IMG/VR virus record: IMGVR_UViG_3300028610_001416
Coordinates: 1-60,001 of that record
Reading direction: 5' to 3' (one strand)
Source of the DNA: a virus
DNA length: 60,001 nt
Below are positions 1 through 60,001 of this stretch, piece by piece (the stretch's first letter is position 1; each line of letters starts with the position of its first letter). The position numbers were made by a program, and so were the translations under genes. The notes under the pieces were generated by a model. It saw only the letters and a list, made by a program, of their open reading frames with translations. It was not told where the DNA came from and searched no databases.

Positions 1-144
1 GTGTGTTCAGTTAAGACAATGCATCAAGTACTTAGGAGTTCTGATGGAATCCCTGTGTTCACTTGTAATGCTGGTGAAGATTTCAAAGCAACTCCGAGTG
101 ATTCTACTAACTGGTATTTTTATATTGTTTATACCATAGATTAG
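1..144. repeat. 144-bp terminal direct repeat (left copy)
   Basis: These bases are identical to 59858-60001. They encode the last 47 residues and stop codon of the gene that begins at 59654. The simplest reading is an assembler overlap from a circular or circularly permuted genome; a true short terminal redundancy is less likely because the repeat lies inside a structural gene far from the terminase genes. Confidence 0.95.
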
Positions 145-156
145 AAAGAGTAAAAA

Positions 157-1053
157 ATGACAGCTTCAGGAAATTACATAGCCGAAAGCGATGTTGATAA
201 CTGGCCAACAGCGGTTGCAGCGACAGAGACTTTTGTGACAACTGCTGTGGCTATCTCTACTGATAGGATTACTGTGACAAACAATATAGTAACTTGCACA
301 GAAATTCAGTTCAGTTCAACTGGTGAAGTACCTGCTCCACTTGAGACTGGAGTTATCTACTATGCTATTAATGTTGATGCTACTCATATTAAGGTTGCAT
401 CAACTCCAGTGTTGGCTGCTGCTGGAACGGCTATTGACTTGACTGATGTAGGTTCTGGAACGCACACCCTTGACATTGGTAGTGGAAGCAGTACAGTTGA
501 AAGGCAGGAAGTTATTGACAGGGCTGAGCAGCTTATTGAAAAAATTACTCGTGATTATTTTTATTCTAAAGCTTTTGCTGTCTACCGAAATGGTAATGGT
601 AAGAATAAATTGTTTCTTGGGTTGGTACCTCATATTCTTTCAGTAACTGAAATTTTAATTACAGGGGTGGAATTAACTACTACGTGGTACACTTTTGATA
701 TAGATTCTGTTTACCTTGACCCAGAAGCATTACCTGGAGGCGGAGAATCAGCTGAACTGCTATTGCGAATGAATCAAAAGGAAAGGTTGTTTCCAAAAGG
801 AATGGGTAATATCAAAATCACTGGTACCTATGGTTGGTCAGCTTGTCCTGTTATGATTAAGCAGGTAGCTATAATTCTTTGTCGTTATGAAAACGATGGA
901 ACATTGTACACAAAATACGATGACCTTGTTTCTGATAAGCTTGGAGATATGAGCCAGGCTCGTGGCCAAAAGAAATTTCTTACAGGCTTAATGGAAGCAG
1001 ATAGATTGATACAGAATTACATTCGTAAGAAACCAATGTTTGGAGTGGCATGA
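157..1053 (+). CDS. Head-tail connector (gp6-like) with inserted beta domain
   Basis: 298 aa. It follows the capsid genes on the circular map and precedes the gp10-like and tail terminator genes, the place of a head-tail adaptor. Residues from about 115 on (VERQEVIDRAEQLIEKIT, then a beta-rich part and a C-terminal helix) resemble gp6-type connectors. Residues about 35-107 carry a separate Thr/Val/Gly-rich module ending in GSGTHTLDI, a recurrent accessory beta module of phage structural proteins, here apparently inserted near the N-terminus. It overlaps the next gene by 4 bases. The connector role is inferred mainly from position. Confidence 0.6.
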   Translation: MTASGNYIAESDVDNWPTAVAATETFVTTAVAISTDRITVTNNIVTCTEIQFSSTGEVPAPLETGVIYYAINVDATHIKVASTPVLAAAGTAIDLTDVGSGTHTLDIGSGSSTVERQEVIDRAEQLIEKITRDYFYSKAFAVYRNGNGKNKLFLGLVPHILSVTEILITGVELTTTWYTFDIDSVYLDPEALPGGGESAELLLRMNQKERLFPKGMGNIKITGTYGWSACPVMIKQVAIILCRYENDGTLYTKYDDLVSDKLGDMSQARGQKKFLTGLMEADRLIQNYIRKKPMFGVA

Positions 1054-1358
1054 TTCAATTAAACATAAAAGTCAATATACTTAGGATTGCTAAAACTCCA
1101 AGTGCTATGGGGTCAGCGGAAGTTGTCAATGTTCTGCATAATAATTTACCTTGTAGAATTAACTGGAAGCCCGGTAGAGAAAAAATATTTTTTAATAAGG
1201 AAAGTCATTTCAGTGATGCAAAATTGTTTTGTAGGGTGGTCGATGTAACTAACAAAGACCGAGTGCAGTATAAAGGCAAGGTCTATCAAATAGCAGATGA
1301 TATTAACCCCGATGAATGTAACAGGCTTTTAGTGCTGGATTTGAAATTGGTAGAATGA
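1050..1358 (+). CDS. Putative head closure (stopper) protein
   Basis: 102 aa, starting at an ATGA overlap with the connector gene. It is rich in beta strands and lies between the connector and the gp10-like gene, the usual place of a head-closure or stopper protein. It contains one short basic stretch (NWKPGREKIFF). No catalytic motif is seen. The role is inferred from gene order only. Confidence 0.5.
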   Translation: MIQLNIKVNILRIAKTPSAMGSAEVVNVLHNNLPCRINWKPGREKIFFNKESHFSDAKLFCRVVDVTNKDRVQYKGKVYQIADDINPDECNRLLVLDLKLVE

Positions 1359-1366
1359 CCTATCAT

Positions 1367-1403
1367 GGGTTAAAATTTGAGGTTAGTACAAAGTTACAGG
1401 CTA
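1367..1403 (+). repeat. Dispersed 37-bp motif, copy 1
   Basis: This lies in a 137-bp gap between two neck genes. It begins GGGTTAAAA and contains TTAGTACAAAGTTACAGG. Ungapped relatives lie at 23948, 30337 and 44745. The gap holds no convincing ORF. Downstream, a GAGCAAGGG stretch resembles the one after copy 2. Confidence 0.55.
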
Positions 1404-1495
1404 ATCGTGTTAGAACAGAGAGCAAGGGCATATGACCCAGTTTAGGGTATATTTAGGGCAAGAGGCAGAGTCCAAAAGGTTGTAGAAAGTGGAAT

Positions 1496-1813
1496 ATGTC
1501 TAAAATACAGGATAACACCAATGAAATTTTAGCTGAAGTAGACAGGTTGATTAGGAAGAAACTTGAGCTTGCAGCTTTGCTCGTTGAAGGCACAGCCAAA
1601 GAGCCTGGTTATTGTCCAAGGGCTACAGGCACTTCGGCTCGTAGTATCACACATGAAATGTCACCTGATGGAAGGTCAGTTAAGATTGGCAGTAATGTTG
1701 AATACTTTCCTTATCATGAGATGGGTACGGTGAACATGCCTGCCCATGCTTCCTTGCGTAGAGCGTTAATGTTTAATAGAAAACCAATCAAGAGGCTTTT
1801 TAGTACAAAATGA
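1496..1813 (+). CDS. HK97 gp10-like neck/tail completion protein
   Basis: 105 aa. The C-terminal half has the pattern typical of the HK97 gp10 family: VEYFPYHEMGTVNMPAHASL followed by Arg-Arg-Ala, i.e. Y-x-H-E-x-G-T and PAxxSLRxAL. The family joins head to tail in siphoviruses. The N-terminal half is a helix. It overlaps the tail terminator gene by 4 bases. Confidence 0.75.
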   Translation: MSKIQDNTNEILAEVDRLIRKKLELAALLVEGTAKEPGYCPRATGTSARSITHEMSPDGRSVKIGSNVEYFPYHEMGTVNMPAHASLRRALMFNRKPIKRLFSTK

Positions 1814-2190
1814 AAGTTTTATTTGAAGCTATTTATAATCGTTGGTTGAGTGAGGGGAAGCTTGGGCTGACACAGTTTTATAATACAGAAGTTGATGATG
1901 ATGCTGTATTTCCCTATGGTGTTTTCACGACTAACATTACATCAGACGACCCTGGGTTTGGTGAGGAAGGTGAGAATTGCTTAATAATGTTTGTTCTATT
2001 TTCTAAGGAGACGCTTGCAACAGAACTTTGTCAAGTGTTTGAAGCGATGAAAGCAGCATTTGATAAACATGATTTAGCTGTTGTTGGCTACGAACCAATC
2101 AGTTTAACGAGAGAATCTGCCAATATGATTAGGATAGAAAAGGTTTGGCAGTACAATGTGACATATAATTTGTTAATCCAAAAGAATTAA
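1810..2190 (+). CDS. Tail terminator protein
   Basis: 126 aa. It starts with a long amphipathic helix (MKVLFEAIYNRWL) and has an acidic centre, lying between the gp10-like gene and the tail tube gene. This is the standard site of the protein that caps the tail tube and fixes its end. The call rests on position and length, which fits gpU-type proteins. Confidence 0.6.
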   Translation: MKVLFEAIYNRWLSEGKLGLTQFYNTEVDDDAVFPYGVFTTNITSDDPGFGEEGENCLIMFVLFSKETLATELCQVFEAMKAAFDKHDLAVVGYEPISLTRESANMIRIEKVWQYNVTYNLLIQKN

Positions 2191-2208
2191 TAGTAAAGGA
2201 GAAATATT

Positions 2209-2955
2209 ATGACAGTTCCCAAAGCGGGTTACAAAGGTGATGTCTACATCGGTGCTGTAAAGATTGCCGCAGCGACTTGGACATCTACTGGTGGAGAGAG
2301 GCAGATGCAAGCAGTTGATGAGTTTAGTGATGAGATTATTACAGATTTGCCTTTGCAAATTAGGGGCGGTACTATTACCATTACCGGCCACTATAAGATG
2401 GACACCGATGTTGGCCAGAAGTTGATTGCAACCAGGTTTGCTGCTGGTGCACAAATAACTGATTTGAAATTGTACACTGACCAGGTAAGCGGTATTTATC
2501 TAACACCAGATGATACTACCACACCAGTATCTTTTGCGACAGTTACTAATTGTCGCAATGTTGGTGACGACAAATCTGGTATTGGTACGTTCACTGCCAC
2601 GTTGTTAATGAGTGGTGTGTTGAAGCAGGTAGGTGACACAGCATCAGTTCAGATTGTGACGGAAGGTTCACATAGTCTTGTGGCAACTGAGGCTGAACTT
2701 GTTGGTACTCTTACCAGCTACGGTGGAGAAGGTGGAGCTATCAACTGTTACTTTGAATGGGGCTTGACGACCAGCTACGAGATTGCTGATTCAAGTGGCA
2801 GTTCCGACGACTTCACTGCAGAAATTGGTATGTTTGGTTATAAGGTTGCTGCAGGATTATCAGGAACGAATGTTTATCATTATCGTGCCGTTGCAAAATA
2901 CGATACTGACAAATATGCTTACGGTGTAGATAAAACATTCACCACACCAGCGTAA
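2209..2955 (+). CDS. Major tail tube protein with C-terminal FN3/Ig-like domain
   Basis: 248 aa, preceded by a strong AAAGGAG site. Residues 1-145 form a beta-rich tail-tube-like domain. Residues about 150-248 read as a separate FN3/Ig-like domain (ELVGTLTSYGGEGG, then YFEWGLTTSY, then VYHYRAVAKYD), the kind of surface decoration common on tail tubes. Its place just before the frameshifted chaperones and the tape measure supports the call. The accessory domain may bind host surface carbohydrate, which is inference. Confidence 0.75.
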   Translation: MTVPKAGYKGDVYIGAVKIAAATWTSTGGERQMQAVDEFSDEIITDLPLQIRGGTITITGHYKMDTDVGQKLIATRFAAGAQITDLKLYTDQVSGIYLTPDDTTTPVSFATVTNCRNVGDDKSGIGTFTATLLMSGVLKQVGDTASVQIVTEGSHSLVATEAELVGTLTSYGGEGGAINCYFEWGLTTSYEIADSSGSSDDFTAEIGMFGYKVAAGLSGTNVYHYRAVAKYDTDKYAYGVDKTFTTPA

Positions 2956-2983
2956 ACTAAAAATATAATTGAAGGAGTATGAA

Positions 2984-3421
2984 ATGCCACAGTTTAATTC
3001 AGCTAATACAGGTACGTGGTTTTATTTTGATTCCACCAATGAAGACCTTGGTGGTGTGTGCCTAAGGGAATTAAGTACTGAAGAGAACCGACGAATTGAG
3101 AGAATGACTATCAAGAAAAGAAAGAAGGTCAAACGAGGTATTGCTTATGATGACCCTGCGGTTGATGAGAAGCTGTCTTCAAAGATGCGGTGGGATTTCT
3201 GTATTACCGATTGGAAAGCAGTAGAACTTGACGGACAGCCGCTCGAATGTAATGCTGAGAACAAAGTTAAAATGATGAAGGTTACAGACTTTGTAAAGCA
3301 TATCGTGACTTCGCTTGAAATATTGGTTGAAGCGAACGCAACAATTGAAGAGGCAAGAGTAAAAAACTTGCCGATTTCATCGAGCGACAATGTCAAAAAC
3401 CCGACTGTGAAGTCTGTATAG
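2984..3421 (+). CDS. Tail assembly chaperone G-like (unshifted product)
   Basis: 145 aa from the ATG at 2984, which has GAAGGAG upstream. It is charged and helical, and lies between the tail tube and tape measure genes. Its end overlaps a second open frame entered by a -1 shift at 3361-3367. This is the classic lambda G/GT arrangement of siphovirus tail chaperones, which load the tape measure during tail assembly. Confidence 0.8.
   Translation: MPQFNSANTGTWFYFDSTNEDLGGVCLRELSTEENRRIERMTIKKRKKVKRGIAYDDPAVDEKLSSKMRWDFCITDWKAVELDGQPLECNAENKVKMMKVTDFVKHIVTSLEILVEANATIEEARVKNLPISSSDNVKNPTVKSV
3361..3367 (+). other. Programmed -1 ribosomal frameshift site (A AAA AAC)
   Basis: In the chaperone frame the codons are GTA AAA AAC, so the heptamer A AAA AAC sits exactly in the X XXY YYZ register. 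Slipping back one base joins the G frame to the open frame that ends at 3678. No strong downstream hairpin was identified by eye. Confidence 0.8.
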
Positions 3422-3678
3422 AATTAAATGACAACGACGGTACAGAACCACCTTGTGATAATTGTTATGTAGAGTTAGATGAAAACAATGTTGAGATTTG
3501 GTATATATATTCGCTTGTCAGAGGTCAGTTGAAGTTGACGTCTATGGGTGAAATACTGGGTCTTGATTATACAGCGGTATTAGATGTTGTTAAACTGTAC
3601 TATGATGCTGATGAAGTTAGAAAAGTTTTTGAATCAATTATAGAATGCTTTCGAATTGAAAGAGAGTTAGACCAATGA
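3367..3678 (+). CDS. T extension of tail assembly chaperone GT (-1 frame)
   Basis: This 103-residue open frame has no start codon of its own at its left end and is entered by the -1 shift after codon AAC at 3365-3367. The full fusion would be 128 + 103 = 231 aa. It begins LADFIERQCQKPDCEVC, contains two Cys-x2-Cys pairs (CEVC, CDNC), and ends with a helical segment. Its stop overlaps the tape measure start (ATGA). The position is that of lambda gpGT. Confidence 0.8.
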   Translation, partial: LADFIERQCQKPDCEVCIELNDNDGTEPPCDNCYVELDENNVEIWYIYSLVRGQLKLTSMGEILGLDYTAVLDVVKLYYDADEVRKVFESIIECFRIERELDQ

Positions 3679-5573
3679 ATTTTATGACAGCCGATGTTGA
3701 GATAAAGGTTGATGGTAGCAAATTACCTGCTCAGCTTGCCAAGGCTAAGACTCTTGTTGTGAAAACTGTATCAACAATTAAAAATTCATTTAGTAAGATA
3801 GCTACCTCTTTCAAAGCTGCCTTTGATAAAATGGTTCGTATAGCGAAGTGGGGGGCTTTGGCAATTGCAGGAGCTTTGACCCTTGCGACACGAGCAGCAA
3901 TGAAACAACAGGATGCTGTATTTCTGTTGACTGCCGCTCTTAAAATTGCAGGCGAATGGACACAAACAATTGAGAATAGGTTTAGAGCTTTTGCTGCAAG
4001 TATTCAAAAGGCTACTATCTATGGTGATGAGGAAGTTTTGGCTTTGATGCAATTGCAAAAGAGTTTGGGTGTTACTGCGGACAAGCTTGAACTCGCTGCA
4101 AAACAAGCAATCGGTCTTGCGACAGCCACTGGAAGAGATATTAGGTCAATGGCTATGTATATAGCTCTTGCCCAACAGGGTGAGTTTACAATGCTTCGTC
4201 GGTATATACCTGCACTGAGAGCGACTACTGATGAGACTGAACAATTGGAAATTATTACCAGGGTTTGTGCTGAAGGTTTCAAACTTGCAGAAGAAAGGGC
4301 GAAGACAACGTCGGGTGGTTTGAAGCAGATGTGGAATGCTCTTGGTGATGTTTCTGAAAAAATAGGTGGTGCATTATTGCCTGCGATAACAGATTCAGCT
4401 AAGGCAATAAAAGAATGGGCTAAGAACAATGAAGATGCAATTGGTCGTTGGGCTGAAACTACCGTTGCCTATATTACTTATGCAAAAGATGTATTTATAG
4501 AATTCTTAAAATTTATGAGGTCGGACTTTGGTGCAGGAATTAAACTGGGTTTAGATGTAGGTATAATACTCCTTAAAGGATTTGGAAAATCTATAGTTAT
4601 AATTTTAGAGTTTGCTGCTGTCAAAGCTGCCGATGCTTTTATAACAGTGTTTGGGGATACTATTGCAGCACAATTTGAAAAGCTGGCTGAGAAATTAAAA
4701 TATTATAAGCCATTAGAAGCCTGGGGGTTGAGAGGAATTGCTAAAAGAATAAAAGAAGCAAAGGAACCTACTGCTATAGCTCCTGTTGAGCCCAGACTTA
4801 AACAGGTTTTAGGACAAACCAGAGACGAGCTTATGGGCATGACTCCACCGAAGTTGTTAGTGGGAGTCGATGCCGCGTCGGAAAGGTTAATAATATCGCT
4901 TAAATCTATAGGACAGACGGCTAAAGAACAGCAAGAGCCAATGGAAGAAGCTTTTGTTGGCACTTTACAAAAAGCAAAAGAGGTAGCGAAAGAGGTGACA
5001 GAAGAGTTGGGAAGAGTTCAAGCTGATATGGCAGCGGGTATGGCAAGGTCCTTTAGTGAAGCTATTGACAAAATGATATTTGAAAGCAAAAGGCTTAGTG
5101 ATGCATTGAAAGACATGGGACGTGCTATTTTGCGTATGATAACAGAAATAGTTATGTACGAATCTTTAGCACGACCATTGGCTGAATTTATCACAGGCAA
5201 AGAGGGGAAACCAGGCTTTGCTCAGGTAGCATTGGGTGCAGTCGCAGGTGGTATCGGTAGCTTGTTCGGTCCGGGAGCCGGTACGGTAGGTGCAGAAATG
5301 TCAGCACAAGCAAAACCGGGTTATTATGAATCAGCACAACATGGAGGTTATGTAGAAAAAACAGGTTGGGCTAAGATACATAAGGGCGAAACATACTCAG
5401 GTGTTAATGGTAGCTACGGTAAATCTACGGTGAATGTTTACAATACAATATCCGACCGCGTAGAGGTTGAGGTTGAGGAATATATGCAATCCGACCAGCG
5501 AATTATTGATGTATCAATGAAGGCTGCAGGAACTGATAGTCTATATCGGAGAAGTATAAGAGGTGTTCACTAA
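3675..5573 (+). CDS. Tape measure protein
   Basis: 632 aa, mostly helical and rich in Ala and Lys. It has a hydrophobic segment near residues 53-70 (WGALAIAGALTLA), a second near 290-320, and a Gly/Ala-rich hydrophobic stretch near 510-545. The C-terminal part resembles lambda-like tail tape measure C-termini (QHGGYVEKTGWAKIHKGE). The protein sets tail length and is delivered with the DNA. It is short for a tape measure, which predicts a tail of roughly 95 nm at 1.5 Angstrom per residue. Confidence 0.85.
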   Translation: MNFMTADVEIKVDGSKLPAQLAKAKTLVVKTVSTIKNSFSKIATSFKAAFDKMVRIAKWGALAIAGALTLATRAAMKQQDAVFLLTAALKIAGEWTQTIENRFRAFAASIQKATIYGDEEVLALMQLQKSLGVTADKLELAAKQAIGLATATGRDIRSMAMYIALAQQGEFTMLRRYIPALRATTDETEQLEIITRVCAEGFKLAEERAKTTSGGLKQMWNALGDVSEKIGGALLPAITDSAKAIKEWAKNNEDAIGRWAETTVAYITYAKDVFIEFLKFMRSDFGAGIKLGLDVGIILLKGFGKSIVIILEFAAVKAADAFITVFGDTIAAQFEKLAEKLKYYKPLEAWGLRGIAKRIKEAKEPTAIAPVEPRLKQVLGQTRDELMGMTPPKLLVGVDAASERLIISLKSIGQTAKEQQEPMEEAFVGTLQKAKEVAKEVTEELGRVQADMAAGMARSFSEAIDKMIFESKRLSDALKDMGRAILRMITEIVMYESLARPLAEFITGKEGKPGFAQVALGAVAGGIGSLFGPGAGTVGAEMSAQAKPGYYESAQHGGYVEKTGWAKIHKGETYSGVNGSYGKSTVNVYNTISDRVEVEVEEYMQSDQRIIDVSMKAAGTDSLYRRSIRGVH

Positions 5574-6058
5574 TGGCTGATATGACAGTATTTCCAGAAG
5601 TATTAGAGTTGGTAGTAGAACAGCACACACCAGTTCTACCAGATGTTGGCCACGTGGTAGCAATGACGACTCAGGAGCTTAGTTTGACACAATTTGCACT
5701 GACGACAATAAGTTCCTTCCCGGGTCTCTCACGAGGGCCAAGTCATAACTTTAGTGATGAGAAGTCAGATAATGCCGTGTTAGTTCACTCAACTGCATCA
5801 GGCTATCCTGTACTCAATAAATTATTTACTTTTGATGGTCGTACCTTTACACCAGAGTTACGAAGCGTAATTGAAGTAGATAAACTTACAGTGGTGGCAT
5901 TTTACGAAATAAATAAAGCAAAGGAATTTCCTTGGTACAATGAACAGGATTCTACATGGTACACTGTTTGCTTTATCAGTAAGCCTAAATGCCGGTTAGA
6001 CGGACGAAAAGATTTATGGCGTATTCAATTAAACCTTTTACAGACAGAAGCTAATTAA
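5573..6058 (+). CDS. Minor tail protein (distal tail region)
   Basis: 161 aa, overlapping the tape measure stop by one base. An early segment (TTQELSLTQFALT) matches the repeated TQALALTQHA motif of the large tail protein at 7483, so the two share a linker or adhesin-type element. The C-terminal half is beta-rich. The position between tape measure and tail-tip genes suggests a minor tail protein; no precise family was identified. Confidence 0.5.
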   Translation: MADMTVFPEVLELVVEQHTPVLPDVGHVVAMTTQELSLTQFALTTISSFPGLSRGPSHNFSDEKSDNAVLVHSTASGYPVLNKLFTFDGRTFTPELRSVIEVDKLTVVAFYEINKAKEFPWYNEQDSTWYTVCFISKPKCRLDGRKDLWRIQLNLLQTEAN

Positions 6059-6068
6059 GGAAACTATT

Positions 6069-6299
6069 ATGGAAGCAGTACCTATAACTCTTTACGGTAA
6101 ACAATATTGGAAAGTTGGAACTGAAATTTATACTCAAATCGGTGACAAGTTAGTTAGGGTTGACCACTTCGATAAGAACAATAAACCTGTATGCAAGGAC
6201 ACGTGGTCAGAAGAAACTCCGAATGCAAAAGGTGGACAGGATTGTACTGTCCATATGGAATGTTTACAAATAGCAGCCAAACCAAATAAGATAGGTTAA
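6069..6299 (+). CDS. Small protein of the tail region
   Basis: 76 aa with a good AAGGAAAC site upstream. It starts with a beta-strand pattern (PITLYGKQYWKVGTEIY) and has three Cys in its C-terminal half. No family was recognised. Co-directional and closely spaced with tail genes, so probably virion-related. Confidence 0.55.
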   Translation: MEAVPITLYGKQYWKVGTEIYTQIGDKLVRVDHFDKNNKPVCKDTWSEETPNAKGGQDCTVHMECLQIAAKPNKIG

Positions 6300-6313
6300 A
6301 GAAAGGAGCTATC

Positions 6314-6730
6314 ATGGCTTCAGGAATGTACAGTAGGTTCAAAGCGAACCTTATGAACGGTGAAGTAGATTTAGAAGCAGACACCATTAAAGTTATCCTT
6401 TTGGATAACAATCATGCCTTCAATGCAGCACATAATGTCATTGGTGACATCGATGGCAATGAATTAGCTGCCGCTGGTAATTATGCTCAGAAAACAAAAG
6501 AGTTAGCCGGTAAAGGAGTCACACAGGGAGCATCTACCAAATGGGATGGTACTGATACTGAGTGGGCTGCGGCAACGTTCTCTGCCTGGCATGCAGCACT
6601 TTACGACGACACACATGCAACTGACGACCTGATTGGTACATGGGACTTTGGTGGTGAGAAGATTGTTGCAGCTGGTACGTTCAAACTTCAATGGCATGTG
6701 AACGGTATCATCACATTGGCAACAGCATAA
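6314..6730 (+). CDS. Conserved phage structural protein (MYSRFKANLMNGEVDL type)
   Basis: 138 aa with AAAGGAG upstream. The opening, MYSRFKANLMNGEVDLEAD followed by a hydrophobic IKVILLD strand, is a pattern often seen in tail-module proteins of environmental siphoviruses. The rest is beta-rich with many Ala and Thr. A tail decoration or minor tail role is inferred from position. Confidence 0.55.
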   Translation: MASGMYSRFKANLMNGEVDLEADTIKVILLDNNHAFNAAHNVIGDIDGNELAAAGNYAQKTKELAGKGVTQGASTKWDGTDTEWAAATFSAWHAALYDDTHATDDLIGTWDFGGEKIVAAGTFKLQWHVNGIITLATA

Positions 6731-6765
6731 CAATACCTACAAATTATTTTATTGAGGCGAATATT

Positions 6766-7062
6766 ATGTCCTGGAAAGTAAAAAGAGAAGTTGTAAGTAT
6801 AATCCCTTTTGACAAGAAATTCCCGAAAGGGGATATGGCAGAGCTATCAAAAATTGTGGCGACGCATGTTGAAACGGGTAATATTTATAAACTTAAACAG
6901 TTAATAAGAGTAGCTGCTGTTGGAAAACCTATTGATATGAAAGCGGCGTGGGATAAGATTTATAAACAGCATAAAGAAAGAATAGAACCTTCAGTTACCA
7001 ATCCTGTAGAGACCGCTGGTGTGGATTATCTTAATGCAAAGGAGGCTGCAGATGTTAGCTAA
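6766..7062 (+). CDS. Hypothetical tail-module protein
   Basis: 98 aa from the ATG at 6766, which has GAGGCG upstream; a longer reading from 6691 would overlap the previous gene out of frame. It is helical and basic in the centre. Its end overlaps the next start, and it carries the AAAGGAGG ribosome site of the next gene inside its coding sequence. Function unknown. Confidence 0.6.
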   Translation: MSWKVKREVVSIIPFDKKFPKGDMAELSKIVATHVETGNIYKLKQLIRVAAVGKPIDMKAAWDKIYKQHKERIEPSVTNPVETAGVDYLNAKEAADVS

Positions 7063-7483
7063 ATGGTTTCGATTAAGAATGATAAACCAGACAGGGGAGA
7101 CTATGACTTATGCCGATGGTGCTCGTATTGCTATCAGGTTAAGTCTTTGGAAAATCGTTGCTGGAGCAAAAGTCGATGATACGGTCATTACTGAAAACTT
7201 AGGTTTTGGTGCTGGAACGATAGTTGATGGCGGTGAGGTTGAAGGAACTGCGATTGATAATACTTCAGAAAAGCAATGGGGTGGGCATGGGATATTTGAA
7301 ACAACCCATGATTTAGCTACTGGTGACGGAGTTTGTCGTTTGTATATGGAATTTTCCGATAATGACGGTAACTGGCCGAGTGACTCTGATGAATTTGAAA
7401 TAACGGATTTAATTCAGATTGCTGTATTACCAATCGACCCAGATGCAGTTGATGAAAGCCGAAGTGTAAACTTTGAGATATAA
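7052..7483 (+). CDS. Hypothetical beta-rich tail-module protein
   Basis: 143 aa. The start at 7052 is chosen because AAAGGAGG lies 7 bases upstream. The protein is beta-rich and acidic, and its stop overlaps the start of the gpL-like gene. It probably belongs to the distal tail or its decoration. No family was recognised. Confidence 0.6.
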   Translation: MLAKWFRLRMINQTGETMTYADGARIAIRLSLWKIVAGAKVDDTVITENLGFGAGTIVDGGEVEGTAIDNTSEKQWGGHGIFETTHDLATGDGVCRLYMEFSDNDGNWPSDSDEFEITDLIQIAVLPIDPDAVDESRSVNFEI

Positions 7484-10020
7484 TGTATTCTAACGGTGGC
7501 ATATACGTACCTGATAGAAAACCTCCCCTCGGTGCCAAGAGGAATCCCTACCTGCTCATAAATAGAAATCTTATTGCTGCTTGGGATATGTTAGCAGGAG
7601 CAGGTTTAACTGTTGAGGATAAAAGCGGGAATTGGAAAGTTGGAACCTTTGGTGCAGGAGGACAAGAACCTGTATGGCAAGAAGGCAAATTTGGTCCGAA
7701 TGTATATTTTGACGGTACTGATAAAATAAACGCACCAAGTCTTGGAACTTTAGCTTTACCGATAACGATTGTGGCTACAATTAAGCGTTCAGCACTTGGT
7801 GCCTGGGACCCAATATTGCTAACGCATGAAGTAGATAATAAATATTATGGTGCAAATCTTGCTATCAACCCTTCGAACAAAGTACAACTATGGTATGGTG
7901 ACGGAGATGGAAATACTTCAGCAGACCGTCGAACTAAAATTGGACTGACAAGTTTAGCAGTTGATAGATATTACTGTATAATTGGGGTTATTCGCAGTGC
8001 AACCGATATGGATATTTATATCGACAGTGTGAATGATGGTGGTGCCTATTCTGGTACAGGATTCTTTATGTCTACAGCGAACGGTGTGCCTGCAATCGGT
8101 CGTTTTATTTCGTTGGCTGCCGACAAATATTTCACAGGTACTATTGGACACGTTGATTTATATGACCGCGACCTTACCAACAAAGAAGTCACTCAACTTA
8201 CTCAAGAACCGTTCTGTGGCTACAGATGGCCTTCACTTGTTGAACGCATAGCTGGTGCTGGAGTAAATATAACTGTTCTACCAGCAACATTAGAATTAGC
8301 ATTAACGCAACACGCACTAACAGTCTCAACTGCCAACACAAAACTTCTACTTCATTTTGAAGGTGCTGACGAGTCAACAGACTTTACCGATAGTAGTGAT
8401 TCAGGCCATGCAGATACCGCTATAAATGATGCACAGATTGATACCGCTCAAAAATACTTTAACGATGCCAGTGGATTATTTGACGGTACAGGTGATTGTG
8501 TTCTTTATCCTAACCATGTTGATTGGGATAGAGGAGCAGGACATTACACAATAGATTGCAGAGTTAGGCTTAATGCTAACGGTAAAGTACAATGGATTGT
8601 AGCAAAGAATAGTGCACCAACATATTATCAAATAGGATTCTTTATCAACGCCAGTAATTTCTTGTGTGGACGTTGCGACAAAACGGCTGGCCCAACTATA
8701 TTTAATTCTGTTGCAAGCAATCGAGCACTTGCTGTTGATACGTGGTATCATGTTGCAATGGTTATTAATAGAACAACGAATAAAATGATGTTGTTTGTTA
8801 ATGGCTTTGAATGTACTTATTCGACACAAGATACAATAGATGGAACTGCTTATACGAATACTGTTCCTTTAATCATTGGTAGTGTACGTGAAGATGGTTC
8901 ACAAGCGAATTTCGACGGTTGGATAGACGAATTACGAATGTCCAAAGGTATCATGCGATGGTCATCGAACTTCACGCCACCAAATGCGCCTTACAACAGT
9001 TGTTACGTTGAGCTTGCGACACAGGCTTTAGCATTAACACAACACGCTCCAGTTGTTACATATGACTTTACAATATTTCCAGCGACACAGGCTTTAGCAT
9101 TAACACAACACGCTCCAGTTGTTACATATGACTTTACAATATTTCCTGCGACACAGGCTTTAGCATTAACACAACACGCAGTTTTAGCATACCCGTTGAG
9201 TACTGTGCTACTCACGACACAGGCTTTAGCATTAACACAACACGCTCCAGTTGTTACATATGACTTTACAATATTTCCAGCGACACAGGCTTTAGCATTA
9301 ACACAACACGCTCCATCGATTGTCATTAGCTCGACAATACTGATGGAAACACAGGCTTTGACTTTAACTCAACAGTCGCTTACAGTACGCGTCTTCTACA
9401 TCGCTATACCATCTTTCATACTTGAAACTTTGCTCAATCCTTATAGTGGAGAAGCGTGGTTATGGCTCGCTGAAATTATTGTTCCAAATTTCGATACTGT
9501 TCGTATTGCAAAGAATACTGCAAAAGTTATTTATGATGAGAATACTTATCCAAAAAGTAATTTTGAAGTCGAAAAGCAAAAGCTTTCAGGAGATGGTTCA
9601 ATTCCGAGTCTTGCATTTCGTGTGGCACATGACGAGGTTCATAATTTAGAAGCAATAATGAATGCTTCAAAGGGTATGAAACAAGGATATGTTAAACTTA
9701 TACGAACTTGCGAGAGTTTTCTTGATACTCCTGTACAAGATTTTGAAACTATCTATTCGATATTAACGGCCGGAAGTGACAGTGAATGGATTGTTTTTTC
9801 ACTTGGTATTCCTAATCCATTGACACAAAAAATACCACGTGATTTATACAGTTCTTCAGTTTGTAATCTTGCAACACCCAGTCTTTTCAAAGGTGTAAAA
9901 TGTCGATACGGTGGAGCGGATACAACATGCACAGGATTATTTGAAGATTGTTATATGAAAGGTAACGCACAGCATTGGGGTGCTGAGTTAGGTCTCGACC
10001 CAAGTTCTATAAAGGTATAG
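7483..10020 (+). CDS. gpL-like minor tail protein with two LamG-type adhesin domains and repeats
   Basis: 845 aa. Residues about 20-240 and 280-500 look like two concanavalin/LamG-type domains (patterns such as YFDGTDKI, IGRFISL, GHVDLYDRDLTN and GWIDELRMSKGI), which commonly bind glycans. Residues about 510-640 hold 22-residue repeats with the core TQALALTQHA. The last 200 residues resemble lambda gpL and its relatives, with four Cys (SVCNLAT, KCRYGG, TTCTGL, EDCYMK) at the spacing expected for the C-terminal Fe-S site. It reads as a tail-tip protein that has gained adhesin modules. Confidence 0.75.
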   Translation: MYSNGGIYVPDRKPPLGAKRNPYLLINRNLIAAWDMLAGAGLTVEDKSGNWKVGTFGAGGQEPVWQEGKFGPNVYFDGTDKINAPSLGTLALPITIVATIKRSALGAWDPILLTHEVDNKYYGANLAINPSNKVQLWYGDGDGNTSADRRTKIGLTSLAVDRYYCIIGVIRSATDMDIYIDSVNDGGAYSGTGFFMSTANGVPAIGRFISLAADKYFTGTIGHVDLYDRDLTNKEVTQLTQEPFCGYRWPSLVERIAGAGVNITVLPATLELALTQHALTVSTANTKLLLHFEGADESTDFTDSSDSGHADTAINDAQIDTAQKYFNDASGLFDGTGDCVLYPNHVDWDRGAGHYTIDCRVRLNANGKVQWIVAKNSAPTYYQIGFFINASNFLCGRCDKTAGPTIFNSVASNRALAVDTWYHVAMVINRTTNKMMLFVNGFECTYSTQDTIDGTAYTNTVPLIIGSVREDGSQANFDGWIDELRMSKGIMRWSSNFTPPNAPYNSCYVELATQALALTQHAPVVTYDFTIFPATQALALTQHAPVVTYDFTIFPATQALALTQHAVLAYPLSTVLLTTQALALTQHAPVVTYDFTIFPATQALALTQHAPSIVISSTILMETQALTLTQQSLTVRVFYIAIPSFILETLLNPYSGEAWLWLAEIIVPNFDTVRIAKNTAKVIYDENTYPKSNFEVEKQKLSGDGSIPSLAFRVAHDEVHNLEAIMNASKGMKQGYVKLIRTCESFLDTPVQDFETIYSILTAGSDSEWIVFSLGIPNPLTQKIPRDLYSSSVCNLATPSLFKGVKCRYGGADTTCTGLFEDCYMKGNAQHWGAELGLDPSSIKV
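9016..9411 (+). repeat. Six 66-bp in-frame tandem repeats
   Basis: Copies start at 9016, 9082, 9148, 9214, 9280 and 9346. Copies 1, 2 and 5 are nearly identical in DNA, while copies 3, 4 and 6 differ mostly in their second half. Each encodes 22 residues with the core TQALALTQHA. A diverged relative lies at 8282, and another in the protein at 5573. Confidence 0.95.
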
Positions 10021-10022
10021 CT

Positions 10023-13000
10023 ATGTTAGCAGTAATAACCCTCACAGCAATTTTTTGGTATTTAGTTTCAGTTGCCATTACGACAGCTATAGGGTATTAT
10101 GGTGGTAAACTTCTCGCAAAGGAACCACAAGAAGCTCCCACTGCTGAAGGAGATGCACAGAGTCGAAGTTGGAGGCCACGCACAACACAACAGGTAGGCA
10201 TTGTTCGACCTCGTGCTTATGGTCGTAATGGTCATCATGGCAATATTATTGCTAAGTGGACTGATGTCAGTGGTACAGACCGTGAAATTCTTTATATGAT
10301 TGTTGAACACTGTGATGGTCCTACACAAGGTGTTGTCTATGAAGATTTATATGTTAAAGATTTAGCTTTGGCAATAAATGGTGGTGTTGCTGTTGGCTCT
10401 GGATTTACCGGTACGGCACATGGTAATCCAGAAGATTGTTTAGACGGTAATAAAGATACGCACTATGGAGTGGATTCTTCTTTGTTCAATGATGTGTTTC
10501 AAAACTATTATGATGGTTGGGCACAGATAACAATCGAGGTAACCTTTGATGATACTATCACAACACTGGAGGAAGTAACTTATCATTTGACTTGGCTCTG
10601 TGTACCAGGATGGTCTTCCCAAACAAATTCTGTCTCAGTATATTATAGTGGCTCTTACCACGAAATAGGAACAAGTATTGATAGCCTTGTCACGATAGAG
10701 GGTCCTTGGAGCGACGTGACGAAGATGAAAATGGTATTATATGGCCGTTCGCTTTGGGGAGCAGAAGATACATATATGGGAATTCTTTGTTCAAGATTTG
10801 AAGCTCGGGTGAACACTGAAGAGGCCCAACAAGGTGCAGCAAAAATTTGGTTCAACAACCAGCCAGCAGCGAACTTTAGTAGTGTAGATATCCAAGAACG
10901 TGTAGGTACGATGGGTCAGTCATGTATGACAGGTTTCGAGAAGTTAAAACTTGAAGACCCACTAAGCATAGAACTTCTGTTAGGTGAACCAGTAATTTAT
11001 ACCACTCACAATGATTTCTTTGATGACCTTGAATGGACAATCATGTGGCCAAATGGACTTCGGAAGTATCATAAAGAAGGTGGGATGGATTACTCGACAT
11101 GCCATGTGAGAGTTCGTATTCGAGAACATGATACAGAGTCTTGGACGACCATCTTTACTGACGGTGTTTCTGTACGAACACCTAATCCATATTTTAAAGC
11201 TTACAAGGTTAGTGACTTTTGGGCAGACCTTGAAAGAGGTAAACAATATGATTTAGAATTTCAAAATATGACAGGCATCGCCGAACGTCATGTCAATAGT
11301 GTCTACATTAAAAGCGTTCGTGAAGTTGTTGACGTACCATTCACGTATCCAGGCAAAGCAATCATCGGTGTTACTGCATTAGCAACAAATAAATTAAGTG
11401 GTGATATTGATGTAATGGTTATTCGTGAAGATAGAATTGTCAACGTCTATGATGGCACATCGTGGAATTTGGAGTACAGTAGGAATCGTTCATGGGTTGA
11501 ATATGATGCATTTACACAACCGGTTATCAGTGGTGAAGGAACTGGTCCTGACCCATGGGTGATTGAATATTATGAAGGCCTTAGTCCAGAATACATGGAC
11601 CTTGATTTCTTTTATGATTGGGCAGAGTTCTGTTCAAGACAAGTAGATGATGGTTACGGTGGTCAAGAAGACCTTTGTGCTTGTGATACTATCATCGATT
11701 TCCAAACTAATGTATGGGAACTTGCAAATGAAATTGCCCAGATTGGTAGAGCTTATTTATACTGGTATGGAAATACACTAACAGGATACATCGATACCAG
11801 AGTAAGTGCTGCCAGTATAATTGATTTGGTTACTATGGATAATATAATGGCTCGTTCATGGAAGAATGTTTGGGTGGATGACACTGAGCTTGCAGGTAAA
11901 GTAGAAGTAATGTTTGCCGATGCACGTCGCGGTTATGAACGAACATCGTGTCCATTGCCTAATGAAGATGGTGGACATTATACGCGGGTAGTAACAATTG
12001 AAGGTGTTGGAATTACTACACGCGGGACAGCTATACACACCGCAAATTATGCACTTGAACGTAATCGCCTTATTAACAATATAAATAATTTCCGTAAACA
12101 TAAAGATGCTTTTAGGTATAAACTTGGGCAGGTTATTCGAGTACAATCTAAGCGACCAGACTGGGGTGAAGCATTTAGAGTTGTGAGGCAGGTAGCGAAT
12201 AATAAGGTTAAATTTGACAGACATTGTGCAGCACCAGCAGGCAATTTATTGTGGTTGAGAACTTTTGACTCAGTTAATAAGCGTATAAGGACAGATAGTT
12301 ATACCGTTATATCTGTATCAAATAATACAGTGACTATTGCAGAGACTTGGCTTTCACCGCCTCGTAAAAACGATAGTTGTGCAGTCGGTGGGACATCTGA
12401 TGTTCAAACACGTCGCATCATTAAATTAGATATACGAACAGATAACTATGTTGATGTGACAGTAGAAACTTATGATACTGACCTCTTTAACGCTGATGAC
12501 CTTGACCCTGATAATCCTGACCAACATTTTATCTGGACTCATCCTGCCAATCCATTAATGAAGCCGGTGACATGGCCTGCTATTATTGATATGATAAATG
12601 CAATGGCACCACCGCAACTTGATGTTGATGCACCTTCGACAAGCAATTGCAAGTGGACCGGGAGCGGTGGAGATACTGTGGCATGGTCTAAGTTCAATGC
12701 TGATGACCCTATCCTCTTTAGATATAAAGGTAACAGTTATGAAATAACAGCGGACAATACAACTGATGAATTCATTTATTGGGACCCCAGTTTTACAACA
12801 ACATTTAGACACACTAACGATGCTGCTGTTGCAATTACGTTAGGTAGATGGTATATGTGTAGAAATGTAGCCGGCGTTGCTTATCCTACTATACCATTCT
12901 CGTCAATTCATGCGGGTGTTCTTCAGGTTGGTACGATAACAGCAGCCTATGCACAGATTGCTAATGCTGCAATTGAAACTGCGAAGATAAAAGATTTGGC

Positions 13001-13388
13001 TGTAGAGACTATTAAAGTTAAAGATGAAGCAATTACTGTTCCAGCATCTGTTTCTGGTACAAGTTTAGTCTTTACAACTACAGGGAAGAATTTATATATT
13101 AGTACTTCTGGGCTGATTTGGTTTAGGCAAACTCACCCTGATGGTTGGCAGCAGTGGCGATTTCAAATACAGGTGAAGCGAGATGCAGTGGTTATTTACA
13201 ACACTGGGACATTGTACCATTGGACATATTTAGATAACCAATATACCAATATTCCTTGGGCATGTGGAATTACTGACGAGCCAGGTGCCGATACCTACAC
13301 TTATACAATAACATTTGGTGCTATAGAGGTGCATGGCGACGTAGCTTTCTATGTACCCAACATATTCATTATTGAGACAAAGAAATGA
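10023..13388 (+). CDS. Tip attachment protein J-like (central tail fibre)
   Basis: 1121 aa. Residues 1-35 are hydrophobic (VITLTAIFWYLVSVAITTA). A stretch near residues 50-80 (SWRPRTTQQVGIVRPRAYG) is typical of TipJ-type proteins that follow gpL-like proteins. The central part is a beta-rich hub; the C-terminus has a short helical repeat (AAIETAKIKDLAVETIKVKD) followed by a beta domain likely to face the receptor. It is expected to form the central tail tip and recognise the host. It overlaps the following gene by 4 bases. Confidence 0.75.
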   Translation: MLAVITLTAIFWYLVSVAITTAIGYYGGKLLAKEPQEAPTAEGDAQSRSWRPRTTQQVGIVRPRAYGRNGHHGNIIAKWTDVSGTDREILYMIVEHCDGPTQGVVYEDLYVKDLALAINGGVAVGSGFTGTAHGNPEDCLDGNKDTHYGVDSSLFNDVFQNYYDGWAQITIEVTFDDTITTLEEVTYHLTWLCVPGWSSQTNSVSVYYSGSYHEIGTSIDSLVTIEGPWSDVTKMKMVLYGRSLWGAEDTYMGILCSRFEARVNTEEAQQGAAKIWFNNQPAANFSSVDIQERVGTMGQSCMTGFEKLKLEDPLSIELLLGEPVIYTTHNDFFDDLEWTIMWPNGLRKYHKEGGMDYSTCHVRVRIREHDTESWTTIFTDGVSVRTPNPYFKAYKVSDFWADLERGKQYDLEFQNMTGIAERHVNSVYIKSVREVVDVPFTYPGKAIIGVTALATNKLSGDIDVMVIREDRIVNVYDGTSWNLEYSRNRSWVEYDAFTQPVISGEGTGPDPWVIEYYEGLSPEYMDLDFFYDWAEFCSRQVDDGYGGQEDLCACDTIIDFQTNVWELANEIAQIGRAYLYWYGNTLTGYIDTRVSAASIIDLVTMDNIMARSWKNVWVDDTELAGKVEVMFADARRGYERTSCPLPNEDGGHYTRVVTIEGVGITTRGTAIHTANYALERNRLINNINNFRKHKDAFRYKLGQVIRVQSKRPDWGEAFRVVRQVANNKVKFDRHCAAPAGNLLWLRTFDSVNKRIRTDSYTVISVSNNTVTIAETWLSPPRKNDSCAVGGTSDVQTRRIIKLDIRTDNYVDVTVETYDTDLFNADDLDPDNPDQHFIWTHPANPLMKPVTWPAIIDMINAMAPPQLDVDAPSTSNCKWTGSGGDTVAWSKFNADDPILFRYKGNSYEITADNTTDEFIYWDPSFTTTFRHTNDAAVAITLGRWYMCRNVAGVAYPTIPFSSIHAGVLQVGTITAAYAQIANAAIETAKIKDLAVETIKVKDEAITVPASVSGTSLVFTTTGKNLYISTSGLIWFRQTHPDGWQQWRFQIQVKRDAVVIYNTGTLYHWTYLDNQYTNIPWACGITDEPGADTYTYTITFGAIEVHGDVAFYVPNIFIIETKK

Positions 13389-13693
13389 AAAACTTTATAG
13401 TATATGATGAACATGGGAAGATTTTACGAACCGGTTTTTGTCAAGATAATACTTTCTATTTACAAGCACAAGATGGTGAGTTTGTAATAAAAGGCAAAGC
13501 GAATGCTGCAACACAAAAGGTTGTCGGTATTGGTGTTGATGGAAAAGTAGTTGATAAAACTCCAGAAGAAATTGAAGCAGCAAAGCCACCACAACCAAAA
13601 CAAATTCCAGAGAGACAACAAACAGCAAATATTACTAACGAACAATTGGAAAGCATTGTGCAAAGACTTGACAAACTGGAGACAAAACAATGA
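13385..13693 (+). CDS. Small tail-tip-associated protein
   Basis: 102 aa. The N-terminal half is beta-rich (IVYDEHGKILRTGFC), the middle is Pro-rich (AAKPPQPKQIPERQ), and the C-terminus is a coiled-coil-like helix (ESIVQRLDKLET). It directly follows the J-like gene, a place often held by tail fibre chaperone or accessory proteins. Function inferred from position only. Confidence 0.5.
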   Translation: MKNFIVYDEHGKILRTGFCQDNTFYLQAQDGEFVIKGKANAATQKVVGIGVDGKVVDKTPEEIEAAKPPQPKQIPERQQTANITNEQLESIVQRLDKLETKQ

Positions 13694-13702
13694 GTGAGGT
13701 TC

Positions 13703-13783
13703 ATGGTGTTGTACCAGAAAGGAGGTATAAATAAAACAGAAGCCGATGAAGTGGAAATATTAGCTGAAGAAGAAAAGAGGTGA
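13703..13783 (+). CDS. Possible 26-aa small protein
   Basis: ATG at 13703 has GAGG just upstream, and the frame (MVLYQKGGINKTEADEVEIL and an acidic-basic end) stays open to the TGA at 13781, close to the next start. A 14-codon ORF in another frame begins at 13690. Whether either is translated cannot be decided from sequence. Confidence 0.3.
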   Translation: MVLYQKGGINKTEADEVEILAEEEKR

Positions 13784-13788
13784 AAATT

Positions 13789-14076
13789 ATGAAGAGAAAT
13801 AGTTTTATTTTGTTGGTATTGGTTGTGTGTTTAATTGTGGTGGGATGTGTGGCACCAACTCAAGACAACCCGTTTGGTATTGCTGACCCCAATCAAGTTC
13901 AGGGTTGGATTGATTTTGGTGTTGGATTAGGGCAGGGTGCTGCTGCGGCTGGAGCAGCGACTGGTAATCCTTACTTGTTGGCTTGGGGTGCTGGATTGGT
14001 TGCTGGTGGTGGTATATTAACCTCAATATTGTTTGGTAGGAAAAAGAAAGAAGGTGAAGACAGTGGAACAGCTTAA
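13789..14076 (+). CDS. Phage lipoprotein with a C-terminal membrane segment
   Basis: 95 aa from the ATG at 13789, with AAGAGGTG upstream. Residues about 5-20 form a signal sequence ending in a lipobox (IVVGC), followed by a second hydrophobic segment near residues 50-85 that is Gly/Ala-rich and ends in GRKKKEG. It overlaps the following holin-like gene by 14 bases, so both probably belong to the lysis module. A spanin-like or envelope role is possible but unproven. Confidence 0.6.
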   Translation: MKRNSFILLVLVVCLIVVGCVAPTQDNPFGIADPNQVQGWIDFGVGLGQGAAAAGAATGNPYLLAWGAGLVAGGGILTSILFGRKKKEGEDSGTA

Positions 14077-14329
14077 CAATATTGAATTGACACCGGCAAT
14101 GTTGGTACTCATTCCGGTTGTTGCTGCTATCATACAGCAAATCAAAAAAGTACCACAGTTAAAAGCGTATAGTTATTTGCTGCCGTTGGTGTCGCTTGCT
14201 CTTGGTGTTGGGTTGTGTTTTCTTCAGAAGTTACCAAACCCAATTATGGCTGGAATTTTAATTGGGTTATCAGCGAGCGGTGCTTTTGATGTTTTGAAAA
14301 ACAACTCGACTAAGTCATCTCCAACGTAA
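14063..14329 (+). CDS. Holin-like membrane protein
   Basis: 88 aa from GTG at 14063, chosen because GAAGGTG lies 8 bases upstream. It has two or three hydrophobic segments (LVLIPVVAAIIQQI, SYLLPLVSLALGVGLCFL, IMAGILIGLSASGAF) and a short hydrophilic tail, the layout of small phage holins. It lies at the end of the late module just before a terminator. No endolysin gene accompanies it. Confidence 0.55.
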   Translation: MEQLNNIELTPAMLVLIPVVAAIIQQIKKVPQLKAYSYLLPLVSLALGVGLCFLQKLPNPIMAGILIGLSASGAFDVLKNNSTKSSPT

Positions 14330-14354
14330 GAACCAAAAAGGTTATCACTCCTTC

Positions 14355-14394
14355 ACAAGGGTGGTATTCAGTTAGGCTGGCCACCCTTGTTTAT
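14355..14394 (+). terminator. Likely terminator of the late operon
   Basis: ACAAGGGTGG (14355-14364) pairs perfectly with CCACCCTTGT (14381-14390) across a 16-nt loop and is followed by a short T-rich stretch (TTATT). It follows the last late gene and precedes a long gene-free region. Confidence 0.7.
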
Positions 14395-14540
14395 TCCTAT
14401 ATTAAATTACAAACCGGGAGGTGCTGTAAAGATACTGTAGAATACTTAAAATAAAAATGAGAATTTTTTTGGTTGAAATCCTGCTTTTTAGTCTAAGAGT
14501 GTAGACTTCAAAAATATTTTTTATTTTTTTAATTTTATAG

Positions 14541-14569
14541 TTGACTATATAGAGTATGTTCTATAGAAT
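14541..14569 (+). promoter_or_regulatory. Sigma70-type promoter
   Basis: TTGACT at 14541-14546 and TAGAAT at 14564-14569 are separated by 17 bases, close to the sigma70 consensus. The bases after the -10 (AGAGTAG) match those after the -10 of promoters at 24059 and 25928. It would drive the run of small genes that starts at 15052. Confidence 0.7.
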
Positions 14570-14970
14570 AGAGTAGAAGTTAGTTATATTGAAAAGTTAA
14601 TAATATGCAGGGCAGTTAAAAAGGCAATGTCCAGAAATTGAGAACAGGCGGCGGTAGGCTAAATGTTGAAACCAAAAAATTAGAAAAATGTTGAGATAAC
14701 ATTTTTAGATGGTTTTTATTCCATTAGTAATTTTTTGTTTTTTTCAAGACCTGTTGAAATCGGAGAAATCCGGTAGCCATTATTTTTTATCCACTCCGAC
14801 GAACTCCAAATGTAAAACTAAAAACAGTCAACCAAAAAAATGGTTCGGTAAGCACCGACTTAGAAGGTTGCAAGTTTTTAGGTTTAGTTATTAACGCACT
14901 GTCAAAAAAGCCGAGTATGGGTGATAGGGCGGAAGACAAAAAAGGTAGAAATAATAATTGTAAATCGAAA
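14570..14970 (+). other. Gene-free transcribed leader with several hairpins
   Basis: No convincing gene is seen; a 61-codon ORF at 14709 lacks a ribosome site. Possible hairpins are AAAAATGTT/AACATTTTT (14684-14706), TTTCAA/TTGAAA (14742-14759), CGGA-GAAA-TCCG with a GNRA loop (14761-14772), and TCGGT-AAGC-ACCGA (14845-14858). It lies downstream of the promoter at 14541, so it may encode a leader or small RNA. Confidence 0.4.
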
Positions 14971-14974
14971 AGAT

Positions 14975-15015
14975 GGCTCCGACTGGTGTGTTGGGTTCAA
15001 GTCCCAAACGGAGCC
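14975..15015 (+). ncRNA. T-arm/minihelix RNA element A
   Basis: GGCTCCG (14975-14981) pairs with CGGAGCC (15009-15015). Inside are a 9-nt linker, then a 5-bp stem TTGGG/CCCAA with a 7-nt loop TTCAAGT that fits the tRNA T-loop consensus TTCRA, then one unpaired A. It is a tRNA acceptor-plus-T-arm without D or anticodon arms. It lies just upstream of the gene at 15052. Related elements lie at 15292, 15739 and 16001. Confidence 0.6.
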
Positions 15016-15051
15016 TTATTAAATAATAGCTTTTTTGAAAGGATGGTAATT

Positions 15052-15285
15052 ATGAAGGCATTAAAAGACGGCAAAACAGTCACAATAACTCACAAAGAAA
15101 TTACAACAGTAGTCAGAATGAATGTCAAATATGATAATAATTGGGAAGAGTATGTTGTCCAAGTCTTTATCAACGGCATACTCGATGATGACAAATCATA
15201 TCATACTGATGATGGTGACGACGCTATTTCAACAATGCACACAATGTTGGCAGAAGCACAAAATCATCCGGAACGTTATCAATAA
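15052..15285 (+). CDS. Hypothetical 77-aa protein
   Basis: Start chosen at the ATG at 15052, behind GAAAGGATGGT; a longer reading from 14917 would run through minihelix A and is unlikely. It is beta-rich and acidic (KTVTITHKEITTVVRMNV, VVQVFINGILDDD) with a helical C-terminus. No family was recognised. First gene after the promoter at 14541, so probably early. Confidence 0.6.
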   Translation: MKALKDGKTVTITHKEITTVVRMNVKYDNNWEEYVVQVFINGILDDDKSYHTDDGDDAISTMHTMLAEAQNHPERYQ

Positions 15286-15291
15286 AACCCA

Positions 15292-15329
15292 GCCCTGAAC
15301 GGAACGTTGGTTCGACTCCAGCACAGGGC
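15292..15329 (+). ncRNA. T-arm/minihelix RNA element B
   Basis: GCCCTG (15292-15297) pairs with CAGGGC (15324-15329). The arm GTTGG/CCAGC (one GU pair) carries loop TTCGACT, and a single A lies between arm and closing stem. The 8-nt linker is AACGGAAC. It starts 7 nt after the stop of the gene before it and precedes the gene at 15369. Confidence 0.65.
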
Positions 15330-15368
15330 ATTAACTAATTTTATTAACCTTTTTGAAAGGATGGACAG

Positions 15369-15659
15369 ATGGCTACACAAAAATCAACCAAAAAGAGTTC
15401 AAGCAACAAAAAGAGAAAGGGCAGCAAAAAAGTCACGTCACGGAAGGAATCAAAAACAGACAGATGTGGACGTAGGCCAAACACTCAAGGTTTTCGAATC
15501 AATACTCATATTTCCAGAAAGCCAAAGAGTATCGACCAGCTTACTAAGGAAAGCAAGCTGCCAAGACCTCGTGTTGCAAAACATATCTGGGACATGACCC
15601 GAAAAGGGTTTGTGAAGAAAGACAAGCAGGGACGAGCTTCTTGGAAGAAGGAGAAGTAG
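15369..15659 (+). CDS. Lysine-rich winged-helix-like DNA-binding protein (paralogue of 25992)
   Basis: 96 aa behind GAAAGGATGG. Residues 1-30 are Lys/Ser-rich. Residues about 30-96 (RCGRRPNTQGFRINTHIS, then PKSIDQLTKESKLPRPRVAKHI, then KKGxxSWK) align with the last 65 residues of the protein at 25992 and look like a winged helix-turn-helix. The fold suggests DNA or RNA binding. Followed by an intrinsic terminator at 15707. Confidence 0.65.
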   Translation: MATQKSTKKSSSNKKRKGSKKVTSRKESKTDRCGRRPNTQGFRINTHISRKPKSIDQLTKESKLPRPRVAKHIWDMTRKGFVKKDKQGRASWKKEK

Positions 15660-15706
15660 TTTTTATTGCAAGGAAGGAAAAGTAGTATTACCAAGGAAGG
15701 TAGGAG

Positions 15707-15735
15707 GGGTCAACAAGGAGGTTGGCCCTTTTTTT
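15707..15735 (+). terminator. Intrinsic terminator with AAGGAG loop
   Basis: GGGTCAAC (15707-15714) pairs with GTTGGCCC (15721-15728), including one GU pair, around the loop AAGGAG, and is followed by seven Ts. The same loop sequence is used by hairpins at 24314 and 47725. Confidence 0.9.
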
Positions 15736-15738
15736 ATT

Positions 15739-15776
15739 GTTCTGAACGGAATGCTGGTTCGACTCCAGCACAGGGC
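15739..15776 (+). ncRNA. T-arm/minihelix RNA element C
   Basis: GTTCTG (15739-15744) pairs with CAGGGC (15771-15776) using two GU wobbles, the arm GCTGG/CCAGC carries loop TTCGACT, and a single A follows the arm. From 15744 on it is nearly identical to element B. The 5' closing strand differs from B (GTTCTG versus GCCCTG), yet pairing is kept. It begins 4 nt after the T run of the terminator. Confidence 0.6.
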
Positions 15777-15813
15777 ATTAGAAATTTAATAAATAAATCG
15801 AAAGGATGGTAAA

Positions 15814-16002
15814 ATGAAACTCAGAAAATTAATTGAGATGTTGGCAAAGCAAAATTGGAATGCTGAAGTAAAAATGGATTTCAGAAAAGAATTGTCACCC
15901 ACAAAAGCATGTACTTTGAATGACTGCAAAAACATCAAAAGCATTTCTTCTTTTCGTTCTAAAGGAAAACCGATAGTTTTGTTAACTATTAGGTCAATTT
16001 AG
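15814..16002 (+). CDS. Hypothetical 62-aa protein
   Basis: Preceded by GAAAGGATGGTAAA. A small basic protein beginning MKLRKLIEMLAKQNWNAEVK with two Cys in the centre. No family was recognised. Its stop codon lies inside the closing stem of minihelix D. Confidence 0.55.
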   Translation: MKLRKLIEMLAKQNWNAEVKMDFRKELSPTKACTLNDCKNIKSISSFRSKGKPIVLLTIRSI

Positions 16003-16044
16003 CCAGACAGGCAGCCCTGTCCGGTTCAAGGCCGGACACTGGCT
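16001..16044 (+). ncRNA. T-arm/minihelix RNA element D
   Basis: AGCCAG (16001-16006) pairs with CTGGCT (16039-16044). The arm GTCCGG/CCGGAC (6 bp) carries loop TTCAAGG, which again fits TTCRA, and one A lies between arm and closing stem. The linker is 12 nt. The stems differ in sequence from A-C, so the shape rather than the sequence is shared. Confidence 0.6.
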
Positions 16045-16086
16045 TTATGAAAACGGAAAAAATTAAATATTTAAGGGAGAATTAAG

Positions 16087-17019
16087 ATGGCAAAGATAGA
16101 ATACATATCAAAAAACTTTCGAGGTGATAGTCTAAATTTGATAAAACAGGCAAATACAATCGTTGAAGATTATCAGCAGCAGGGATATGAGTTAACCATT
16201 CGGCAGGTTTATTATCAATTTGTAGCATTGGATTTATTTCCAGAAGAACGCAAGTGGACATGGACAGGAAGGAAATATGTAAAAGACCCCAATGGAACTA
16301 AGAATGCAAATCCTAATTATATATGGCTTATGACTACTGTTAATAAAGGACGGTTAGCAGGTTTAATTGATTGGGATGCTATTGTTGACAGGACAAGAGA
16401 GCCAGTTGAAAATCAACATTGGGACAGCCCTAAGGAAATCATCGAGACTTGTGCTCGTTCTTATAGGGTTGATACCAGGGAGACTCAACCTTATTATATT
16501 GAGGTATGGGTAGAAAAGGATGCCTTAGCAGGAATTTTAGAACGGGTTTGTAGAAGACTTGATGTGTTGAGTTTTGCTTGTCATGGTTATACAAGTTTGT
16601 CAGCCATGTGGGTAGCTGCTCAACGGTTAATAGCGAAAGAAGAAGAGGGTAAGGAAACAATTATTTTACATCTTGGCGACCATGACCCCAGTGGCTTAGA
16701 CATGACGAGAGATATTCAGGACCGACTTGACACATTCTTATCCAATGTTCATGTTAAGCGTATAGCATTAAATTACGACCAAGTCAAAAAATACAGTCCT
16801 CCTCCTAATCCGGTAAAATTAACGGACACTCGGAAAGATAAATACATCAATAAATTTGGAATTGAGAGTTGGGAGTTAGATGCCTTGAAACCAGAAGTCA
16901 TTGATGAATTGATAGCAAGGCATGTCAATGAACTAACCGATGACACTCTATTAGAGGAATTAGATGACCGGCAAGACGAGGAAAGAGAAGTATTAAACAA
17001 GATTGCAAAGAAGTTATAA
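16087..17019 (+). CDS. TOPRIM protein related to Spo11/TopoVI-A
   Basis: 310 aa. The N-terminal half has a winged-helix-like segment (YELTIRQVYYQFV) with a Tyr-Tyr pair. The TOPRIM part shows a Glu in IEVWVEKDAL (about residue 143) and an Asp-x-Asp in LGDHDPSGLDMT (about residues 200-205), the metal-binding residues of the fold. This matches phage proteins annotated as topoisomerase VI A-like. It may cut or process DNA, but no TopoVI-B partner is seen. A long acidic helix ends the protein. Confidence 0.65.
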   Translation: MAKIEYISKNFRGDSLNLIKQANTIVEDYQQQGYELTIRQVYYQFVALDLFPEERKWTWTGRKYVKDPNGTKNANPNYIWLMTTVNKGRLAGLIDWDAIVDRTREPVENQHWDSPKEIIETCARSYRVDTRETQPYYIEVWVEKDALAGILERVCRRLDVLSFACHGYTSLSAMWVAAQRLIAKEEEGKETIILHLGDHDPSGLDMTRDIQDRLDTFLSNVHVKRIALNYDQVKKYSPPPNPVKLTDTRKDKYINKFGIESWELDALKPEVIDELIARHVNELTDDTLLEELDDRQDEEREVLNKIAKKL

Positions 17020-17030
17020 GAGGTATAAAA

Positions 17031-17216
17031 ATGGAAAAGACGGATTTCAGAAAAGACCTTAAAAAGCTAATAGCAGCAAAAAAAATTAGTATTGCCCAAT
17101 TGGCACGTGATGCCGACTTGAGTTATGGAACGGTTTATTGTTACTTGAAGGGTTATACTGCGATTACCTCAGGCAATTTGGCTAAACTGTTTGACATATT
17201 GAATAGTGCCAATTAA
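17031..17216 (+). CDS. XRE-family helix-turn-helix regulator
   Basis: 61 aa consisting almost only of a Cro/CI-type HTH: ISIAQLARDADLSYGTVYCY for the two DNA-contacting helices, then NLAKLFDIL. It starts 11 bases after the TOPRIM gene behind AAGAGGT. Likely a small transcriptional repressor of phage genes. Its single-domain form lacks a dimerisation or cleavage domain. Confidence 0.7.
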   Translation: MEKTDFRKDLKKLIAAKKISIAQLARDADLSYGTVYCYLKGYTAITSGNLAKLFDILNSAN

Positions 17217-17238
17217 TAGTTTTCGAAAGGATGGTAAA

Positions 17239-18099
17239 ATGTTAAGGAATCCAAAACAATTAAAATTTATTGCACCAATACATATTCCTAATGGCAAATC
17301 AGGAAAGTATGAAATAAGTCACACAGAACATCCAGTTGGTAGGCCTCTCACAGTTGTCTCACCGCGTACTGCAATATTCACAGGGCAGGAGCCTTTGCGA
17401 GTTTGTTACAATGAACCAGTACCGATTACTGTTCTAAAGGATAAGGATGGTATATGGATGACTGATTCACCAGAAGAACAAGCCTCAGCTCATAGTGCTC
17501 TAACGAAATGTAAAGGACGGGTGTTAGTAGGTGGTTTGGGTTTGGGTTATTTTGTTAAGAAGTTGCAGGAGAAAAATAATGTTAAAAGTGTTGTGGTAAT
17601 TGAAATATCAAACGATGTTATTAGGCTTGTTTGGAATCATCTAAAACTTGATAAGAGATTTTCAATTTTGCGTACGGACATCAAAAAGTTTTTGAAAGGG
17701 TATAAAAGTAATCGGAAGTTTGATTGGGTCTATCTCGATATATGGCGGGGTGATGGTGAATCGGAATTTGTGAATACCGTCTTACCATTGAAAAGATTAG
17801 CTTGTGAAACTGTTTGCAGTAAAGTCGGTCACATACTGTCATGGCAAGAAGATGTGATGCTTAGCCAAATTTATGCAAGTTTAGTATCACGGATGATGAT
17901 TGACTTTGACAAAATTACATCAATGGATGTCAAAGAGTTTGACAAGGTGTTCAGACCAAATAATAAATATGCAATGGCGTACAGAACATTTTGGTTGTTC
18001 ATACGCAAGAATCAAGTGAATGCTGAAGGTGCAAAAGTTAAACTACCTGCCTACATGAGGTGGGTTGGTAACGGAATGAACGGGGACTTTCAAGGATAG
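17239..18099 (+). CDS. SAM-dependent methyltransferase-like protein
   Basis: 286 aa from the ATG at 17239, placed behind GAAAGGATGGTAAA. The centre has a Rossmann SAM-binding pattern: GRVLVGGLGLGYFVKKL (motif I), then VVVIEISNDVI (acidic residue ending strand 2), then FDWVYLDIWRGDGES (motif IV area), similar to spermidine-synthase-type methyltransferases. The substrate is unknown. It lies among regulatory genes rather than with the DNA-modification cassette. Confidence 0.6.
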   Translation: MLRNPKQLKFIAPIHIPNGKSGKYEISHTEHPVGRPLTVVSPRTAIFTGQEPLRVCYNEPVPITVLKDKDGIWMTDSPEEQASAHSALTKCKGRVLVGGLGLGYFVKKLQEKNNVKSVVVIEISNDVIRLVWNHLKLDKRFSILRTDIKKFLKGYKSNRKFDWVYLDIWRGDGESEFVNTVLPLKRLACETVCSKVGHILSWQEDVMLSQIYASLVSRMMIDFDKITSMDVKEFDKVFRPNNKYAMAYRTFWLFIRKNQVNAEGAKVKLPAYMRWVGNGMNGDFQG

Positions 18100-18114
18100 A
18101 AAGGATGGTAATAA

Positions 18115-18660
18115 ATGGGGAACGTGCTGCGTAAGGAAATATTGAGTGAGACGTATGAAGATATGAAAAAACTTATTTTTAAGGTTTCTTGGGAAATCAA
18201 AGCAAGCCATGGAGGAGAAATTAACGACTTGATAGGTCAAGCCAACCTGTTATTCATTTACGCACTTGATGAATATGACGAAACTGAATCTGGATTATCC
18301 ACTTGGCTAAGACGATATATTCGTGCTGGACTAAAAAACTATATTAGAAGTGAGCAAAGGCACAAGTCAAGGCATGTTCAAATATCTATTGATAGCATAG
18401 ATGTCAACCTCCAAGTGTTTGATTCGTTCTCTTTGATGGAATTGCTGGATGAAATGGGTGAGGATGCACTGACTATTGTGCAGTTGTTATTTGAAACCCC
18501 AAATGATATTCTCCTAACTGCTCTTAAAAGTGGTAAGCGAATGAACCATATGAAGAGTTATATGAGAAGACGATTGCGAAATAGGTTAAGACAGTGGGGA
18601 TGGACAGCTTGCAGAATTACAAAAACATTTGGGGAGATGAGGAAGGTAATTAGTCATTAG
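18115..18660 (+). CDS. Sigma-70-like factor (region 2-like)
   Basis: 181 aa behind GAAAGGATGGTAAT. Residues about 35-80 (GGEINDLIGQANLLFIYALD, then GLSTWLRRYIRAGLKNYIR) resemble sigma region 2, where a YD-x-FSTWLRRYIR-like helix binds the -10 element. A C-terminal basic helical part (RMNHMKSYMRRRLRNRLRQW) may be a region 4 equivalent. It could direct host polymerase to the phage promoters found at 24059, 25928 and 38568. Identity of the -10 readers is inference. Confidence 0.55.
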   Translation: MGNVLRKEILSETYEDMKKLIFKVSWEIKASHGGEINDLIGQANLLFIYALDEYDETESGLSTWLRRYIRAGLKNYIRSEQRHKSRHVQISIDSIDVNLQVFDSFSLMELLDEMGEDALTIVQLLFETPNDILLTALKSGKRMNHMKSYMRRRLRNRLRQWGWTACRITKTFGEMRKVISH

Positions 18661-18675
18661 AAAGGATGTACAAGA

Positions 18676-18873
18676 ATGTCAATGCAATTAACAAAGGAAG
18701 AGAAGAAGATTTACTCAGAAGTCATCCATGAGTGGCTTGAAAAGGATATAAATGTTTCACATCTTAGAATTGTTTGGGTATTGCGTACTGAACGCGGATT
18801 GAAACGGCATACAATGAGTGAGATGGCAAGACTTGTTAGGCCGAGGTTAAAACAGCAGAAAAAGAGAGGATGA
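18676..18873 (+). CDS. Hypothetical 65-aa basic protein
   Basis: Preceded by GAAAGGATGTA. Helical and basic at the C-terminus (MARLVRPRLKQQKKRG). Its HTMSEMARLV segment could be a helix-turn-helix remnant. No family was recognised. Confidence 0.55.
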   Translation: MSMQLTKEEKKIYSEVIHEWLEKDINVSHLRIVWVLRTERGLKRHTMSEMARLVRPRLKQQKKRG

Positions 18874-18876
18874 AAA

Positions 18877-19209
18877 ATGAATAAACCAAAATCAATTAGG
18901 GAGCAGATAAAATATTATTTGGACCATTGTTATTGTACTCCACGGCTTTATCAAATAACTGATGTTGATTATCTTTCAATGACAATAAGTCGAGTTGTTC
19001 GCCGTATCATTAGGGAAAGAGTTGGGAATAAGAAAAGGTCTGTGTCGATAACCAAAAAGAGAATCATTATCAATAGAGAGGAGTTGATAGCACAAATTAC
19101 CGAACGCCTTCACAACTCTGCTTCTCCCGAAAATGTGTTTAAGGTGGGCAACCTACTACTCAATACACGTCTGTCTATAAAAGACCATGTTTTAGTAAGT
19201 CGGATATAA
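18877..19209 (+). CDS. Hypothetical 110-aa basic protein
   Basis: Preceded by GAGAGGATGAAAA, 3 bases after the previous stop. Helical N-terminus (SIREQIKYYLDHCYCTPRLY), then a very basic centre (RRIIRERVGNKKRSVSITKK). It ends directly before the helicase gene, with which it is probably co-translated. No family was recognised. Confidence 0.55.
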   Translation: MNKPKSIREQIKYYLDHCYCTPRLYQITDVDYLSMTISRVVRRIIRERVGNKKRSVSITKKRIIINREELIAQITERLHNSASPENVFKVGNLLLNTRLSIKDHVLVSRI

Positions 19210-19210
19210 A

Positions 19211-20683
19211 ATGATTAAACCTGAGAAGCGTGATTACCAAGATAGGGCTTTAAGGAAGGTTGAACACTTCAATGGACGTGCTCTAATTGCTTTGCAGATG
19301 CGATTGGGGAAAACCTTTGTAGCTTTGCGATGGTTAAAGAGGCATCCAAAGGCTGGCCCAGCGGTTGTGGTATGTCCAGAGATAGGAAAATGGCACTGGG
19401 AGAAAATTGCAAAAAGATATTATGGAATAAGAAGTGTAGTGCTTAGTGGAGAAACCCCTCACAAGAGAAAGTTTATACATAACAATCGACTTTATATTCT
19501 TAACTGGAAGATACTCCCATATTGGGTTGAGTTTCTTCAAGGGGCAGATGTAACAGTACCCATTCTCGATGAGGTGCATTATATTAAAGAGTCCACCACT
19601 CTATGTTATGAGGCAGCTTATGAATTGGCAAGCGGTTTGCCATATCTTCTTGCATTAGGAGGAACACCACTTAAGAGCAAACCTAAGGAGCTTTTTAATA
19701 TTTTGAATTTATTGCGTCCTGATAAGTATGATTCCATCGTGAAATTCCAATGGAGGTATTGCAAACCAAAACATAAGCCATGGGGGTGGGAATATAATGG
19801 GTCGTCTCACTTAGATGAACTTCACAATGATATGAATGCTTGGTGTATGGTTCGAGACTTGAGAGAGGATGTAACGAATGACCTACCGAAAGAAAGGAAT
19901 GTTGTTACAATACCTATTTCATGTAGAAGTGAATATGAGGAGGCTGAGTACAATTTTATTAATTGGCTTCGCGGACGTTCTGTTATACGAGCAACCAAAG
20001 CAAAGAAAGCAGAACGTCTCGTTCAGATGGGGTATTTGAAACGGCTTGCTGCCTCATTAAAAATGCCTGGTGTTCTAAAATGGATAGACGATTGGTTAGA
20101 GGAGAATGATGGTAAGCTTGCAGTCTTTGCTATCCATCAAAATATTATTAAGGAACTCAAGGTTAAGTATAAAGATATTTGTGTAGTGGTTGATGGGCAT
20201 GTTAGAGGTAAGAAGCGTCAACTTGCTGTTAAGACTTTTCAAAGGAGGAAATGGTGTCGATTATTCATTGGTCAAACTAAGGCTGCTGGAACAGTTATAG
20301 AGTTATCAAAAGCAGCAATAGGTGTGGGGCTCGAATTTGATTGGACTCCGGGTGATGTTACCCAGTGGGAAGATAGAATTTACGAACAAAATAGTGGTAA
20401 GGCATTGGTCATATATTATTTAGTTGCAAGGCATACCGTTGAACATAAACTTTGTGAAATATTGCAGTTGAGAAGTGGTGTACTCTCCGAGGTGTTGGAT
20501 GGTAACAAGAAGAAGAATCCACTAAGAATATTTGACATGTTAGAAAGAGCATTATTGAAAGGAAAAGAAAATGAGAATTATAGCACACGCAAGACTAATC
20601 TTAACGGTTCCAGAGCCACCCGCAGCAGGAGAAGGGAAGCCAATCGTCGACGTGATAATGTTGGCAGCGGAACAGTACATTAA
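19211..20683 (+). CDS. SNF2/superfamily 2 DNA helicase-like ATPase
   Basis: 490 aa. Motif I is LQMRLGKTFVALRWL (about residues 29-43; MRLGKT in place of the usual MGLGKT), motif II is VPILDEVHYIK (about 115), motif III is ALGGTPLKSKP. The C-terminal lobe has FIGQTKAAGTVIELSKA and a final WEDRIYEQNS segment that fits motif VI of SMARCAL1-like phage helicases. Probably remodels forks or removes proteins from DNA. Its last 37 codons overlap the next gene in another frame, and the residues there are Arg/Asn-rich low-complexity. Confidence 0.75.
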   Translation: MIKPEKRDYQDRALRKVEHFNGRALIALQMRLGKTFVALRWLKRHPKAGPAVVVCPEIGKWHWEKIAKRYYGIRSVVLSGETPHKRKFIHNNRLYILNWKILPYWVEFLQGADVTVPILDEVHYIKESTTLCYEAAYELASGLPYLLALGGTPLKSKPKELFNILNLLRPDKYDSIVKFQWRYCKPKHKPWGWEYNGSSHLDELHNDMNAWCMVRDLREDVTNDLPKERNVVTIPISCRSEYEEAEYNFINWLRGRSVIRATKAKKAERLVQMGYLKRLAASLKMPGVLKWIDDWLEENDGKLAVFAIHQNIIKELKVKYKDICVVVDGHVRGKKRQLAVKTFQRRKWCRLFIGQTKAAGTVIELSKAAIGVGLEFDWTPGDVTQWEDRIYEQNSGKALVIYYLVARHTVEHKLCEILQLRSGVLSEVLDGNKKKNPLRIFDMLERALLKGKENENYSTRKTNLNGSRATRSRRREANRRRDNVGSGTVH

Positions 20684-20837
20684 CAACCTTGGTTTTTTCA
20701 CTTTACCTCTTGACGAAATTGAGACTAAGTTGGAAGCCAGATTGAGACAGGCTGTAGATGAATTTAGACATGAAGCGAAACCACAGGAGGGACAAACAAA
20801 AGTGGGGATTCGTATTCATGTGGAGGGTCAGGTGTAA
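20571..20837 (+). CDS. Hypothetical 88-aa protein overlapping the helicase end
   Basis: ATG at 20571 follows GAAAGGAAAAGAAA. The protein starts MRIIAHARLILTVPEPPAAG and has an amphipathic helix later (DEIETKLEARLRQAVDEF). The 113-bp overlap with the helicase gene is large for this genome. The good ribosome site and natural composition suggest this frame is real and that the helicase tail is the dispensable part. Confidence 0.6.
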   Translation: MRIIAHARLILTVPEPPAAGEGKPIVDVIMLAAEQYINNLGFFTLPLDEIETKLEARLRQAVDEFRHEAKPQEGQTKVGIRIHVEGQV

Positions 20838-21025
20838 TGCTATTGCCCGCGGTCATGGAAGAATTTTGTGATAGCTGTAAATACTTTAACAGAGAGCTTT
20901 TTGAGAACCGTGAAGATTGTCCATGCAGTTGTTCCAAGATGACGTTTTGCTGTGCGTCATGTTTCGAGAAACATTATGCTCACATTAAAATCGTAGGTGG
21001 ATGTGAAGGATTTGAGGAAGAATAA
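20837..21025 (+). CDS. Small Cys-rich putative zinc protein
   Basis: 62 aa with ten Cys, including CDSC, CPCSC, CCASC and a final GGCEGFEEE, so probably one or two zinc sites. The start overlaps the previous stop by one base (TAATG), with GGAGGGT upstream. No family was recognised. Confidence 0.6.
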   Translation: MLLPAVMEEFCDSCKYFNRELFENREDCPCSCSKMTFCCASCFEKHYAHIKIVGGCEGFEEE

Positions 21026-21041
21026 AATGAAAGGATAGGAA

Positions 21042-21299
21042 ATGAAAGAAACAAAGACACATTGGATTATAAAAACATCTCAAGGTTATAAGTCGCTGTG
21101 CGGTGCATTTGATATCAGTGACACACATCGTTATGGAATTTTTTACATAAAAGACCGGGTGAAAGGATGTGGTACGGTGGAGCCAAATGAGGTAACCTGC
21201 AAATCTTGTAAGTATTCTTTGAAAGCCAAAGAAGAAGATATAAGTATAAGAATGACACAACATATATTGCGTTATTTATTTGAATTGGAGCATCGATGA
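21042..21299 (+). CDS. Small protein with Cys pairs
   Basis: 85 aa behind GAAAGGATAGG. It has four Cys (SLCGAF, KGCG, TCKSC), a possible zinc ribbon-type arrangement, and overlaps the primase start by 4 bases. Co-translation suggests a replication-related accessory, but no function can be assigned. Confidence 0.55.
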   Translation: MKETKTHWIIKTSQGYKSLCGAFDISDTHRYGIFYIKDRVKGCGTVEPNEVTCKSCKYSLKAKEEDISIRMTQHILRYLFELEHR

Positions 21300-22168
21300 A
21301 ATTCAAAGACATATTATCTCAGCTTGGTATTCCTACAGCACCAGCAGGACATCACCATTGTAGGCCAGGCTGGATACAAATTGACTGCCCCTATTGTGGT
21401 TACAATAGTAATAGGTGGCACTTGGGATATTCCATTGAGGGCAATTACTTAAATTGTTGGCGATGTGGAGGTCATTCTCTTGCCAGTGCTTTGATGACCA
21501 TTACACGTCGGTCTTACTATGAAATTAATAAGCTGTTGACTGGTTTGGAGCCTTCATTAATTAAAAAAGTAAAGCCAACAGGTGAACTTATTATTCCTAA
21601 AAATGTGGGTGGGTTACGAGATACTCATATACGTTATCTTAATCGCAGAGGATTTGATTACAGGACGCTTGAAAGGCTTTGGAGTATTCAAGGTATTGGA
21701 ATTAGTGGTAGGTTGGCTTGGAGAATTTTTATTCCCATCATCTATCATTCCAAAATAGTGAGTTGGACAACCCGTACAATTTCAGATAAGGAATATATAA
21801 CCAGATACATATCAGCGGGTGAGAATGAGGAATCAATGCCTCATCACGAATTGTTATATGGAGAGGATTACGCTCGTCATGCTATAATTATAGAAGAGGG
21901 AATTACCGATGTGTGGATGACTGGACCAGGTGCTGTTTGTACTTTTGGTCTTGGTTATTCAACGAAGCAGCTTGAACGTATGGCAAGCTATCCAACCAGA
22001 GCTGTTTGCTTTGACAATGAGTATGAAGCACAGAAGCGAGCGGAAAGGTTAAGTAATGACTTGTCAGTCTTTCCTGGTGATACTTACAATGTGGTATTAG
22101 ATGCGAAGGATGCTGGGGAAAGCAGTATGGAAGAAATTCAGAAATTAAGGAAGGAGATTTTAGAATGA
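21296..22168 (+). CDS. DnaG-type primase (zinc finger plus TOPRIM)
   Basis: 290 aa. The N-terminus has a CHC2-type zinc site: C-P-Y-C near residue 34 and C-W-R-C near residue 53. The TOPRIM begins with AIIIEEGITDVWM (catalytic Glu in the E-G-x-T-D motif) and continues with AVCFDNEYEAQK and an acidic C-terminus. It would make RNA primers for the DnaB-like helicase at 24514. It is shorter than DnaG (about 580 aa) and lacks a clear helicase-binding domain. Confidence 0.8.
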   Translation: MKFKDILSQLGIPTAPAGHHHCRPGWIQIDCPYCGYNSNRWHLGYSIEGNYLNCWRCGGHSLASALMTITRRSYYEINKLLTGLEPSLIKKVKPTGELIIPKNVGGLRDTHIRYLNRRGFDYRTLERLWSIQGIGISGRLAWRIFIPIIYHSKIVSWTTRTISDKEYITRYISAGENEESMPHHELLYGEDYARHAIIIEEGITDVWMTGPGAVCTFGLGYSTKQLERMASYPTRAVCFDNEYEAQKRAERLSNDLSVFPGDTYNVVLDAKDAGESSMEEIQKLRKEILE

Positions 22169-22608
22169 ATACGATAAAGGCATTTGTAGGCCAATACCGT
22201 TTTTTAAGTAATTTTTATCCCAGTCCTATCATTTGGAATGATTGGAGATATACAACTGCTGAGCATCTTTTTCAAGCCAGAAAAACAATGACCGAAAAGG
22301 ATAGGGAATTGATACGAAAAATCCCTTCACCAAAACAAGCTAAGTCATTAGGAGGAACTGTTAAACTTAGGCCAGATTGGGAAGAGGTTAAACTTCAAGT
22401 GATGAAGAATGTACTCAAATTAAAATTTACACAAAACCCCGAATTGTTTCAAAAGCTTATTAGCACTGGTTTTATGGAATTGGAGGAAGGGAATTGTTGG
22501 CATGATAATTATTGGGGTATTTGTAAATGCAGAAAATGCAAATATAAGAAAGGACAAAATCATCTTGGACTATTATTAATGGAAGTTAGAAAGGGGGTTT
22601 CAGAATGA
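22165..22608 (+). CDS. NADAR-domain protein (YbiA-like)
   Basis: 147 aa. It shows the NADAR pattern: RFLSNFYPSPI, then TAEHLFQARKT, then a WEEVKLQVMKNVLKLKF helix and LEEGNCWHDNYWGIC. Family members cleave N-glycosidic bonds, and some reverse ADP-ribosylation of guanine in DNA made by DarT1-type toxins. Here it may protect the phage from such a toxin or act in nucleotide metabolism. Two CxxC-like Cys (CKCRKC) near the C-terminus are an addition. Confidence 0.8.
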   Translation: MNTIKAFVGQYRFLSNFYPSPIIWNDWRYTTAEHLFQARKTMTEKDRELIRKIPSPKQAKSLGGTVKLRPDWEEVKLQVMKNVLKLKFTQNPELFQKLISTGFMELEEGNCWHDNYWGICKCRKCKYKKGQNHLGLLLMEVRKGVSE

Positions 22609-22769
22609 CTTGGGCTGAATTCAAAAAAATGTTAGAACATAGTGGGGTTCTCGATACTGACAATATCAGATTTATTGTTACGGGTGCCAATCCAGAACCG
22701 AGTAAGTTGCATATAGAAAAAATCCACGACTGTTTTTGTGTTTATAATTATGAGGAAGTGAGGTATTAA
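22605..22769 (+). CDS. Hypothetical 54-aa protein
   Basis: Starts at an ATGA overlap with the NADAR gene and uses GGGGG upstream. Sequence begins MTWAEFKKMLEHSGVLDTDN and is mixed alpha-beta. Function unknown. Confidence 0.5.
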   Translation: MTWAEFKKMLEHSGVLDTDNIRFIVTGANPEPSKLHIEKIHDCFCVYNYEEVRY

Positions 22770-22770
22770 A

Positions 22771-22944
22771 ATGAGTGCTGAAATTTATTATTACCTCTGC
22801 CACAAGTGTGACAGGGAGGGTGAAGAAGAATCATGTAAACTTACAGTAGATACGAGTCCCGGTATTCCTACAGAATGTCCTTTTGGTTTAGGATTTACTG
22901 CTGAGTGGGAGCAAGTTGACAAGAAAGAATTTAATGGAAATTGA
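22771..22944 (+). CDS. Hypothetical 57-aa protein with Cys pair
   Basis: Starts two bases after the previous stop, behind GAAGTGAGG. Contains CHKC near the N-terminus plus two more Cys, so perhaps a small zinc protein. It ends 9 bases before the first tandem RNA element. Confidence 0.5.
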   Translation: MSAEIYYYLCHKCDREGEEESCKLTVDTSPGIPTECPFGLGFTAEWEQVDKKEFNGN

Positions 22945-22953
22945 AAATCATAT

Positions 22954-23081
22954 GGGAGCGAAACACACTTCTCTATGTCATTGGCCTGCCCATTCCTTTC
23001 ACTACTACATTTCCTGTTGTGAATTTCCGCATTACGCCTTTTGTTGTGCAAACAGGTCAAAAATAGAATTGTTTCGTTCCC
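22954..23081 (+). ncRNA. Structured RNA unit 1 of a tandem pair
   Basis: GGGAGCGAAACA (22954-22965) pairs with TGTTTCGTTCCC (23070-23081), 12 bp. Inside, CACTTCTCTATGTCATT is followed by stem GGCCTG/CAGGTC (22983-22988 with 23053-23058), and TCTA can pair with TAGA at 23064. Two internal hairpins are TTCAC..GTGAA and GCAT..GTGC. Unit 2 shares this design with different stem sequences. A 110-codon ORF covers the region but has an unnatural composition and no ribosome site. Confidence 0.65.
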
Positions 23082-23089
23082 ACCTTTAT

Positions 23090-23228
23090 GGGAGTGGAGT
23101 ACACTTCTCTACATCGCTGGCTTATCATTTCAAATTGCTGTTTCCGTATAGCAAATCTCTCAAAAAGAATCTCGCTCGCTTTCTGAAGTATTCTTTAATA
23201 AGCTGGCAAGTAGAATTACTTCACTCTC
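23090..23228 (+). ncRNA. Structured RNA unit 2 of a tandem pair
   Basis: GGGAGTGGAGTA (23090-23101) pairs with TACTTCACTCTC (23217-23228) in 12 pairs including two GU. After the same 17-nt strand type (CACTTCTCTACATCGCT), stem GGCTTAT (23119-23125) pairs with ATAAGCT (23198-23204). Two internal hairpins are TTGCT..AGCAA and AAGAAT..ATTCTT. Both units end in TAGAAT plus the outer stem and are followed by ACCTTT. Changed bases in both stems keep pairing. Confidence 0.65.
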
Positions 23229-23284
23229 ACCTTTTTGATTGTACATGAAATATATCAGTTTAGAAAAAGAAAGGTAGGTACAAA

Positions 23285-23719
23285 ATGAAGAATGTAATAT
23301 TGACAATTTGTTTGGTGCTGGTTTTGTTGACCAGTGGCTGTGGAACTCTTATGCACGGCCCAACGCAAGAAGTTGTTGTAACTTCGAATCCACCTGGAGC
23401 AACTGTAACCAATACTCGGTACACTTGCCACATAAAAACTCCAGGTGTGATGAAGTTAAAAAGAGCTAACTCAACTATCCTAACTGCTCGGCTTTTTGGG
23501 TATGAAGAAGCCAAGCAAAAAATTCAAGTTGGCTTGTCACCATGGTTGTTAGGCAATGTGGCTGGATGGGACACAACATTAAATATAATTTATGTACCTA
23601 TGATACCTGTTACCACTGCTCTGCTCGCTGGTGACATGGTTACAGGCTCGGTAGGAACATTATCACCTGATGCTGTTCACTTTGAGCTTGTGCCAAGAAA
23701 GAAAAGAGTGAGGAGGTAA
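23285..23719 (+). CDS. Lipoprotein with PEGA-like domain
   Basis: 144 aa behind AAAGGTAGG. A signal sequence ends in the lipobox LLTSGC (about residues 15-20). The stretch VVVTSNPPGATVTNTR resembles PEGA-type beta domains of surface proteins, and a hydrophobic stretch follows (WDTTLNIIYVPMIPVTTALLAG). Such phage lipoproteins can change the host surface, for example in superinfection exclusion, though that role is inference. Confidence 0.65.
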   Translation: MKNVILTICLVLVLLTSGCGTLMHGPTQEVVVTSNPPGATVTNTRYTCHIKTPGVMKLKRANSTILTARLFGYEEAKQKIQVGLSPWLLGNVAGWDTTLNIIYVPMIPVTTALLAGDMVTGSVGTLSPDAVHFELVPRKKRVRR

Positions 23720-23725
23720 AATTAT

Positions 23726-23899
23726 ATGAAAAGAATAATTATTGGAATTGTGCTGCTTGCTGTTCCAACCCTCTATGTTTTCTATTCGCTTGTAGGTAAG
23801 GTGGGTATTTGGAAAACAGTCGGTTTATTTGTGCTGGTAATCGCGTGGACTTCTTTAGCAGTTGAATTATTGTACAAAGGTTGCAAGTCACTCAAGTGA
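23726..23899 (+). CDS. Small membrane protein with two TM segments
   Basis: 57 aa, 6 bases after the lipoprotein gene, behind GAGGAGG. Two hydrophobic helices (IIIGIVLLAVPTLYVFYSLV and VGLFVLVIAWTSLAVELL) flank a short basic turn. Likely acts in the host membrane with the lipoprotein before it. Confidence 0.6.
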   Translation: MKRIIIGIVLLAVPTLYVFYSLVGKVGIWKTVGLFVLVIAWTSLAVELLYKGCKSLK

Positions 23900-23947
23900 A
23901 GCAGTGTGCACCTTATAAGACCTTAGATGCAGTATTCAAGTTCTAAA

Positions 23948-23984
23948 GGGTCAAAAATGAATCTTAGTACAAAGTTATAGGGTA
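23948..23984 (+). repeat. Dispersed 37-bp motif, copy 2
   Basis: Starts GGGTCAAAAATG and contains TTAGTACAAAGTTATAGGG. It matches copy 4 at about 31 of 37 positions without gaps. ATAGGGT inside it could also pair with ACCCTAT at 24018-24024, competing with the arm of the hairpin at 23995. Confidence 0.6.
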
Positions 23985-23994
23985 GCACAACAAA

Positions 23995-24031
23995 ACCCAA
24001 GAGCAGGGTACGATTCAACCCTATCTTGGGT
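23995..24031 (+). ncRNA. Minihelix-like RNA element E
   Basis: ACCCAAGA (23995-24002) pairs with TCTTGGGT (24024-24031); inside, AGGGT/ACCCT closes the loop ACGATTCA, and one unpaired A lies before the outer 3' strand as in elements A-D. The loop has 8 nt and lacks TTCRA, so its relation to A-D is weaker. Confidence 0.4.
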
Positions 24032-24058
24032 GTTTACAGCTTAACCTTGCTACAGATT

Positions 24059-24106
24059 GATAATATTTTACAGGTTACCATGATTTGCTGTAATAGTATA
24101 GAGTAG
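24059..24106 (+). promoter_or_regulatory. Phage promoter P1 (48-bp conserved box)
   Basis: TTTACA (24067-24072), 16 bases, TGTAAT (24089-24094). It aligns without gaps over 48 bases with boxes at 25928 and 38568, with conserved GATAAT at the left, GTTAC in the spacer and TATAG(A/T)GT after the -10. It would transcribe the structured leader and the helicase gene at 24514. Confidence 0.75.
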
Positions 24107-24129
24107 GTTAGTTTTTCGTTTTAGTAACT

Positions 24130-24194
24130 GGATGGGACGGATAACTTAATTTTTCGATGAAAGAAAGAGACAACAATAAAAAGCCGTTCCATCC
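24130..24194 (+). other. Long-range stem in the P1 leader
   Basis: GGATGGGACGG (24130-24140) pairs with CCGTTCCATCC (24184-24194) over 11 positions with one GU, closing a 43-nt A-rich loop. It starts about 25 bases after promoter P1, so it would be the first structure in the transcript. Confidence 0.5.
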
Positions 24195-24219
24195 TGTTAT
24201 AATACAATACGATATTTTT

Positions 24220-24311
24220 TGAATCAGCAAATATGTATAAAACGGATTATTACCATCCTAAACCACTCGCTGCAGAACTTGCTGATTCACAGTAGCGAGT
24301 GGTTTGTTTTT
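24220..24311 (+). promoter_or_regulatory. Interlocked terminator/antiterminator (pseudoknot-capable) leader
   Basis: Stem 1 is TGAATCAGCAA (24220-24230) with TTGCTGATTCA (24279-24289). Stem 2 is AAACCACTCGCT (24260-24271) with AGCGAGTGGTTT (24294-24305), followed by GTTTTT, so stem 2 is an intrinsic terminator. The strands alternate (1, 2, 1', 2'), giving either a pseudoknot or two competing folds. Between stem 1' and stem 2' are only 4 nt. This suggests control of the genes from 24514 on. Confidence 0.65.
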
Positions 24312-24313
24312 AT

Positions 24314-24329
24314 AGTGAAAGGAGTCACT
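24314..24329 (+). other. Hairpin presenting AAGGAG in its loop
   Basis: AGTGA pairs with TCACT around AAGGAG, so a ribosome-binding sequence sits in the loop. It may serve the tiny ORF at 24337, whose ATG is 12 bases after the AAGGAG. Confidence 0.4.
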
Positions 24330-24336
24330 CATATCA

Positions 24337-24378
24337 ATGCAAAGCAAAACTCAAAAAAAGTTAAAAAAGCAATTCTAA
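24337..24378 (+). CDS. Possible 13-aa leader peptide
   Basis: ATG at 24337 opens a 13-codon frame, MQSKTQKKLKKQF, rich in Lys and Gln. It follows the AAGGAG hairpin. Between its end and 24514 are about 135 bases with a CTCTACTAC/GTAG..TAGAG hairpin built of TAG repeats (around 24418-24448) and no other gene. Translation is speculative. Confidence 0.25.
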   Translation: MQSKTQKKLKKQF

Positions 24379-24513
24379 ATCCACCAATGGTTTGCCCAAC
24401 GAACTTTTCTCTCTACACTACTCTACTACGAAGTAGTAGTAGTAGAGAAAAACGTAGTTAAAAAAATGTAATAAAAAAGCCCATTTGAAAAAACATATAA
24501 ACTCCATAGATTA

Positions 24514-25908
24514 ATGAAAGTAATTAAGAAAAATAGCGACCAAGAGAGACGAATAATTATTGGTATGATTGTTGACTCTCTTGTACTGGGTCGAATTGCT
24601 TCTAAATGGCAATATCGTATGTTCAAGTCCAAGTGGGCAAATATAGTTGCCAAGTGGTGTTTGAACTATTATAAGAGATATGAAAAAGCACCAATGAAGA
24701 ATGTTGAAGGTATGTTTGAAACTTGGTCTGCCAATGCAAAAGATAAAAGCACTGTAAATTTAGTAAGTCAATTCATGTCTTCATTGAGTGCAGAATATGA
24801 AGAGTTGGGGGAGGAGAGTAACAGTGATTATATAATTGATATTGCCGGTCACTATTTTAATCAGATAAGAATTGAAAGATTAGTTGAATCAGTGGAATCA
24901 GATGTTACTGGAGGCGAGATAGAAAGTGCCCATAGTCGTTTGATTGAATATAATAAGATTGAGATGGGGGTAGGTGCAGGGATAGATGTTTTTCAAGATA
25001 GCGAGGCGATGCGAAGAGCGTTTGCGGACAAGAGAGAATCGTTGATTAAATTCCCAGGAGCACTTGGGAGGTTTTTTAAGGGTTCATTGGAACGTGAAGG
25101 TTTTGTTGCCTTTATGGGTAAGAAGGGGGTGGGCAAGTCGTTTTGGTTGCAGACTATGGCATACGAAGGGATGTTGCAGCGAAGGAAAGTTGCAATGTTT
25201 GAAGTTGGAGATATGGGTGAGAGTCAAACGATGAGGCGATTGATGATTCGTACTGCCCGTCATCCCCATTCTCCTTGCACAATAAAATATCCACTGAGTC
25301 TTGTGAGGAGTAAGAATAAAAGAAAGTTAATTCGAGATTGGAAAGAAATAGAGTTTGAAGACAAGTTGGATTGGAGGAAGGCAAAGAAGGCTTGTCAGAG
25401 GGTGATGCAAAAGAAAGTAAAAAGCGGGGATTCATATTTCAAACTCTCCTGCCATTTTAATTCAACTCTTAGTGTTGATGGGATTGATAGTATTTTGCAG
25501 GATTGGGAGAGGGAGGGGTGGGGGCCTGATATAATAGTAATTGATTATGCTGATATTCTCGATATGGATTGTGGAGGGGCAGAAGGTCGAGATAGAATAA
25601 ATGAAACGTGGAAGCGATTGCGAGCCTTATCTCAAAGATATCATTGTTTGGTATTAACAGCTACTCAGTCTGATACTGCATCTTATAATAGGCAATTGAT
25701 GAAGATGGATAATTTCTCAGACGACAGACGTAAGATTGATTCTGTTACTGGAATGATAGGGATAAATCAAACGTCGGATGAGAAAAAGAAACAATTGATG
25801 CGGTTGAATTGGGTGTCACTGAGAGACGATGAATTTTTTCCTGTTCAGTGTGTTACTGTATATGGTTGTTTACAAGTAGCGAATCCTGCGGTTAAGAGTT
25901 GTTTTTGA
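24514..25908 (+). CDS. DnaB-like replicative helicase
   Basis: 464 aa. The RecA-like core has Walker A MGKKGVGKSF (about residues 201-210), a helix with EVGDMGESQT, and Walker B DIIVIDYADIL (about 338-348), followed by an RALSQRYHCLVLTATQ stretch typical of DnaB. The N-terminal part is helical, as for the DnaB scaffold domain. It would load with the primase at 21296. The start codon has only a weak ribosome site and lies after a 400-base structured leader. Confidence 0.75.
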   Translation: MKVIKKNSDQERRIIIGMIVDSLVLGRIASKWQYRMFKSKWANIVAKWCLNYYKRYEKAPMKNVEGMFETWSANAKDKSTVNLVSQFMSSLSAEYEELGEESNSDYIIDIAGHYFNQIRIERLVESVESDVTGGEIESAHSRLIEYNKIEMGVGAGIDVFQDSEAMRRAFADKRESLIKFPGALGRFFKGSLEREGFVAFMGKKGVGKSFWLQTMAYEGMLQRRKVAMFEVGDMGESQTMRRLMIRTARHPHSPCTIKYPLSLVRSKNKRKLIRDWKEIEFEDKLDWRKAKKACQRVMQKKVKSGDSYFKLSCHFNSTLSVDGIDSILQDWEREGWGPDIIVIDYADILDMDCGGAEGRDRINETWKRLRALSQRYHCLVLTATQSDTASYNRQLMKMDNFSDDRRKIDSVTGMIGINQTSDEKKKQLMRLNWVSLRDDEFFPVQCVTVYGCLQVANPAVKSCF

Positions 25909-25927
25909 AATCTTTTTACAAAATAAA

Positions 25928-25975
25928 GATAATTTTTTGTGAGTTACGACAGTTCGTTATAATAATATAGAGTAG
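25928..25975 (+). promoter_or_regulatory. Phage promoter P2 (48-bp conserved box)
   Basis: TTTGTG (25936-25941), 16 bases, TATAAT (25958-25963), then AATATAGAGTAG. It is the second ungapped copy of the box at 24059 and lies directly upstream of the ribosome site of the gene at 25992. Confidence 0.75.
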
Positions 25976-25991
25976 TTGAAAGGATGGTAAA

Positions 25992-26780
25992 ATGAGTAAA
26001 GTAAGAACGGTAGAAGAATTTGTTGAGGATATGGTATCTGATGGCAAGAGTCTAAAACAGATTCTCACCATAGCATTAAGTACCCGTTGGAAGAGTTATA
26101 AAGAGGAGATTGAAAAAGTATATAATAAGTTAAAATTTGAGTCTGCTAAAGACTCTCTAATAAATCAAAATAGTGTTAAGGAAAGGACAAAGAGAATGGC
26201 TAAGAAAAAGAAGAAAAAAGAAAAGAAGTTCACTGGGGAAGTGACGAAGACACGGGCTGTAAAGATATTTGAAGCATTGGGCTTCAAAACAGCTTCTCAG
26301 TGGAAGCTGGCTCGGTTGCAAAGTAAGTTTGAAAAGTTGGATACCCTTATTGAAGGGGCGAAGCTTACTGCTAAGATGCAGAGGAGGATAAATACTATCT
26401 TGAGAGGACAGTCGCGAGGTGTGAAGGTTGTGGTGGTTGACGTTGAAGATGTTGATGCCGGTAAGAAGCGTGAAAAGGATGTTGATGATGCCAAGAAGCG
26501 GGCGACCTCAAGAAAGGAGGATGCGAAGGTTAAGAAGACAAAGAAGGCAAAGAAGAAAGCGGCGCCTAAGAAGGAGGCTGCTGTCAAGGATAAGTGTGGT
26601 CGTCGTGAAGGTACCCAAGGTTTTCTAATTAATGAGCACATCAGCAAGAAGGCAAAGACGCCGGAGCAGCTTGCCAAGGAGACTAAGTTGCCGGTGGCTC
26701 GTATTGCGAATCACCTTCGGGATATGGTCGCCAAGGATTTTGTTAAGAAAACTGCTAAAGGTACTTATTGCTGGAAGTAA
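25992..26780 (+). CDS. Lysine-rich protein with C-terminal winged helix
   Basis: 262 aa behind GAAAGGATGGTAAA and promoter P2. Residues 1-60 are helical, about 60-75 and 155-200 are Lys-rich (one stretch is KKKKKKEKK), and residues about 200-262 form a winged-helix-like domain homologous to the protein at 15369 (KCGRREGTQGFLINEHIS, KLPVARIANHLRDM). It resembles a histone-like or nucleoid protein. A strong terminator follows, so it is its own transcription unit. Confidence 0.65.
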   Translation: MSKVRTVEEFVEDMVSDGKSLKQILTIALSTRWKSYKEEIEKVYNKLKFESAKDSLINQNSVKERTKRMAKKKKKKEKKFTGEVTKTRAVKIFEALGFKTASQWKLARLQSKFEKLDTLIEGAKLTAKMQRRINTILRGQSRGVKVVVVDVEDVDAGKKREKDVDDAKKRATSRKEDAKVKKTKKAKKKAAPKKEAAVKDKCGRREGTQGFLINEHISKKAKTPEQLAKETKLPVARIANHLRDMVAKDFVKKTAKGTYCWK

Positions 26781-26828
26781 CAACGGCAAGGAAGGCCAAT
26801 ACAGTATGTACGGAATAAGAATAGATTT

Positions 26829-26870
26829 GGGAAGCCATAGGAAATGTCTAACCTATGGCTTCCCCTTTTT
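26829..26870 (+). terminator. Strong intrinsic terminator
   Basis: GGGAAGCCATAGG (26829-26841) pairs perfectly with CCTATGGCTTCCC (26852-26864) across a 10-nt loop and is followed by CTTTTT. It separates the gene at 25992 from the 7-deazaguanine cassette. Confidence 0.95.
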
Positions 26871-26888
26871 CTATTTGAGGAGATTATA

Positions 26889-27239
26889 ATGTACACAGTT
26901 ACAAAAAAGATGACGATTGCTGCGGCACATCAATTAAAACTTCCGTATGAATCGAAGTGCAGTGAACAACATGGACATAATTGGATTATTGAAGTGGAAG
27001 TGGTATCTGGAATATTAACAGATTACGGTATGGTTGTAGACTTTGCTCATATAAGTGAAGTAGTGGGAAGTTTAGACCATAAGGATTTGAATGATAGGCT
27101 AACTTTCAACCCCACTGCGGAAAACATTGCAGAGTGGATATTCAAAGAGGTAAAAAGTAGTCTTGATAATCCAAGTGCAGAAGTGACAAAGGTTACTGTA
27201 CAGGAGAGTGAGGGGAATATAGCATGTTTTACCCCGTAA
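26889..27239 (+). CDS. queD: QueD: 6-carboxy-tetrahydropterin synthase
   Basis: 116 aa. The ATG at 26889 with GAGGAGATTATA upstream is chosen over an upstream start that would run through the terminator. It has the QueD/PTPS features: AAAHQL (zinc His), C-SEQ-HGHNW (catalytic Cys four residues before the His-x-His zinc pair), PTAENIAEWIF, and a Glu in the QESEGN segment. It converts dihydroneopterin triphosphate to carboxy-tetrahydropterin, the second step towards 7-deazaguanines. It overlaps queE by 16 bases. Confidence 0.9.
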   Translation: MYTVTKKMTIAAAHQLKLPYESKCSEQHGHNWIIEVEVVSGILTDYGMVVDFAHISEVVGSLDHKDLNDRLTFNPTAENIAEWIFKEVKSSLDNPSAEVTKVTVQESEGNIACFTP

Positions 27240-27844
27240 ATGAAATCTTTTATTCGATTCAGGGGGAGGGGTTTCATACTGGAAAGCCTGCTGTCTTTAT
27301 TCGATTGGCTGGTTGTAATTTGGATTGCCCTTGGTGTGATACAAATCATATCACGAAGAGTAAAATGACTCCGATTGAGATAGTAAAGAGGGTGGAGGAG
27401 CTATCAGGAAGGATGTCCTCTACTTTTATTATTTTTACAGGGGGGGAGCCGACGATTCATGCCTTGCTATCTTTATGTGTTTTATTAAGGAAACGAATAG
27501 AAAATACTTATATAGCTATTGAGACGAACGGAACTAATCCAGTTCAAATTGAAGCATTGAAAGAAACGGGCCTATTGGATTGGGTGACAGTGTCTCCAAA
27601 ATACCAAAGCCGTTGCAAATCTAAAGTCAAAAAGAGTATGGTAGAAGCAGATGAAATCAAGGTTGTGTTTGATGGAAAAATAAAGCCGCTTGATTTTGAG
27701 ATGTTGTTGGTAACCAAGTTGGATGCAGGTAAATGTTTTATCCAACCGTGCTCTGGTAAGTTTCGCAATGCTGTTGATTTTGTTTTAAAGAATCCGAAGT
27801 GGAGGTTGAGTGTGCAGATACAGAAGATTATAAATATTAGGTAA
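27224..27844 (+). CDS. queE: QueE: 7-carboxy-7-deazaguanine synthase
   Basis: 206 aa. Opening NEIFYSIQGEG is diagnostic of QueE, followed by the radical SAM cluster C31-x3-C35-x2-C38 (AGCNLDCPWCDT), FTGGEPT and ETNGT. It makes 7-carboxy-7-deazaguanine (CDG) from the QueD product. It is translationally coupled to queD by overlap and followed at 11 bases by the PRTase-FolE gene. Confidence 0.9.
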   Translation: MFYPVNEIFYSIQGEGFHTGKPAVFIRLAGCNLDCPWCDTNHITKSKMTPIEIVKRVEELSGRMSSTFIIFTGGEPTIHALLSLCVLLRKRIENTYIAIETNGTNPVQIEALKETGLLDWVTVSPKYQSRCKSKVKKSMVEADEIKVVFDGKIKPLDFEMLLVTKLDAGKCFIQPCSGKFRNAVDFVLKNPKWRLSVQIQKIINIR

Positions 27845-27854
27845 GGGAGTATCG

Positions 27855-28745
27855 ATGGAAAAGGTAGATTTAAGTTGGAATGATATTGGAATAAGAGCAC
27901 AGGCAATAGCGGATAAGATAGAGGTTAATGCAGTAAATATGAATCCTCCATTGAGATTATACGGTATTCCACGAGGAGGGGTTTATGCTGCTCAAGCTGT
28001 TTTGTCCTATATAGAGAAGGAGTCAGAGCTTGTGGAAGAGCCAGATGATAACTGTATATTCATTGATGATATTATTGATACTGGAAAGACGAGGGATGAT
28101 TTTATAGAGGCATATGAATGTCCTTTTCTTGCTCTTGTGGATAAGCGGGGAGCGGATAGGAATGTGAAGGGTGTTTGGGTTTCATTTCCTTGGGAGCGAA
28201 TGACACATGATGAAGGGCCTGTAGAGAATGTCAAAAGGCTCTTGCAGTATATTGGGGAAGACCCGGAGCGAGATGGATTGAAAGAAACTCCTCAGCGAGT
28301 TATCGATTCTTATAAGAAATTGTTTGGTGGTTACAAGCAGAAGATGGAACTAAAGGTTTTTGAGGACCCTTGCAATCAAATGGTGTTATTAAAAAATATT
28401 GAGTTTTATTCAACTTGTGAGCATCACATGCTCCCCTTCTGCGGGAAGGCTCATATAGCATATATTCCAAATGGAAAGATAATCGGGATATCTAAGTTGG
28501 TTCGTGTTCTTGAGATTTTTTCCAGGCGACTTCAAATACAAGAACGACTTTGTCATCAGGTGACGGAGTCATTGGAAAGAATGTTAAAACCTTCGGGAAC
28601 GGCTTGTGTTTTAGAAGCCCAGCATTTATGTATGCTTTGTCGAGGGGTAGAGAAACAAAGTTCAATCATGGTTACTTCCTCTTTGACAGGGGTGTTTGAA
28701 AGTAACCTGTCAACAAGAAATGAATTTATGAGGTTAATAAAATGA
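27855..28745 (+). CDS. folE: Phosphoribosyltransferase - GTP cyclohydrolase I (FolE) fusion
   Basis: 296 aa behind AAGGGAG. Residues 1-120 look like a type I PRTase (YGIPRGGVYAAQAVL; PRPP loop CIFIDDIIDTGKT). Residues about 125-296 are FolE: GEDPERDGLKETPQRV, STCEHHMLPFCGKAHIAYIP, ISKLVRVLEIFSRRLQIQE and HLCMLCRGVEKQ, with the zinc Cys and His in place. FolE starts the 7-deazaguanine pathway from GTP. The PRTase could recycle the guanine that DpdA releases, or handle a deazapurine; this is inference. Confidence 0.9.
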   Translation: MEKVDLSWNDIGIRAQAIADKIEVNAVNMNPPLRLYGIPRGGVYAAQAVLSYIEKESELVEEPDDNCIFIDDIIDTGKTRDDFIEAYECPFLALVDKRGADRNVKGVWVSFPWERMTHDEGPVENVKRLLQYIGEDPERDGLKETPQRVIDSYKKLFGGYKQKMELKVFEDPCNQMVLLKNIEFYSTCEHHMLPFCGKAHIAYIPNGKIIGISKLVRVLEIFSRRLQIQERLCHQVTESLERMLKPSGTACVLEAQHLCMLCRGVEKQSSIMVTSSLTGVFESNLSTRNEFMRLIK

Positions 28746-29065
28746 AAACTATTGTATGGGTAACAGCTCAGTTTGAGGCATTTCATAGGTGGAAGGATGC
28801 TCCGGAAGATGTTTCTTTTTTGCGAAATTACCATCGTCATATCTTTCATGTTAAATTAGGTAAAGAGGTCACTCATGGAGACAGACAGATAGAGTTTATC
28901 CAACTCAAACGAGAGCTTGAATTGTATATACGGGAAAAATTTGAGGGTGGTCGATTCGAATATTCGTGTGAGATGTTGGCCAGTGCTTTGCATGTAGAGT
29001 TTGGAGCTTATTTTGTTCAAGTCAGTGAGGATGGGGAAAATGGGGCTATAGTGCAAAGGGATTGA
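28742..29065 (+). CDS. Second QueD-like (T-fold) protein lacking the catalytic Cys
   Basis: 107 aa, ATGA overlap with the folE gene. It keeps the T-fold pattern and the zinc His set (AFHRW; NYHRHIFHV) and a QueD-like Glu segment (CEMLASAL, then SEDGENGAIV), but Leu-Arg-Asn-Tyr stands where QueD has its catalytic Cys before HxH. It is therefore unlikely to be a second CPH4 synthase. It may act on a deazapurine later in the pathway, for example in a decarboxylation step; that is a guess from context. Confidence 0.6.
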   Translation: MKTIVWVTAQFEAFHRWKDAPEDVSFLRNYHRHIFHVKLGKEVTHGDRQIEFIQLKRELELYIREKFEGGRFEYSCEMLASALHVEFGAYFVQVSEDGENGAIVQRD

Positions 29066-29066
29066 T

Positions 29067-29990
29067 ATGAGTAGAATACCGTTTAAGACGCCAGTAGATT
29101 ACTTTAAGAAAATTCTGCGTGGTAAGTATGAAAATATAAATCGGTTCAAAACTTTGCTTGGTAATAGGTGGCAAGAGTATGATTGTGATTTACATATCTA
29201 TCCTTGGACGAAGGCTCGTCCGGGGATGTTGAGTGTTGGCTGTCCAAATCAGTGTCCTTTTTGTCCTACTGCTCATTTACATAAGGGTCGTATTCACTTT
29301 GGGGATTATGAACGCATTATACCACAATATGTAGATGAGTGTATCCACTTCATGGATGAGAATTTCTTCTACAACAATATGGAAGTGGTTCTCCCATTAT
29401 TGAAAAAGTATAATATTCGATGGCTTGCAATGTCCGATTATGAAAGTATTGTTCGGGTGTTGGAAACTTTTGGGGAGTATTACCTGTATGAGTGTGGATT
29501 GAGGGTGATAGAGGTTGGGCTTGAAAATATTGTGCTATACAAAAAAGTACAAAAGGAAATTGAGACTCAGAAGATACAAATATATTATCTTAATATGACT
29601 TGCCTGCCGGAAGAGACAAAGACGTCAATCAAGGAAAATGCAGCGTGGATGGAAATGTCAAACAAACCAATTATGAATCCTATTCATTTTAATAATGGGG
29701 TGTGGTATGCTTGTGGTCAGTTTTTGTATCCATATAAAAAGATGGAGGAGAAGGGTCGATATATTGGTGGAAAGTTTGCAAGAGTTTTACCAACTTTTAT
29801 TCCCCATACCCTTCTTGTTCAAGATTATACTATTGTAGATTTGGGAAAGGTTAATTTTTACAATCAGCTTGTTTACGGGTGGAAGATATATAATCCAAAA
29901 ATGAGTGGAAACATAGGTGTCTTCATTGGGAATGACCAACAGAGGGCAGCTTGGTTATTGACTGGTATAAGATGTGGAGGAATTGTTTGA
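29067..29990 (+). CDS. Radical SAM protein of the modification cassette
   Basis: 307 aa. C59-x3-C63-x2-C66 (VGCPNQCPFCPTAHL) is a canonical radical SAM cluster motif, and HFMDENFFYNN (about 95-105) and LRVIEVGLEN (about 150-160) match the FxDDxF and GxES-type elements of B12-dependent-like radical SAM proteins. No N-terminal B12 domain is seen. It lies between the second QueD-like and the DUF488-like genes, so it may tailor CDG or the base already in DNA. No match to QueE is seen beyond the motif. Confidence 0.75.
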   Translation: MSRIPFKTPVDYFKKILRGKYENINRFKTLLGNRWQEYDCDLHIYPWTKARPGMLSVGCPNQCPFCPTAHLHKGRIHFGDYERIIPQYVDECIHFMDENFFYNNMEVVLPLLKKYNIRWLAMSDYESIVRVLETFGEYYLYECGLRVIEVGLENIVLYKKVQKEIETQKIQIYYLNMTCLPEETKTSIKENAAWMEMSNKPIMNPIHFNNGVWYACGQFLYPYKKMEEKGRYIGGKFARVLPTFIPHTLLVQDYTIVDLGKVNFYNQLVYGWKIYNPKMSGNIGVFIGNDQQRAAWLLTGIRCGGIV

Positions 29991-30322
29991 TGAATACTTC
30001 TTATTTTGCAAAATCTGGACACCATCCAAAAGCAGTGGCAATTGTTGAGTTTGCTCCTCGATTTTATAAAGGAAAGGTTTATCCGAAGTTAGCACCGAAG
30101 CCTTGGTTTCTTAGAAAGTACAGAAAAGATAGAGACGAAGTTTTCTATACCCAATATTATTGTAAGGAGGTTTTGGATAAGTTGGATGCAAAGAAGGTTT
30201 ATGAGGAGTTAGGTGCAGATGCTGTGCTGATATGTTGGGAGGGTGTGGGTAAGTTTTGCCATAGGCATATTGTGGCTAAGTGGTTATCTGCGGAGCTTGG
30301 GGTGGAGATAACAGAATTATGA
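29990..30322 (+). CDS. DUF488-like protein
   Basis: 110 aa from the ATG at 29990, which overlaps the previous stop. The pattern is TSYFAKSGHHPKAVAI, then KLAPKPWFLRKYR, then an EVLDKLDAKKVYEEL-like helix and LICWEGVGKFCHRHIVAKWL, which matches DUF488 proteins (E near FCHR). Their biochemical role is unknown; the conserved Cys-His-Arg suggests an enzyme. Its place in the cassette suggests a role in base modification. Confidence 0.7.
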   Translation: MNTSYFAKSGHHPKAVAIVEFAPRFYKGKVYPKLAPKPWFLRKYRKDRDEVFYTQYYCKEVLDKLDAKKVYEELGADAVLICWEGVGKFCHRHIVAKWLSAELGVEITEL

Positions 30323-30336
30323 GAATTTGTTCTAAT

Positions 30337-30373
30337 GGGTTAAAATTAAAGATTAGTGTAATTGTACTTATTT
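30337..30373 (+). repeat. Dispersed 37-bp motif, copy 3 (diverged)
   Basis: Begins GGGTTAAAATTAAAG and has TTAGTGTAATTGTA where other copies have TTAGTACAAAGTTA. It lies in the 113-bp gap inside the modification cassette, the only sizeable gap there. Confidence 0.45.
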
Positions 30374-30435
30374 ATATAAAAAATTGACGAGAATGGGTGT
30401 TAGATGTGTAGGATTAATAGTGAAAGGGTAAGCTT

Positions 30436-31614
30436 ATGCTTTATTATGTACCATTAGAATCTTATGAAGAAAGATATACTATGCAGTGGTCTGCTCCTAT
30501 TACAGGTTGGTTGGAACGGAATTGGATTAAGGCTGATATAAGATATGCACGAATAGATAGCACAGAAAACAGAAAAGGAGTCACTCCAATTACAACTGGG
30601 GGGGTTTTGGATACCTTAAAACGAAATAGGCATTGTTGTGACCAGGTAAACCAACTTATGGCTTTGGCTTCGACGGGAGTTGTTACAAGTAAAGATATTA
30701 TTTACTTCGACGATTTTTGGCATTTTAATATGCAGGCTTTGGCTTATCATTTTCATCAATTGGGAATAACTCCTAAGATGTTTGCCTTTTGTCATGCACA
30801 GAGTGTGGATGAATTTGATTTTACTTATCCTATGCGACATTGGATGAGGAATTTTGAAAAAGGTATAGGTAAAATCTTGGACGGTATATTTGTCAACTGT
30901 GATGTGCTTAGGAATCTTTTACAGATGGCAGAGATAGGTGTAGGTAAAATTCATGTCACGGGTCATGTCTTTTGTGAGGAAGAGGTTGAGGAGCGAATGC
31001 CAAAGGCTGGTGGTGGTAAGAGTAGGGCAAAGTTTGAGAGAAAGAATCATATTTTGTTTACAAGCAGGTGGGACACGGAAAAGAATCCTGATTTCTTTTT
31101 AAGGGTGGCAGAGCAATTGTTAAGGGTTAGGAAGGATTTGAAATTCATTATTTGCACTTCTGCAAAACGAATAGAATCGAATGATGTGGCTTTGGAGAGA
31201 TTATTGCTTAAAAAGGTGGCTGAATATCCTGGTAATATAATACTAAAGGAGGGGTTGACAAAGGAGGAATATTATGAGGAATTGTGTAAGGCTAAGATAC
31301 AGTTAAATACAGCAGACCAAGACTTTACTTCTATAGCACTATTGGAGGCAAGTGTGGCTGGTTGTTATCCGTTGTATCCTAATTTCCGTTCCTTTCCACA
31401 AGCCTTTAAGCATATGAAGGGTTACATGTACCATCACCAAGATTTGGAAGATTGTGTTTGTCAGATAAATTGGATTTTAGCACGTGAAAAAAATTGGTCT
31501 GGAGATGATATAAAGCATAGAGCTTGGATTCATAAAAGACATAATACATCTTGGGCGAGGATGATTAATATAATGTTTGGGAAGAAATTAATAGAAGTGG
31601 TTGACTATGAATAG
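30436..31614 (+). CDS. GT-B (GT4-like) glycosyltransferase
   Basis: 392 aa. The C-terminal half has the GT4 layout: NHILFTSRWDTEKNPDFFL (start of the second Rossmann domain), KFIICTSAKRI, ILKEGLTKEEYYEELCKAKI, and TSIALLEASVAGCYPL with the conserved Glu of the E-x7-E region. The N-terminal half has strand-helix units ending in FAFCHAQSVDE and GIFVNCDVL. It is placed between DUF488 and DpdA with a 7-base overlap into dpdA, which suggests it glycosylates the modified base. Donor and acceptor are unknown. Confidence 0.75.
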   Translation: MLYYVPLESYEERYTMQWSAPITGWLERNWIKADIRYARIDSTENRKGVTPITTGGVLDTLKRNRHCCDQVNQLMALASTGVVTSKDIIYFDDFWHFNMQALAYHFHQLGITPKMFAFCHAQSVDEFDFTYPMRHWMRNFEKGIGKILDGIFVNCDVLRNLLQMAEIGVGKIHVTGHVFCEEEVEERMPKAGGGKSRAKFERKNHILFTSRWDTEKNPDFFLRVAEQLLRVRKDLKFIICTSAKRIESNDVALERLLLKKVAEYPGNIILKEGLTKEEYYEELCKAKIQLNTADQDFTSIALLEASVAGCYPLYPNFRSFPQAFKHMKGYMYHHQDLEDCVCQINWILAREKNWSGDDIKHRAWIHKRHNTSWARMINIMFGKKLIEVVDYE

Positions 31615-32494
31615 AGAGCAAGATATATCTCCTTTGATTATGGATTCAGGAGCAACCTTTTTGTATAATAAATATATCAAAAAGGATACGAAGGGTGCAC
31701 CTGGAACAGCCATAAAAGATAAGCGAAAATTGGATTTCTCATTTTATGAGACAGATACGTTTTTGGATTTTCGAGAAGCCTATATAAGGTTTGTTAAAAG
31801 GTATGATAGGTATTTGTTTGCTTATGTTAATATGGATTGGATAAACAATGCAGAGGGTTCTTATAATTCTCTAAAGTATATGGAGAGGAAAGGATGCCAT
31901 CCTCTTCCTGTGTTCCATTTGGGAAATGATTCGAAGTGGTTGAAAAGGTATGTGGATGAGGGGTACGAATTTATTTGTATAGGAGGAATAACACCTAACC
32001 CATATGGGATAGTTAAGCCTCAATTGGATAAGATATGGTCTGATATCTTGACAGATTCTGTTGGCAGACCGGTGGTTAAGGTTCATGGTTTAGCTTGTAC
32101 ATCCTACAGATTGCTTAAAAGGTATCCTTGGTATAGTGTGGACTCTGCTTCTTGGACGAAGTTAGGGGCTTGGGGTGGTATTTACGTTCCACGCAAAGTT
32201 GGTGGAAGGTTTAGTTTTGATAAGCAGCCTTTTGGAATTCAAGTGTCTGAAAAATCTTCAAAGACGGGTGAAAGGGATAGACATTTATGTACGATGCCAG
32301 CAGCGGAAGGGGCTCATATAAAAGAATGGCTTCAACTTATAGGTGTTCCATTGGGGGGTAAAAAAGAGTTAGGGGTTACAAATGATTATGAAAGTAGGAT
32401 GAGAGCAAATCTTTTCTTTTTCCAAGCCATGTGTAAATCTTTACCTGATTGGCCTTGGAATTTTACAAAACCTATTAGGAAAGGATTTTTTTAA
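31607..32494 (+). CDS. dpdA: DpdA: DNA guanine transglycosylase
   Basis: 295 aa from the ATG at 31607. It has the two TGT-type Asp motifs: LIMDSGATF (D13, like DSGGF in TGT) and YSVDSASWTKLG (D179, the nucleophile region), plus FHLGND, ICIGGITPN and KVHGLACTSYRLLKRYPWYS, typical of phage DpdA. The enzyme swaps guanine in DNA for a 7-deazaguanine. No zinc site characteristic of tRNA TGT was found. It overlaps the glycosyltransferase gene by 8 bases. DpdA subfamily cannot be assigned by eye. Confidence 0.85.
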   Translation: MNREQDISPLIMDSGATFLYNKYIKKDTKGAPGTAIKDKRKLDFSFYETDTFLDFREAYIRFVKRYDRYLFAYVNMDWINNAEGSYNSLKYMERKGCHPLPVFHLGNDSKWLKRYVDEGYEFICIGGITPNPYGIVKPQLDKIWSDILTDSVGRPVVKVHGLACTSYRLLKRYPWYSVDSASWTKLGAWGGIYVPRKVGGRFSFDKQPFGIQVSEKSSKTGERDRHLCTMPAAEGAHIKEWLQLIGVPLGGKKELGVTNDYESRMRANLFFFQAMCKSLPDWPWNFTKPIRKGFF

Positions 32495-32667
32495 TGATAA
32501 TTTTTTATTCAGGTTCACGCAGCAAGAATGTTGCTCCAGAGGAGATGCTTGGTAGTGAGGCTGGGTTCATGTTGACGTATAGTGATTTTCATAGTGGAGG
32601 CAAAAAGAATGAGTCGGGACAGAGGTTCAAAAATCATAGAAGGAAATTGAGAAGGAGTAGAAAATGA
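32494..32667 (+). CDS. Hypothetical 57-aa protein after dpdA
   Basis: Starts at a TAATG overlap with dpdA and ends in an ATGA overlap with the clamp gene. Sequence opens MIIFYSGSRSKNVAPEEM and ends very basic (KNHRRKLRRSRK). It sits between modification and replication genes; function unknown. Confidence 0.5.
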   Translation: MIIFYSGSRSKNVAPEEMLGSEAGFMLTYSDFHSGGKKNESGQRFKNHRRKLRRSRK

Positions 32668-33701
32668 GAATTAATCGTGAAGAGTTCTTGAGTCAATTAG
32701 AGTCGGTAACACCTGGTTTATCAGCCAGAGATATTCAAGAACAGTCATCTTGTTTTGTTTTCAAAAATAAGAATATTTATACATTCAATGATGAAATAGC
32801 CTGCACTCAAAAGTCTCTCTTGTGGATTGAAGGAGCTGTACCATCGCAACCACTTCTTTCTATTCTTCGTAAACTGCGAGAGGACGAATTGGAGATTGCC
32901 CTTGGTGAGGGTACTAAGAGTATGGTACTGCTTGTTAAGGGTAAGCATAGAAAAGCAGCTATCCGAATGGAACAGGAAATTTTACTTCCTATTAAAGCGA
33001 TTGAAAAGCCAAGGGAATGGAAATCTTTACCCGCTGATTTTGCCAATGCTATTTCTATTGTTCAAACTTGTGCTGGTAGTAATGAGCATGAGTTTGCTTT
33101 GACTTGTATTCATATTGATTCGAAGTGGATAGAGGCTTGTGATAGGTTTCAGGTGGCTCGATATAAAACCAAAACTGATGTATCCAAATCTGTGTTGATA
33201 AGAAAAGATTCATTGAGGCATATTGTGTCATTGGATATGACAGAGTTTAGTGAGACACGGCATTGGATTCATTTTAGGAATTCTACTGGATTGACTTTTA
33301 GTTGTCGGCATTTTATAGAGGATTATCCTACTGAGGATGTAAAAGAGACTTTGAAGATGATGAAGGGTGAGCCGTTGAAATTGCCAAGGGGTTTGCGTGA
33401 AGCAGTTGAAAAGGCTGAGGTGTTTTCAACTGATAACGCTGAGGGTAGTAATGTCTCTGTGATGCTTAGGCCAGGCAAGTTTAAGATTACCGGTGAGGGG
33501 GCGTTGGGTTGGTTTACTGAAACTAAGAGGTCAAAGTATAGAGGTGAACCATTGCAGTTTATTATACCAACAAGACTGTTGGCGGAATTGGTAAAGCGGT
33601 ATAGTAAATGTGAAGTAACATCTACTCGCTTAAAAGTTGTTGGGGAGAAATTTGTTTATATTACTGTTTTGAGTAAGACAAAGAAAGAGGAAGATGACTA
33701 A
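32664..33701 (+). CDS. Sliding clamp (DnaN-like), long form
   Basis: 345 aa, close to bacterial beta clamps (about 370 aa). It shows the three-domain beta clamp rhythm: MRINREEFLSQLESVTPGLS at the N-terminus, an ACDRFQVARY-type segment (cf. ATDGHRL) near residue 158, FIEDYPTEDV (cf. FPDY) near residue 217, and a C-terminal FIIPTRLLAEL segment. It begins a run of replication genes with coupled overlaps. The clamp would tether the polymerase at 35443. Confidence 0.7.
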   Translation: MRINREEFLSQLESVTPGLSARDIQEQSSCFVFKNKNIYTFNDEIACTQKSLLWIEGAVPSQPLLSILRKLREDELEIALGEGTKSMVLLVKGKHRKAAIRMEQEILLPIKAIEKPREWKSLPADFANAISIVQTCAGSNEHEFALTCIHIDSKWIEACDRFQVARYKTKTDVSKSVLIRKDSLRHIVSLDMTEFSETRHWIHFRNSTGLTFSCRHFIEDYPTEDVKETLKMMKGEPLKLPRGLREAVEKAEVFSTDNAEGSNVSVMLRPGKFKITGEGALGWFTETKRSKYRGEPLQFIIPTRLLAELVKRYSKCEVTSTRLKVVGEKFVYITVLSKTKKEEDD

Positions 33702-34911
33702 AGGATTTTTCTCTGCATCGAGGGTACAAAGTCGACGGAAGACTGGACGGATACCTCAGTGCGGTTTGTGTGGTTTATATAAACATTGTGAATCACCAAA
33801 GATGCCACCGACGGGTAGGGGGCGGAAGAAGATATTAGTAGTGGCTGAAGCACCTGGTAAGAATGAGGATAGGAACAATGAACAATTGATAGGTAAGGCT
33901 GGAAAGTTTCTTCGGAAGGTTTTAAGACCGTTGGGTATTGATTTAGATTTGGATTGTTGGAAGACCAATGCAGTTATCTGTCGAAGGCGAGGGAATGCAA
34001 CACCAGAGGATTATATGATAAAGGCTTGCCGTCCTAATTTAATGAACACCATTAGGGAATATGACCCCAATGTAATTTTATTATTGGGTGGTGTTGCTTG
34101 TGAATCCTTATTGTCGGAGATATGGAAAGAAGATGATGTTGGTCAAATTAGTCGATGGGGTGGTTTTTGCATACCTTGTACCAATCCCAATGCTTGGGTT
34201 GTTCCAACTTTTCATCCGTCTTATGTTATGCGAAAGCGTAATAAGGTTTTGGATAAAATTTTTAGGGAGCATTTAAGGCTTGGGATTAAAAAAGCAAAAA
34301 GTAAACCTTGGGCGGAGGTTCCTAACTATAAAAAGCAGATTGAAATAATTACCAGACCATCACAAGCTGCTAAGATAATTAGAGAAATGACGAGGAAAGG
34401 TGGGTCAGTTGCTCCTGATTTTGAATGTAATTGTTTGAAACCAGAAGGAGAGGGGACTGAGATTGTAAGTTGTGCTCTTTGTTGGAGAGGTGAAAGAACA
34501 ATTGCCTATCCTTGGATGTATGAAGCGGTAGACGCTACCAGCGAATTGCTTAAGTCACCAATGCCTAAGATAGCAAGTAATCTAAATATGGAGAGTAGAT
34601 GGACGTGGGTGAAGTTGGGACACCGAGTTAGGAATTGGTGGTGGGATACTATGCTTGCTGCTCATGTATTGGATAACCGTCGGCATATTACTGGTCTTAA
34701 ATTTCAAGCATTCGTTTGGCTTGGGATGGAAAGTTACAATGGGCATATAGAACCATATTTGAAATCAACTAAAAGCAGTCGGTTTAATCGAATACATGAA
34801 TTGGATTTGAGAGACCTGTTGGAGTATAATGGATTGGATTCGTTTTCGGAGCATGGATTGGCAATGAAACAAATGAAAATGATGAGGAAGAGAAATGCCA
34901 AGTACAGATAA
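33694..34911 (+). CDS. Family 4 uracil-DNA glycosylase fused to a 3'-5' exonuclease
   Basis: 405 aa. Residues 1-205: Cys pair CGLCGLYKHC (23-32), VVAEAPGKNEDRNNEQLIG, LLLGGVAC and TFHPSYVMRKR are hallmarks of Fe-S family 4 UDG. Residues about 230-405: DnaQ/PolA-type exonuclease, with VAPDFECNC (motif I), PKIASNLNMES (motif II), DTMLAAHVLDNRRHITGLKF and LLEYNGLDSFSEHGLA (motif III, Y-x3-D). The exonuclease half is what the separate polymerase at 35443 lacks. The UDG would remove uracil ahead of or during replication. Confidence 0.85.
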   Translation: MTKGFFSASRVQSRRKTGRIPQCGLCGLYKHCESPKMPPTGRGRKKILVVAEAPGKNEDRNNEQLIGKAGKFLRKVLRPLGIDLDLDCWKTNAVICRRRGNATPEDYMIKACRPNLMNTIREYDPNVILLLGGVACESLLSEIWKEDDVGQISRWGGFCIPCTNPNAWVVPTFHPSYVMRKRNKVLDKIFREHLRLGIKKAKSKPWAEVPNYKKQIEIITRPSQAAKIIREMTRKGGSVAPDFECNCLKPEGEGTEIVSCALCWRGERTIAYPWMYEAVDATSELLKSPMPKIASNLNMESRWTWVKLGHRVRNWWWDTMLAAHVLDNRRHITGLKFQAFVWLGMESYNGHIEPYLKSTKSSRFNRIHELDLRDLLEYNGLDSFSEHGLAMKQMKMMRKRNAKYR

Positions 34912-35446
34912 GAAGAAAAAAGAAAAGGTTTATAAAGAAATTGTTATTGAAAGATGGTTGGCACGGGCGTTGCTTTTGTCAAAGACTGAAACCTCAGTAA
35001 GTCTAAGAATGGATGTTGTTCATTACAATGCGAAGGCTGACGAATTAGTGGCAACAGATGGTAGGGCGTTGCTTATAGTTAAGATGAAACCAATTGAGGC
35101 GTTGATACCAATAAAGTTGGCAGAGGGTGATTATGGGATTTATGGTGATAGGCTTATACAAAAAGGTGCAGACCGAAAGGAGAATGTGTTTCCAGAGTAT
35201 CAAAAGATTGTTCCTGTCAAAGCAAAGGTGATATGTTCTGGGGATATTTTTAACGGTATTATTGAATGTATGGTGAAAGGGCAGGTATATTTGAATATTT
35301 GGAAATATGCAAGTGTCTTAAAAATACTTAGTGGATTTTCTCCTTCATGGGTTTTCACTAATGATGACCCAGTGCAGCCTGTAATGATGGAAGCAGATGA
35401 TAGTAAATATGATATCAAATATATAATCATGCCAATACGCAAATGA
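34895..35446 (+). CDS. Short sliding-clamp-like protein
   Basis: 183 aa. VATDGRALLIVKM and FPEYQKIVP match the ATDGHRL and FPDY segments of beta clamps, and the end VMMEADDSKYDIKYIIMPI matches the last strand of the clamp. About one domain is missing compared with the clamp at 32664. The gene lies between the exonuclease and polymerase genes with 17- and 4-base overlaps, so it may be a polymerase-bound processivity factor. Confidence 0.65.
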   Translation: MPSTDKKKKEKVYKEIVIERWLARALLLSKTETSVSLRMDVVHYNAKADELVATDGRALLIVKMKPIEALIPIKLAEGDYGIYGDRLIQKGADRKENVFPEYQKIVPVKAKVICSGDIFNGIIECMVKGQVYLNIWKYASVLKILSGFSPSWVFTNDDPVQPVMMEADDSKYDIKYIIMPIRK

Positions 35447-36828
35447 AGCCAATAACTGACCAAGGATATAAATTATTACACGAAGGTGCCGTAGCCTTAT
35501 CGCAGGTTGAGACTAATGGGATAAGGATGGATGTTGATTACTTGAATAGGGTTATTAAAAAGACGGGTATTGAAGTCAAAGAGATATCGGATAGATTGAA
35601 ACAACATAAGATATATAGGGTGTGGAGAAAGCATTATGGTGTTAAAACAAATTTAGGTAGCAGAGAACAGTTGGGTAAGGTACTCTTTGATATAATGGAT
35701 TATCCTTGTACTTCTCGTACTGAAAAAGTCAAACGTCCAAAAGCGGATGAGGCAGCCTTGAAATTGACAGGGTTAAGGTTTGTTGATGATTACTTGTATT
35801 TGGAGAGATTGAAAAAGGCCAGAAGCACCTACTTGGTAGGTTTTTTGCGGGAGACAGTGGACGGTTTTGTCCATCCGAATTTTCCACTTAACATGGTTCA
35901 AACATATCGTGGAAGCAGCAGCAATCCAGATTTTCAGAATATAGTTAAAAAGAATCCTGAACTTTCAAAATTAATTAGGCGGGCTTTTATAGCAAGGAAA
36001 AACCATCAAATTGTTGAGATTGATTTTAAGGGGATAGAGGTTTGTTGTGCTGCCTGTTATCATAAAGACCCAGCGATGATTAGGTACATAAAAGACCCAT
36101 CGATGGATATGCACCGTGATATGGCTTGTGAATGTTATATGATAGATAAGAAGCAGGTTTCGTGGGATGCACGAGACACTTCAAAAAATATGTTTGTCTT
36201 TCCTCAACAGTATGGTGATTGGTATAAACATTGTGCTCAGAATATGTGGGATGCTATGATTGAGAGAGATATAAGGACAGTGGATGGTATAAAACTTATT
36301 AGGCATCTCAAACGAATGGGTATTACAAGTTTAGGTGATTGTGACCCAGAAGAAGAACCGGAGGAAGGAACCTTTGAATATCACATACAAGGAGTAGAAT
36401 ATGATTATTGGCATAAGAAGTTTCCAGTTTACAATCAATGGAAACAAGATTGGTATGAAGCTTATTTGGAAAAAGGATATTTCAAAACATTAACTGGATT
36501 TATAATTGACTGTTATCTTAATAGGAAACAAGTGATAAATTATCCAGTACAAGGTTCGGCGTTTCATTGGTTGCTGTGGTCGTTGATACGAATACAGAAA
36601 TTGTTGAAAAGGTACAGGATGAGGTCGTTGATTGTTGGACAGATTCACGATAGTATTGTTGGTGATGTGCATAAGAGAGAAAGAAGGGATTATTTAGATA
36701 TTGTTAAACAGGTTATTTATGAAGATATTAGGAAACATTGGAAATGGATTATTGTTCCACTGAGAGTTGATGTTGGGGTTGCTCCGGTTGGTGGTAGTTG
36801 GTATGACAAAAAGGAGGTCAAAATATGA
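35443..36828 (+). CDS. Family A DNA polymerase domain (exonuclease encoded separately)
   Basis: 461 aa. Motif A is VEIDFKGIEV (D194), motif B is KNMFVFPQQYG (about 247-257, atypical), motif C is VGQIHDSIVGD (about residues 403-413) with HDS in place of the usual HDE. The thumb and palm begin at about residue 115. No 3'-5' or 5'-3' nuclease domain is present; they are encoded at 33694 and 41928. It is the likely replicative polymerase. Confidence 0.85.
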   Translation: MKPITDQGYKLLHEGAVALSQVETNGIRMDVDYLNRVIKKTGIEVKEISDRLKQHKIYRVWRKHYGVKTNLGSREQLGKVLFDIMDYPCTSRTEKVKRPKADEAALKLTGLRFVDDYLYLERLKKARSTYLVGFLRETVDGFVHPNFPLNMVQTYRGSSSNPDFQNIVKKNPELSKLIRRAFIARKNHQIVEIDFKGIEVCCAACYHKDPAMIRYIKDPSMDMHRDMACECYMIDKKQVSWDARDTSKNMFVFPQQYGDWYKHCAQNMWDAMIERDIRTVDGIKLIRHLKRMGITSLGDCDPEEEPEEGTFEYHIQGVEYDYWHKKFPVYNQWKQDWYEAYLEKGYFKTLTGFIIDCYLNRKQVINYPVQGSAFHWLLWSLIRIQKLLKRYRMRSLIVGQIHDSIVGDVHKRERRDYLDIVKQVIYEDIRKHWKWIIVPLRVDVGVAPVGGSWYDKKEVKI

Positions 36829-37178
36829 TTTTGACTGTTAAAGAAAAGGAGCGTATTATAAATGGTTTATCCTGGATGGTTGAGGATATGAAGCATCGAC
36901 ATGACGAGATGCAAGGCACCCTTGGACAAGATAGTGCAAGTAATTACAGCCCTCAATTGACAGAGGTTTTGAGTTTGTTAAAAGCTGTAAAGGAAGTGAA
37001 TCCAGTTGAAGTGACGGTTACTCATAAAAAAGTGGTGGCTCTAAATTGCAGGCATTTTGTTTGTAGGTATAATGAGAAAGGTGTTTGTGCTTTGTCAAAA
37101 ATCACTCTTGAAAATAGTGGAAGCGTAATTATTGGTAGGTTAAATTGTGTGGAAGCAGAAGGGAAGGATGAAGGATAA
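36825..37178 (+). CDS. Hypothetical 117-aa protein with C-terminal Cys cluster
   Basis: Starts at an ATGA overlap with the polymerase gene. The N-terminal half is helical, the C-terminal half has LNCRHFVCRYNEKGVC and later LNCVEA, so four Cys and His could bind metal. Coupled to polymerase, so a replication role is possible. Confidence 0.5.
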   Translation: MILTVKEKERIINGLSWMVEDMKHRHDEMQGTLGQDSASNYSPQLTEVLSLLKAVKEVNPVEVTVTHKKVVALNCRHFVCRYNEKGVCALSKITLENSGSVIIGRLNCVEAEGKDEG

Positions 37179-37639
37179 TGCCGTTTGCATTGGTTAAGCC
37201 AGTAATTGATTTTAGTGTGAGATTACTTTGTATCAAAGTGTACCCTGGTCATAAGCGTGGATGTCCAAATTATGGTCGAAGAGAAAGCTGTCCACCAAAG
37301 CGGAATAAAATACATCAAATTATAAATCTTAGTCAGCCAATATATGCTATATGGAATATGTTTGATTTTTATAAGTATTGTCTACGAATGCGTTCTATTC
37401 ATCCACTGTGGACTGAACCTCAAGTTAGGTGTTGTCTGTATTGGCAGGGTGGTGCAAGAAAGCAGTTGCAACTTGAGATTTATAAATTCAGACAAGACCA
37501 CCCCAATCAAAAAATATTAAAAATTCCTGAAGCAACTGGGGTTAATGTGACTGCGACAATGGAAAGACTTGGAATAAAATTGGAGTGGCCTCCTGAGAAT
37601 TTTACTTATCAAGTGGCAATTGCCGGAAAGGGAGTTTAA
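37178..37639 (+). CDS. DUF2284-like metal-binding protein
   Basis: 153 aa, one-base overlaps on both sides. KRGCPNYGRRESCPPKRN is the Cys motif of a DUF2284-like Fe-S or metal-binding family (CPxYG..CPP), followed by a VRCCLYWQGGARKQ helix. The family function is unknown. It sits between the polymerase and clamp loader genes. Confidence 0.55.
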   Translation: MPFALVKPVIDFSVRLLCIKVYPGHKRGCPNYGRRESCPPKRNKIHQIINLSQPIYAIWNMFDFYKYCLRMRSIHPLWTEPQVRCCLYWQGGARKQLQLEIYKFRQDHPNQKILKIPEATGVNVTATMERLGIKLEWPPENFTYQVAIAGKGV

Positions 37640-38559
37640 TGGAAGAGTTATATAGGAGATGTAGACCACGAGATTTTAATGAGGTGGTAGGGCAGGATAG
37701 TGCTATAAGGAAGTTGGAAGCAGCAATTAAAAAAAATAAGGTTCCTCATTTTATTTTGTTTACTGGTCCAACTGGTTGCGGTAAAACTACAATGGCCAGG
37801 ATAATGAGGAGGAAGTTGAAATGTAGTCGCTATGATTTTATTGAAGGTGCACCGCGTAAGGTAGAAGATGTAAGGAGTATCAGGCGGAGGATGGGTCAAG
37901 CACCAATGAGGGGTGATTGCCGAATATGGTTGGTTGACGAATGCCATAAGTTGACGCCAGATGCACAGGATGAGTTTTTGAAAATGGCGGGAGAAGCTCC
38001 CAGCCATGTTTATTTTTTATTCACGACTGCTGAACCACAGAAATTAAAACCAACACTTAGGAATAGGGATACTGAAATAGTTATCAAATCGCTGAAGGAT
38101 GAAGATTTAGCGGATTTGATTGTATCTGTTTGTAAAGTGGAAAGAGTAAAGATACCAAGTGAAGTTGTTGCAAAGATTGTTGATAACAGTAATGGTTCTG
38201 CTCGCAAGGCAATGGTTTTTCTTGATTCAGTTATGAATCTAACAGGTAAAAGGGAGATGCTTGAGTCTATTGTGACGGTGACTGCTGAAACTCAAGCCAT
38301 TGCTATTGCCAGGGCACTCTTTAATCCGAGGACGAAATGGCCTGCAATGGCAAAAATTTTAAGGGAGACAAAAGGGGAGGAAGCGGAACAAATACGTTGG
38401 ATGATATTATCATATGCGGATAAGGTATTGTTGGGTGCAGGTAAATTGAGTGGGCGAGCTTATATAATTATTGATGCTTTTAGTGAGAATTTTTATAATA
38501 ATAAGTGGGCAGGATTAGATGCTGTTTGTTATGAGGTTATTGTGGGAGCGGATGAATAA
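37639..38559 (+). CDS. Clamp loader AAA+ ATPase (DnaX/RFC small subunit-like)
   Basis: 306 aa. LYRRCRPRDFNEVVGQ is the usual clamp loader start; Walker A is GPTGCGKTTMAR (about residues 43-54), Walker B is IWLVDECHKLT (about 95-105), sensor 1 is YFLFTTAEP, and SARKAMVFLDS includes the sensor 2 region. It loads the sliding clamp of the phage. Followed by promoter P3. Confidence 0.85.
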   Translation: MEELYRRCRPRDFNEVVGQDSAIRKLEAAIKKNKVPHFILFTGPTGCGKTTMARIMRRKLKCSRYDFIEGAPRKVEDVRSIRRRMGQAPMRGDCRIWLVDECHKLTPDAQDEFLKMAGEAPSHVYFLFTTAEPQKLKPTLRNRDTEIVIKSLKDEDLADLIVSVCKVERVKIPSEVVAKIVDNSNGSARKAMVFLDSVMNLTGKREMLESIVTVTAETQAIAIARALFNPRTKWPAMAKILRETKGEEAEQIRWMILSYADKVLLGAGKLSGRAYIIIDAFSENFYNNKWAGLDAVCYEVIVGADE

Positions 38560-38567
38560 AATAAATA

Positions 38568-38615
38568 GATAATTTTTCGCAAGTTACCATGGTTCGCTAC
38601 AATAATATAGTGTGT
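38568..38615 (+). promoter_or_regulatory. Phage promoter P3 (48-bp conserved box)
   Basis: TTCGCA (38576-38581), 16 bases, TACAAT (38598-38603), then AATATAGTGTG. Third ungapped copy of the box at 24059. Upstream of the gene at 38645 and the SSB-RecA-exonuclease genes. Confidence 0.75.
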
Positions 38616-38644
38616 TAATAATGTACTTTTTGAAAAGGTAAGAA

Positions 38645-39151
38645 ATGAAGACAGAAGAGGAAGAATTTGATATATTTTATGTTGACATGAATCGGTTGGA
38701 AGACCAGTGTGCAGAGCATACCTTTTTATATGTTCGGTATTGCGAGCAATTGAAAGGTGCGAAGGAAGACTTAAACAAGGAAAAATCTAAACTCGATTTG
38801 GTGGCAGCAGAACAGGGCTTGCTTATTGGTAGGAGACCGGATAGATATGACCTTCCTGTTAAACCTACAGCGAAGGCGATAGCAGATACAGTGTTGACTC
38901 GTCCAAAATATAAGAAGGCACATGAAGAGTATATGAGAGTCCAAGATTTGGTTTCTTCTCTTCAAATATATGTTAATGCTTTTGAACATCGCAAAAGGAT
39001 GTTGAGTAAAGCGGTTGATTTGCATGGTCAAGGATATTTTGCCAAGCCTCATATAGCACATAGCGTGGTAAAGGAAGTAGTGGATATGTTAGAAAAGAAA
39101 AGATTGCGTAATCCTATTAAAAGTAAAAAGAAGAAGAAAAAGAAGAGGTAA
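38645..39151 (+). CDS. Hypothetical coiled-coil protein with basic tail
   Basis: 168 aa, first gene after promoter P3. Helical throughout, rich in Glu/Lys, ending in a run of Lys/Arg (KSKKKKKKKR). Resembles phage proteins found before SSB genes, but no family was recognised. Confidence 0.55.
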   Translation: MKTEEEEFDIFYVDMNRLEDQCAEHTFLYVRYCEQLKGAKEDLNKEKSKLDLVAAEQGLLIGRRPDRYDLPVKPTAKAIADTVLTRPKYKKAHEEYMRVQDLVSSLQIYVNAFEHRKRMLSKAVDLHGQGYFAKPHIAHSVVKEVVDMLEKKRLRNPIKSKKKKKKKR

Positions 39152-39156
39152 TAATC

Positions 39157-39318
39157 GTGAGTGTTACTAAATTGATTTTATTGATATTGGGTTCAGTTTT
39201 TGTGGTACCAGCTCTTGCTTTCCTTTGTATGAAATGGGGCACGGCTGGATTCTACAAAGGAAAGGAGGCTATCAAAAGAGCCAACGAGGTTAGTAATAAT
39301 GAAGGAACAGAAAATTAA
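39157..39318 (+). CDS. Small membrane protein (GTG start)
   Basis: 53 aa from GTG at 39157, behind AGAGGTAA. One hydrophobic helix (LILLILGSVFVVPALAFLC) then a basic and polar tail. Unknown role. Confidence 0.5.
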   Translation: MSVTKLILLILGSVFVVPALAFLCMKWGTAGFYKGKEAIKRANEVSNNEGTEN

Positions 39319-39335
39319 CAGTTAAGGAGATTAAA

Positions 39336-40493
39336 ATGGCGAAGTCAAAGAAGAAAAAGAAAAAGGAAAAGAAAAAAAAGAAGGACACTGTAGCATCGAG
39401 AGCCAAACGCAGAGCAGAGACACATAAGGCTGGTTTTGAAAACACTGCGTTTGAAGTGCCAGATGACAAGAATCAATTGCTTTTACAAACCGATAAAACC
39501 AAGCGATTGGATATAATACCCTATACTGTTGGTGAGGGTAATCCGTGTGCTGACCCAGATGAACTTTATTATGAGAGGACATTTTTTGTCCATCGTGGTG
39601 TTGGGGCTGACCAAACTTCTTATGTCTGTCTTAGAAAGACGAACGAAGAAGCTTGTCCGATTTGTGAGTATCGTGCCTCGCTCATGAAGGACTCGGATGC
39701 AGATGAAGATGAAATCAAAGATTTGGCTCCCAAGGAAAGGCAGTTGTTTAACGTCATTGATACAAAAGACCGTAACAAAGGTGTTCAAGTATGGGAGATG
39801 TCTTTTCACCTGTTTGGCAAAAGGTTGGATAAGGAAATCAAGAATTCTGATGAAGATGACAAGTACGAGAATTTTGCCGAATTGGAAGGTGGTTTCACGC
39901 TCAAGTGTGGTGTGGAAGAGCAAAAGCAAGGTGGATACACTTTCTTTGAAGTTGTGACTATTCACTTCAAACCACGGAGCAAGGATTATGATGAAGATAT
40001 TGTCGAAGAAGCAACTTGCCTTGATGACATTCTCATTATTAAGGATTACGACGAGCTGAAGCAAATATTTCTCCAGACGGTAGGTGAAGACGGGGGTGAT
40101 GGGGAAGGCAAGAGTAGTAAGAAGAAGAAGAAAAGCAGTAAGGGTAAGGACAAGAAAGAGACAAAGAAGGATGATGACACCTGGGAAGAAAGTGACAGGG
40201 TTGTAGTTGAAATCGAAGGGGAAGACTATCCTGGTGAGATAACTGAAGTTGATGAAGACGAAGAAACGGCAACAGTTGAATTTGACGATGGGGAAATTCG
40301 GGAAGATATTCCGTTTGATGACCTCGAAGTTGAGCCAACAAAATCATCTAAGAAAAAGAAAAGCAGCAAGGACAAGGACAAGAAAGGTAAAAAGGGTAAG
40401 TGCCCAGGTGGTGGAACATTTGGTGAAGATACTGATGAACTGCCGGAATGTAAAGATTGCAAGAAATGGGATGCTTGCGATGATGTCGATTAG
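39336..40493 (+). CDS. gp32-like ssDNA-binding protein with Tudor-like domain
   Basis: 385 aa. Residues 1-30 are Lys-rich; residues about 30-245 have the gp32-like pattern, including a zinc site (YVCLRKTNEEACPICEYR), QLFNVIDTKDRNKGVQVWEM and an acidic linker. Residues about 288-335 (DRVVVEIEGEDYPGEITEVD, then ETATVEFDDGE) look like a Tudor/SH3-like barrel, and the C-terminus has Lys-rich runs and a Cys-rich end (CPGGG, LPECKDC, WDACDD). It should coat single-stranded DNA in replication and recombination with the RecA-like protein at 40590. Confidence 0.7.
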   Translation: MAKSKKKKKKEKKKKKDTVASRAKRRAETHKAGFENTAFEVPDDKNQLLLQTDKTKRLDIIPYTVGEGNPCADPDELYYERTFFVHRGVGADQTSYVCLRKTNEEACPICEYRASLMKDSDADEDEIKDLAPKERQLFNVIDTKDRNKGVQVWEMSFHLFGKRLDKEIKNSDEDDKYENFAELEGGFTLKCGVEEQKQGGYTFFEVVTIHFKPRSKDYDEDIVEEATCLDDILIIKDYDELKQIFLQTVGEDGGDGEGKSSKKKKKSSKGKDKKETKKDDDTWEESDRVVVEIEGEDYPGEITEVDEDEETATVEFDDGEIREDIPFDDLEVEPTKSSKKKKSSKDKDKKGKKGKCPGGGTFGEDTDELPECKDCKKWDACDDVD

Positions 40494-40508
40494 TGATAGT
40501 AGTTTTGA

Positions 40509-40577
40509 GGCTGGCGGTTGCCGAAAGGCTTCATTGTCTCCGTTGAGATAGTGATTCCAGAAGCCGTCAGCCTTTTT
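40509..40577 (+). ncRNA. Structured RNA/terminator between SSB and RecA genes
   Basis: GGCTGGCGG (40509-40517) pairs with CCGTCAGCC (40564-40572; one GU) and is followed by TTTTT. Inside are a GCC-GAAA-GGC hairpin with a GNRA loop (40520-40529) and TCTC-CGTT-GAGA (40537-40548), giving a three-way junction. It may end some transcripts or sense a ligand to control the RecA-like gene. Confidence 0.55.
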
Positions 40578-40589
40578 ATGGATTGTAAG

Positions 40590-41669
40590 ATGAAGAAAAT
40601 GAGTACCAAGGAAGTGAAGAATAAGATTAGGAAGAAGAGGAAAAAGAAAAAGGCACTGACCGGTAGTGATTTTTTATCTACTGGTAGTACACTTCTTAAT
40701 CTTGCTTGCACTGGTTTCCCTGAGCGTGGTTTTGCTAAGGGGAGGTATTATTTTGTTGTGGGTGATACTATTAGTGGAAAGACTTGGTTGGCACTTACTT
40801 GTTTGGCTGAAGCGTCTATCAATTCTAATTTTAAGGACTATAGATTTATCTATGATAATGTTGAGGATGGGGCTTTGATGGACATCAAAAAATATTTTGG
40901 TGAAGATGTTTTTCTAAGGATGGAATTGCCCGGTTATAATTGCTCATATAATATTCAAGAGTTTTATTACAATATGGATGATGCAATTAATGAAGGCAGA
41001 CCATTTATTTACATCTTGGATTCGATGGATAGTCTTACCTCTGAAGCAGAAGTGAAAAAATTTGATGAAAATAAAAAGGCATATAGGAAGGGAAAAGAAA
41101 CAAAGGGTTCCTATGGTGATAAAGCCAAGGTGAATTCAGCGATGTTGCGTAGGGTGGTAGGAAAATCTTTATTGAAAAGCGGTTCGATTCTTATTATTAT
41201 AAATCAAACCAGAGACAAGGTGGATGCATCACGATTCGAGTCAAAGAAGACATGCTCTGGTGGACATGCTTTGCATTTCTACGCTTGTATGGAATTGCTG
41301 TCAAGTGTTGCTGGTCAAATTAAAAAGGAAGTCAGGAAGAAAAAACGGCAAATGGGGGTAAACTGTAGAATAAGAGTTAAGAAAAATAGAGTTACAGGGA
41401 AGGATAGGACAGTAACAATTCCTATCTATCACTCGTTTGGGATAGATGATGTAGGGAGTTGTGTTGATTATCTGCTTGAAGAAGGGCATTGGAAAAAACA
41501 TAAAGATGTGATAAATGCCAAAGGCCTTGGTATTAAAGGTTCGAGGAGAAAATTGATTAGACTTGTGGAGAGGGGAGAATTGGAAAAGGATTTGCAAGAA
41601 CTGGTTAGTGATGTATGGGGTGAGATTGAGATGGCTTGTGTTATCAAAAGGAAACCGAGGTATGTATGA
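40590..41669 (+). CDS. RecA/UvsX-like recombinase
   Basis: 359 aa from the ATG at 40590; an upstream reading from 40518 would be translated through the structured RNA. Walker A is VGDTISGKTWLA (about residues 50-61), Walker B region is FIYILDSMDSLTS (about 131-143), then IIINQTRDK (L2 side) and a basic C-terminal part. It forms filaments for strand exchange. Starts have only weak ribosome sites, so translation may depend on the structured leader. Confidence 0.75.
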   Translation: MKKMSTKEVKNKIRKKRKKKKALTGSDFLSTGSTLLNLACTGFPERGFAKGRYYFVVGDTISGKTWLALTCLAEASINSNFKDYRFIYDNVEDGALMDIKKYFGEDVFLRMELPGYNCSYNIQEFYYNMDDAINEGRPFIYILDSMDSLTSEAEVKKFDENKKAYRKGKETKGSYGDKAKVNSAMLRRVVGKSLLKSGSILIIINQTRDKVDASRFESKKTCSGGHALHFYACMELLSSVAGQIKKEVRKKKRQMGVNCRIRVKKNRVTGKDRTVTIPIYHSFGIDDVGSCVDYLLEEGHWKKHKDVINAKGLGIKGSRRKLIRLVERGELEKDLQELVSDVWGEIEMACVIKRKPRYV

Positions 41670-41935
41670 AAAAGCAAATTGGATGGTTTGACCCTGCTAA
41701 CAAACGGCTCTGTCATGTGGATGAAAAGAAAGCAAGGCCGGGGCATCACGAGGCATGTGTTGTGCCAGCGTGGATTGATTCAACAGGAGTTAGGATGCTT
41801 GATGCTGAGGATAAACTCCTAACCATAGCATTGGCAGAAACAAATGGAAGCAGAACGGAGGCTGCAAAGCTATTAGGGATACCTATAAGAACATTACACC
41901 ACAGAATTAAAAAGAGAACGGACCAAAATGAATAA
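41666..41935 (+). CDS. Fis-type HTH protein
   Basis: 89 aa from the ATG at 41666 (4-base overlap with recA). The C-terminus LLTIALAETNGSRTEAAKLL and PIRTLHHRIKK is a Fis/NtrC-type HTH. The N-terminus has three Cys/His-containing turns (FDPANKRLCHVD, GHHEACVV). Likely a DNA-binding regulator or architectural protein; it overlaps the exonuclease gene by 8 bases. Confidence 0.65.
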   Translation: MKKQIGWFDPANKRLCHVDEKKARPGHHEACVVPAWIDSTGVRMLDAEDKLLTIALAETNGSRTEAAKLLGIPIRTLHHRIKKRTDQNE

Positions 41936-42875
41936 GAAGTGGTTATTATTAGATTGTAATTATCTTTGTCATAGGGCAAAACATGCCACGGGCAATCTAA
42001 GCCATGGGGGAGATGCAACGGGGACAATATACGGACTTTTGCAATCACTATCAGGTTTTCAAGATATATTCAATACCTCCAGATTTGTTTTTTGTTGGGA
42101 CAGCAAGTTTAACAAGCGTAAGGATTTTTATCCACGATACAAAGCTAATAGACAAAAGCAAAAGAAGGAATATACAAAAGAGGAAATCAAATTTGAAAGG
42201 GCGTTTCGGAAACAGATGCAAAAACTTCGTATGTTGTATTTACCAATGATTGGATTCAAGAACATATTTGTTCAAAAGGGATATGAGAGTGATGATATAA
42301 TGGCAGAGATTAGTTTGCATTCAATTGCGAAGGATGACGAAGCTATTATCATAACCAGTGACAAGGATTTATATCAATGTATTGAATCTAATGTTTCCAT
42401 TTTTAATCCACAAACAAATAAGATTTTGACTTATCAGGGATTTTTCAAACGATACGGAATTGAACCTATGCTTTGGTCGATGGTTAAATCGCTTGCTGGA
42501 TGCACAACGGATAATGTCAGGGGTATAGAGGGTGTTGGTGAGAAGAGAGCAGTTCAGTTTTTGCTTAATGAACTTAATCCAAATTCTGCTGCATATAAGG
42601 CAATTAAATCGTCTAAGGGTAATAGGATAAGTAATAGGAATCTTTTTCTTGTTGTGCTTCCAATGGACGGAATTAATCAGTTTGAGTTAGAGGAAGATGA
42701 GTTGTCTAAAGAGGGATGGAAGGAAGTGACAGAGATGTTAGGAATGAAATCAATTAGAGATAGAATACCATTTGGAAAAAGAAAGAAGAAGAGTGTAAGA
42801 TATGAAAAGCCTGATGATGGGCATATGAGTTTAGGTGAAGAACAAGCAATGAGGAGTTTTGGAATTCGGACTTGA
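41928..42875 (+). CDS. 5'-3' exonuclease / flap nuclease
   Basis: 315 aa. Acidic metal ligands sit in WLLLDCNYLCHRAK, FVFCWDSKFNKRKDFYP, YESDDIMAEI and IIITSDKDLYQC, and the helix-hairpin-helix is GCTTDNVRGIEGVGEKRA, all typical of the PolA N-terminal/T5 D15 family. It supplies the nuclease missing from the polymerase at 35443 and would remove primers. Confidence 0.85.
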   Translation: MNKKWLLLDCNYLCHRAKHATGNLSHGGDATGTIYGLLQSLSGFQDIFNTSRFVFCWDSKFNKRKDFYPRYKANRQKQKKEYTKEEIKFERAFRKQMQKLRMLYLPMIGFKNIFVQKGYESDDIMAEISLHSIAKDDEAIIITSDKDLYQCIESNVSIFNPQTNKILTYQGFFKRYGIEPMLWSMVKSLAGCTTDNVRGIEGVGEKRAVQFLLNELNPNSAAYKAIKSSKGNRISNRNLFLVVLPMDGINQFELEEDELSKEGWKEVTEMLGMKSIRDRIPFGKRKKKSVRYEKPDDGHMSLGEEQAMRSFGIRT

Positions 42876-42877
42876 GT

Positions 42878-43246
42878 ATGACGCCAACACAAAGGACATT
42901 GAAAGCATTAAGGGAGCGAGGATATAGGGCGGGTGTTGTTGAACGCTGGTTGCGATTTGCAGGACCGTTTGGCAAGCGTCAGGACTTCATCGGTTTTATA
43001 GATATTATTGCCTTTTCGGCTTTTGAGACATTAGGTGTTCAATGTTGTAGTGGTAGTGCTGCTGGGCATTACAAAAAGATTGTAGAGGAAAGGAATCAAG
43101 AATGCTACGATTGGTTGGAACTTCCAAGCCGTAGAGTAGAAATATGGGCGTGGCGTAAGGTTAAGGAAAAACGAGGTAAGCAATATAGAAAAATGATTCA
43201 TCTTCCAAAAATTGTTTCGATAACTTTGGGGGAGTTAGATGTATGA
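42878..43246 (+). CDS. PD-(D/E)XK-like nuclease-fold protein
   Basis: 122 aa from the ATG at 42878; TTG at 42872 gives two more residues. RQDFIGFIDIIAF (Asp), VQCCSGSAAGHYKKIVEERN (Gln-Cys, Lys) and RRVEIWAWRKVK resemble a small PD-(D/E)XK or VRR-NUC-type nuclease common in phages. It may act on branched DNA. Catalytic residues are only inferred. Confidence 0.55.
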   Translation: MTPTQRTLKALRERGYRAGVVERWLRFAGPFGKRQDFIGFIDIIAFSAFETLGVQCCSGSAAGHYKKIVEERNQECYDWLELPSRRVEIWAWRKVKEKRGKQYRKMIHLPKIVSITLGELDV

Positions 43247-43500
43247 ATAGAGCAGAAGCATTACAGCAGCGGAAGAAATTAATAAGGCTTATTAGGGAAT
43301 GGACACGGGCAGATGTGGTTAGTAGATTGGGAGCTTTTGAACGACCAGTGTGGCTTGAGGCTGCACAAACTAAGTTAGACAAAGAGGAAGAGATTAGGGA
43401 GCTTGTATTAGGAACGTCTGATTTTATTGTGTTGGGAGCCAGATGGGGATTGTTGGGGGAAAAGAAAAGTGGATGTGATGAAAGAAAGAAAAAGAAATGA
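43243..43500 (+). CDS. Hypothetical 85-aa helical protein
   Basis: ATGA-type overlap with the gene before it. Contains an Arg-rich helix (LQQRKKLIRLIREWTRADVV) and a basic end (CDERKKKK). No family was recognised. Confidence 0.5.
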   Translation: MNRAEALQQRKKLIRLIREWTRADVVSRLGAFERPVWLEAAQTKLDKEEEIRELVLGTSDFIVLGARWGLLGEKKSGCDERKKKK

Positions 43501-43598
43501 TAAGATTAGATAGCCATCTTTTCGATGCTGGGGCTGAACCTGATGATATTAAAGCCCTCTATTGTTTGGGGAGGTCCCAGCAGTTTTTAAGGAGATAG
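43497..43598 (+). CDS. Possible 33-aa protein
   Basis: ATGA overlap with the previous gene; sequence opens MIRLDSHLFDAGAEPDDIKA. Its short AAGGAGATAG end provides the ribosome site of the next gene, at 43602. Translation is plausible but unproven. Confidence 0.35.
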   Translation: MIRLDSHLFDAGAEPDDIKALYCLGRSQQFLRR

Positions 43599-43601
43599 TA
43601 A

Positions 43602-43727
43602 ATGAAACTTATGTTTCCAAAGGATGACCCACGCTCGGATGGGAAACCAATTGACCCTAAGCGTCCTTGGATGTATCATGGTGCGGTTTGTCAGTTTGTT
43701 AAGAAGAATGCTTACTGTGACATCTGA
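43602..43727 (+). CDS. Small 41-aa protein
   Basis: AAGGAGATAGTAA upstream supports the start at 43602. Sequence opens MKLMFPKDDPRSDGKPIDPK and holds two Cys. Its end overlaps the next ORF. Function unknown. Confidence 0.4.
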   Translation: MKLMFPKDDPRSDGKPIDPKRPWMYHGAVCQFVKKNAYCDI

Positions 43728-43839
43728 TGATTCTATCTATAATGGAAAACCTTATATTCCGAGGAATGTAAAAGCTGTAAGGTTTAGAAATAGCAAAGAT
43801 TATGATTTAGTGTCTGTGGAGTTTTTGAAACGCTCATGA
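43708..43839 (+). CDS. Small 43-aa protein
   Basis: ATG at 43708 follows AAGAAG; a longer reading from 43624 overlaps the previous gene too much. Sequence opens MLTVTSDDSIYNGKPYIPRN. It overlaps the next gene by 4 bases. Function unknown. Confidence 0.4.
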   Translation: MLTVTSDDSIYNGKPYIPRNVKAVRFRNSKDYDLVSVEFLKRS

Positions 43840-44060
43840 TAAGAGAATTTGCTAAAGGAGAATCACAAGTAGAATTGCAAATGAGATATGGTATGAGGAT
43901 ATTTGTTCCTGGATGCACAGCCTGTGAAAAGGGGCTACTGTATGTAGCTGAAAAAATTATAAGTAATGATGAAAAAGAAATTAGAAAATTGAGGGTTTGT
44001 GGCAATTGTCAAAAAATTCTAATCAAAACTGTGGAAGATGTTTTTAATGAAAGAAAATAA
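43836..44060 (+). CDS. Small protein with Cys pairs
   Basis: 74 aa. Two Cys pairs (PGCTACEKG and RVCGNCQKI) suggest a zinc ribbon-like site. It overlaps the Rad50 N-half gene at its end, so it may be co-translated with the nuclease genes. Confidence 0.5.
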   Translation: MIREFAKGESQVELQMRYGMRIFVPGCTACEKGLLYVAEKIISNDEKEIRKLRVCGNCQKILIKTVEDVFNERK

Positions 44061-45141
44061 AAAAATAGAGAAACTCCGGATAATAGGTTATGGAGCAAAT
44101 GAGGATATTGAGATAGAATTAGGTCCTTGGGTTACTACCATTGTGGGTAGGAGTTATATTGGAAAGAGTTGGATACTCCGTGCTTTGCGGTGGGTGGCTT
44201 TGAATAAGCCTGCTGGCACAGTTTATGTTGACGAGAAAACAGGAGAGAAAAGAATATCTTGTATAAACTGGGATTCTGAAAAAGCCAGAGTTAGGTTGTT
44301 TGTTGATGGGAGGAGTATTGTTCGGACTCGAAGTAAGAGCATTAATACTTATAAACTTAGTGGAAGGAAACAACCTTATATTGCTTTTGGAAATGATGTG
44401 CCAGAAGAGATAGCAAGAATTCTAAACCTTAAGAATATTAATTTTCAAGGACAGCATTCAACGAAGGATAATAGGATACCTTTCTGGTTTTGTGAAACTG
44501 CGGGTGAGGTGTCTCGCCAATTGAATTCAATAGTCAATTTGAAATTAATAGATAGCACTCTTGCCAATATTGCTGCTGAGATGCGGAAGGTAAATACTGT
44601 TATTGAGATAACTGAGGAAGCATTGGAGGAGGCAGTAAAGAAAAGGAGAGAATTGGATTATGTTCGAGGTTTGAACCAAGACCTCAAAAACGTAGAAAAG
44701 CTGCAAAGTCAATGTGATGAAGATTTGCGAAAACGCTCTCTACTCGGTCAAAAAATAATATTAGTACAAAACTATAGGGTAATGCAAGAAAAAGCAAGAG
44801 AACAAGCGACAGAAGGGCTAAGAGTAGTTAGATTAATAGACGAATGCACAGAAATCGCTGATTCTGTTGAAAAGCTGTCAAAACTGCTCGAATCCAGTAA
44901 AGCACTGCAAAAGGTTATAAAAGCTCGACCCCCCTCTATCTTACCCTTGGAAAGGTTTAGAAAGGATGCGGAACAAATAACCGAGCGGTGTGTTAGGTTG
45001 GATTTATTAATTGAATCAGTTAAAGATAGGAGGCAGGAGAAATGCCGGGCACAGGAAACATCAAAAGTTCTAACGAAAGAGTTAGAAAGAATTTCGCAGG
45101 GGAGGTGTCCACTATGCGGGGCAAGACTAAAGAGGTCATAG
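44047..45141 (+). CDS. Rad50/SbcC N-terminal half (split)
   Basis: 364 aa from the ATG at 44047 (GGAAG upstream; ATG at 44038 also possible). IRIIGYGAN-like start, Walker A VGRSYIGKSWIL (about 36-47 of the long form), then NFQGQHSTKD and a long coiled coil, ending directly after a zinc hook CPLCG. The C-terminal lobe with Walker B is encoded separately at 46339. It is part of the Mre11-Rad50 type end-processing complex. Confidence 0.75.
   Translation: MKENKKIEKLRIIGYGANEDIEIELGPWVTTIVGRSYIGKSWILRALRWVALNKPAGTVYVDEKTGEKRISCINWDSEKARVRLFVDGRSIVRTRSKSINTYKLSGRKQPYIAFGNDVPEEIARILNLKNINFQGQHSTKDNRIPFWFCETAGEVSRQLNSIVNLKLIDSTLANIAAEMRKVNTVIEITEEALEEAVKKRRELDYVRGLNQDLKNVEKLQSQCDEDLRKRSLLGQKIILVQNYRVMQEKAREQATEGLRVVRLIDECTEIADSVEKLSKLLESSKALQKVIKARPPSILPLERFRKDAEQITERCVRLDLLIESVKDRRQEKCRAQETSKVLTKELERISQGRCPLCGARLKRS
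44745..44781 (+). repeat. Dispersed 37-bp motif, copy 4 (inside rad50 N-half gene)
   Basis: CGGTCAAAAAATA then TTAGTACAAAACTATAGGG; it reads LLGQKIILVQNYRVM in the gene. It matches copy 2 at about 31 of 37 positions, and similarity seems to continue some 20 bases downstream. Confidence 0.5.
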
Positions 45142-46091
45142 CCATACTTTTAGCTGATATACACCTTTCGTTAAAAGCACCTGTTTGGCGTTCGGCAGAA
45201 CCTGATTGGTTACGAGCACAACTTAGGCCTTTAGATGAGGTTAAGGGGCTTCAGCTTAGATATAAATGTCCTGTTTTGTGTGCTGGTGATATATTTGACC
45301 GAAATAGAGGGATTGCTGATGGGTGGAACGCCCCTCCCGAGTTAATAAATTATGCGATGAGTCATTTGCCTAATAATATGTATTGTATTCCTGGTCAGCA
45401 TGATTTGCCTAATCATCGGTATGAAGATATTAAACGGAGTGCTTATTGGACTTTGGTTGAAGCGGGTAAAATTACAAATTTATCACCTGAAACAGATGGG
45501 GTGTCATATGGGAAAGGTATGATGAGGATTTTTGCTTTCCCTCATGGATGTCCAATTAGACCATGCAGTGTTCCAAGGATGGCGGGTAGGTTATATATAG
45601 CTGTTGTTCACGATTATGTTTGGATACCAGGTTCTTCGTATTCTGGTGCTCCCAAAGAGAAAAAGATAAGGAGTACAAAACTTCGTAACGGTAGATTGAT
45701 GGGTTACGATGTTATTGTTTATGGGGATAATCATAAAGGGTTTAAGGCAAAGATAGGGAAGACAACGATATTTAACTGTGGAACGCTGATGAGAAGGAAA
45801 TCAGATGAGATTGATTATAAACCACAGGTTGGTTTGTTGTTGAAATCAGGCATGGTTATTCCCCACTACTTGGATATATCGAAGGATAAGTATCTTCTTA
45901 CAGCAGACCCAAAGGGGGAAAGACCAGAATTGGATTTGAAATCTTTTATGGAGAAGCTTGAGAAGTTGGGTAAGACTGAGTTGGATTTTGAGGATGCAAT
46001 GGAGGAATTTATTCGTGCTGGTAAAGTTTGTATAGAGGCGGGACAAATCATATTGGAAGCTATGGAGAAAGATAATGGCAAGAAAGATTGA
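45114..46091 (+). CDS. Mre11/SbcD-like nuclease
   Basis: 325 aa from the ATG at 45114, chosen for GGGGAGGTG upstream; a reading from 45042 is longer. Metallophosphatase motifs: LLADIHLSL, CAGDIFDRN, CIPGQHDLPNH, VVHDYVW and VYGDNHKGF, all in order. The gene sits between the two halves of rad50. It should cut at DNA ends and hairpins with the ATPase halves. Confidence 0.85.
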   Translation: MRGKTKEVIAILLADIHLSLKAPVWRSAEPDWLRAQLRPLDEVKGLQLRYKCPVLCAGDIFDRNRGIADGWNAPPELINYAMSHLPNNMYCIPGQHDLPNHRYEDIKRSAYWTLVEAGKITNLSPETDGVSYGKGMMRIFAFPHGCPIRPCSVPRMAGRLYIAVVHDYVWIPGSSYSGAPKEKKIRSTKLRNGRLMGYDVIVYGDNHKGFKAKIGKTTIFNCGTLMRRKSDEIDYKPQVGLLLKSGMVIPHYLDISKDKYLLTADPKGERPELDLKSFMEKLEKLGKTELDFEDAMEEFIRAGKVCIEAGQIILEAMEKDNGKKD

Positions 46092-46338
46092 TAAATACCT
46101 TGCGTTGAAAGAGAAGGTCGATGCGGCTAATAGTGCAGCTGACCAAGCGGAAGGTGCGGATAAGGAGGTAATGAAGCAGATAAAGAAAGAGTTTGGTTGT
46201 GCTTCATTAAGTTTAGCTGAGGTTAAATTGAGGCAGATGAGAAAACGTGGAGCATCGTCTGATAGAAAGAGAGATGCTGCTGTTGATGAATTTGAAGCAA
46301 ATTGGGCTGCAAAATTGGCGGAGGATGAGGACAATTAA
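46075..46338 (+). CDS. Small coiled-coil protein of the Mre11-Rad50 operon
   Basis: 87 aa, starting inside the end of the mre11 gene. Predicted almost fully helical (KYLALKEKVDAANSAADQAE; AEVKLRQMRKRG). It may stand in for part of the missing second coiled coil of the split Rad50. This is inference from position. Confidence 0.5.
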   Translation: MARKIDKYLALKEKVDAANSAADQAEGADKEVMKQIKKEFGCASLSLAEVKLRQMRKRGASSDRKRDAAVDEFEANWAAKLAEDEDN

Positions 46339-46917
46339 ATGTTGGACTTAGTTAAAACCAGAAAAAGGGTAGACAGCTTGCTCAGTGATTTAAGGACTGC
46401 GAGGAGGGTGTGTGCAGAGGAACGTGAGAAGCTGACTGAGGCTGAAGACCGTCGAACGTATATAGAGGAGGCACAGTGGGGGGCTCAGCTGGTAGCAAAG
46501 GAGGTTCAGCAGCGAGCTCACAAGCGTATAGCGGGGGTGGTTGACACTGGTCTTAAAACTGTCTTTGTTGGTGAGGATGTTTATGGATTTAGAATTCGCT
46601 TTGACCGAAAGAGGGGGAAGACAGATGCAGTCTTAATTCTTATTAAAAACGGGCACGAGGTAGCAGACCCATTAAATGAAGACAGTGGTGGAGTGGTTGA
46701 TGTTGCTGCTTTTATATTACGCACTTCTTGCATCGTTCTTGCTAAACCTAATCTGCGTCGGTTCTTAGCCCTCGACGAACCATTTAAGTTTGTAAGTAAG
46801 GAATATCGAAATAATGTAAGGCTGCTGCTGGAAGGGTTGTCAAAGGATTTCAGATTTCAGTATCTAATGGTAACCCACGAACCAGCTTACCATATAGGAA
46901 AGGTAATTGAATTATGA
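46339..46917 (+). CDS. Rad50/SbcC C-terminal half (split)
   Basis: 192 aa starting directly after the stop of the previous gene. It begins with a coiled coil and has the signature-like segment EDSGGVVDVAAFILRTSC and Walker B FLALDEPFKFVS, then LMVTHEPAY (H-loop). The partner is the N-half at 44047. Total coiled-coil length is far below that of SbcC. Confidence 0.75.
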   Translation: MLDLVKTRKRVDSLLSDLRTARRVCAEEREKLTEAEDRRTYIEEAQWGAQLVAKEVQQRAHKRIAGVVDTGLKTVFVGEDVYGFRIRFDRKRGKTDAVLILIKNGHEVADPLNEDSGGVVDVAAFILRTSCIVLAKPNLRRFLALDEPFKFVSKEYRNNVRLLLEGLSKDFRFQYLMVTHEPAYHIGKVIEL

Positions 46918-47123
46918 AGAAGGAAACAACTCGTAGAAATTTCTTAAAATTAGTTGGTATTGGTGTACTCGGTGTTTCACTTACAGATAAAGTGGATGCA
47001 GCAGATAGTACTTGGAACGCACCTAAACAACTCAGAGTAACGGATATATTTGTTTATGATGAGCAAGGAACGTATTTTCGTTTTTCATATGATTTGATGT
47101 TAATGTTACGGATTGACCCATAA
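46914..47123 (+). CDS. Small protein with Tat-type signal
   Basis: 69 aa. Residues 6-28 (TTRRNFLKLVGIGVLGVSL, then DKVDAAD) form a near-perfect twin-arginine signal with RRNFLK and an AxA-like cleavage region. The mature part is about 40 residues. Tat-exported phage proteins are rare. It overlaps the previous gene by 4 bases. Confidence 0.6.
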   Translation: MKKETTRRNFLKLVGIGVLGVSLTDKVDAADSTWNAPKQLRVTDIFVYDEQGTYFRFSYDLMLMLRIDP

Positions 47124-47140
47124 GGAAAGGTACTTGAATT

Positions 47141-47479
47141 ATGAAAGGTAAAATGGATTGGAGATTTTGGAGGTTGCAAGTTGTCAAAGGGAATATCACT
47201 CAGTATCTTTATGAGAGGGCGAGAAAGAATGACCAGAAGCAGTACAATGTACATATAAGAAGGGCTTGTATGTTATGGGCTGAAGATTACAAAAGATTAG
47301 AAAAGGTAAATAAACAACTTGAGATAGATAACAAAAAGCTTTGGTGTGTCATTACTGTGCTTGAAAGGAAGGTAGATAAAAGAGGGGCAGCTTTGAGTAC
47401 AGTATTGCCGAGGGTTCTTGTTCCGTGGAAACCCGTAATTGTAGATGCACTTAATTATACAGGTGAAAAAGAATCGTAG
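47141..47479 (+). CDS. Hypothetical 112-aa protein
   Basis: GGAAAGG upstream. Basic helical N-terminal half (TQYLYERARKNDQKQ), then a coiled coil (RLEKVNKQLEIDNKKLW). No family was recognised. Confidence 0.5.
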   Translation: MKGKMDWRFWRLQVVKGNITQYLYERARKNDQKQYNVHIRRACMLWAEDYKRLEKVNKQLEIDNKKLWCVITVLERKVDKRGAALSTVLPRVLVPWKPVIVDALNYTGEKES

Positions 47480-47483
47480 TATA

Positions 47484-47663
47484 ATGAAAGTTTACCCCAA
47501 AATTTTCTATCAAGGAATATGTCATAGTTGCCAGCGAGGATATTATTACCCTGCAGGCGATAGGTTTGCAAAACCCGATGATAAGAGAAAGTTGAAATGT
47601 GTTGCATGTGGTTATTCAGGGAATGGTATGATTAAAAAAGATAAATGTGCACCGAACTCATAA
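47484..47663 (+). CDS. Small zinc-ribbon-like protein
   Basis: 59 aa from the ATG at 47484. GICHSCQRG and LKCVACGYSG form a four-Cys zinc ribbon. Last gene before the terminator region. Confidence 0.55.
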   Translation: MKVYPKIFYQGICHSCQRGYYYPAGDRFAKPDDKRKLKCVACGYSGNGMIKKDKCAPNS

Positions 47664-47677
47664 TATGTCCAAGGATG

Positions 47678-47719
47678 CCTGTCTGTCGAGTGTTCGACAA
47701 TGTTCCCTATTGAGACAGG
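47678..47719 (+). ncRNA. Small three-way-junction RNA
   Basis: CCTGTCT (47678-47684) pairs with AGACAGG (47713-47719), enclosing GTCGA-GTGT-TCGAC (47685-47698) and AAT..ATT around GTTCCCT (47699-47711). It is followed at once by a terminator-like hairpin. Confidence 0.5.
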
Positions 47720-47724
47720 ATGTA

Positions 47725-47750
47725 AGGCCAAGGAGGGCCTGCTTATTTTT
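47725..47750 (+). terminator. Terminator-like hairpin with AAGGAG loop
   Basis: AGGCC (47725-47729) pairs with GGCCT (47736-47740) around AAGGAG, then GCTTATTTTT. Weaker than the terminator at 15707, which has the same loop. It would end the replication transcript before the late genes. Confidence 0.6.
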
Positions 47751-47954
47751 AGAAACAATAACAAACCAAGGATAACTGCTTAGCAGCAAAAGGAAAAAAT
47801 AGTGCCACTTAAAAAATTTTTAATCCAGTAGTCGAAAAGGCTTATAGCATTTCTCGGGAACCTTCCTAAAAGATTATTTTACATTCCCATATTCCGTGTT
47901 TACTCTGTATAAGGCTAATTAATAAATTCATATTTGACAAGGAAGTCAAGTGAT
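47751..47954 (+). other. Gene-free stretch before terS
   Basis: About 200 AT-rich bases. I see no gene, no clear sigma70 promoter and no strong hairpin. A late promoter is expected here but is not recognisable. Confidence 0.4.
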
Positions 47955-48431
47955 GTGAAAAAGCAATCAAAGAAGAAAAAGGAAACATCGAATAAATCAA
48001 CGCGGGAAAGAGTAAGAAAAGCACTGCAAAAATCTTCTCCGAAAAAGAAAGCAATTGCCAAGAAGTCTGAGAATAGTAACGGTAAAAAGAAACCTATTAA
48101 TAATGGTAAGAAAAAGGGTGTTAAAAGGAATAGAAAAGGGCAAATAGTTATAGGTTCTAAGTCTAACAGCCCTGGTAGGCCTAAAGGAACTACTGATAAG
48201 CTTGGAAAGTTACTTACGGCCGTGGCAAGAGTTGAGAGTACACTTAACAAAAACTTGCTTGACCACTTTGTTAAGAGAGCTTTTAAGTCTGATACTGTTT
48301 TAATTGCTATGATGAAAAAGATGCACCCAGACCTTAAGTCGATTGAACAGGTTACACTTCCAACTGATGCAGTATCGGATATGGAAGCTGCAAAGTGGAG
48401 AGAAGAATTTAGGGAACGTTTTCAGGATTGA
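47955..48431 (+). CDS. Terminase small subunit (putative)
   Basis: 158 aa from GTG at 47955, which has AAGGAAG 9 bases upstream; TTG at 47934 is an alternative. Residues 1-65 are Lys/Ser-rich, then SPGRPKGTTDKLGKLLTAV begins a helical part with KKMHPDLKSIEQ at the end. Its position before terL and its basic N-terminus support a DNA-binding small terminase. The family match is weak. Confidence 0.55.
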   Translation: MKKQSKKKKETSNKSTRERVRKALQKSSPKKKAIAKKSENSNGKKKPINNGKKKGVKRNRKGQIVIGSKSNSPGRPKGTTDKLGKLLTAVARVESTLNKNLLDHFVKRAFKSDTVLIAMMKKMHPDLKSIEQVTLPTDAVSDMEAAKWREEFRERFQD

Positions 48432-48434
48432 TTA

Positions 48435-48608
48435 ATGAGTGCTCCAGAAAGATATGAAGAGTGTACGAAAAAGAAGCATTGTCAATCTCCTACGTTTCTT
48501 GAATGCTGTGGTATTAGGCACTGTATTGAATGCCCAGGTAGAGACGATTGTGGATGTATAGACTGTCCAAAGGTATTAGAAATAAGAGATTGGATTGATT
48601 GTTCATGA
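48435..48608 (+). CDS. Small Cys-rich protein
   Basis: 57 aa with ten Cys (YEECTKKKHC, FLECCGIRHC, IECPGRDDCGCIDC). Overlaps terL by 4 bases. Probably binds zinc; it may be made in a fixed ratio with TerL. Confidence 0.55.
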   Translation: MSAPERYEECTKKKHCQSPTFLECCGIRHCIECPGRDDCGCIDCPKVLEIRDWIDCS

Positions 48609-49921
48609 AAGCAGCAGCGTTGGAACACTTTACACTGGATGAGTTAAAGAGTGCAGGTAAAGCACTTGTTACCTATACACCTCTTGGTCCTATGCAAAAA
48701 GCGTTTCATAAGTCTCTTGCTGCAATCAAATGGTTGATTGGTGGTAATCAGTCCAGCAAGACATATACTAATATGATGGACTTGGCTTTGCTTGCATTGG
48801 ATTACCATCCAGCACGTTTTCGTCCTCGTGGTGTTCATTGGTGTGCTATTGAAAGTTGGGAGCAGGTACGAGATATTTTGTGGGAAGGAAATCTTAAAGA
48901 TTTTATACCAGCACACTCTATTTATGATATTGACTACGGTATGCAGAGGGTGCCCAAAAGAGTATTTCTAAAGAATGGGCATCGCATAGAGTTCAAAGCA
49001 TTTAACCAAGGCAGAGAGTTGTTTCAGGGTAGGAAGGTAGATTCTATTCATTGTGATGAGCAGTGCCATCATGATTTTGTAGGTATATTGGAAGAGATGC
49101 AGGCAAGGTTGTTAGCAAAGGAGGGTTATTTAAGTTGGGGGATGACACCTATTGTGCCTCAGCCTGAGTTAGAGGAGAGGATAGAGGATTTGCCTGAGGA
49201 TGATGAGACGTTTCAAATTAACTTAAATGATAATCGTATAAGTAAGGGTGGTTATATACCAGACAAACGTATTGACCAAATGATTAATGAATGGCCAGTG
49301 GAAACACAGGCTACGAGGATAGCGGGAGAGTTCGCAAGCTTCTACGGTGCAGTGTACAAAACCTACAGTAGAAGGGTGCATGTTATTCCACCGTTTAGGA
49401 TTCCAAAGGAATGGAGGAAGTGGAGAAGTGTTGACTTTGGTTTTACTAATCCTTTCTGTTGTTTGTGGCTGGCAAAAGACCCTGATGAGAATTGGTATGT
49501 TTACCGTGAGTATTATAGAGCACAGACAGGTATTGATGAGCATATCAGAATGATAAAGGTTCTTAGCAGAGGTGAGAAGTATGTTGACAATTGGGCTGAC
49601 CCTGAGAATGCAGGTGATAGGGCAGCTATGAGGAGGGCAGGGATTAGGACAAGGGCTGCAAAGAAGGATATTGCCAGAGGGGTAGAGCTTGTGCAGAGCA
49701 AGCTTAAAATTAAAGGTGATGGCAGACCCAGTCTGTTTATTCTTAGAACGTGTCCCAATACTGCCAGAGAGATGGCAAGTTATCGTTATCCAAAAGGAAC
49801 TAATCTTAAGAATCCTAAGGATATACCAGTACAGGTAAAAGACCATGCAATAGATGCTTTGCGGTATGGTCTTAATTCAGTGGATGGAAAACAAAAGAAG
49901 GGACGTGTTTACGCGGCTTAA
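48605..49921 (+). CDS. terL: Terminase large subunit
   Basis: 438 aa from the ATG at 48605. Walker A is GGNQSSKTYT (residues 46-55), Walker B region is SIHCDEQCHHDF (about 155-165), and the nuclease domain starts at WRSVDFGFTNPFCCLW (about 275-290) with Asp of the RNase H-like site, then ADPENAG. It packages DNA into proheads and cuts it. Confidence 0.9.
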   Translation: MKAAALEHFTLDELKSAGKALVTYTPLGPMQKAFHKSLAAIKWLIGGNQSSKTYTNMMDLALLALDYHPARFRPRGVHWCAIESWEQVRDILWEGNLKDFIPAHSIYDIDYGMQRVPKRVFLKNGHRIEFKAFNQGRELFQGRKVDSIHCDEQCHHDFVGILEEMQARLLAKEGYLSWGMTPIVPQPELEERIEDLPEDDETFQINLNDNRISKGGYIPDKRIDQMINEWPVETQATRIAGEFASFYGAVYKTYSRRVHVIPPFRIPKEWRKWRSVDFGFTNPFCCLWLAKDPDENWYVYREYYRAQTGIDEHIRMIKVLSRGEKYVDNWADPENAGDRAAMRRAGIRTRAAKKDIARGVELVQSKLKIKGDGRPSLFILRTCPNTAREMASYRYPKGTNLKNPKDIPVQVKDHAIDALRYGLNSVDGKQKKGRVYAA

Positions 49922-49939
49922 TGTATAGGAGATATTAGA

Positions 49940-50185
49940 ATGGCAAAGTGCATAATTGTAAAAGATGTTTGTATAGGTGATTTAGCTGCTATGCAGACAG
50001 CGGTTACCAATGCTGGTGGAACGTTCGTTAAGCATAGCACAGTCAACTTGAATTTTGAGGCAGTGTTTACTACAGATGCAGCCTGTGCGATTTTTCATGC
50101 TGCTGCAATAGTTATTGACCCTTTGTATGCAGATGCTGATGAAGACCCGCTTCAGGCATTGAACGTTCTTGAAGGCAAGGTATAA
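49940..50185 (+). CDS. Hypothetical 81-aa protein
   Basis: GGAGATATT upstream. Ala-rich mixed alpha-beta sequence opening MAKCIIVKDVCIGDLAAMQT. Between terL and portal. Function unknown. Confidence 0.5.
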   Translation: MAKCIIVKDVCIGDLAAMQTAVTNAGGTFVKHSTVNLNFEAVFTTDAACAIFHAAAIVIDPLYADADEDPLQALNVLEGKV

Positions 50186-50215
50186 AACGTATATAGGCTT
50201 TGAAGGAGAAGCAAA

Positions 50216-50419
50216 ATGAATTTGAAAGTAAATGGAATGCTGGGAGTAGCAATTCCAGATGAGGTTATGAAAAAGAAAGGATTGTCTGGCAAATCTCCAT
50301 CTGAAGTTGTACAGGCTATAGAAGGGTATTTGAACGAGGCAGTTTTTCCAAAAATTAAGAAAGCAGAAGGTATGGATGTTTACATTCGGTTGAACACCGA
50401 AGGTATAAGAGCAGGATAA
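50216..50419 (+). CDS. Hypothetical 67-aa protein
   Basis: GAAGGAGAAGC upstream. Basic, with a KSPSEVVQAIEGYLNEA helix. Function unknown. Confidence 0.5.
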   Translation: MNLKVNGMLGVAIPDEVMKKKGLSGKSPSEVVQAIEGYLNEAVFPKIKKAEGMDVYIRLNTEGIRAG

Positions 50420-50426
50420 CAAAAAA

Positions 50427-50558
50427 ATGAGAGGTGCTTGGAAAAGAATATGGGCGAAGATTAAGGAATGGTATTGTCCTTGTACTCATGGCTTGCCTCC
50501 AGTGACTGATTTCCCTTCAATGCCTAAAGTAAAGCCCCCAAGGAAAGATAATGGGTAA
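50427..50558 (+). CDS. Possible 43-aa protein
   Basis: Starts 7 bases after the previous stop with no clear ribosome site. Trp-rich and basic N-terminus (MRGAWKRIWAKIKEWYCPC) with two Cys, then Pro-rich end. Could be membrane-active; unproven. Confidence 0.35.
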   Translation: MRGAWKRIWAKIKEWYCPCTHGLPPVTDFPSMPKVKPPRKDNG

Positions 50559-50582
50559 AATAATATCTTAGGAGAATAGATT

Positions 50583-50798
50583 ATGATTACAGAAGTACAA
50601 ATTACAGAAGGGGGCGTAGAGACATTCTATGCTCAGCATTGTCCATCAGGAATGAATTTGCAGGAGTGGTTAGAGAAATTAGTGCGAGATGTTATACTTG
50701 CTCCTGCAAACATGCGAAGGTTGCAAGTTCCTGGTTCAGTGTTAAGCATTGATAGACGTAATGTCACTTCGATTACAGTGACACGAGATGCCAATTAG
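50583..50798 (+). CDS. Hypothetical 71-aa protein
   Basis: GGAGAATAGATT upstream. Beta-alpha sequence opening MITEVQITEGGVETFYAQHC. Function unknown. Confidence 0.5.
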   Translation: MITEVQITEGGVETFYAQHCPSGMNLQEWLEKLVRDVILAPANMRRLQVPGSVLSIDRRNVTSITVTRDAN

Positions 50799-50811
50799 CT
50801 GAGAGGTAGTA

Positions 50812-51000
50812 ATGATACCTAAAGTTCATGTTCATGTCTATAAGGTGACGGCAAAAGCAGAGGTGGAATTTGACCATGCCAATGAAGCCTCTCTTGAGCA
50901 GCGTAGAGCAAAAGCTTTAGAAATGGCAAAGGCAGGTAAGATACCATTTCAAAAATCTGATTGTGAATTTATAGCTTTGGGGTTTTATGGCGATGGCTAA
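50812..51000 (+). CDS. Hypothetical 62-aa protein
   Basis: GAGAGGTAGT upstream. Overlaps the portal start by 14 bases. Opens MIPKVHVHVYKVTAKAEVEF, then an Ala/Lys helix. Function unknown. Confidence 0.5.
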   Translation: MIPKVHVHVYKVTAKAEVEFDHANEASLEQRRAKALEMAKAGKIPFQKSDCEFIALGFYGDG

Positions 51001-52375
51001 GAAAGAGAAACCAAAAAAGGGTAGTGTGTACATTGAGACAACTAAAGGTGTCTTTCCGTTTGAGATGTTGAGGAAAGCTGAAGTCAAAAACAAAAGCACT
51101 TCTCAGCAGCTTGCAAGCGTTCAGAAATGGATGACGCTGAATAATCTGATAGCTCCACCTTATCCGCCTATGGCTCTTCTTACCTTGTACGAGTCTAATT
51201 CTATATTCTGGCGTTGTGTCAATCAGCTTGCAATTGATGTGGCAGGTCTTGGTTGGAGCTTAAAGGTTCGGCAGGATAAGAAGGATAATGAAGGGGAGTT
51301 GAAAAGGATTAATGATTTCCTAATTCGACCTAACCCTGAGGATTCTTTCCGTGCTATATTAAAGCGGCTCTTGATTGACTGGGGCAGCATTGGCTGGTTT
51401 GGTTTGGAGGTTGCAAAGAACAACAAGGGTGATATAGTAGATATATACCACGTGCCTGGACATACTTTGAAGGTGCATAAGTCAAAGGAAAAGTATGCCC
51501 AAGTTAGGAACAATAAGAGGACGTGGTTTAAGAGGTATGGAGAGGAAAAGAATATCTCTGCTAAGACGGGTGAGGAGATGAAGGGTAGGGGTAGAGGTAA
51601 GGCCAACGAATTGATATTCTATAAAAACTATTATCCAAAATCTGACTATTACGGCGTACCCAATATTATTTCAGCAGTGGGTGATGTAATAGGTTTGATA
51701 GGATTGCGAGATTACAATTTGGCTTTCTTTGAGAACTTTGGAGTACCAGCTGCACTAATCGTTCTGGAGGGTGATTGGGAGGAGGGTTCGCAAAAGACGG
51801 TAAGTGATTTCTTAAACAAGGAGCTTAAGGGTACTGAAAATGCCCACAGGACTTTGGTAGTGGAGCAGCCAGAGAATTGTAAGTTTAGTTATACTAAGCT
51901 TGGTGTTGACGTAAAGGAGGGCAGCTTCAAGTTATATGAGAAAGCAAGGCAGGAAGATATCTTAGTTGCGTATTCTATGCCACCTGAGAGAATTGGAATA
52001 AGAGTAGTGGGGAAACTTGGTGGTAATGTTGCGGAAGAAGCCACCAAAGTTTATGTACTAAGTGTAGTTGAACCTTTGCAGTTGGATATGGAGGATTTGA
52101 TAAACAATAAGCTTTTGCAGTCTGAGATATATGAGTTCAAGTTTAACGACATAGATACACGCGACCTTGACCTTTTAGTGAAGAGGCTTGGTTATATGAT
52201 AGAGCGAGGAATGAAAACTCCCAATGATGCAATAAATGAATTGGGAGGTAAGCCTTATGTAAATGGAGACAAGTATTATATGATGTCAAGTCTCGTACCA
52301 GCTGGTGAACCTAATCCTGAAGATGCGTTTGCAAAAGAGCAAGAGGAAATTTTAGATGGAATTTCAGATACATAA
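50987..52375 (+). CDS. Portal protein
   Basis: 462 aa (ATG at 50993 also possible). It has the portal pattern: IAPPYPPMALLTLYESNSIF, CVNQLAIDVAGLGW, NPEDSFRAILKRLLID, and later QEDILVAYSMPPERIGI and EEATKVYVLSVVEPL. It forms the ring through which DNA enters the head. Found directly downstream of terL-region genes. Confidence 0.85.
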   Translation: MAMAKKEKPKKGSVYIETTKGVFPFEMLRKAEVKNKSTSQQLASVQKWMTLNNLIAPPYPPMALLTLYESNSIFWRCVNQLAIDVAGLGWSLKVRQDKKDNEGELKRINDFLIRPNPEDSFRAILKRLLIDWGSIGWFGLEVAKNNKGDIVDIYHVPGHTLKVHKSKEKYAQVRNNKRTWFKRYGEEKNISAKTGEEMKGRGRGKANELIFYKNYYPKSDYYGVPNIISAVGDVIGLIGLRDYNLAFFENFGVPAALIVLEGDWEEGSQKTVSDFLNKELKGTENAHRTLVVEQPENCKFSYTKLGVDVKEGSFKLYEKARQEDILVAYSMPPERIGIRVVGKLGGNVAEEATKVYVLSVVEPLQLDMEDLINNKLLQSEIYEFKFNDIDTRDLDLLVKRLGYMIERGMKTPNDAINELGGKPYVNGDKYYMMSSLVPAGEPNPEDAFAKEQEEILDGISDT

Positions 52376-52589
52376 ATGTAATGAGTGTGGTATGGAGTTT
52401 GAAGTAGCTTGTCAGTCGGAGTTAGACAAGAAGCTTAGAGAGCATAAGTGTCAACTGATTACTGGAAAGGTTGAGAGAACAGTACAGCTTCAACAATCTC
52501 TAATGGATTGTTTTGTGCATGATACTGCTGTCAATAGAATTGAGGAACACAATTTTGATGAATTAATTAAGCAAGGAATGATTGTGTAG
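52356..52589 (+). CDS. Small zinc-finger-like protein
   Basis: 77 aa, overlapping the portal end. FQIHKCNECGMEFEVAC and LREHKCQLI give a C2-type Cys/His arrangement. Unknown role. Confidence 0.5.
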   Translation: MEFQIHKCNECGMEFEVACQSELDKKLREHKCQLITGKVERTVQLQQSLMDCFVHDTAVNRIEEHNFDELIKQGMIV

Positions 52590-52599
52590 GAGATTCAAA

Positions 52600-53043
52600 A
52601 TGAGTAAGTTATTAACAAGGTTGCTTTTAAGTTTGTTAATGTTCACACCAGCACCAGAAATTAATCCGGGCGAGCCGTTTGTCTTTGACCCTGCCTTATG
52701 TCCCAGTTCTGCGATGTTAGCAGTGATAATACCTGTGGGGGTTACGCATAATGGTGAACTGGATGTCGGTGAAGAGGATGGTGAGAGTATTACTTTTGCG
52801 ACTTCACTGATAACGATTGACCCTATCGGAGTAACTGTACTTGATACGTCTGACCCACGATTTCCTAATGCAGTGGTTCACACTCACAAATGGACATGGA
52901 CTCCTGATATTACTAATGTAGGTTTGAATTATATAAATGTAAAGGTTATGGATTCTTGGGGTGCTTCTGACCCTAACAGTATAAGGACTATTGTGGTATT
53001 GGTGAAAGTGAATAGACCGCCAGTCATTGTTGGTTGTAGGTAA
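52600..53043 (+). CDS. Secreted or structural Ig/cadherin-like protein
   Basis: 147 aa from the ATG at 52600, behind TAGGAGATT. A hydrophobic N-terminus (LLTRLLLSLLMFTPA) precedes a cadherin-like or Ig-like beta domain (NGELDVGEEDGESITFAT, WTWTPDITNVGLN, RPPVIVGC). Unusual between portal and MuF genes; may decorate the head. Confidence 0.5.
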   Translation: MSKLLTRLLLSLLMFTPAPEINPGEPFVFDPALCPSSAMLAVIIPVGVTHNGELDVGEEDGESITFATSLITIDPIGVTVLDTSDPRFPNAVVHTHKWTWTPDITNVGLNYINVKVMDSWGASDPNSIRTIVVLVKVNRPPVIVGCR

Positions 53044-53046
53044 ATA

Positions 53047-54411
53047 ATGAAAACTCAGACTGTTCTTGATAACCTGTTGGATAGGAACGAGAGAATACTT
53101 CGTGTTCCTTTGCAGGTGTGGATGGAGTTTGCCAATGGGCGAATACGAGGAAGCTTAAAAGGCAAATTCAAAAAGGACATCACTACGGAATTAACAGATT
53201 GGGAATTCATCGAAAGCAAAGGTGCAAAGACACTGAAGCCTGCCTCATTAAAGATAATGCAGACAGGTGGTAATGTTGCATATAGGCAGCTGGCTATTGT
53301 TGGCAGTTTTGATGTCTTGAATGTTAGGGCAGTCAAGGCAGCGGAGAAGTTTTGTGCAAAGCTTGTTAGGGAGGTTACTGCTAATACCAAGGAAGGTATT
53401 AGAGTTTTTATCCGTGAAGGAGTTAAGGCGGGTAAGTCAATGCCTAAGATTGCTAAGGAGCTTCGTCCTGTTATAGGGCTTACTGAAAAGCAATCGCTGG
53501 CAATTTCTAATTATCGTAAAAGGCTTGAGGCAAAGGAACCTAAGCTTACAGTAACACAAGTTGATAAAAAGGTGACAAGGCAAACTAACAAGGCTCATCG
53601 CTTACGAGCAGAGAACATCGCTCGAACTGAGACAGCAAGGGCACAGAACATAGGTTACTGTCAAGGACTTGAAGAGGTGGGTGTTGCTGAAGCAGAGTTT
53701 CGTATATCAGCTGCTGATTACTGTGAAGAGTGTGAGGCATTAGATAAGACGAGATATGCAGTTGGTGAGGCTGGTGCAGTAATCCCTGTCCATCCAAGGT
53801 GTCGATGTGCGATGCTGCCTGTGGTAGATAACAAAGTGATTTCTGAGCAATTAAAAAATCCTCATCCAAAGCTGGTGAAAAAGAAGCTGGCTAAAATTGA
53901 ACCAGTTGAACCACCGGAGGAGCTGATAAGCTTGAAGAGGTTTACCGATGAGAATAAAGATGGTGAGGTTGCTATGGCTATCAGTCAGCAATTGCGTGAA
54001 TTTTACTTTGAACAATTGACCTTGAGAAGTTTTGGCGAAATGGAGAATGCAGTACTTACATATGATTCTACTCGTTATTTGGCGGTTATTGATGGTGTGA
54101 TGGTTGGTGCTGTTTCGTTTCATTATGATGAATTGGACGAGCTTGTTTACATAGACCATACAGGTACTTTAGATGCCCCGAAAGGCACTGGTGCAGAATT
54201 GGTAAGAGCTGTGGTTGGTGCTGCTTCTGCTTTTAAGGTAGGAATAAATTTTGAAGCAACTCTTGATAGTGTTGGGTTTTGGGAGAGGCTTGGATTCATA
54301 CCAACCAAGAAAGTTTCATATGTTTTTGAAACAAGCTACAAAAGAATAGAGCAGATAAAAGAGGCACTTGGAACCGTTGGTAGAGTACTTGATAGAATTG
54401 GAGTATCATAA
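53047..54411 (+). CDS. MuF/SPP1 gp7-like head protein with C-terminal GNAT domain
   Basis: 454 aa. Residues about 190-280 are the MuF domain: ENIARTETARAQNIGYCQGL, YCEECEALD and VIPVHPRCRCAMLPV. Residues about 310-430 resemble a GNAT acetyltransferase: YLAVIDGVMVGAVSFHYD, then DAPKGTGAELVRAVVGAAS (CoA-binding loop) and SVGFWERLGFIP. MuF proteins can carry effector domains. The GNAT part may modify a host or virion protein. Confidence 0.7.
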   Translation: MKTQTVLDNLLDRNERILRVPLQVWMEFANGRIRGSLKGKFKKDITTELTDWEFIESKGAKTLKPASLKIMQTGGNVAYRQLAIVGSFDVLNVRAVKAAEKFCAKLVREVTANTKEGIRVFIREGVKAGKSMPKIAKELRPVIGLTEKQSLAISNYRKRLEAKEPKLTVTQVDKKVTRQTNKAHRLRAENIARTETARAQNIGYCQGLEEVGVAEAEFRISAADYCEECEALDKTRYAVGEAGAVIPVHPRCRCAMLPVVDNKVISEQLKNPHPKLVKKKLAKIEPVEPPEELISLKRFTDENKDGEVAMAISQQLREFYFEQLTLRSFGEMENAVLTYDSTRYLAVIDGVMVGAVSFHYDELDELVYIDHTGTLDAPKGTGAELVRAVVGAASAFKVGINFEATLDSVGFWERLGFIPTKKVSYVFETSYKRIEQIKEALGTVGRVLDRIGVS

Positions 54412-54412
54412 T

Positions 54413-55342
54413 ATGAGTATGAGAATAGAAGAAATAACTAAGAAACGTCTTTCCAAAGTACCTGATTTGGAGTTGAAGCAATTGCAGTACAGATTTACTA
54501 AGTACTGGGACAATCATTTTAAGTCTAACAATAAAGAGATGGTGGGTTGTTTCACTCGTGGGGGTTTCATTTCTAAGTATAGGATGCTCTTGAGCGAGCT
54601 ATCTTCTTCTAAGCGGAGTTTAGAGTGCAGTACTTGTGCCATTGATAGGGAAGCTTTCAGACAGACCATGCAAGTAAAAAAGGATGGGTTTGATGTTGCT
54701 GTGCTTGAAGAACTTATTATGCAAAAGTGTTTTGTTTTTATTGATAAAGATTTTGCAAAGGCAGATGAAGTCAATATTACAATACAGTTGAGTGAAGATG
54801 AGCCCAATCTAAAATTGGAGGAGATTCTTACTGAGGTATTTAAGGAGCAGGATAAGGAAGTTGTTTTTACATATCAAACTGATTTTGAAGGAACGTGCTT
54901 GCCCTTGTATGAATTAGGGCTGCGTCCCGTAAAGAAGTTAGAAGAGTTGATTATAAAGAAGGATGGAGAGTGTGAGCAGTTTGATGAACCTATTGAAATT
55001 ATTCTTCCAGTTGTGAAAGGAGACGAACATATCGTCTATGGTATTGTGTATGAACCCGATACCAAAGATGCACAAGGAGACCAAGCTACTGCTGCGGAGA
55101 TTAAAAAAGCAGCATATGATTTTATGGAGCACTGCCAGGATTTTAAGGTTATGCACAAGGGCAAGAAAGTCAAGATAAAGATACTGGAAAACTATATAGC
55201 CCCCGTCAATTTTTCGATTGGCAAACGAAAGGTCAAGAAAGGTTCGTGGGTACTTGTTACCAGAGTGCTTGACAAAGATGTGTGGAAAGATATAAAAGCT
55301 GGCAAGCTCACAGGGTATAGAGGCTATGCGAAGATTGAGTAA
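54413..55342 (+). CDS. XkdF-like prohead protease domain protein
   Basis: 309 aa from the ATG at 54413. The C-terminal part (VYGIVYEPDTKDAQGDQATA; KVMHKGKKVKIKILENYIAP; LDKDVWKDIKAGKLTGYRG) matches the XkdF/peptidase S78-type domain. The N-terminal half is helical with a few Cys. It probably processes the scaffold or capsid. Confidence 0.7.
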   Translation: MSMRIEEITKKRLSKVPDLELKQLQYRFTKYWDNHFKSNNKEMVGCFTRGGFISKYRMLLSELSSSKRSLECSTCAIDREAFRQTMQVKKDGFDVAVLEELIMQKCFVFIDKDFAKADEVNITIQLSEDEPNLKLEEILTEVFKEQDKEVVFTYQTDFEGTCLPLYELGLRPVKKLEELIIKKDGECEQFDEPIEIILPVVKGDEHIVYGIVYEPDTKDAQGDQATAAEIKKAAYDFMEHCQDFKVMHKGKKVKIKILENYIAPVNFSIGKRKVKKGSWVLVTRVLDKDVWKDIKAGKLTGYRGYAKIE

Positions 55343-55355
55343 AGGAGAAAAACGT

Positions 55356-56333
55356 ATGGCAAAACAAAAACCAAGTGGAAATTTGAAAGACATAAGAATA
55401 CATGAAGTTTCGATGGTTGATTTGCCTGCAAACAAAATACCATTTTTATTCTTCAAACAAGAAGGTGTTAAGCAGGCACAACTTGCAAAAGCAAAAAAGA
55501 AAATTAAAATTGAGATAGAAAGTAACGGTTTGGTAGGTGGAACTACTGTGGCAGTTAACGGGGATAAGTTGGGACAGCTGAAGAGTTTTGATTTCAGCTT
55601 CTATGGGAATGACCCAAAATCGACAGTCCATGCTTCTTATTCCAAAGAAACTTCGTCCACAGATGGTTTCAGTCGTATCGAGACTTACTATCTTAGCAAA
55701 GGAGTAATTGCTATGACTAAGGAAATGTTGAAAGTTCTACAAGAGTACCTTGGTACAGAAGAGATTGACTTCGAGAAAAAGGTCGACGAGGAAGAAGTTC
55801 AGAAAGCCTTGGTGCTTATTACTAAGCATTACAAGGAAAGCTTCCCCCAAGACTTGGTAGACGCGGTCGGTGTTCTCGCTAAATGTGCCAGTGGAGGTTA
55901 CGACGTGAAAGAAAAGGGACAGCTTGAGAAAGCAGGTGCAAAGTTCTCGAAGGATGTTCTTAAGAAACTGGAGGCTGTTATTGCTGCCGTAAAAGCTTTA
56001 GAAGGAATAATGGAAAGCAAACAGTCTACAGAGAAGGTGACAAGTGGTAGTGAAGAGATGGCTGGGCTTAAAAAGCAAATAGCTGAGCTGAGCAAAACTA
56101 TTACTAAGCTGGGTAAGCCTTCGGAGAAACCTGCTGACGACGATTCCGAAGCTGGGAAGCTCGCCAAAGATTTGAAAGCTATTTCGGAACGAGTTAAGAA
56201 GATGGAGGAAGCTGGTGTCACCAAGGGAACCATAGACGGTCAAGATGGTGACGGCGATGGTGATGTGAAAAAGGGAGCGGGTGAGGATGGTGAGGTACTC
56301 TGGCCCTCGTTGAAAGTACTGGACGAAGATTAG
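55356..56333 (+). CDS. Scaffold-like/capsid assembly protein
   Basis: 325 aa from the ATG at 55356 (AAAGGAGAAA upstream). The N-terminus (IRIHEVSMVDLPANKIPFLF) is of the type found directly after XkdF domains, then a beta-rich part. The last 120 residues are a coiled coil (LKKQIAELSKTITKLGKPSE) with an acidic end. It lies between protease and capsid genes. Confidence 0.65.
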   Translation: MAKQKPSGNLKDIRIHEVSMVDLPANKIPFLFFKQEGVKQAQLAKAKKKIKIEIESNGLVGGTTVAVNGDKLGQLKSFDFSFYGNDPKSTVHASYSKETSSTDGFSRIETYYLSKGVIAMTKEMLKVLQEYLGTEEIDFEKKVDEEEVQKALVLITKHYKESFPQDLVDAVGVLAKCASGGYDVKEKGQLEKAGAKFSKDVLKKLEAVIAAVKALEGIMESKQSTEKVTSGSEEMAGLKKQIAELSKTITKLGKPSEKPADDDSEAGKLAKDLKAISERVKKMEEAGVTKGTIDGQDGDGDGDVKKGAGEDGEVLWPSLKVLDED

Positions 56334-56395
56334 TAGGAAACGGCCAGGGTATATGTAGTTAGAAAAATTGTTGGTAAATAAAAGGAGTACACACA

Positions 56396-57661
56396 ATGAA
56401 ATCAAATAAAACTTTGCTTACAAAAAGTGAGCAGATTGCGAGGCTCACAAAAATGGTAAGTCTTCCGGCTATCGTGCTTGAGGCTGAGGAGGCTGACCGG
56501 TTCATTGACTATATTGTCGATGAATCTGTTCTCAAGAATAATGCTCGAGTTATAAAGATGAAAAAGCAGACAAAGAATGCTCGGGCGTTAGGTTTGGGAG
56601 ATGCACGATTCCTTAAACCAGCGGGAACCTTTAGCTCCTCAGATTATGTCAAGCAGCTGACAACCCAGAAGGTTCCATTAGTTACCAAGAAGATGCGTGG
56701 TTGTGTTGCTATTTTTGATGATGACCTGGAAGACAACATTGAAGGTGATGCCTTTGCAGACCATGTCCAACGAATGGTCACAGGTAAGATTGGCAACGAA
56801 CTGGAGGAAATATTCTGGATTGGTGACACAGGAAGCCTGTCAGGTTTTGGTGCTGATGACTCCCGCAGCTTGTTTGACGGCTGGCGGTACAGGATTCGAC
56901 AGAGTCAAGCAGCGTCAGGATACCTAAGTGGGTATTACAATAATGTCACTGGTAGAGCTACAATGATGACAGCGATTGCTGAGACTACTTATGTAGTTGG
57001 TGCCACTGCAAGAACACAGGGTGATATTCGAGAGCCAACGACTCCCAATGGTTTTGTTTACATTTGTGTTGTCGCTGGTACTCAAGCTGCTGCTGAGCCG
57101 ACGGCTTGGCCCACTGTTCTTGGCGGTACTGTTGTAGATGGTGGAGTTACTTGGAGATGTCATGCCCACGACTGTGCATTGCCTGGTAAAATCGCTGAGC
57201 AGAATACTGCCACACCATATAACTGGGAATTCAAATACGGCAACATGCTGAAAAGACTTCCTTCGAAATACAAAAAAGTTGGTATGGCTAATTTGAGATT
57301 TTTCCAGTCTGACCAATTAGCTCAAGACTATACCAACGCTTTGTCAGCACGAGCAACTATTCTTGGTGACAAAGCAATTCTTGGTCAAGGTCCTTTAGTG
57401 TTCGGTCAGGTGCCAATTACTCCTTGTCCTTTGATGCCAGTTACTATGTCGTCAGCGGGTGTTCTGGGAGGCGGAGCTTATGGTGACACACTGCTTACTC
57501 CTAAGGGTAACCTGGTTGTTGGTATTCAGCGGAATATCAAAATTGAATCACAAAGGTCGGCAGCTGATGAAGCCACTTATTGGTTCTACAGCTTGAGAGC
57601 AGACTGTGCCATTGAGAATGTCAATGCTTGTGTCTTGCTGGAGAAACTTATTACATCATAA
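56396..57661 (+). CDS. Major capsid protein (HK97 fold) with inserted domain
   Basis: 421 aa, AAAGGAG upstream. Residues about 45-150 (VLKNNARVIKMKKQTKNARA; DDDLEDNIEGDAFADHV) fit an HK97-fold capsid. Residues about 205-250 (FVYICVVAGTQAAAEPTAWP, TVVDGGVTWRC) form a module often found in phage surface proteins, apparently inserted in the capsid protein. The C-terminus returns to the capsid pattern (IKIESQRSAADEATYWFYSL). Confidence 0.8.
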   Translation: MKSNKTLLTKSEQIARLTKMVSLPAIVLEAEEADRFIDYIVDESVLKNNARVIKMKKQTKNARALGLGDARFLKPAGTFSSSDYVKQLTTQKVPLVTKKMRGCVAIFDDDLEDNIEGDAFADHVQRMVTGKIGNELEEIFWIGDTGSLSGFGADDSRSLFDGWRYRIRQSQAASGYLSGYYNNVTGRATMMTAIAETTYVVGATARTQGDIREPTTPNGFVYICVVAGTQAAAEPTAWPTVLGGTVVDGGVTWRCHAHDCALPGKIAEQNTATPYNWEFKYGNMLKRLPSKYKKVGMANLRFFQSDQLAQDYTNALSARATILGDKAILGQGPLVFGQVPITPCPLMPVTMSSAGVLGGGAYGDTLLTPKGNLVVGIQRNIKIESQRSAADEATYWFYSLRADCAIENVNACVLLEKLITS

Positions 57662-57662
57662 T

Positions 57663-57683
57663 CACAACTCAGTGTTGTGTTTT
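57663..57683 (+). terminator. Weak terminator after the capsid gene
   Basis: CACAAC (57663-57668) pairs with GTTGTG (57674-57679) and is followed by TTTT. May reduce transcription past the capsid gene, consistent with its high expression. Confidence 0.45.
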
Positions 57684-57724
57684 ATATAAATTAAAAAGGT
57701 TCAAGATAGAAGAAAGGATTGATA

Positions 57725-58285
57725 ATGAAAAGGTATGTAGTTCGCAATTACGGTGCTTCAAGGCAACTGTCGGTTGGTGGTCAGCAGGTTTGCGTAGTCA
57801 ATGATGGAATTGTTGAAACTGATGATGTAATGGAAGCTCAGGCATTGGCAGGGTTTGAACACATGACTATGACTGACCGTGGTTCAGAGTTGGCATCACC
57901 TCCTTCTCCTGGTGTTCAGGAGAAGCAACCTGAGGGAAAGCAAAAGAATTCTGTCGATGAACCTGAAGACGAATCATATGAGGATATGAATTCGGATGAA
58001 CTTCAGGCAATTGCAAAAGACAGGGAAATAGAGACTTCTGGGTTAGATGATGCAGAAATAATTAAAGCATTGGTAGCTTATGATGATGAACCTGAGAAAT
58101 CTGAGAAGCCTGCTGAGAAAGAAACACCTTTGAAAATCGGTGATAAAGTCTCAGCGGTATTCGAGGATGACCCGTACGAAGGAATTATCAAGTCCATCAA
58201 CAAGAAGAAGAGAACAGCTAAGATTGACTTCGAGGATGATACTACAGAGATTGTTGGATTAGGTAAATTGACCCGAGTTGCCTGA
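57725..58285 (+). CDS. Structural-region protein with Tudor-like C-terminus
   Basis: 186 aa from the ATG at 57725, behind AAAGGATTGAT. N-terminal beta part, acidic middle with a SAP/LEM-like helix (NSDELQAIAKDREIET), and a Tudor/SH3-like barrel at about 135-186 (LKIGDKVSAVFEDDPYEGII; TAKIDFEDDTTEIVGLG). The barrel resembles the one in the SSB-like protein at 39336. Possible head accessory. Confidence 0.5.
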   Translation: MKRYVVRNYGASRQLSVGGQQVCVVNDGIVETDDVMEAQALAGFEHMTMTDRGSELASPPSPGVQEKQPEGKQKNSVDEPEDESYEDMNSDELQAIAKDREIETSGLDDAEIIKALVAYDDEPEKSEKPAEKETPLKIGDKVSAVFEDDPYEGIIKSINKKKRTAKIDFEDDTTEIVGLGKLTRVA

Positions 58286-58329
58286 AGTCATCTCTCAAAG
58301 TATTAATTGAAAATTTAGGAGAAATTAAA

Positions 58330-59217
58330 ATGAGACGTAATTTAAATAATTTAGACCGTGATATTCTGCAAGCCCACGGTCGAATTTTTCAGGAGGCGTT
58401 TGCACACGGCATTGAAAACGACATGATTTACGGTGGACTGGTGTCAGGGCAGTCTGCGATGCAAGCACTTCATGCAAACCCTGTGGCAGTTCAGAATTGT
58501 ATAATTGGAACAAGACGTGTCACATGGGATGGTAAAGTCTTTCGTTACTCTTCTGCTATGGCAAACGTTGGTTCGGATTATCTTGCTTGGTCTGCCCATC
58601 GAAGACAAGCACTTAACTGGTCGGCTGTTGTGTCTGGTGCTTTAGGTGCCAATAGCTGTGTAGTTACCTTCGGTGGTTCCGATGGCGATGGTAGTGGAAA
58701 CGTGGCACTTGACTATTTGAAAGGTGGACAGATTGTATTTCTCAACACTTTGTTAGGTGCTCTTACCCTGGGTATTACAGGCAACACGGTTCTTACAGGC
58801 GGAGGAGGCGGTGCTTGTACAATAACTCTTGATGAAGCATTGCCGTTCTTGCTTACAAATACCATGAAGGTTGAAGCAATGGGAAATATGTATGCTGAAC
58901 TCACTGCTGCTGCCAACTGTCCAGGAGACGCCAGTATGGTTGGAGTTGCTTCACGTCAAGCGACAGCACTCTTGCCTTATCATTGGCAGCAAACTTGGGG
59001 ACCGGTCCATGTGAGTCCCAACAATGGCTTCCAAACTGAAAATGTTGGAAACAACGATTATAACAATCAAGTTGTTGTTTGGAATGGTACCATTGGTACT
59101 CATGAATACGATGATGCTCGAACTGAATATCAGCAGCACATCGGATTTGTAATATCTCGAGGACAAGCAGGAACGACACAAGGTGCTCCGTTCATTATGT
59201 TGCAGATTAACAAGTAA
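58330..59217 (+). CDS. Head-region structural protein
   Basis: 295 aa, TAGGAGAAATT upstream. Beta-rich and Gly/Ala-rich (GGGGGACTITLDEALPFLLT). No motif assigned; position after the capsid gene suggests a head decoration or second coat protein. Confidence 0.5.
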   Translation: MRRNLNNLDRDILQAHGRIFQEAFAHGIENDMIYGGLVSGQSAMQALHANPVAVQNCIIGTRRVTWDGKVFRYSSAMANVGSDYLAWSAHRRQALNWSAVVSGALGANSCVVTFGGSDGDGSGNVALDYLKGGQIVFLNTLLGALTLGITGNTVLTGGGGGACTITLDEALPFLLTNTMKVEAMGNMYAELTAAANCPGDASMVGVASRQATALLPYHWQQTWGPVHVSPNNGFQTENVGNNDYNNQVVVWNGTIGTHEYDDARTEYQQHIGFVISRGQAGTTQGAPFIMLQINK

Positions 59218-59268
59218 CAGCAACTAATAATAGAAGCCAAAACTTTTATAAGAAAGGTGAAATTTCTT

Positions 59269-59370
59269 ATGTCAAAGGAAGTTAAAGACACAAGGGAGGC
59301 TTACATTGCTCGAAAGCTTGAAGCAGATGGCATGAAACCTCCGAAGAAAGAAAAAGTCAAAGATAAGTAA
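59269..59370 (+). CDS. Possible 33-aa protein
   Basis: ATG at 59269 follows AGAAAGGTGAAA. Charged sequence opening MSKEVKDTREAYIARKLEAD. May be a short structural peptide. Confidence 0.4.
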   Translation: MSKEVKDTREAYIARKLEADGMKPPKKEKVKDK

Positions 59371-59398
59371 CGGTCCAGGTAAAAGGCTTTAGGGAGTT

Positions 59399-59650
59399 GT
59401 GCCTAAAACAACTCCCAGAAATTATAAGATGAAACAAGACCCAAGAACAATGGACATAATTAATCCCGAGCTTCAAGGAATGCCTCAACAGGATTATTTA
59501 CAGGAGTTGAATATTCGTTCTTCGAAAGCAGGTTACACTACCAGAGAAGGTAGTCCAATACCTTCAAAAATACAGAGCAGAGGGAGTGGACAAAGTAAAG
59601 TTCATAAAGTCTGGCCAAGAGATGAAGCTGGAAACTTAATTGGAGATTAG
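59399..59650 (+). CDS. Hypothetical 83-aa protein
   Basis: GTG at 59399 is only two bases after AGGGAG, so the start is uncertain; ATG at 59429 is an alternative. Polar, basic and without obvious secondary structure. Located in the head module. Confidence 0.45.
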   Translation: MPKTTPRNYKMKQDPRTMDIINPELQGMPQQDYLQELNIRSSKAGYTTREGSPIPSKIQSRGSGQSKVHKVWPRDEAGNLIGD

Positions 59651-59653
59651 AAA

Positions 59654-60001
59654 ATGGCGTTGACAACAAAATTAGATTTGACAGGACCTACTCATAAAGA
59701 GCCCGAACATGTTGTGAAGTCTATTACCGATGGAAATAATGCCGCTCTGATAAGTGGCGTTGTAGGCAAGCGAATAAAAATTTGGCGGATAAACTTTTTT
59801 GTCGGTACTACTAATAAGACTTGTGAAGTTCTCAGTGGTGAAAACTCTTTTACTTCAGTGTGTTCAGTTAAGACAATGCATCAAGTACTTAGGAGTTCTG
59901 ATGGAATCCCTGTGTTCACTTGTAATGCTGGTGAAGATTTCAAAGCAACTCCGAGTGATTCTACTAACTGGTATTTTTATATTGTTTATACCATAGATTA
60001 G
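59654..60001 (+). CDS. Beta-rich structural protein spanning the repeat
   Basis: 115 aa. Beta-rich with IKIWRINFFVGTTNKTCEVL in the centre, the type of small head-decoration or connector-adjacent protein. Its last 47 codons are the 144-bp terminal repeat, so bases 1-144 are the same gene part. No family was recognised. Confidence 0.55.
   Translation: MALTTKLDLTGPTHKEPEHVVKSITDGNNAALISGVVGKRIKIWRINFFVGTTNKTCEVLSGENSFTSVCSVKTMHQVLRSSDGIPVFTCNAGEDFKATPSDSTNWYFYIVYTID

Follow-up and report, generated by a model that had tools for sequence, protein, structure and literature searches.

A phage 7-deazaguanine cassette without QueC whose gene content points to a sugar-bearing DNA base

Introduction

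Which base does a phage put into its DNA when its gene cassette encodes the synthesis of 7-carboxy-7-deazaguanine (CDG), a DNA-guanine transglycosylase and a glycosyltransferase (GT), but neither QueC nor QueF? The question is raised by IMG/VR entry IMGVR_UViG_3300028610_001416. The window analysed here is this entire 60,001-bp record, which is described as 'linear' and has open ends. In the Queuovirinae, such as phages 9g and CAjan, dPreQ0/dG+ modification relies on FolE-QueD-QueE-QueC or Gat-QueC-DpdA (PMC6884629). Glycosylated pyrimidines, namely glucosyl-hmC, arabinosyl-hmC and the Thanatos pentose, are made by T-even and related phages (PMC13216743, PMC6024577, PMC12838424). An earlier note on the window had suggested that a tailoring set replaces QueC and QueF and leads to a possibly glycosylated 7-deazaguanine. 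Eight 7-deazaguanine bases were reportedly known in phage DNA to Cui et al. in 2023. To our knowledge, none of the eight carries a sugar, and the sugars known in DNA are on pyrimidines.

Gene content of the cassette

The genes that the earlier note had listed between 26889 and 32494, among them a second QueD-like gene and radical SAM, DUF488-like and GT-B genes, were all confirmed at their positions on the + strand, in this order:

26889..27239, + strand: QueD, 6-carboxytetrahydropterin synthase, 116 aa (PF01242, 2.8e-30)
27224..27844, + strand: QueE, CDG synthase, 206 aa (phrog_2076, 8.3e-34)
27855..28745, + strand: fusion of a xanthine/guanine-type phosphoribosyltransferase (PRTase, residues ~1-115) with FolE, GTP cyclohydrolase I (~120-296) (PF01227, 7.4e-70)
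28742..29065, + strand: QueD-like T-fold protein (phrog_17812, 2e-23)
29067..29990, + strand: radical-SAM-like protein with CPNQCPFC (relatives in cassettes; PDB profile matches)
29990..30322, + strand: DUF488-N3a protein, ATG start, TTG 29951 also possible (PF22751, 2.2e-8)
30436..31614, + strand: GT-B glycosyltransferase, GT4-like, retaining type (PF00534, 2.5e-8)
31601..32494, + strand: DpdA, DNA-guanine transglycosylase, phrog_887 type, TTG start (phrog_887, 6.7e-34)

The genes are co-directional and overlap in most cases. The short overlaps and gaps noticed before were computed as -40 to +113 bp, with the DUF488 start taken as TTG 29951; if ATG 29990 is used instead, DUF488 shares 1 nt with the radical SAM stop codon.

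QueD, QueE, FolE and DpdA, previously called clear, are borne out by the profile matches (PF01242, phrog_2076, PF01227, phrog_887). QueD also matched TIGR03367 (1.4e-24, slightly under the model cut-off) and keeps the catalytic Cys24, the zinc residues His28/His30, Asp63-His64 and Glu106. QueE matched TIGR04322 (5.1e-34, under the cut-off) and contains the cluster motif CNLDCPWC (CxxxCxxC). Judged by genes and motifs, the FolE, QueD and QueE set for CDG synthesis is present; its activity is inferred. DpdA is homologous to the DpdA proteins of Queuovirinae, with conserved Asp15, Asp79, His162 and Asp181.

The N-terminal part of the FolE fusion, a PRTase domain overlooked in the earlier note, matched phrog_8995 (phosphoribosyl transferase, 4.8e-7) and has the PRPP motif CIFIDDIIDTGKTR. 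The PRTase is a stand-alone gene in 36 of 94 related loci.

Like the Queuovirinae system, the window has FolE, QueD, QueE, a phrog_887-type DpdA and a clamp/polymerase neighbourhood. Queuovirinae-type relatives carry QueE-QueC-QueD-FolE-DpdA beside the clamp and polymerase genes, which is the position of the window cassette, itself adjoining clamp and polymerase genes. Unlike that system, the window is without QueC and has the QueD-like, GT4-type GT, radical-SAM-like and DUF488 genes.

Absence of QueC and QueF

QueC and QueF had been said to be missing genome-wide, and the profile searches uphold this. No match to QueC (PF06508) was found in the 60-kb record by a search whose positive controls worked, and the only match to a QueF model in the search for QueF/QueF-L was FolE itself, below the cut-off. 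That QueC was merely cut off is unlikely, because the same 60,001-bp record encodes terminase, portal, head, tail and replication genes. Among 45 related records, 11 of them complete phage genomes, no convincing QueC was found, only five weak partial matches. We considered whether the search was blind to phage QueC and rejected this, since three QueC-bearing phages gave QueC matches between 1e-51 and 1e-59. The GT was not found in these three phages. The requirement of the dPreQ0/dG+/dADG branch (a phage QueC or Gat-QueC) is not met, nor is that of the dPreQ1 branch (QueF or QueF-L).

The QueD-like protein and the tailoring enzymes

The QueD-like protein had no Pfam PTPS match; nevertheless its predicted model and profile group it with QueD. 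The profile comparison with QueD gave 90%, and the model (pLDDT 96) had E. coli QueD 4ntk as its best PDB match (TM 0.84-0.86). An alignment of 64 sequences showed invariant His15, His31, His33, Arg48, Glu51, Ser75-Cys76-Glu77 and Glu96. The expected T-fold with a zinc-type His triad is thus met, and zinc binding is inferred. The fold and triad are common to E. coli QueD/PTPS and the QueD-like protein, but the catalytic Cys of QueD (CxxxHGH) is not at its position, HGH has become HRH, the Asp-His pair is not conserved, and an invariant Ser-Cys-Glu is new.

We take phrog_17812 to correspond to DpdL, which was reportedly proposed by Cui et al. in 2023 as the CDG decarboxylase of phages whose DNA holds dDG. 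On this assumption the QueD-like protein is probably a DpdL-like CDG decarboxylase, its chemistry being inferred. The decarboxylase role rests on this reported proposal. No DpdL model was seen in the profile libraries searched, and literature searches on DpdL, PA5oct and DUF488 found nothing useful. The cassette resembles the DpdL (dDG/dCDG) phages in its QueC-independent route from CDG, and phiST-type phages carry the QueD-like family without QueC. The DpdL scheme is not known to include a glycosyltransferase. Phages with the QueD-like gene and no GT are phiST, MA9V-3, RHph_I1_18, D479, Bakedbeans, Ahp1 and Roos.

The GT shows the motifs of its phage family, LExxExRYT near the N-terminus, R211/E215-K216 and D296-x7-E304. 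The E-x7-E-type motif with Arg/Lys is met, with Asp296 as the first acidic residue here and an invariant Glu304 as the second. The predicted model (pLDDT 93) has a GT-B fold of the GT4 kind and matched PglA, MshA and BshA in the PDB at ~1e-12. Distant GT relatives in PhiXhv-15 are inside a sugar cluster and outside any deazaguanine cassette.

The radical-SAM-like protein had PDB profile matches to AprD4 (3.6e-8) and CysS (2.9e-5) and is truncated compared with B12-type radical SAM enzymes. Its relatives at loci L005, L105, L110, L113, L123 and L161 are placed either between QueD-like gene and GT or between FolE and DpdA. The three Cys of CxxxCxxC (CPNQCPFC) are invariant in 7 radical-SAM-like relatives. 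The N-terminal cobalamin-binding-type domain is absent from the window protein, L005 and L105, while L110, L113, L123 and L161 have an additional N-terminal domain; full-length L110 matched the P-methyltransferase PhpK (1e-14). No match to the radical-SAM-like protein was found in cultured phages. The gene is an optional tailoring extra, seen in few relatives. As for DUF488, a single-sequence profile found it among the loci examined only in a near-identical contig. By sequence, DUF488 is private to the window phage among the loci seen, and nothing links it to the pathway.

Distribution of the GT and QueD-like pair

A scan with the GT motif alone gave 393 GT relatives in IMG/VR. Linkage was counted in the best 80 of these 393 loci; the near-twin of the window was left out (n=79). 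Contigs were frequently cut. The QueD-like gene was present in 76/79 loci and there always shared the strand of the GT. A TGT/DpdA-like gene, belonging to one of three types, was in 73/79, FolE in 62/79 and QueE in 56/79. In many cassettes the GT overlaps the DpdA or QueD-like gene. The pair of GT and QueD-like gene travels as a unit, because it accompanies three different DpdA/TGT types. Direct profile comparison of the phrog_887 and phrog_10773 types of DpdA was not significant, so their kinship rests on TGT matches, motifs and context.

Among cultured phages, 16 of the 20 records with a GT match fall in QueD-like-positive phages. Both genes occur in Synechococcus BUCT-ZZ01, Xanthomonas X1, Acidovorax ACP17, the Pseudomonas PA5oct group and Sinorhizobium Phosso, and no convincing QueC was found in the cultured phage genomes with both. 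In 84,980 cellular genomes, scanned with a 7-sequence alignment as the deep GT alignment was too diverse, five GT loci were found, and 5/5 have the same cassette. So few loci, all on MAG contigs with the cassette, led us to reject the idea that the GT is one of general use in phages or bacteria. Over hundreds of viral contigs and in several cultured phages, DpdA, FolE and QueE have near-obligate partners in the GT and the QueD-like gene. The most compact cassettes have six genes in 3.7 kb, e.g. DpdA-QueD-like-GT-QueD-QueE-FolE in locus L126.

In 50 of 94 non-redundant loci, sugar-type genes occur no further than ~8 kb from the GT. Median offsets had suggested sugar-nucleotide genes adjacent to the GT; direct check rejected this and left only weak support, as such genes mostly do not adjoin the GT and occur mainly in one group, that with the PA5oct-type DpdA. 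In that group they could have other purposes.

Proposed pathway and alternatives

Gene content, conservation, predicted folds, linkage and the absence of QueC were observed. We think it likely that they reflect a branch of phage 7-deazaguanine DNA modification which does without QueC and finishes with a sugar. GTP would be converted to CDG by FolE, QueD and QueE. All reactions after CDG are inferred. The QueD-like T-fold enzyme, derived from QueD and replacing QueC, would turn CDG into a 7-deazaguanine, most likely by removal of the carboxylate, and DpdA would exchange guanine in the phage DNA for it; the presence of a 7-deazaguanine in virion DNA is likewise inferred. The guanine released could be salvaged toward GTP by the PRTase domain fused to FolE. 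The GT4-type enzyme would then put a sugar on the inserted base, or on the free base before insertion, with the sugar and the acceptor atom known only by inference. The radical-SAM-like protein of the window phage may introduce or change a substituent of the base or the sugar. DNA with the final base would resist the restriction enzymes of the host and probably further nucleases, a protective effect that is also inferred. The tailoring idea of the earlier note thus gains strong comparative support from the GT/QueD-like linkage; of its other parts, the radical SAM gene proved optional and DUF488 untied, and glycosylation of the DNA base is itself inferred. No chemical or enzymatic data on the window phage or its relatives were found.

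Like the T-even-type systems, this one would have a phage GT that puts a sugar on a DNA base as anti-restriction protection. The acceptor there is a modified cytosine, whereas here it would be a 7-deazaguanine and the enzyme is GT4-like, nearest the BshA, MshA and PglA folds. Eukaryotic tRNA contains glycosylated queuosine, manQ and galQ. These too are nucleic-acid 7-deazaguanines bearing a sugar, but in tRNA, with the sugar on the queuosine cyclopentenediol, a structure that depends on preQ1 and on later steps missing from the window cassette. The evidence points to a sugar-decorated guanine that is widespread, so far undescribed and could protect the DNA of phages against the defences of bacteria. 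If so, the QueD-like, GT and DpdA module (~400 viral contigs) would make a common overlooked anti-restriction base, present in cultured Synechococcus, Pseudomonas, Xanthomonas, Acidovorax and Sinorhizobium phages, and the unannotated families phrog_17812 and phrog_10773 and a GT family would be given a role. Restriction enzymes would fail to see guanine sites in these genomes, and the same might hold for sequencing and Cas tools.

Gene linkage is unable to prove that DNA is the acceptor of the GT. The base could be only dDG (or dCDG), with the GT acting elsewhere, e.g. on a protein of the virion or a glycan on the host surface. The GT-less phages such as phiST indicate that the QueD-like product can stand alone, and the distant relatives in the PhiXhv-15 sugar cluster are in keeping with such a role. 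We nevertheless consider this improbable, given the QueD-like gene in 76/79 viral and 5/5 cellular GT loci; a structural role would not predict the overlaps of the GT with DpdA or the QueD-like gene, or its absence from the tested QueC phages. That the cassette serves to produce a free small molecule of the 7-deazapurine type, and not a DNA base, is scarcely credible: homologues of FolE, QueD and QueE also serve natural-product pathways, e.g. that of toyocamycin, but 73/79 GT loci have a DpdA/TGT-like gene, and the cassette lies beside clamp and polymerase genes as in the DNA-modifying Queuovirinae.

The remaining alternatives concern the chemistry of the acceptor. Genes for QueC and QueF occur in many bacteria, and a host could provide QueC (and QueF), so that the DNA base is preQ0 or preQ1 and the sugar goes onto the aminomethyl group or a derivative of it. 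An amine is an ordinary GT acceptor, and for phages that have only DpdA a contribution of the host has been proposed (PMC6884629). Still, FolE, QueD and QueE are kept, QueC is consistently missing and the QueD-like gene is kept, which suggests a branch at CDG and makes host supply highly improbable in our view. The GT could instead act on the C7 carboxylate of CDG to give an acyl glycoside, the QueD-like protein having another role, e.g. as base carrier. By chemical inference CDG has a ready oxygen nucleophile and the decarboxylated base has none; yet ester glycosides are labile, and the invariant His triad with Arg, Glu, Ser-Cys-Glu and Glu of the QueD-like protein looks catalytic, so we hold this quite improbable.

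Within the preferred reading, a base ending in a sugar, the bare C7-H that decarboxylation would leave offers no hydroxyl or amine for ordinary O- or N-glycosylation. C-glycosylation, or another reaction of the QueD-like protein, would be needed because of this. In the compact six-gene cassettes the QueD-like protein may strip CDG to 7-deazaguanine and the GT4-type enzyme glycosylate the electron-rich C7 to a C-glycoside, a tentative proposal that we rate as unlikely on present evidence. A C7 glycoside would be the first C-glycosylated purine of DNA, a sugar base without a hydroxymethyl handle.

Organization of the cassette

The eight genes of the 7-deazaguanine DNA-modification cassette all lie on the plus strand, as listed here with the genes that follow.

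26889-32494, +: QueD, QueE, PRTase-FolE fusion, QueD-like protein, radical-SAM-like protein, DUF488-N3a, GT-B glycosyltransferase (GT) and DpdA, in this order
32664: clamp, downstream of DpdA
33694: UDG-exonuclease fusion, after the clamp
35443: family A polymerase, after the UDG-exonuclease fusion

The successive intergenic gaps from QueD to DpdA are -16, +10, -4, +1, -1, +113 and -14 bp (the -1 at the DUF488 junction is counted from an ATG; an alternative TTG start gives -40), which upholds the earlier note in placing the radical-SAM-like, QueD-like, DUF488 and GT genes in tight packing with QueD, QueE, FolE and DpdA. The 60,001-bp IMG/VR record has open ends but includes genes for replication, packaging, the head and the tail. 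Its family A DNA polymerase is split (33694-36828), with exonuclease and polymerase domains in separate proteins and a 183-aa unknown gene between them; the 33694 gene joins a uracil-DNA glycosylase domain (PF03167, 2.5e-20) to the 3'-5' exonuclease (PF01612, 5.5e-6). A short match to DUF2284 (predicted metal-binding; 6.8e-8 across 22 residues) lies at 37178-37639.

Absence of QueC and linkage of the QueD-like gene to the GT

The same note had reported QueC and QueF missing, and model searches of the 60,001-bp record agreed, with no QueC found and QueF only as a weak cross-match of FolE. No convincing QueC was present in any of 45 related records, 11 complete phage genomes among them, which gave only five weak partial matches; the same QueC model scored 1e-51 to 1e-59 in the positive controls, phages 9g, AL-2 and RHEph04. 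These three QueC phages lack the GT. As in the window, the cassettes of AL-2 and RHEph04 adjoin clamp and polymerase, but they contain QueC. QueC is thus replaced in this cassette type. Seven phages carry the QueD-like gene without the GT, which suggests three states among phages: QueC, the QueD-like gene alone, and the QueD-like gene with the GT.

Among cultured phages, the QueD-like gene was found in 27 records and a GT match in 20, 16 of the latter being the same phages; most of these 16 records cluster GT, QueD-like, DpdA-like, QueE and FolE genes. The remaining four GT matches cover only 65% of the protein, and the one inspected was located in an amino-sugar cluster. A scan with the GT motif alone recovered 393 relatives in IMG/VR. 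Within the best 79 of these after the window's near-twin, the QueD-like gene accompanied the GT in 76, always on the same strand, with DpdA-like genes in 73, FolE in 62 and QueE in 56; in two of the three loci without the QueD-like gene, the GT lies <1 kb from a contig end. Many GT contigs are related, and single linkage at 80% GT identity gave 15 clusters, 14 of which have the QueD-like gene. Both searches combined yielded 94 loci at 90%. A motif search of 84,980 cellular genomes gave five relatives, all on MAG contigs and all with the cassette.

The QueD-like protein

The QueD-like protein matches phrog_17812 (function unknown) and no Pfam family above cut-off. Profile comparison with QueD gave 90%, and the best PDB sequence matches of its profile were PTPS/QueD, although weak (E 0.017-0.18). 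Its AlphaFold2 model (pLDDT 96) superposes on E. coli QueD with TM 0.84-0.86. His15, His31, His33, Arg48, Glu51, Ser75-Cys76-Glu77 and Glu96 are invariant in a 64-sequence alignment. The zinc His triad is retained, but the QueD catalytic Cys and Asp-His are not conserved, so from model and alignment the protein is predicted to be a QueD-fold enzyme with changed chemistry. Cui et al. (2023) reportedly proposed a CDG decarboxylase, DpdL, for dDG-containing phages; its identity with the QueD-like protein is a lead only.

The glycosyltransferase and DpdA types

The GT matches Pfam Glycos_transf_1 (2.5e-8), and its invariant residues include Glu8, Arg13-Tyr14, Arg211, Glu215-Lys216 and Glu304. Since the closest solved folds to its model (pLDDT 93) are PglA, MshA and BshA, it is predicted to be a GT4-type retaining GT-B enzyme. 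Some cassettes have a second, weakly recognised glycosyltransferase (loci L015:6001-7344 and L102, near 4913; BUCT-ZZ01, NCBIfam 7e-4), possibly adding a second sugar.

The QueD-like/GT pair co-occurs with three DpdA types: phrog_887 (window phage), phrog_10773, which matches the TGT superfamily (TIGR00449, 4.6e-7), and PA5oct gp168, which is related to the phrog_10773 type (hhalign 95.7%) and has a DSGGFQ motif. One pair with different transglycosylases argues that the pair would act on the base. TGT-like motifs (LDNGAG, HxLGAG, STDS and similar) also occur in three proteins that could represent yet another type of DpdA adjacent to the QueD-like gene.

L001:9801-10580: phiST gp042
L002:9791-10585: MA9V-3 protein
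L021:9695-10552: D479 protein

Proposed pathway

Most likely, GTP would be converted to CDG and CDG by the QueD-like protein to 7-deazaguanine, which DpdA would insert by exchange, with glycosylation last. Should C7 be left bare, the sugar would have to be joined by a carbon-carbon bond or at a different atom; otherwise the QueD-like reaction differs. We found no chemical data on GT/QueD-like phages in the accessible literature and, with incomplete coverage, no description of glycosylated 7-deazaguanine in DNA.

The PRTase domain fused to FolE (27855-28745) resembles xanthine/guanine PRTases, and a stand-alone PRTase lies near the GT in 36 of the 94 loci. DpdA exchange would free guanine, which a guanine PRTase would convert to GMP and thence GTP, the FolE substrate; salvage of released guanine by the fused PRTase is thus a possible inference. 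A YhhQ-family transporter occurs in 11 loci, as does IMPDH/GMP reductase.

Minimal and extended cassettes

Locus L126 holds DpdA, QueD-like, GT, QueD, QueE and FolE in overlapping frames within 3.7 kb; L175, L144 and L167 are similar. A radical SAM gene is found in L005, L105, L110, L113, L123 and L161. Full-length relatives resemble B12-type methyltransferases (PhpK, 1e-14), but the window copy lacks their extra N-terminal domain; its PDB matches include AprD4, a sugar-acting enzyme, and CysS. In two loci this slot, between the QueD-like gene and the GT, is occupied by a class I (CmoB/UbiG-like) methyltransferase and a P-loop protein (L107:6289-6900, L026:6752-7992). These look like alternative, possible tailoring steps on base or sugar. 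DUF488 was seen only in the window phage and its near-twin, IMGVR_UViG_3300009788_003336, where the radical SAM gene is two overlapping frames (L004:8001-8920; 95% then 100% identity), owing to a frameshift or else to faulty assembly.
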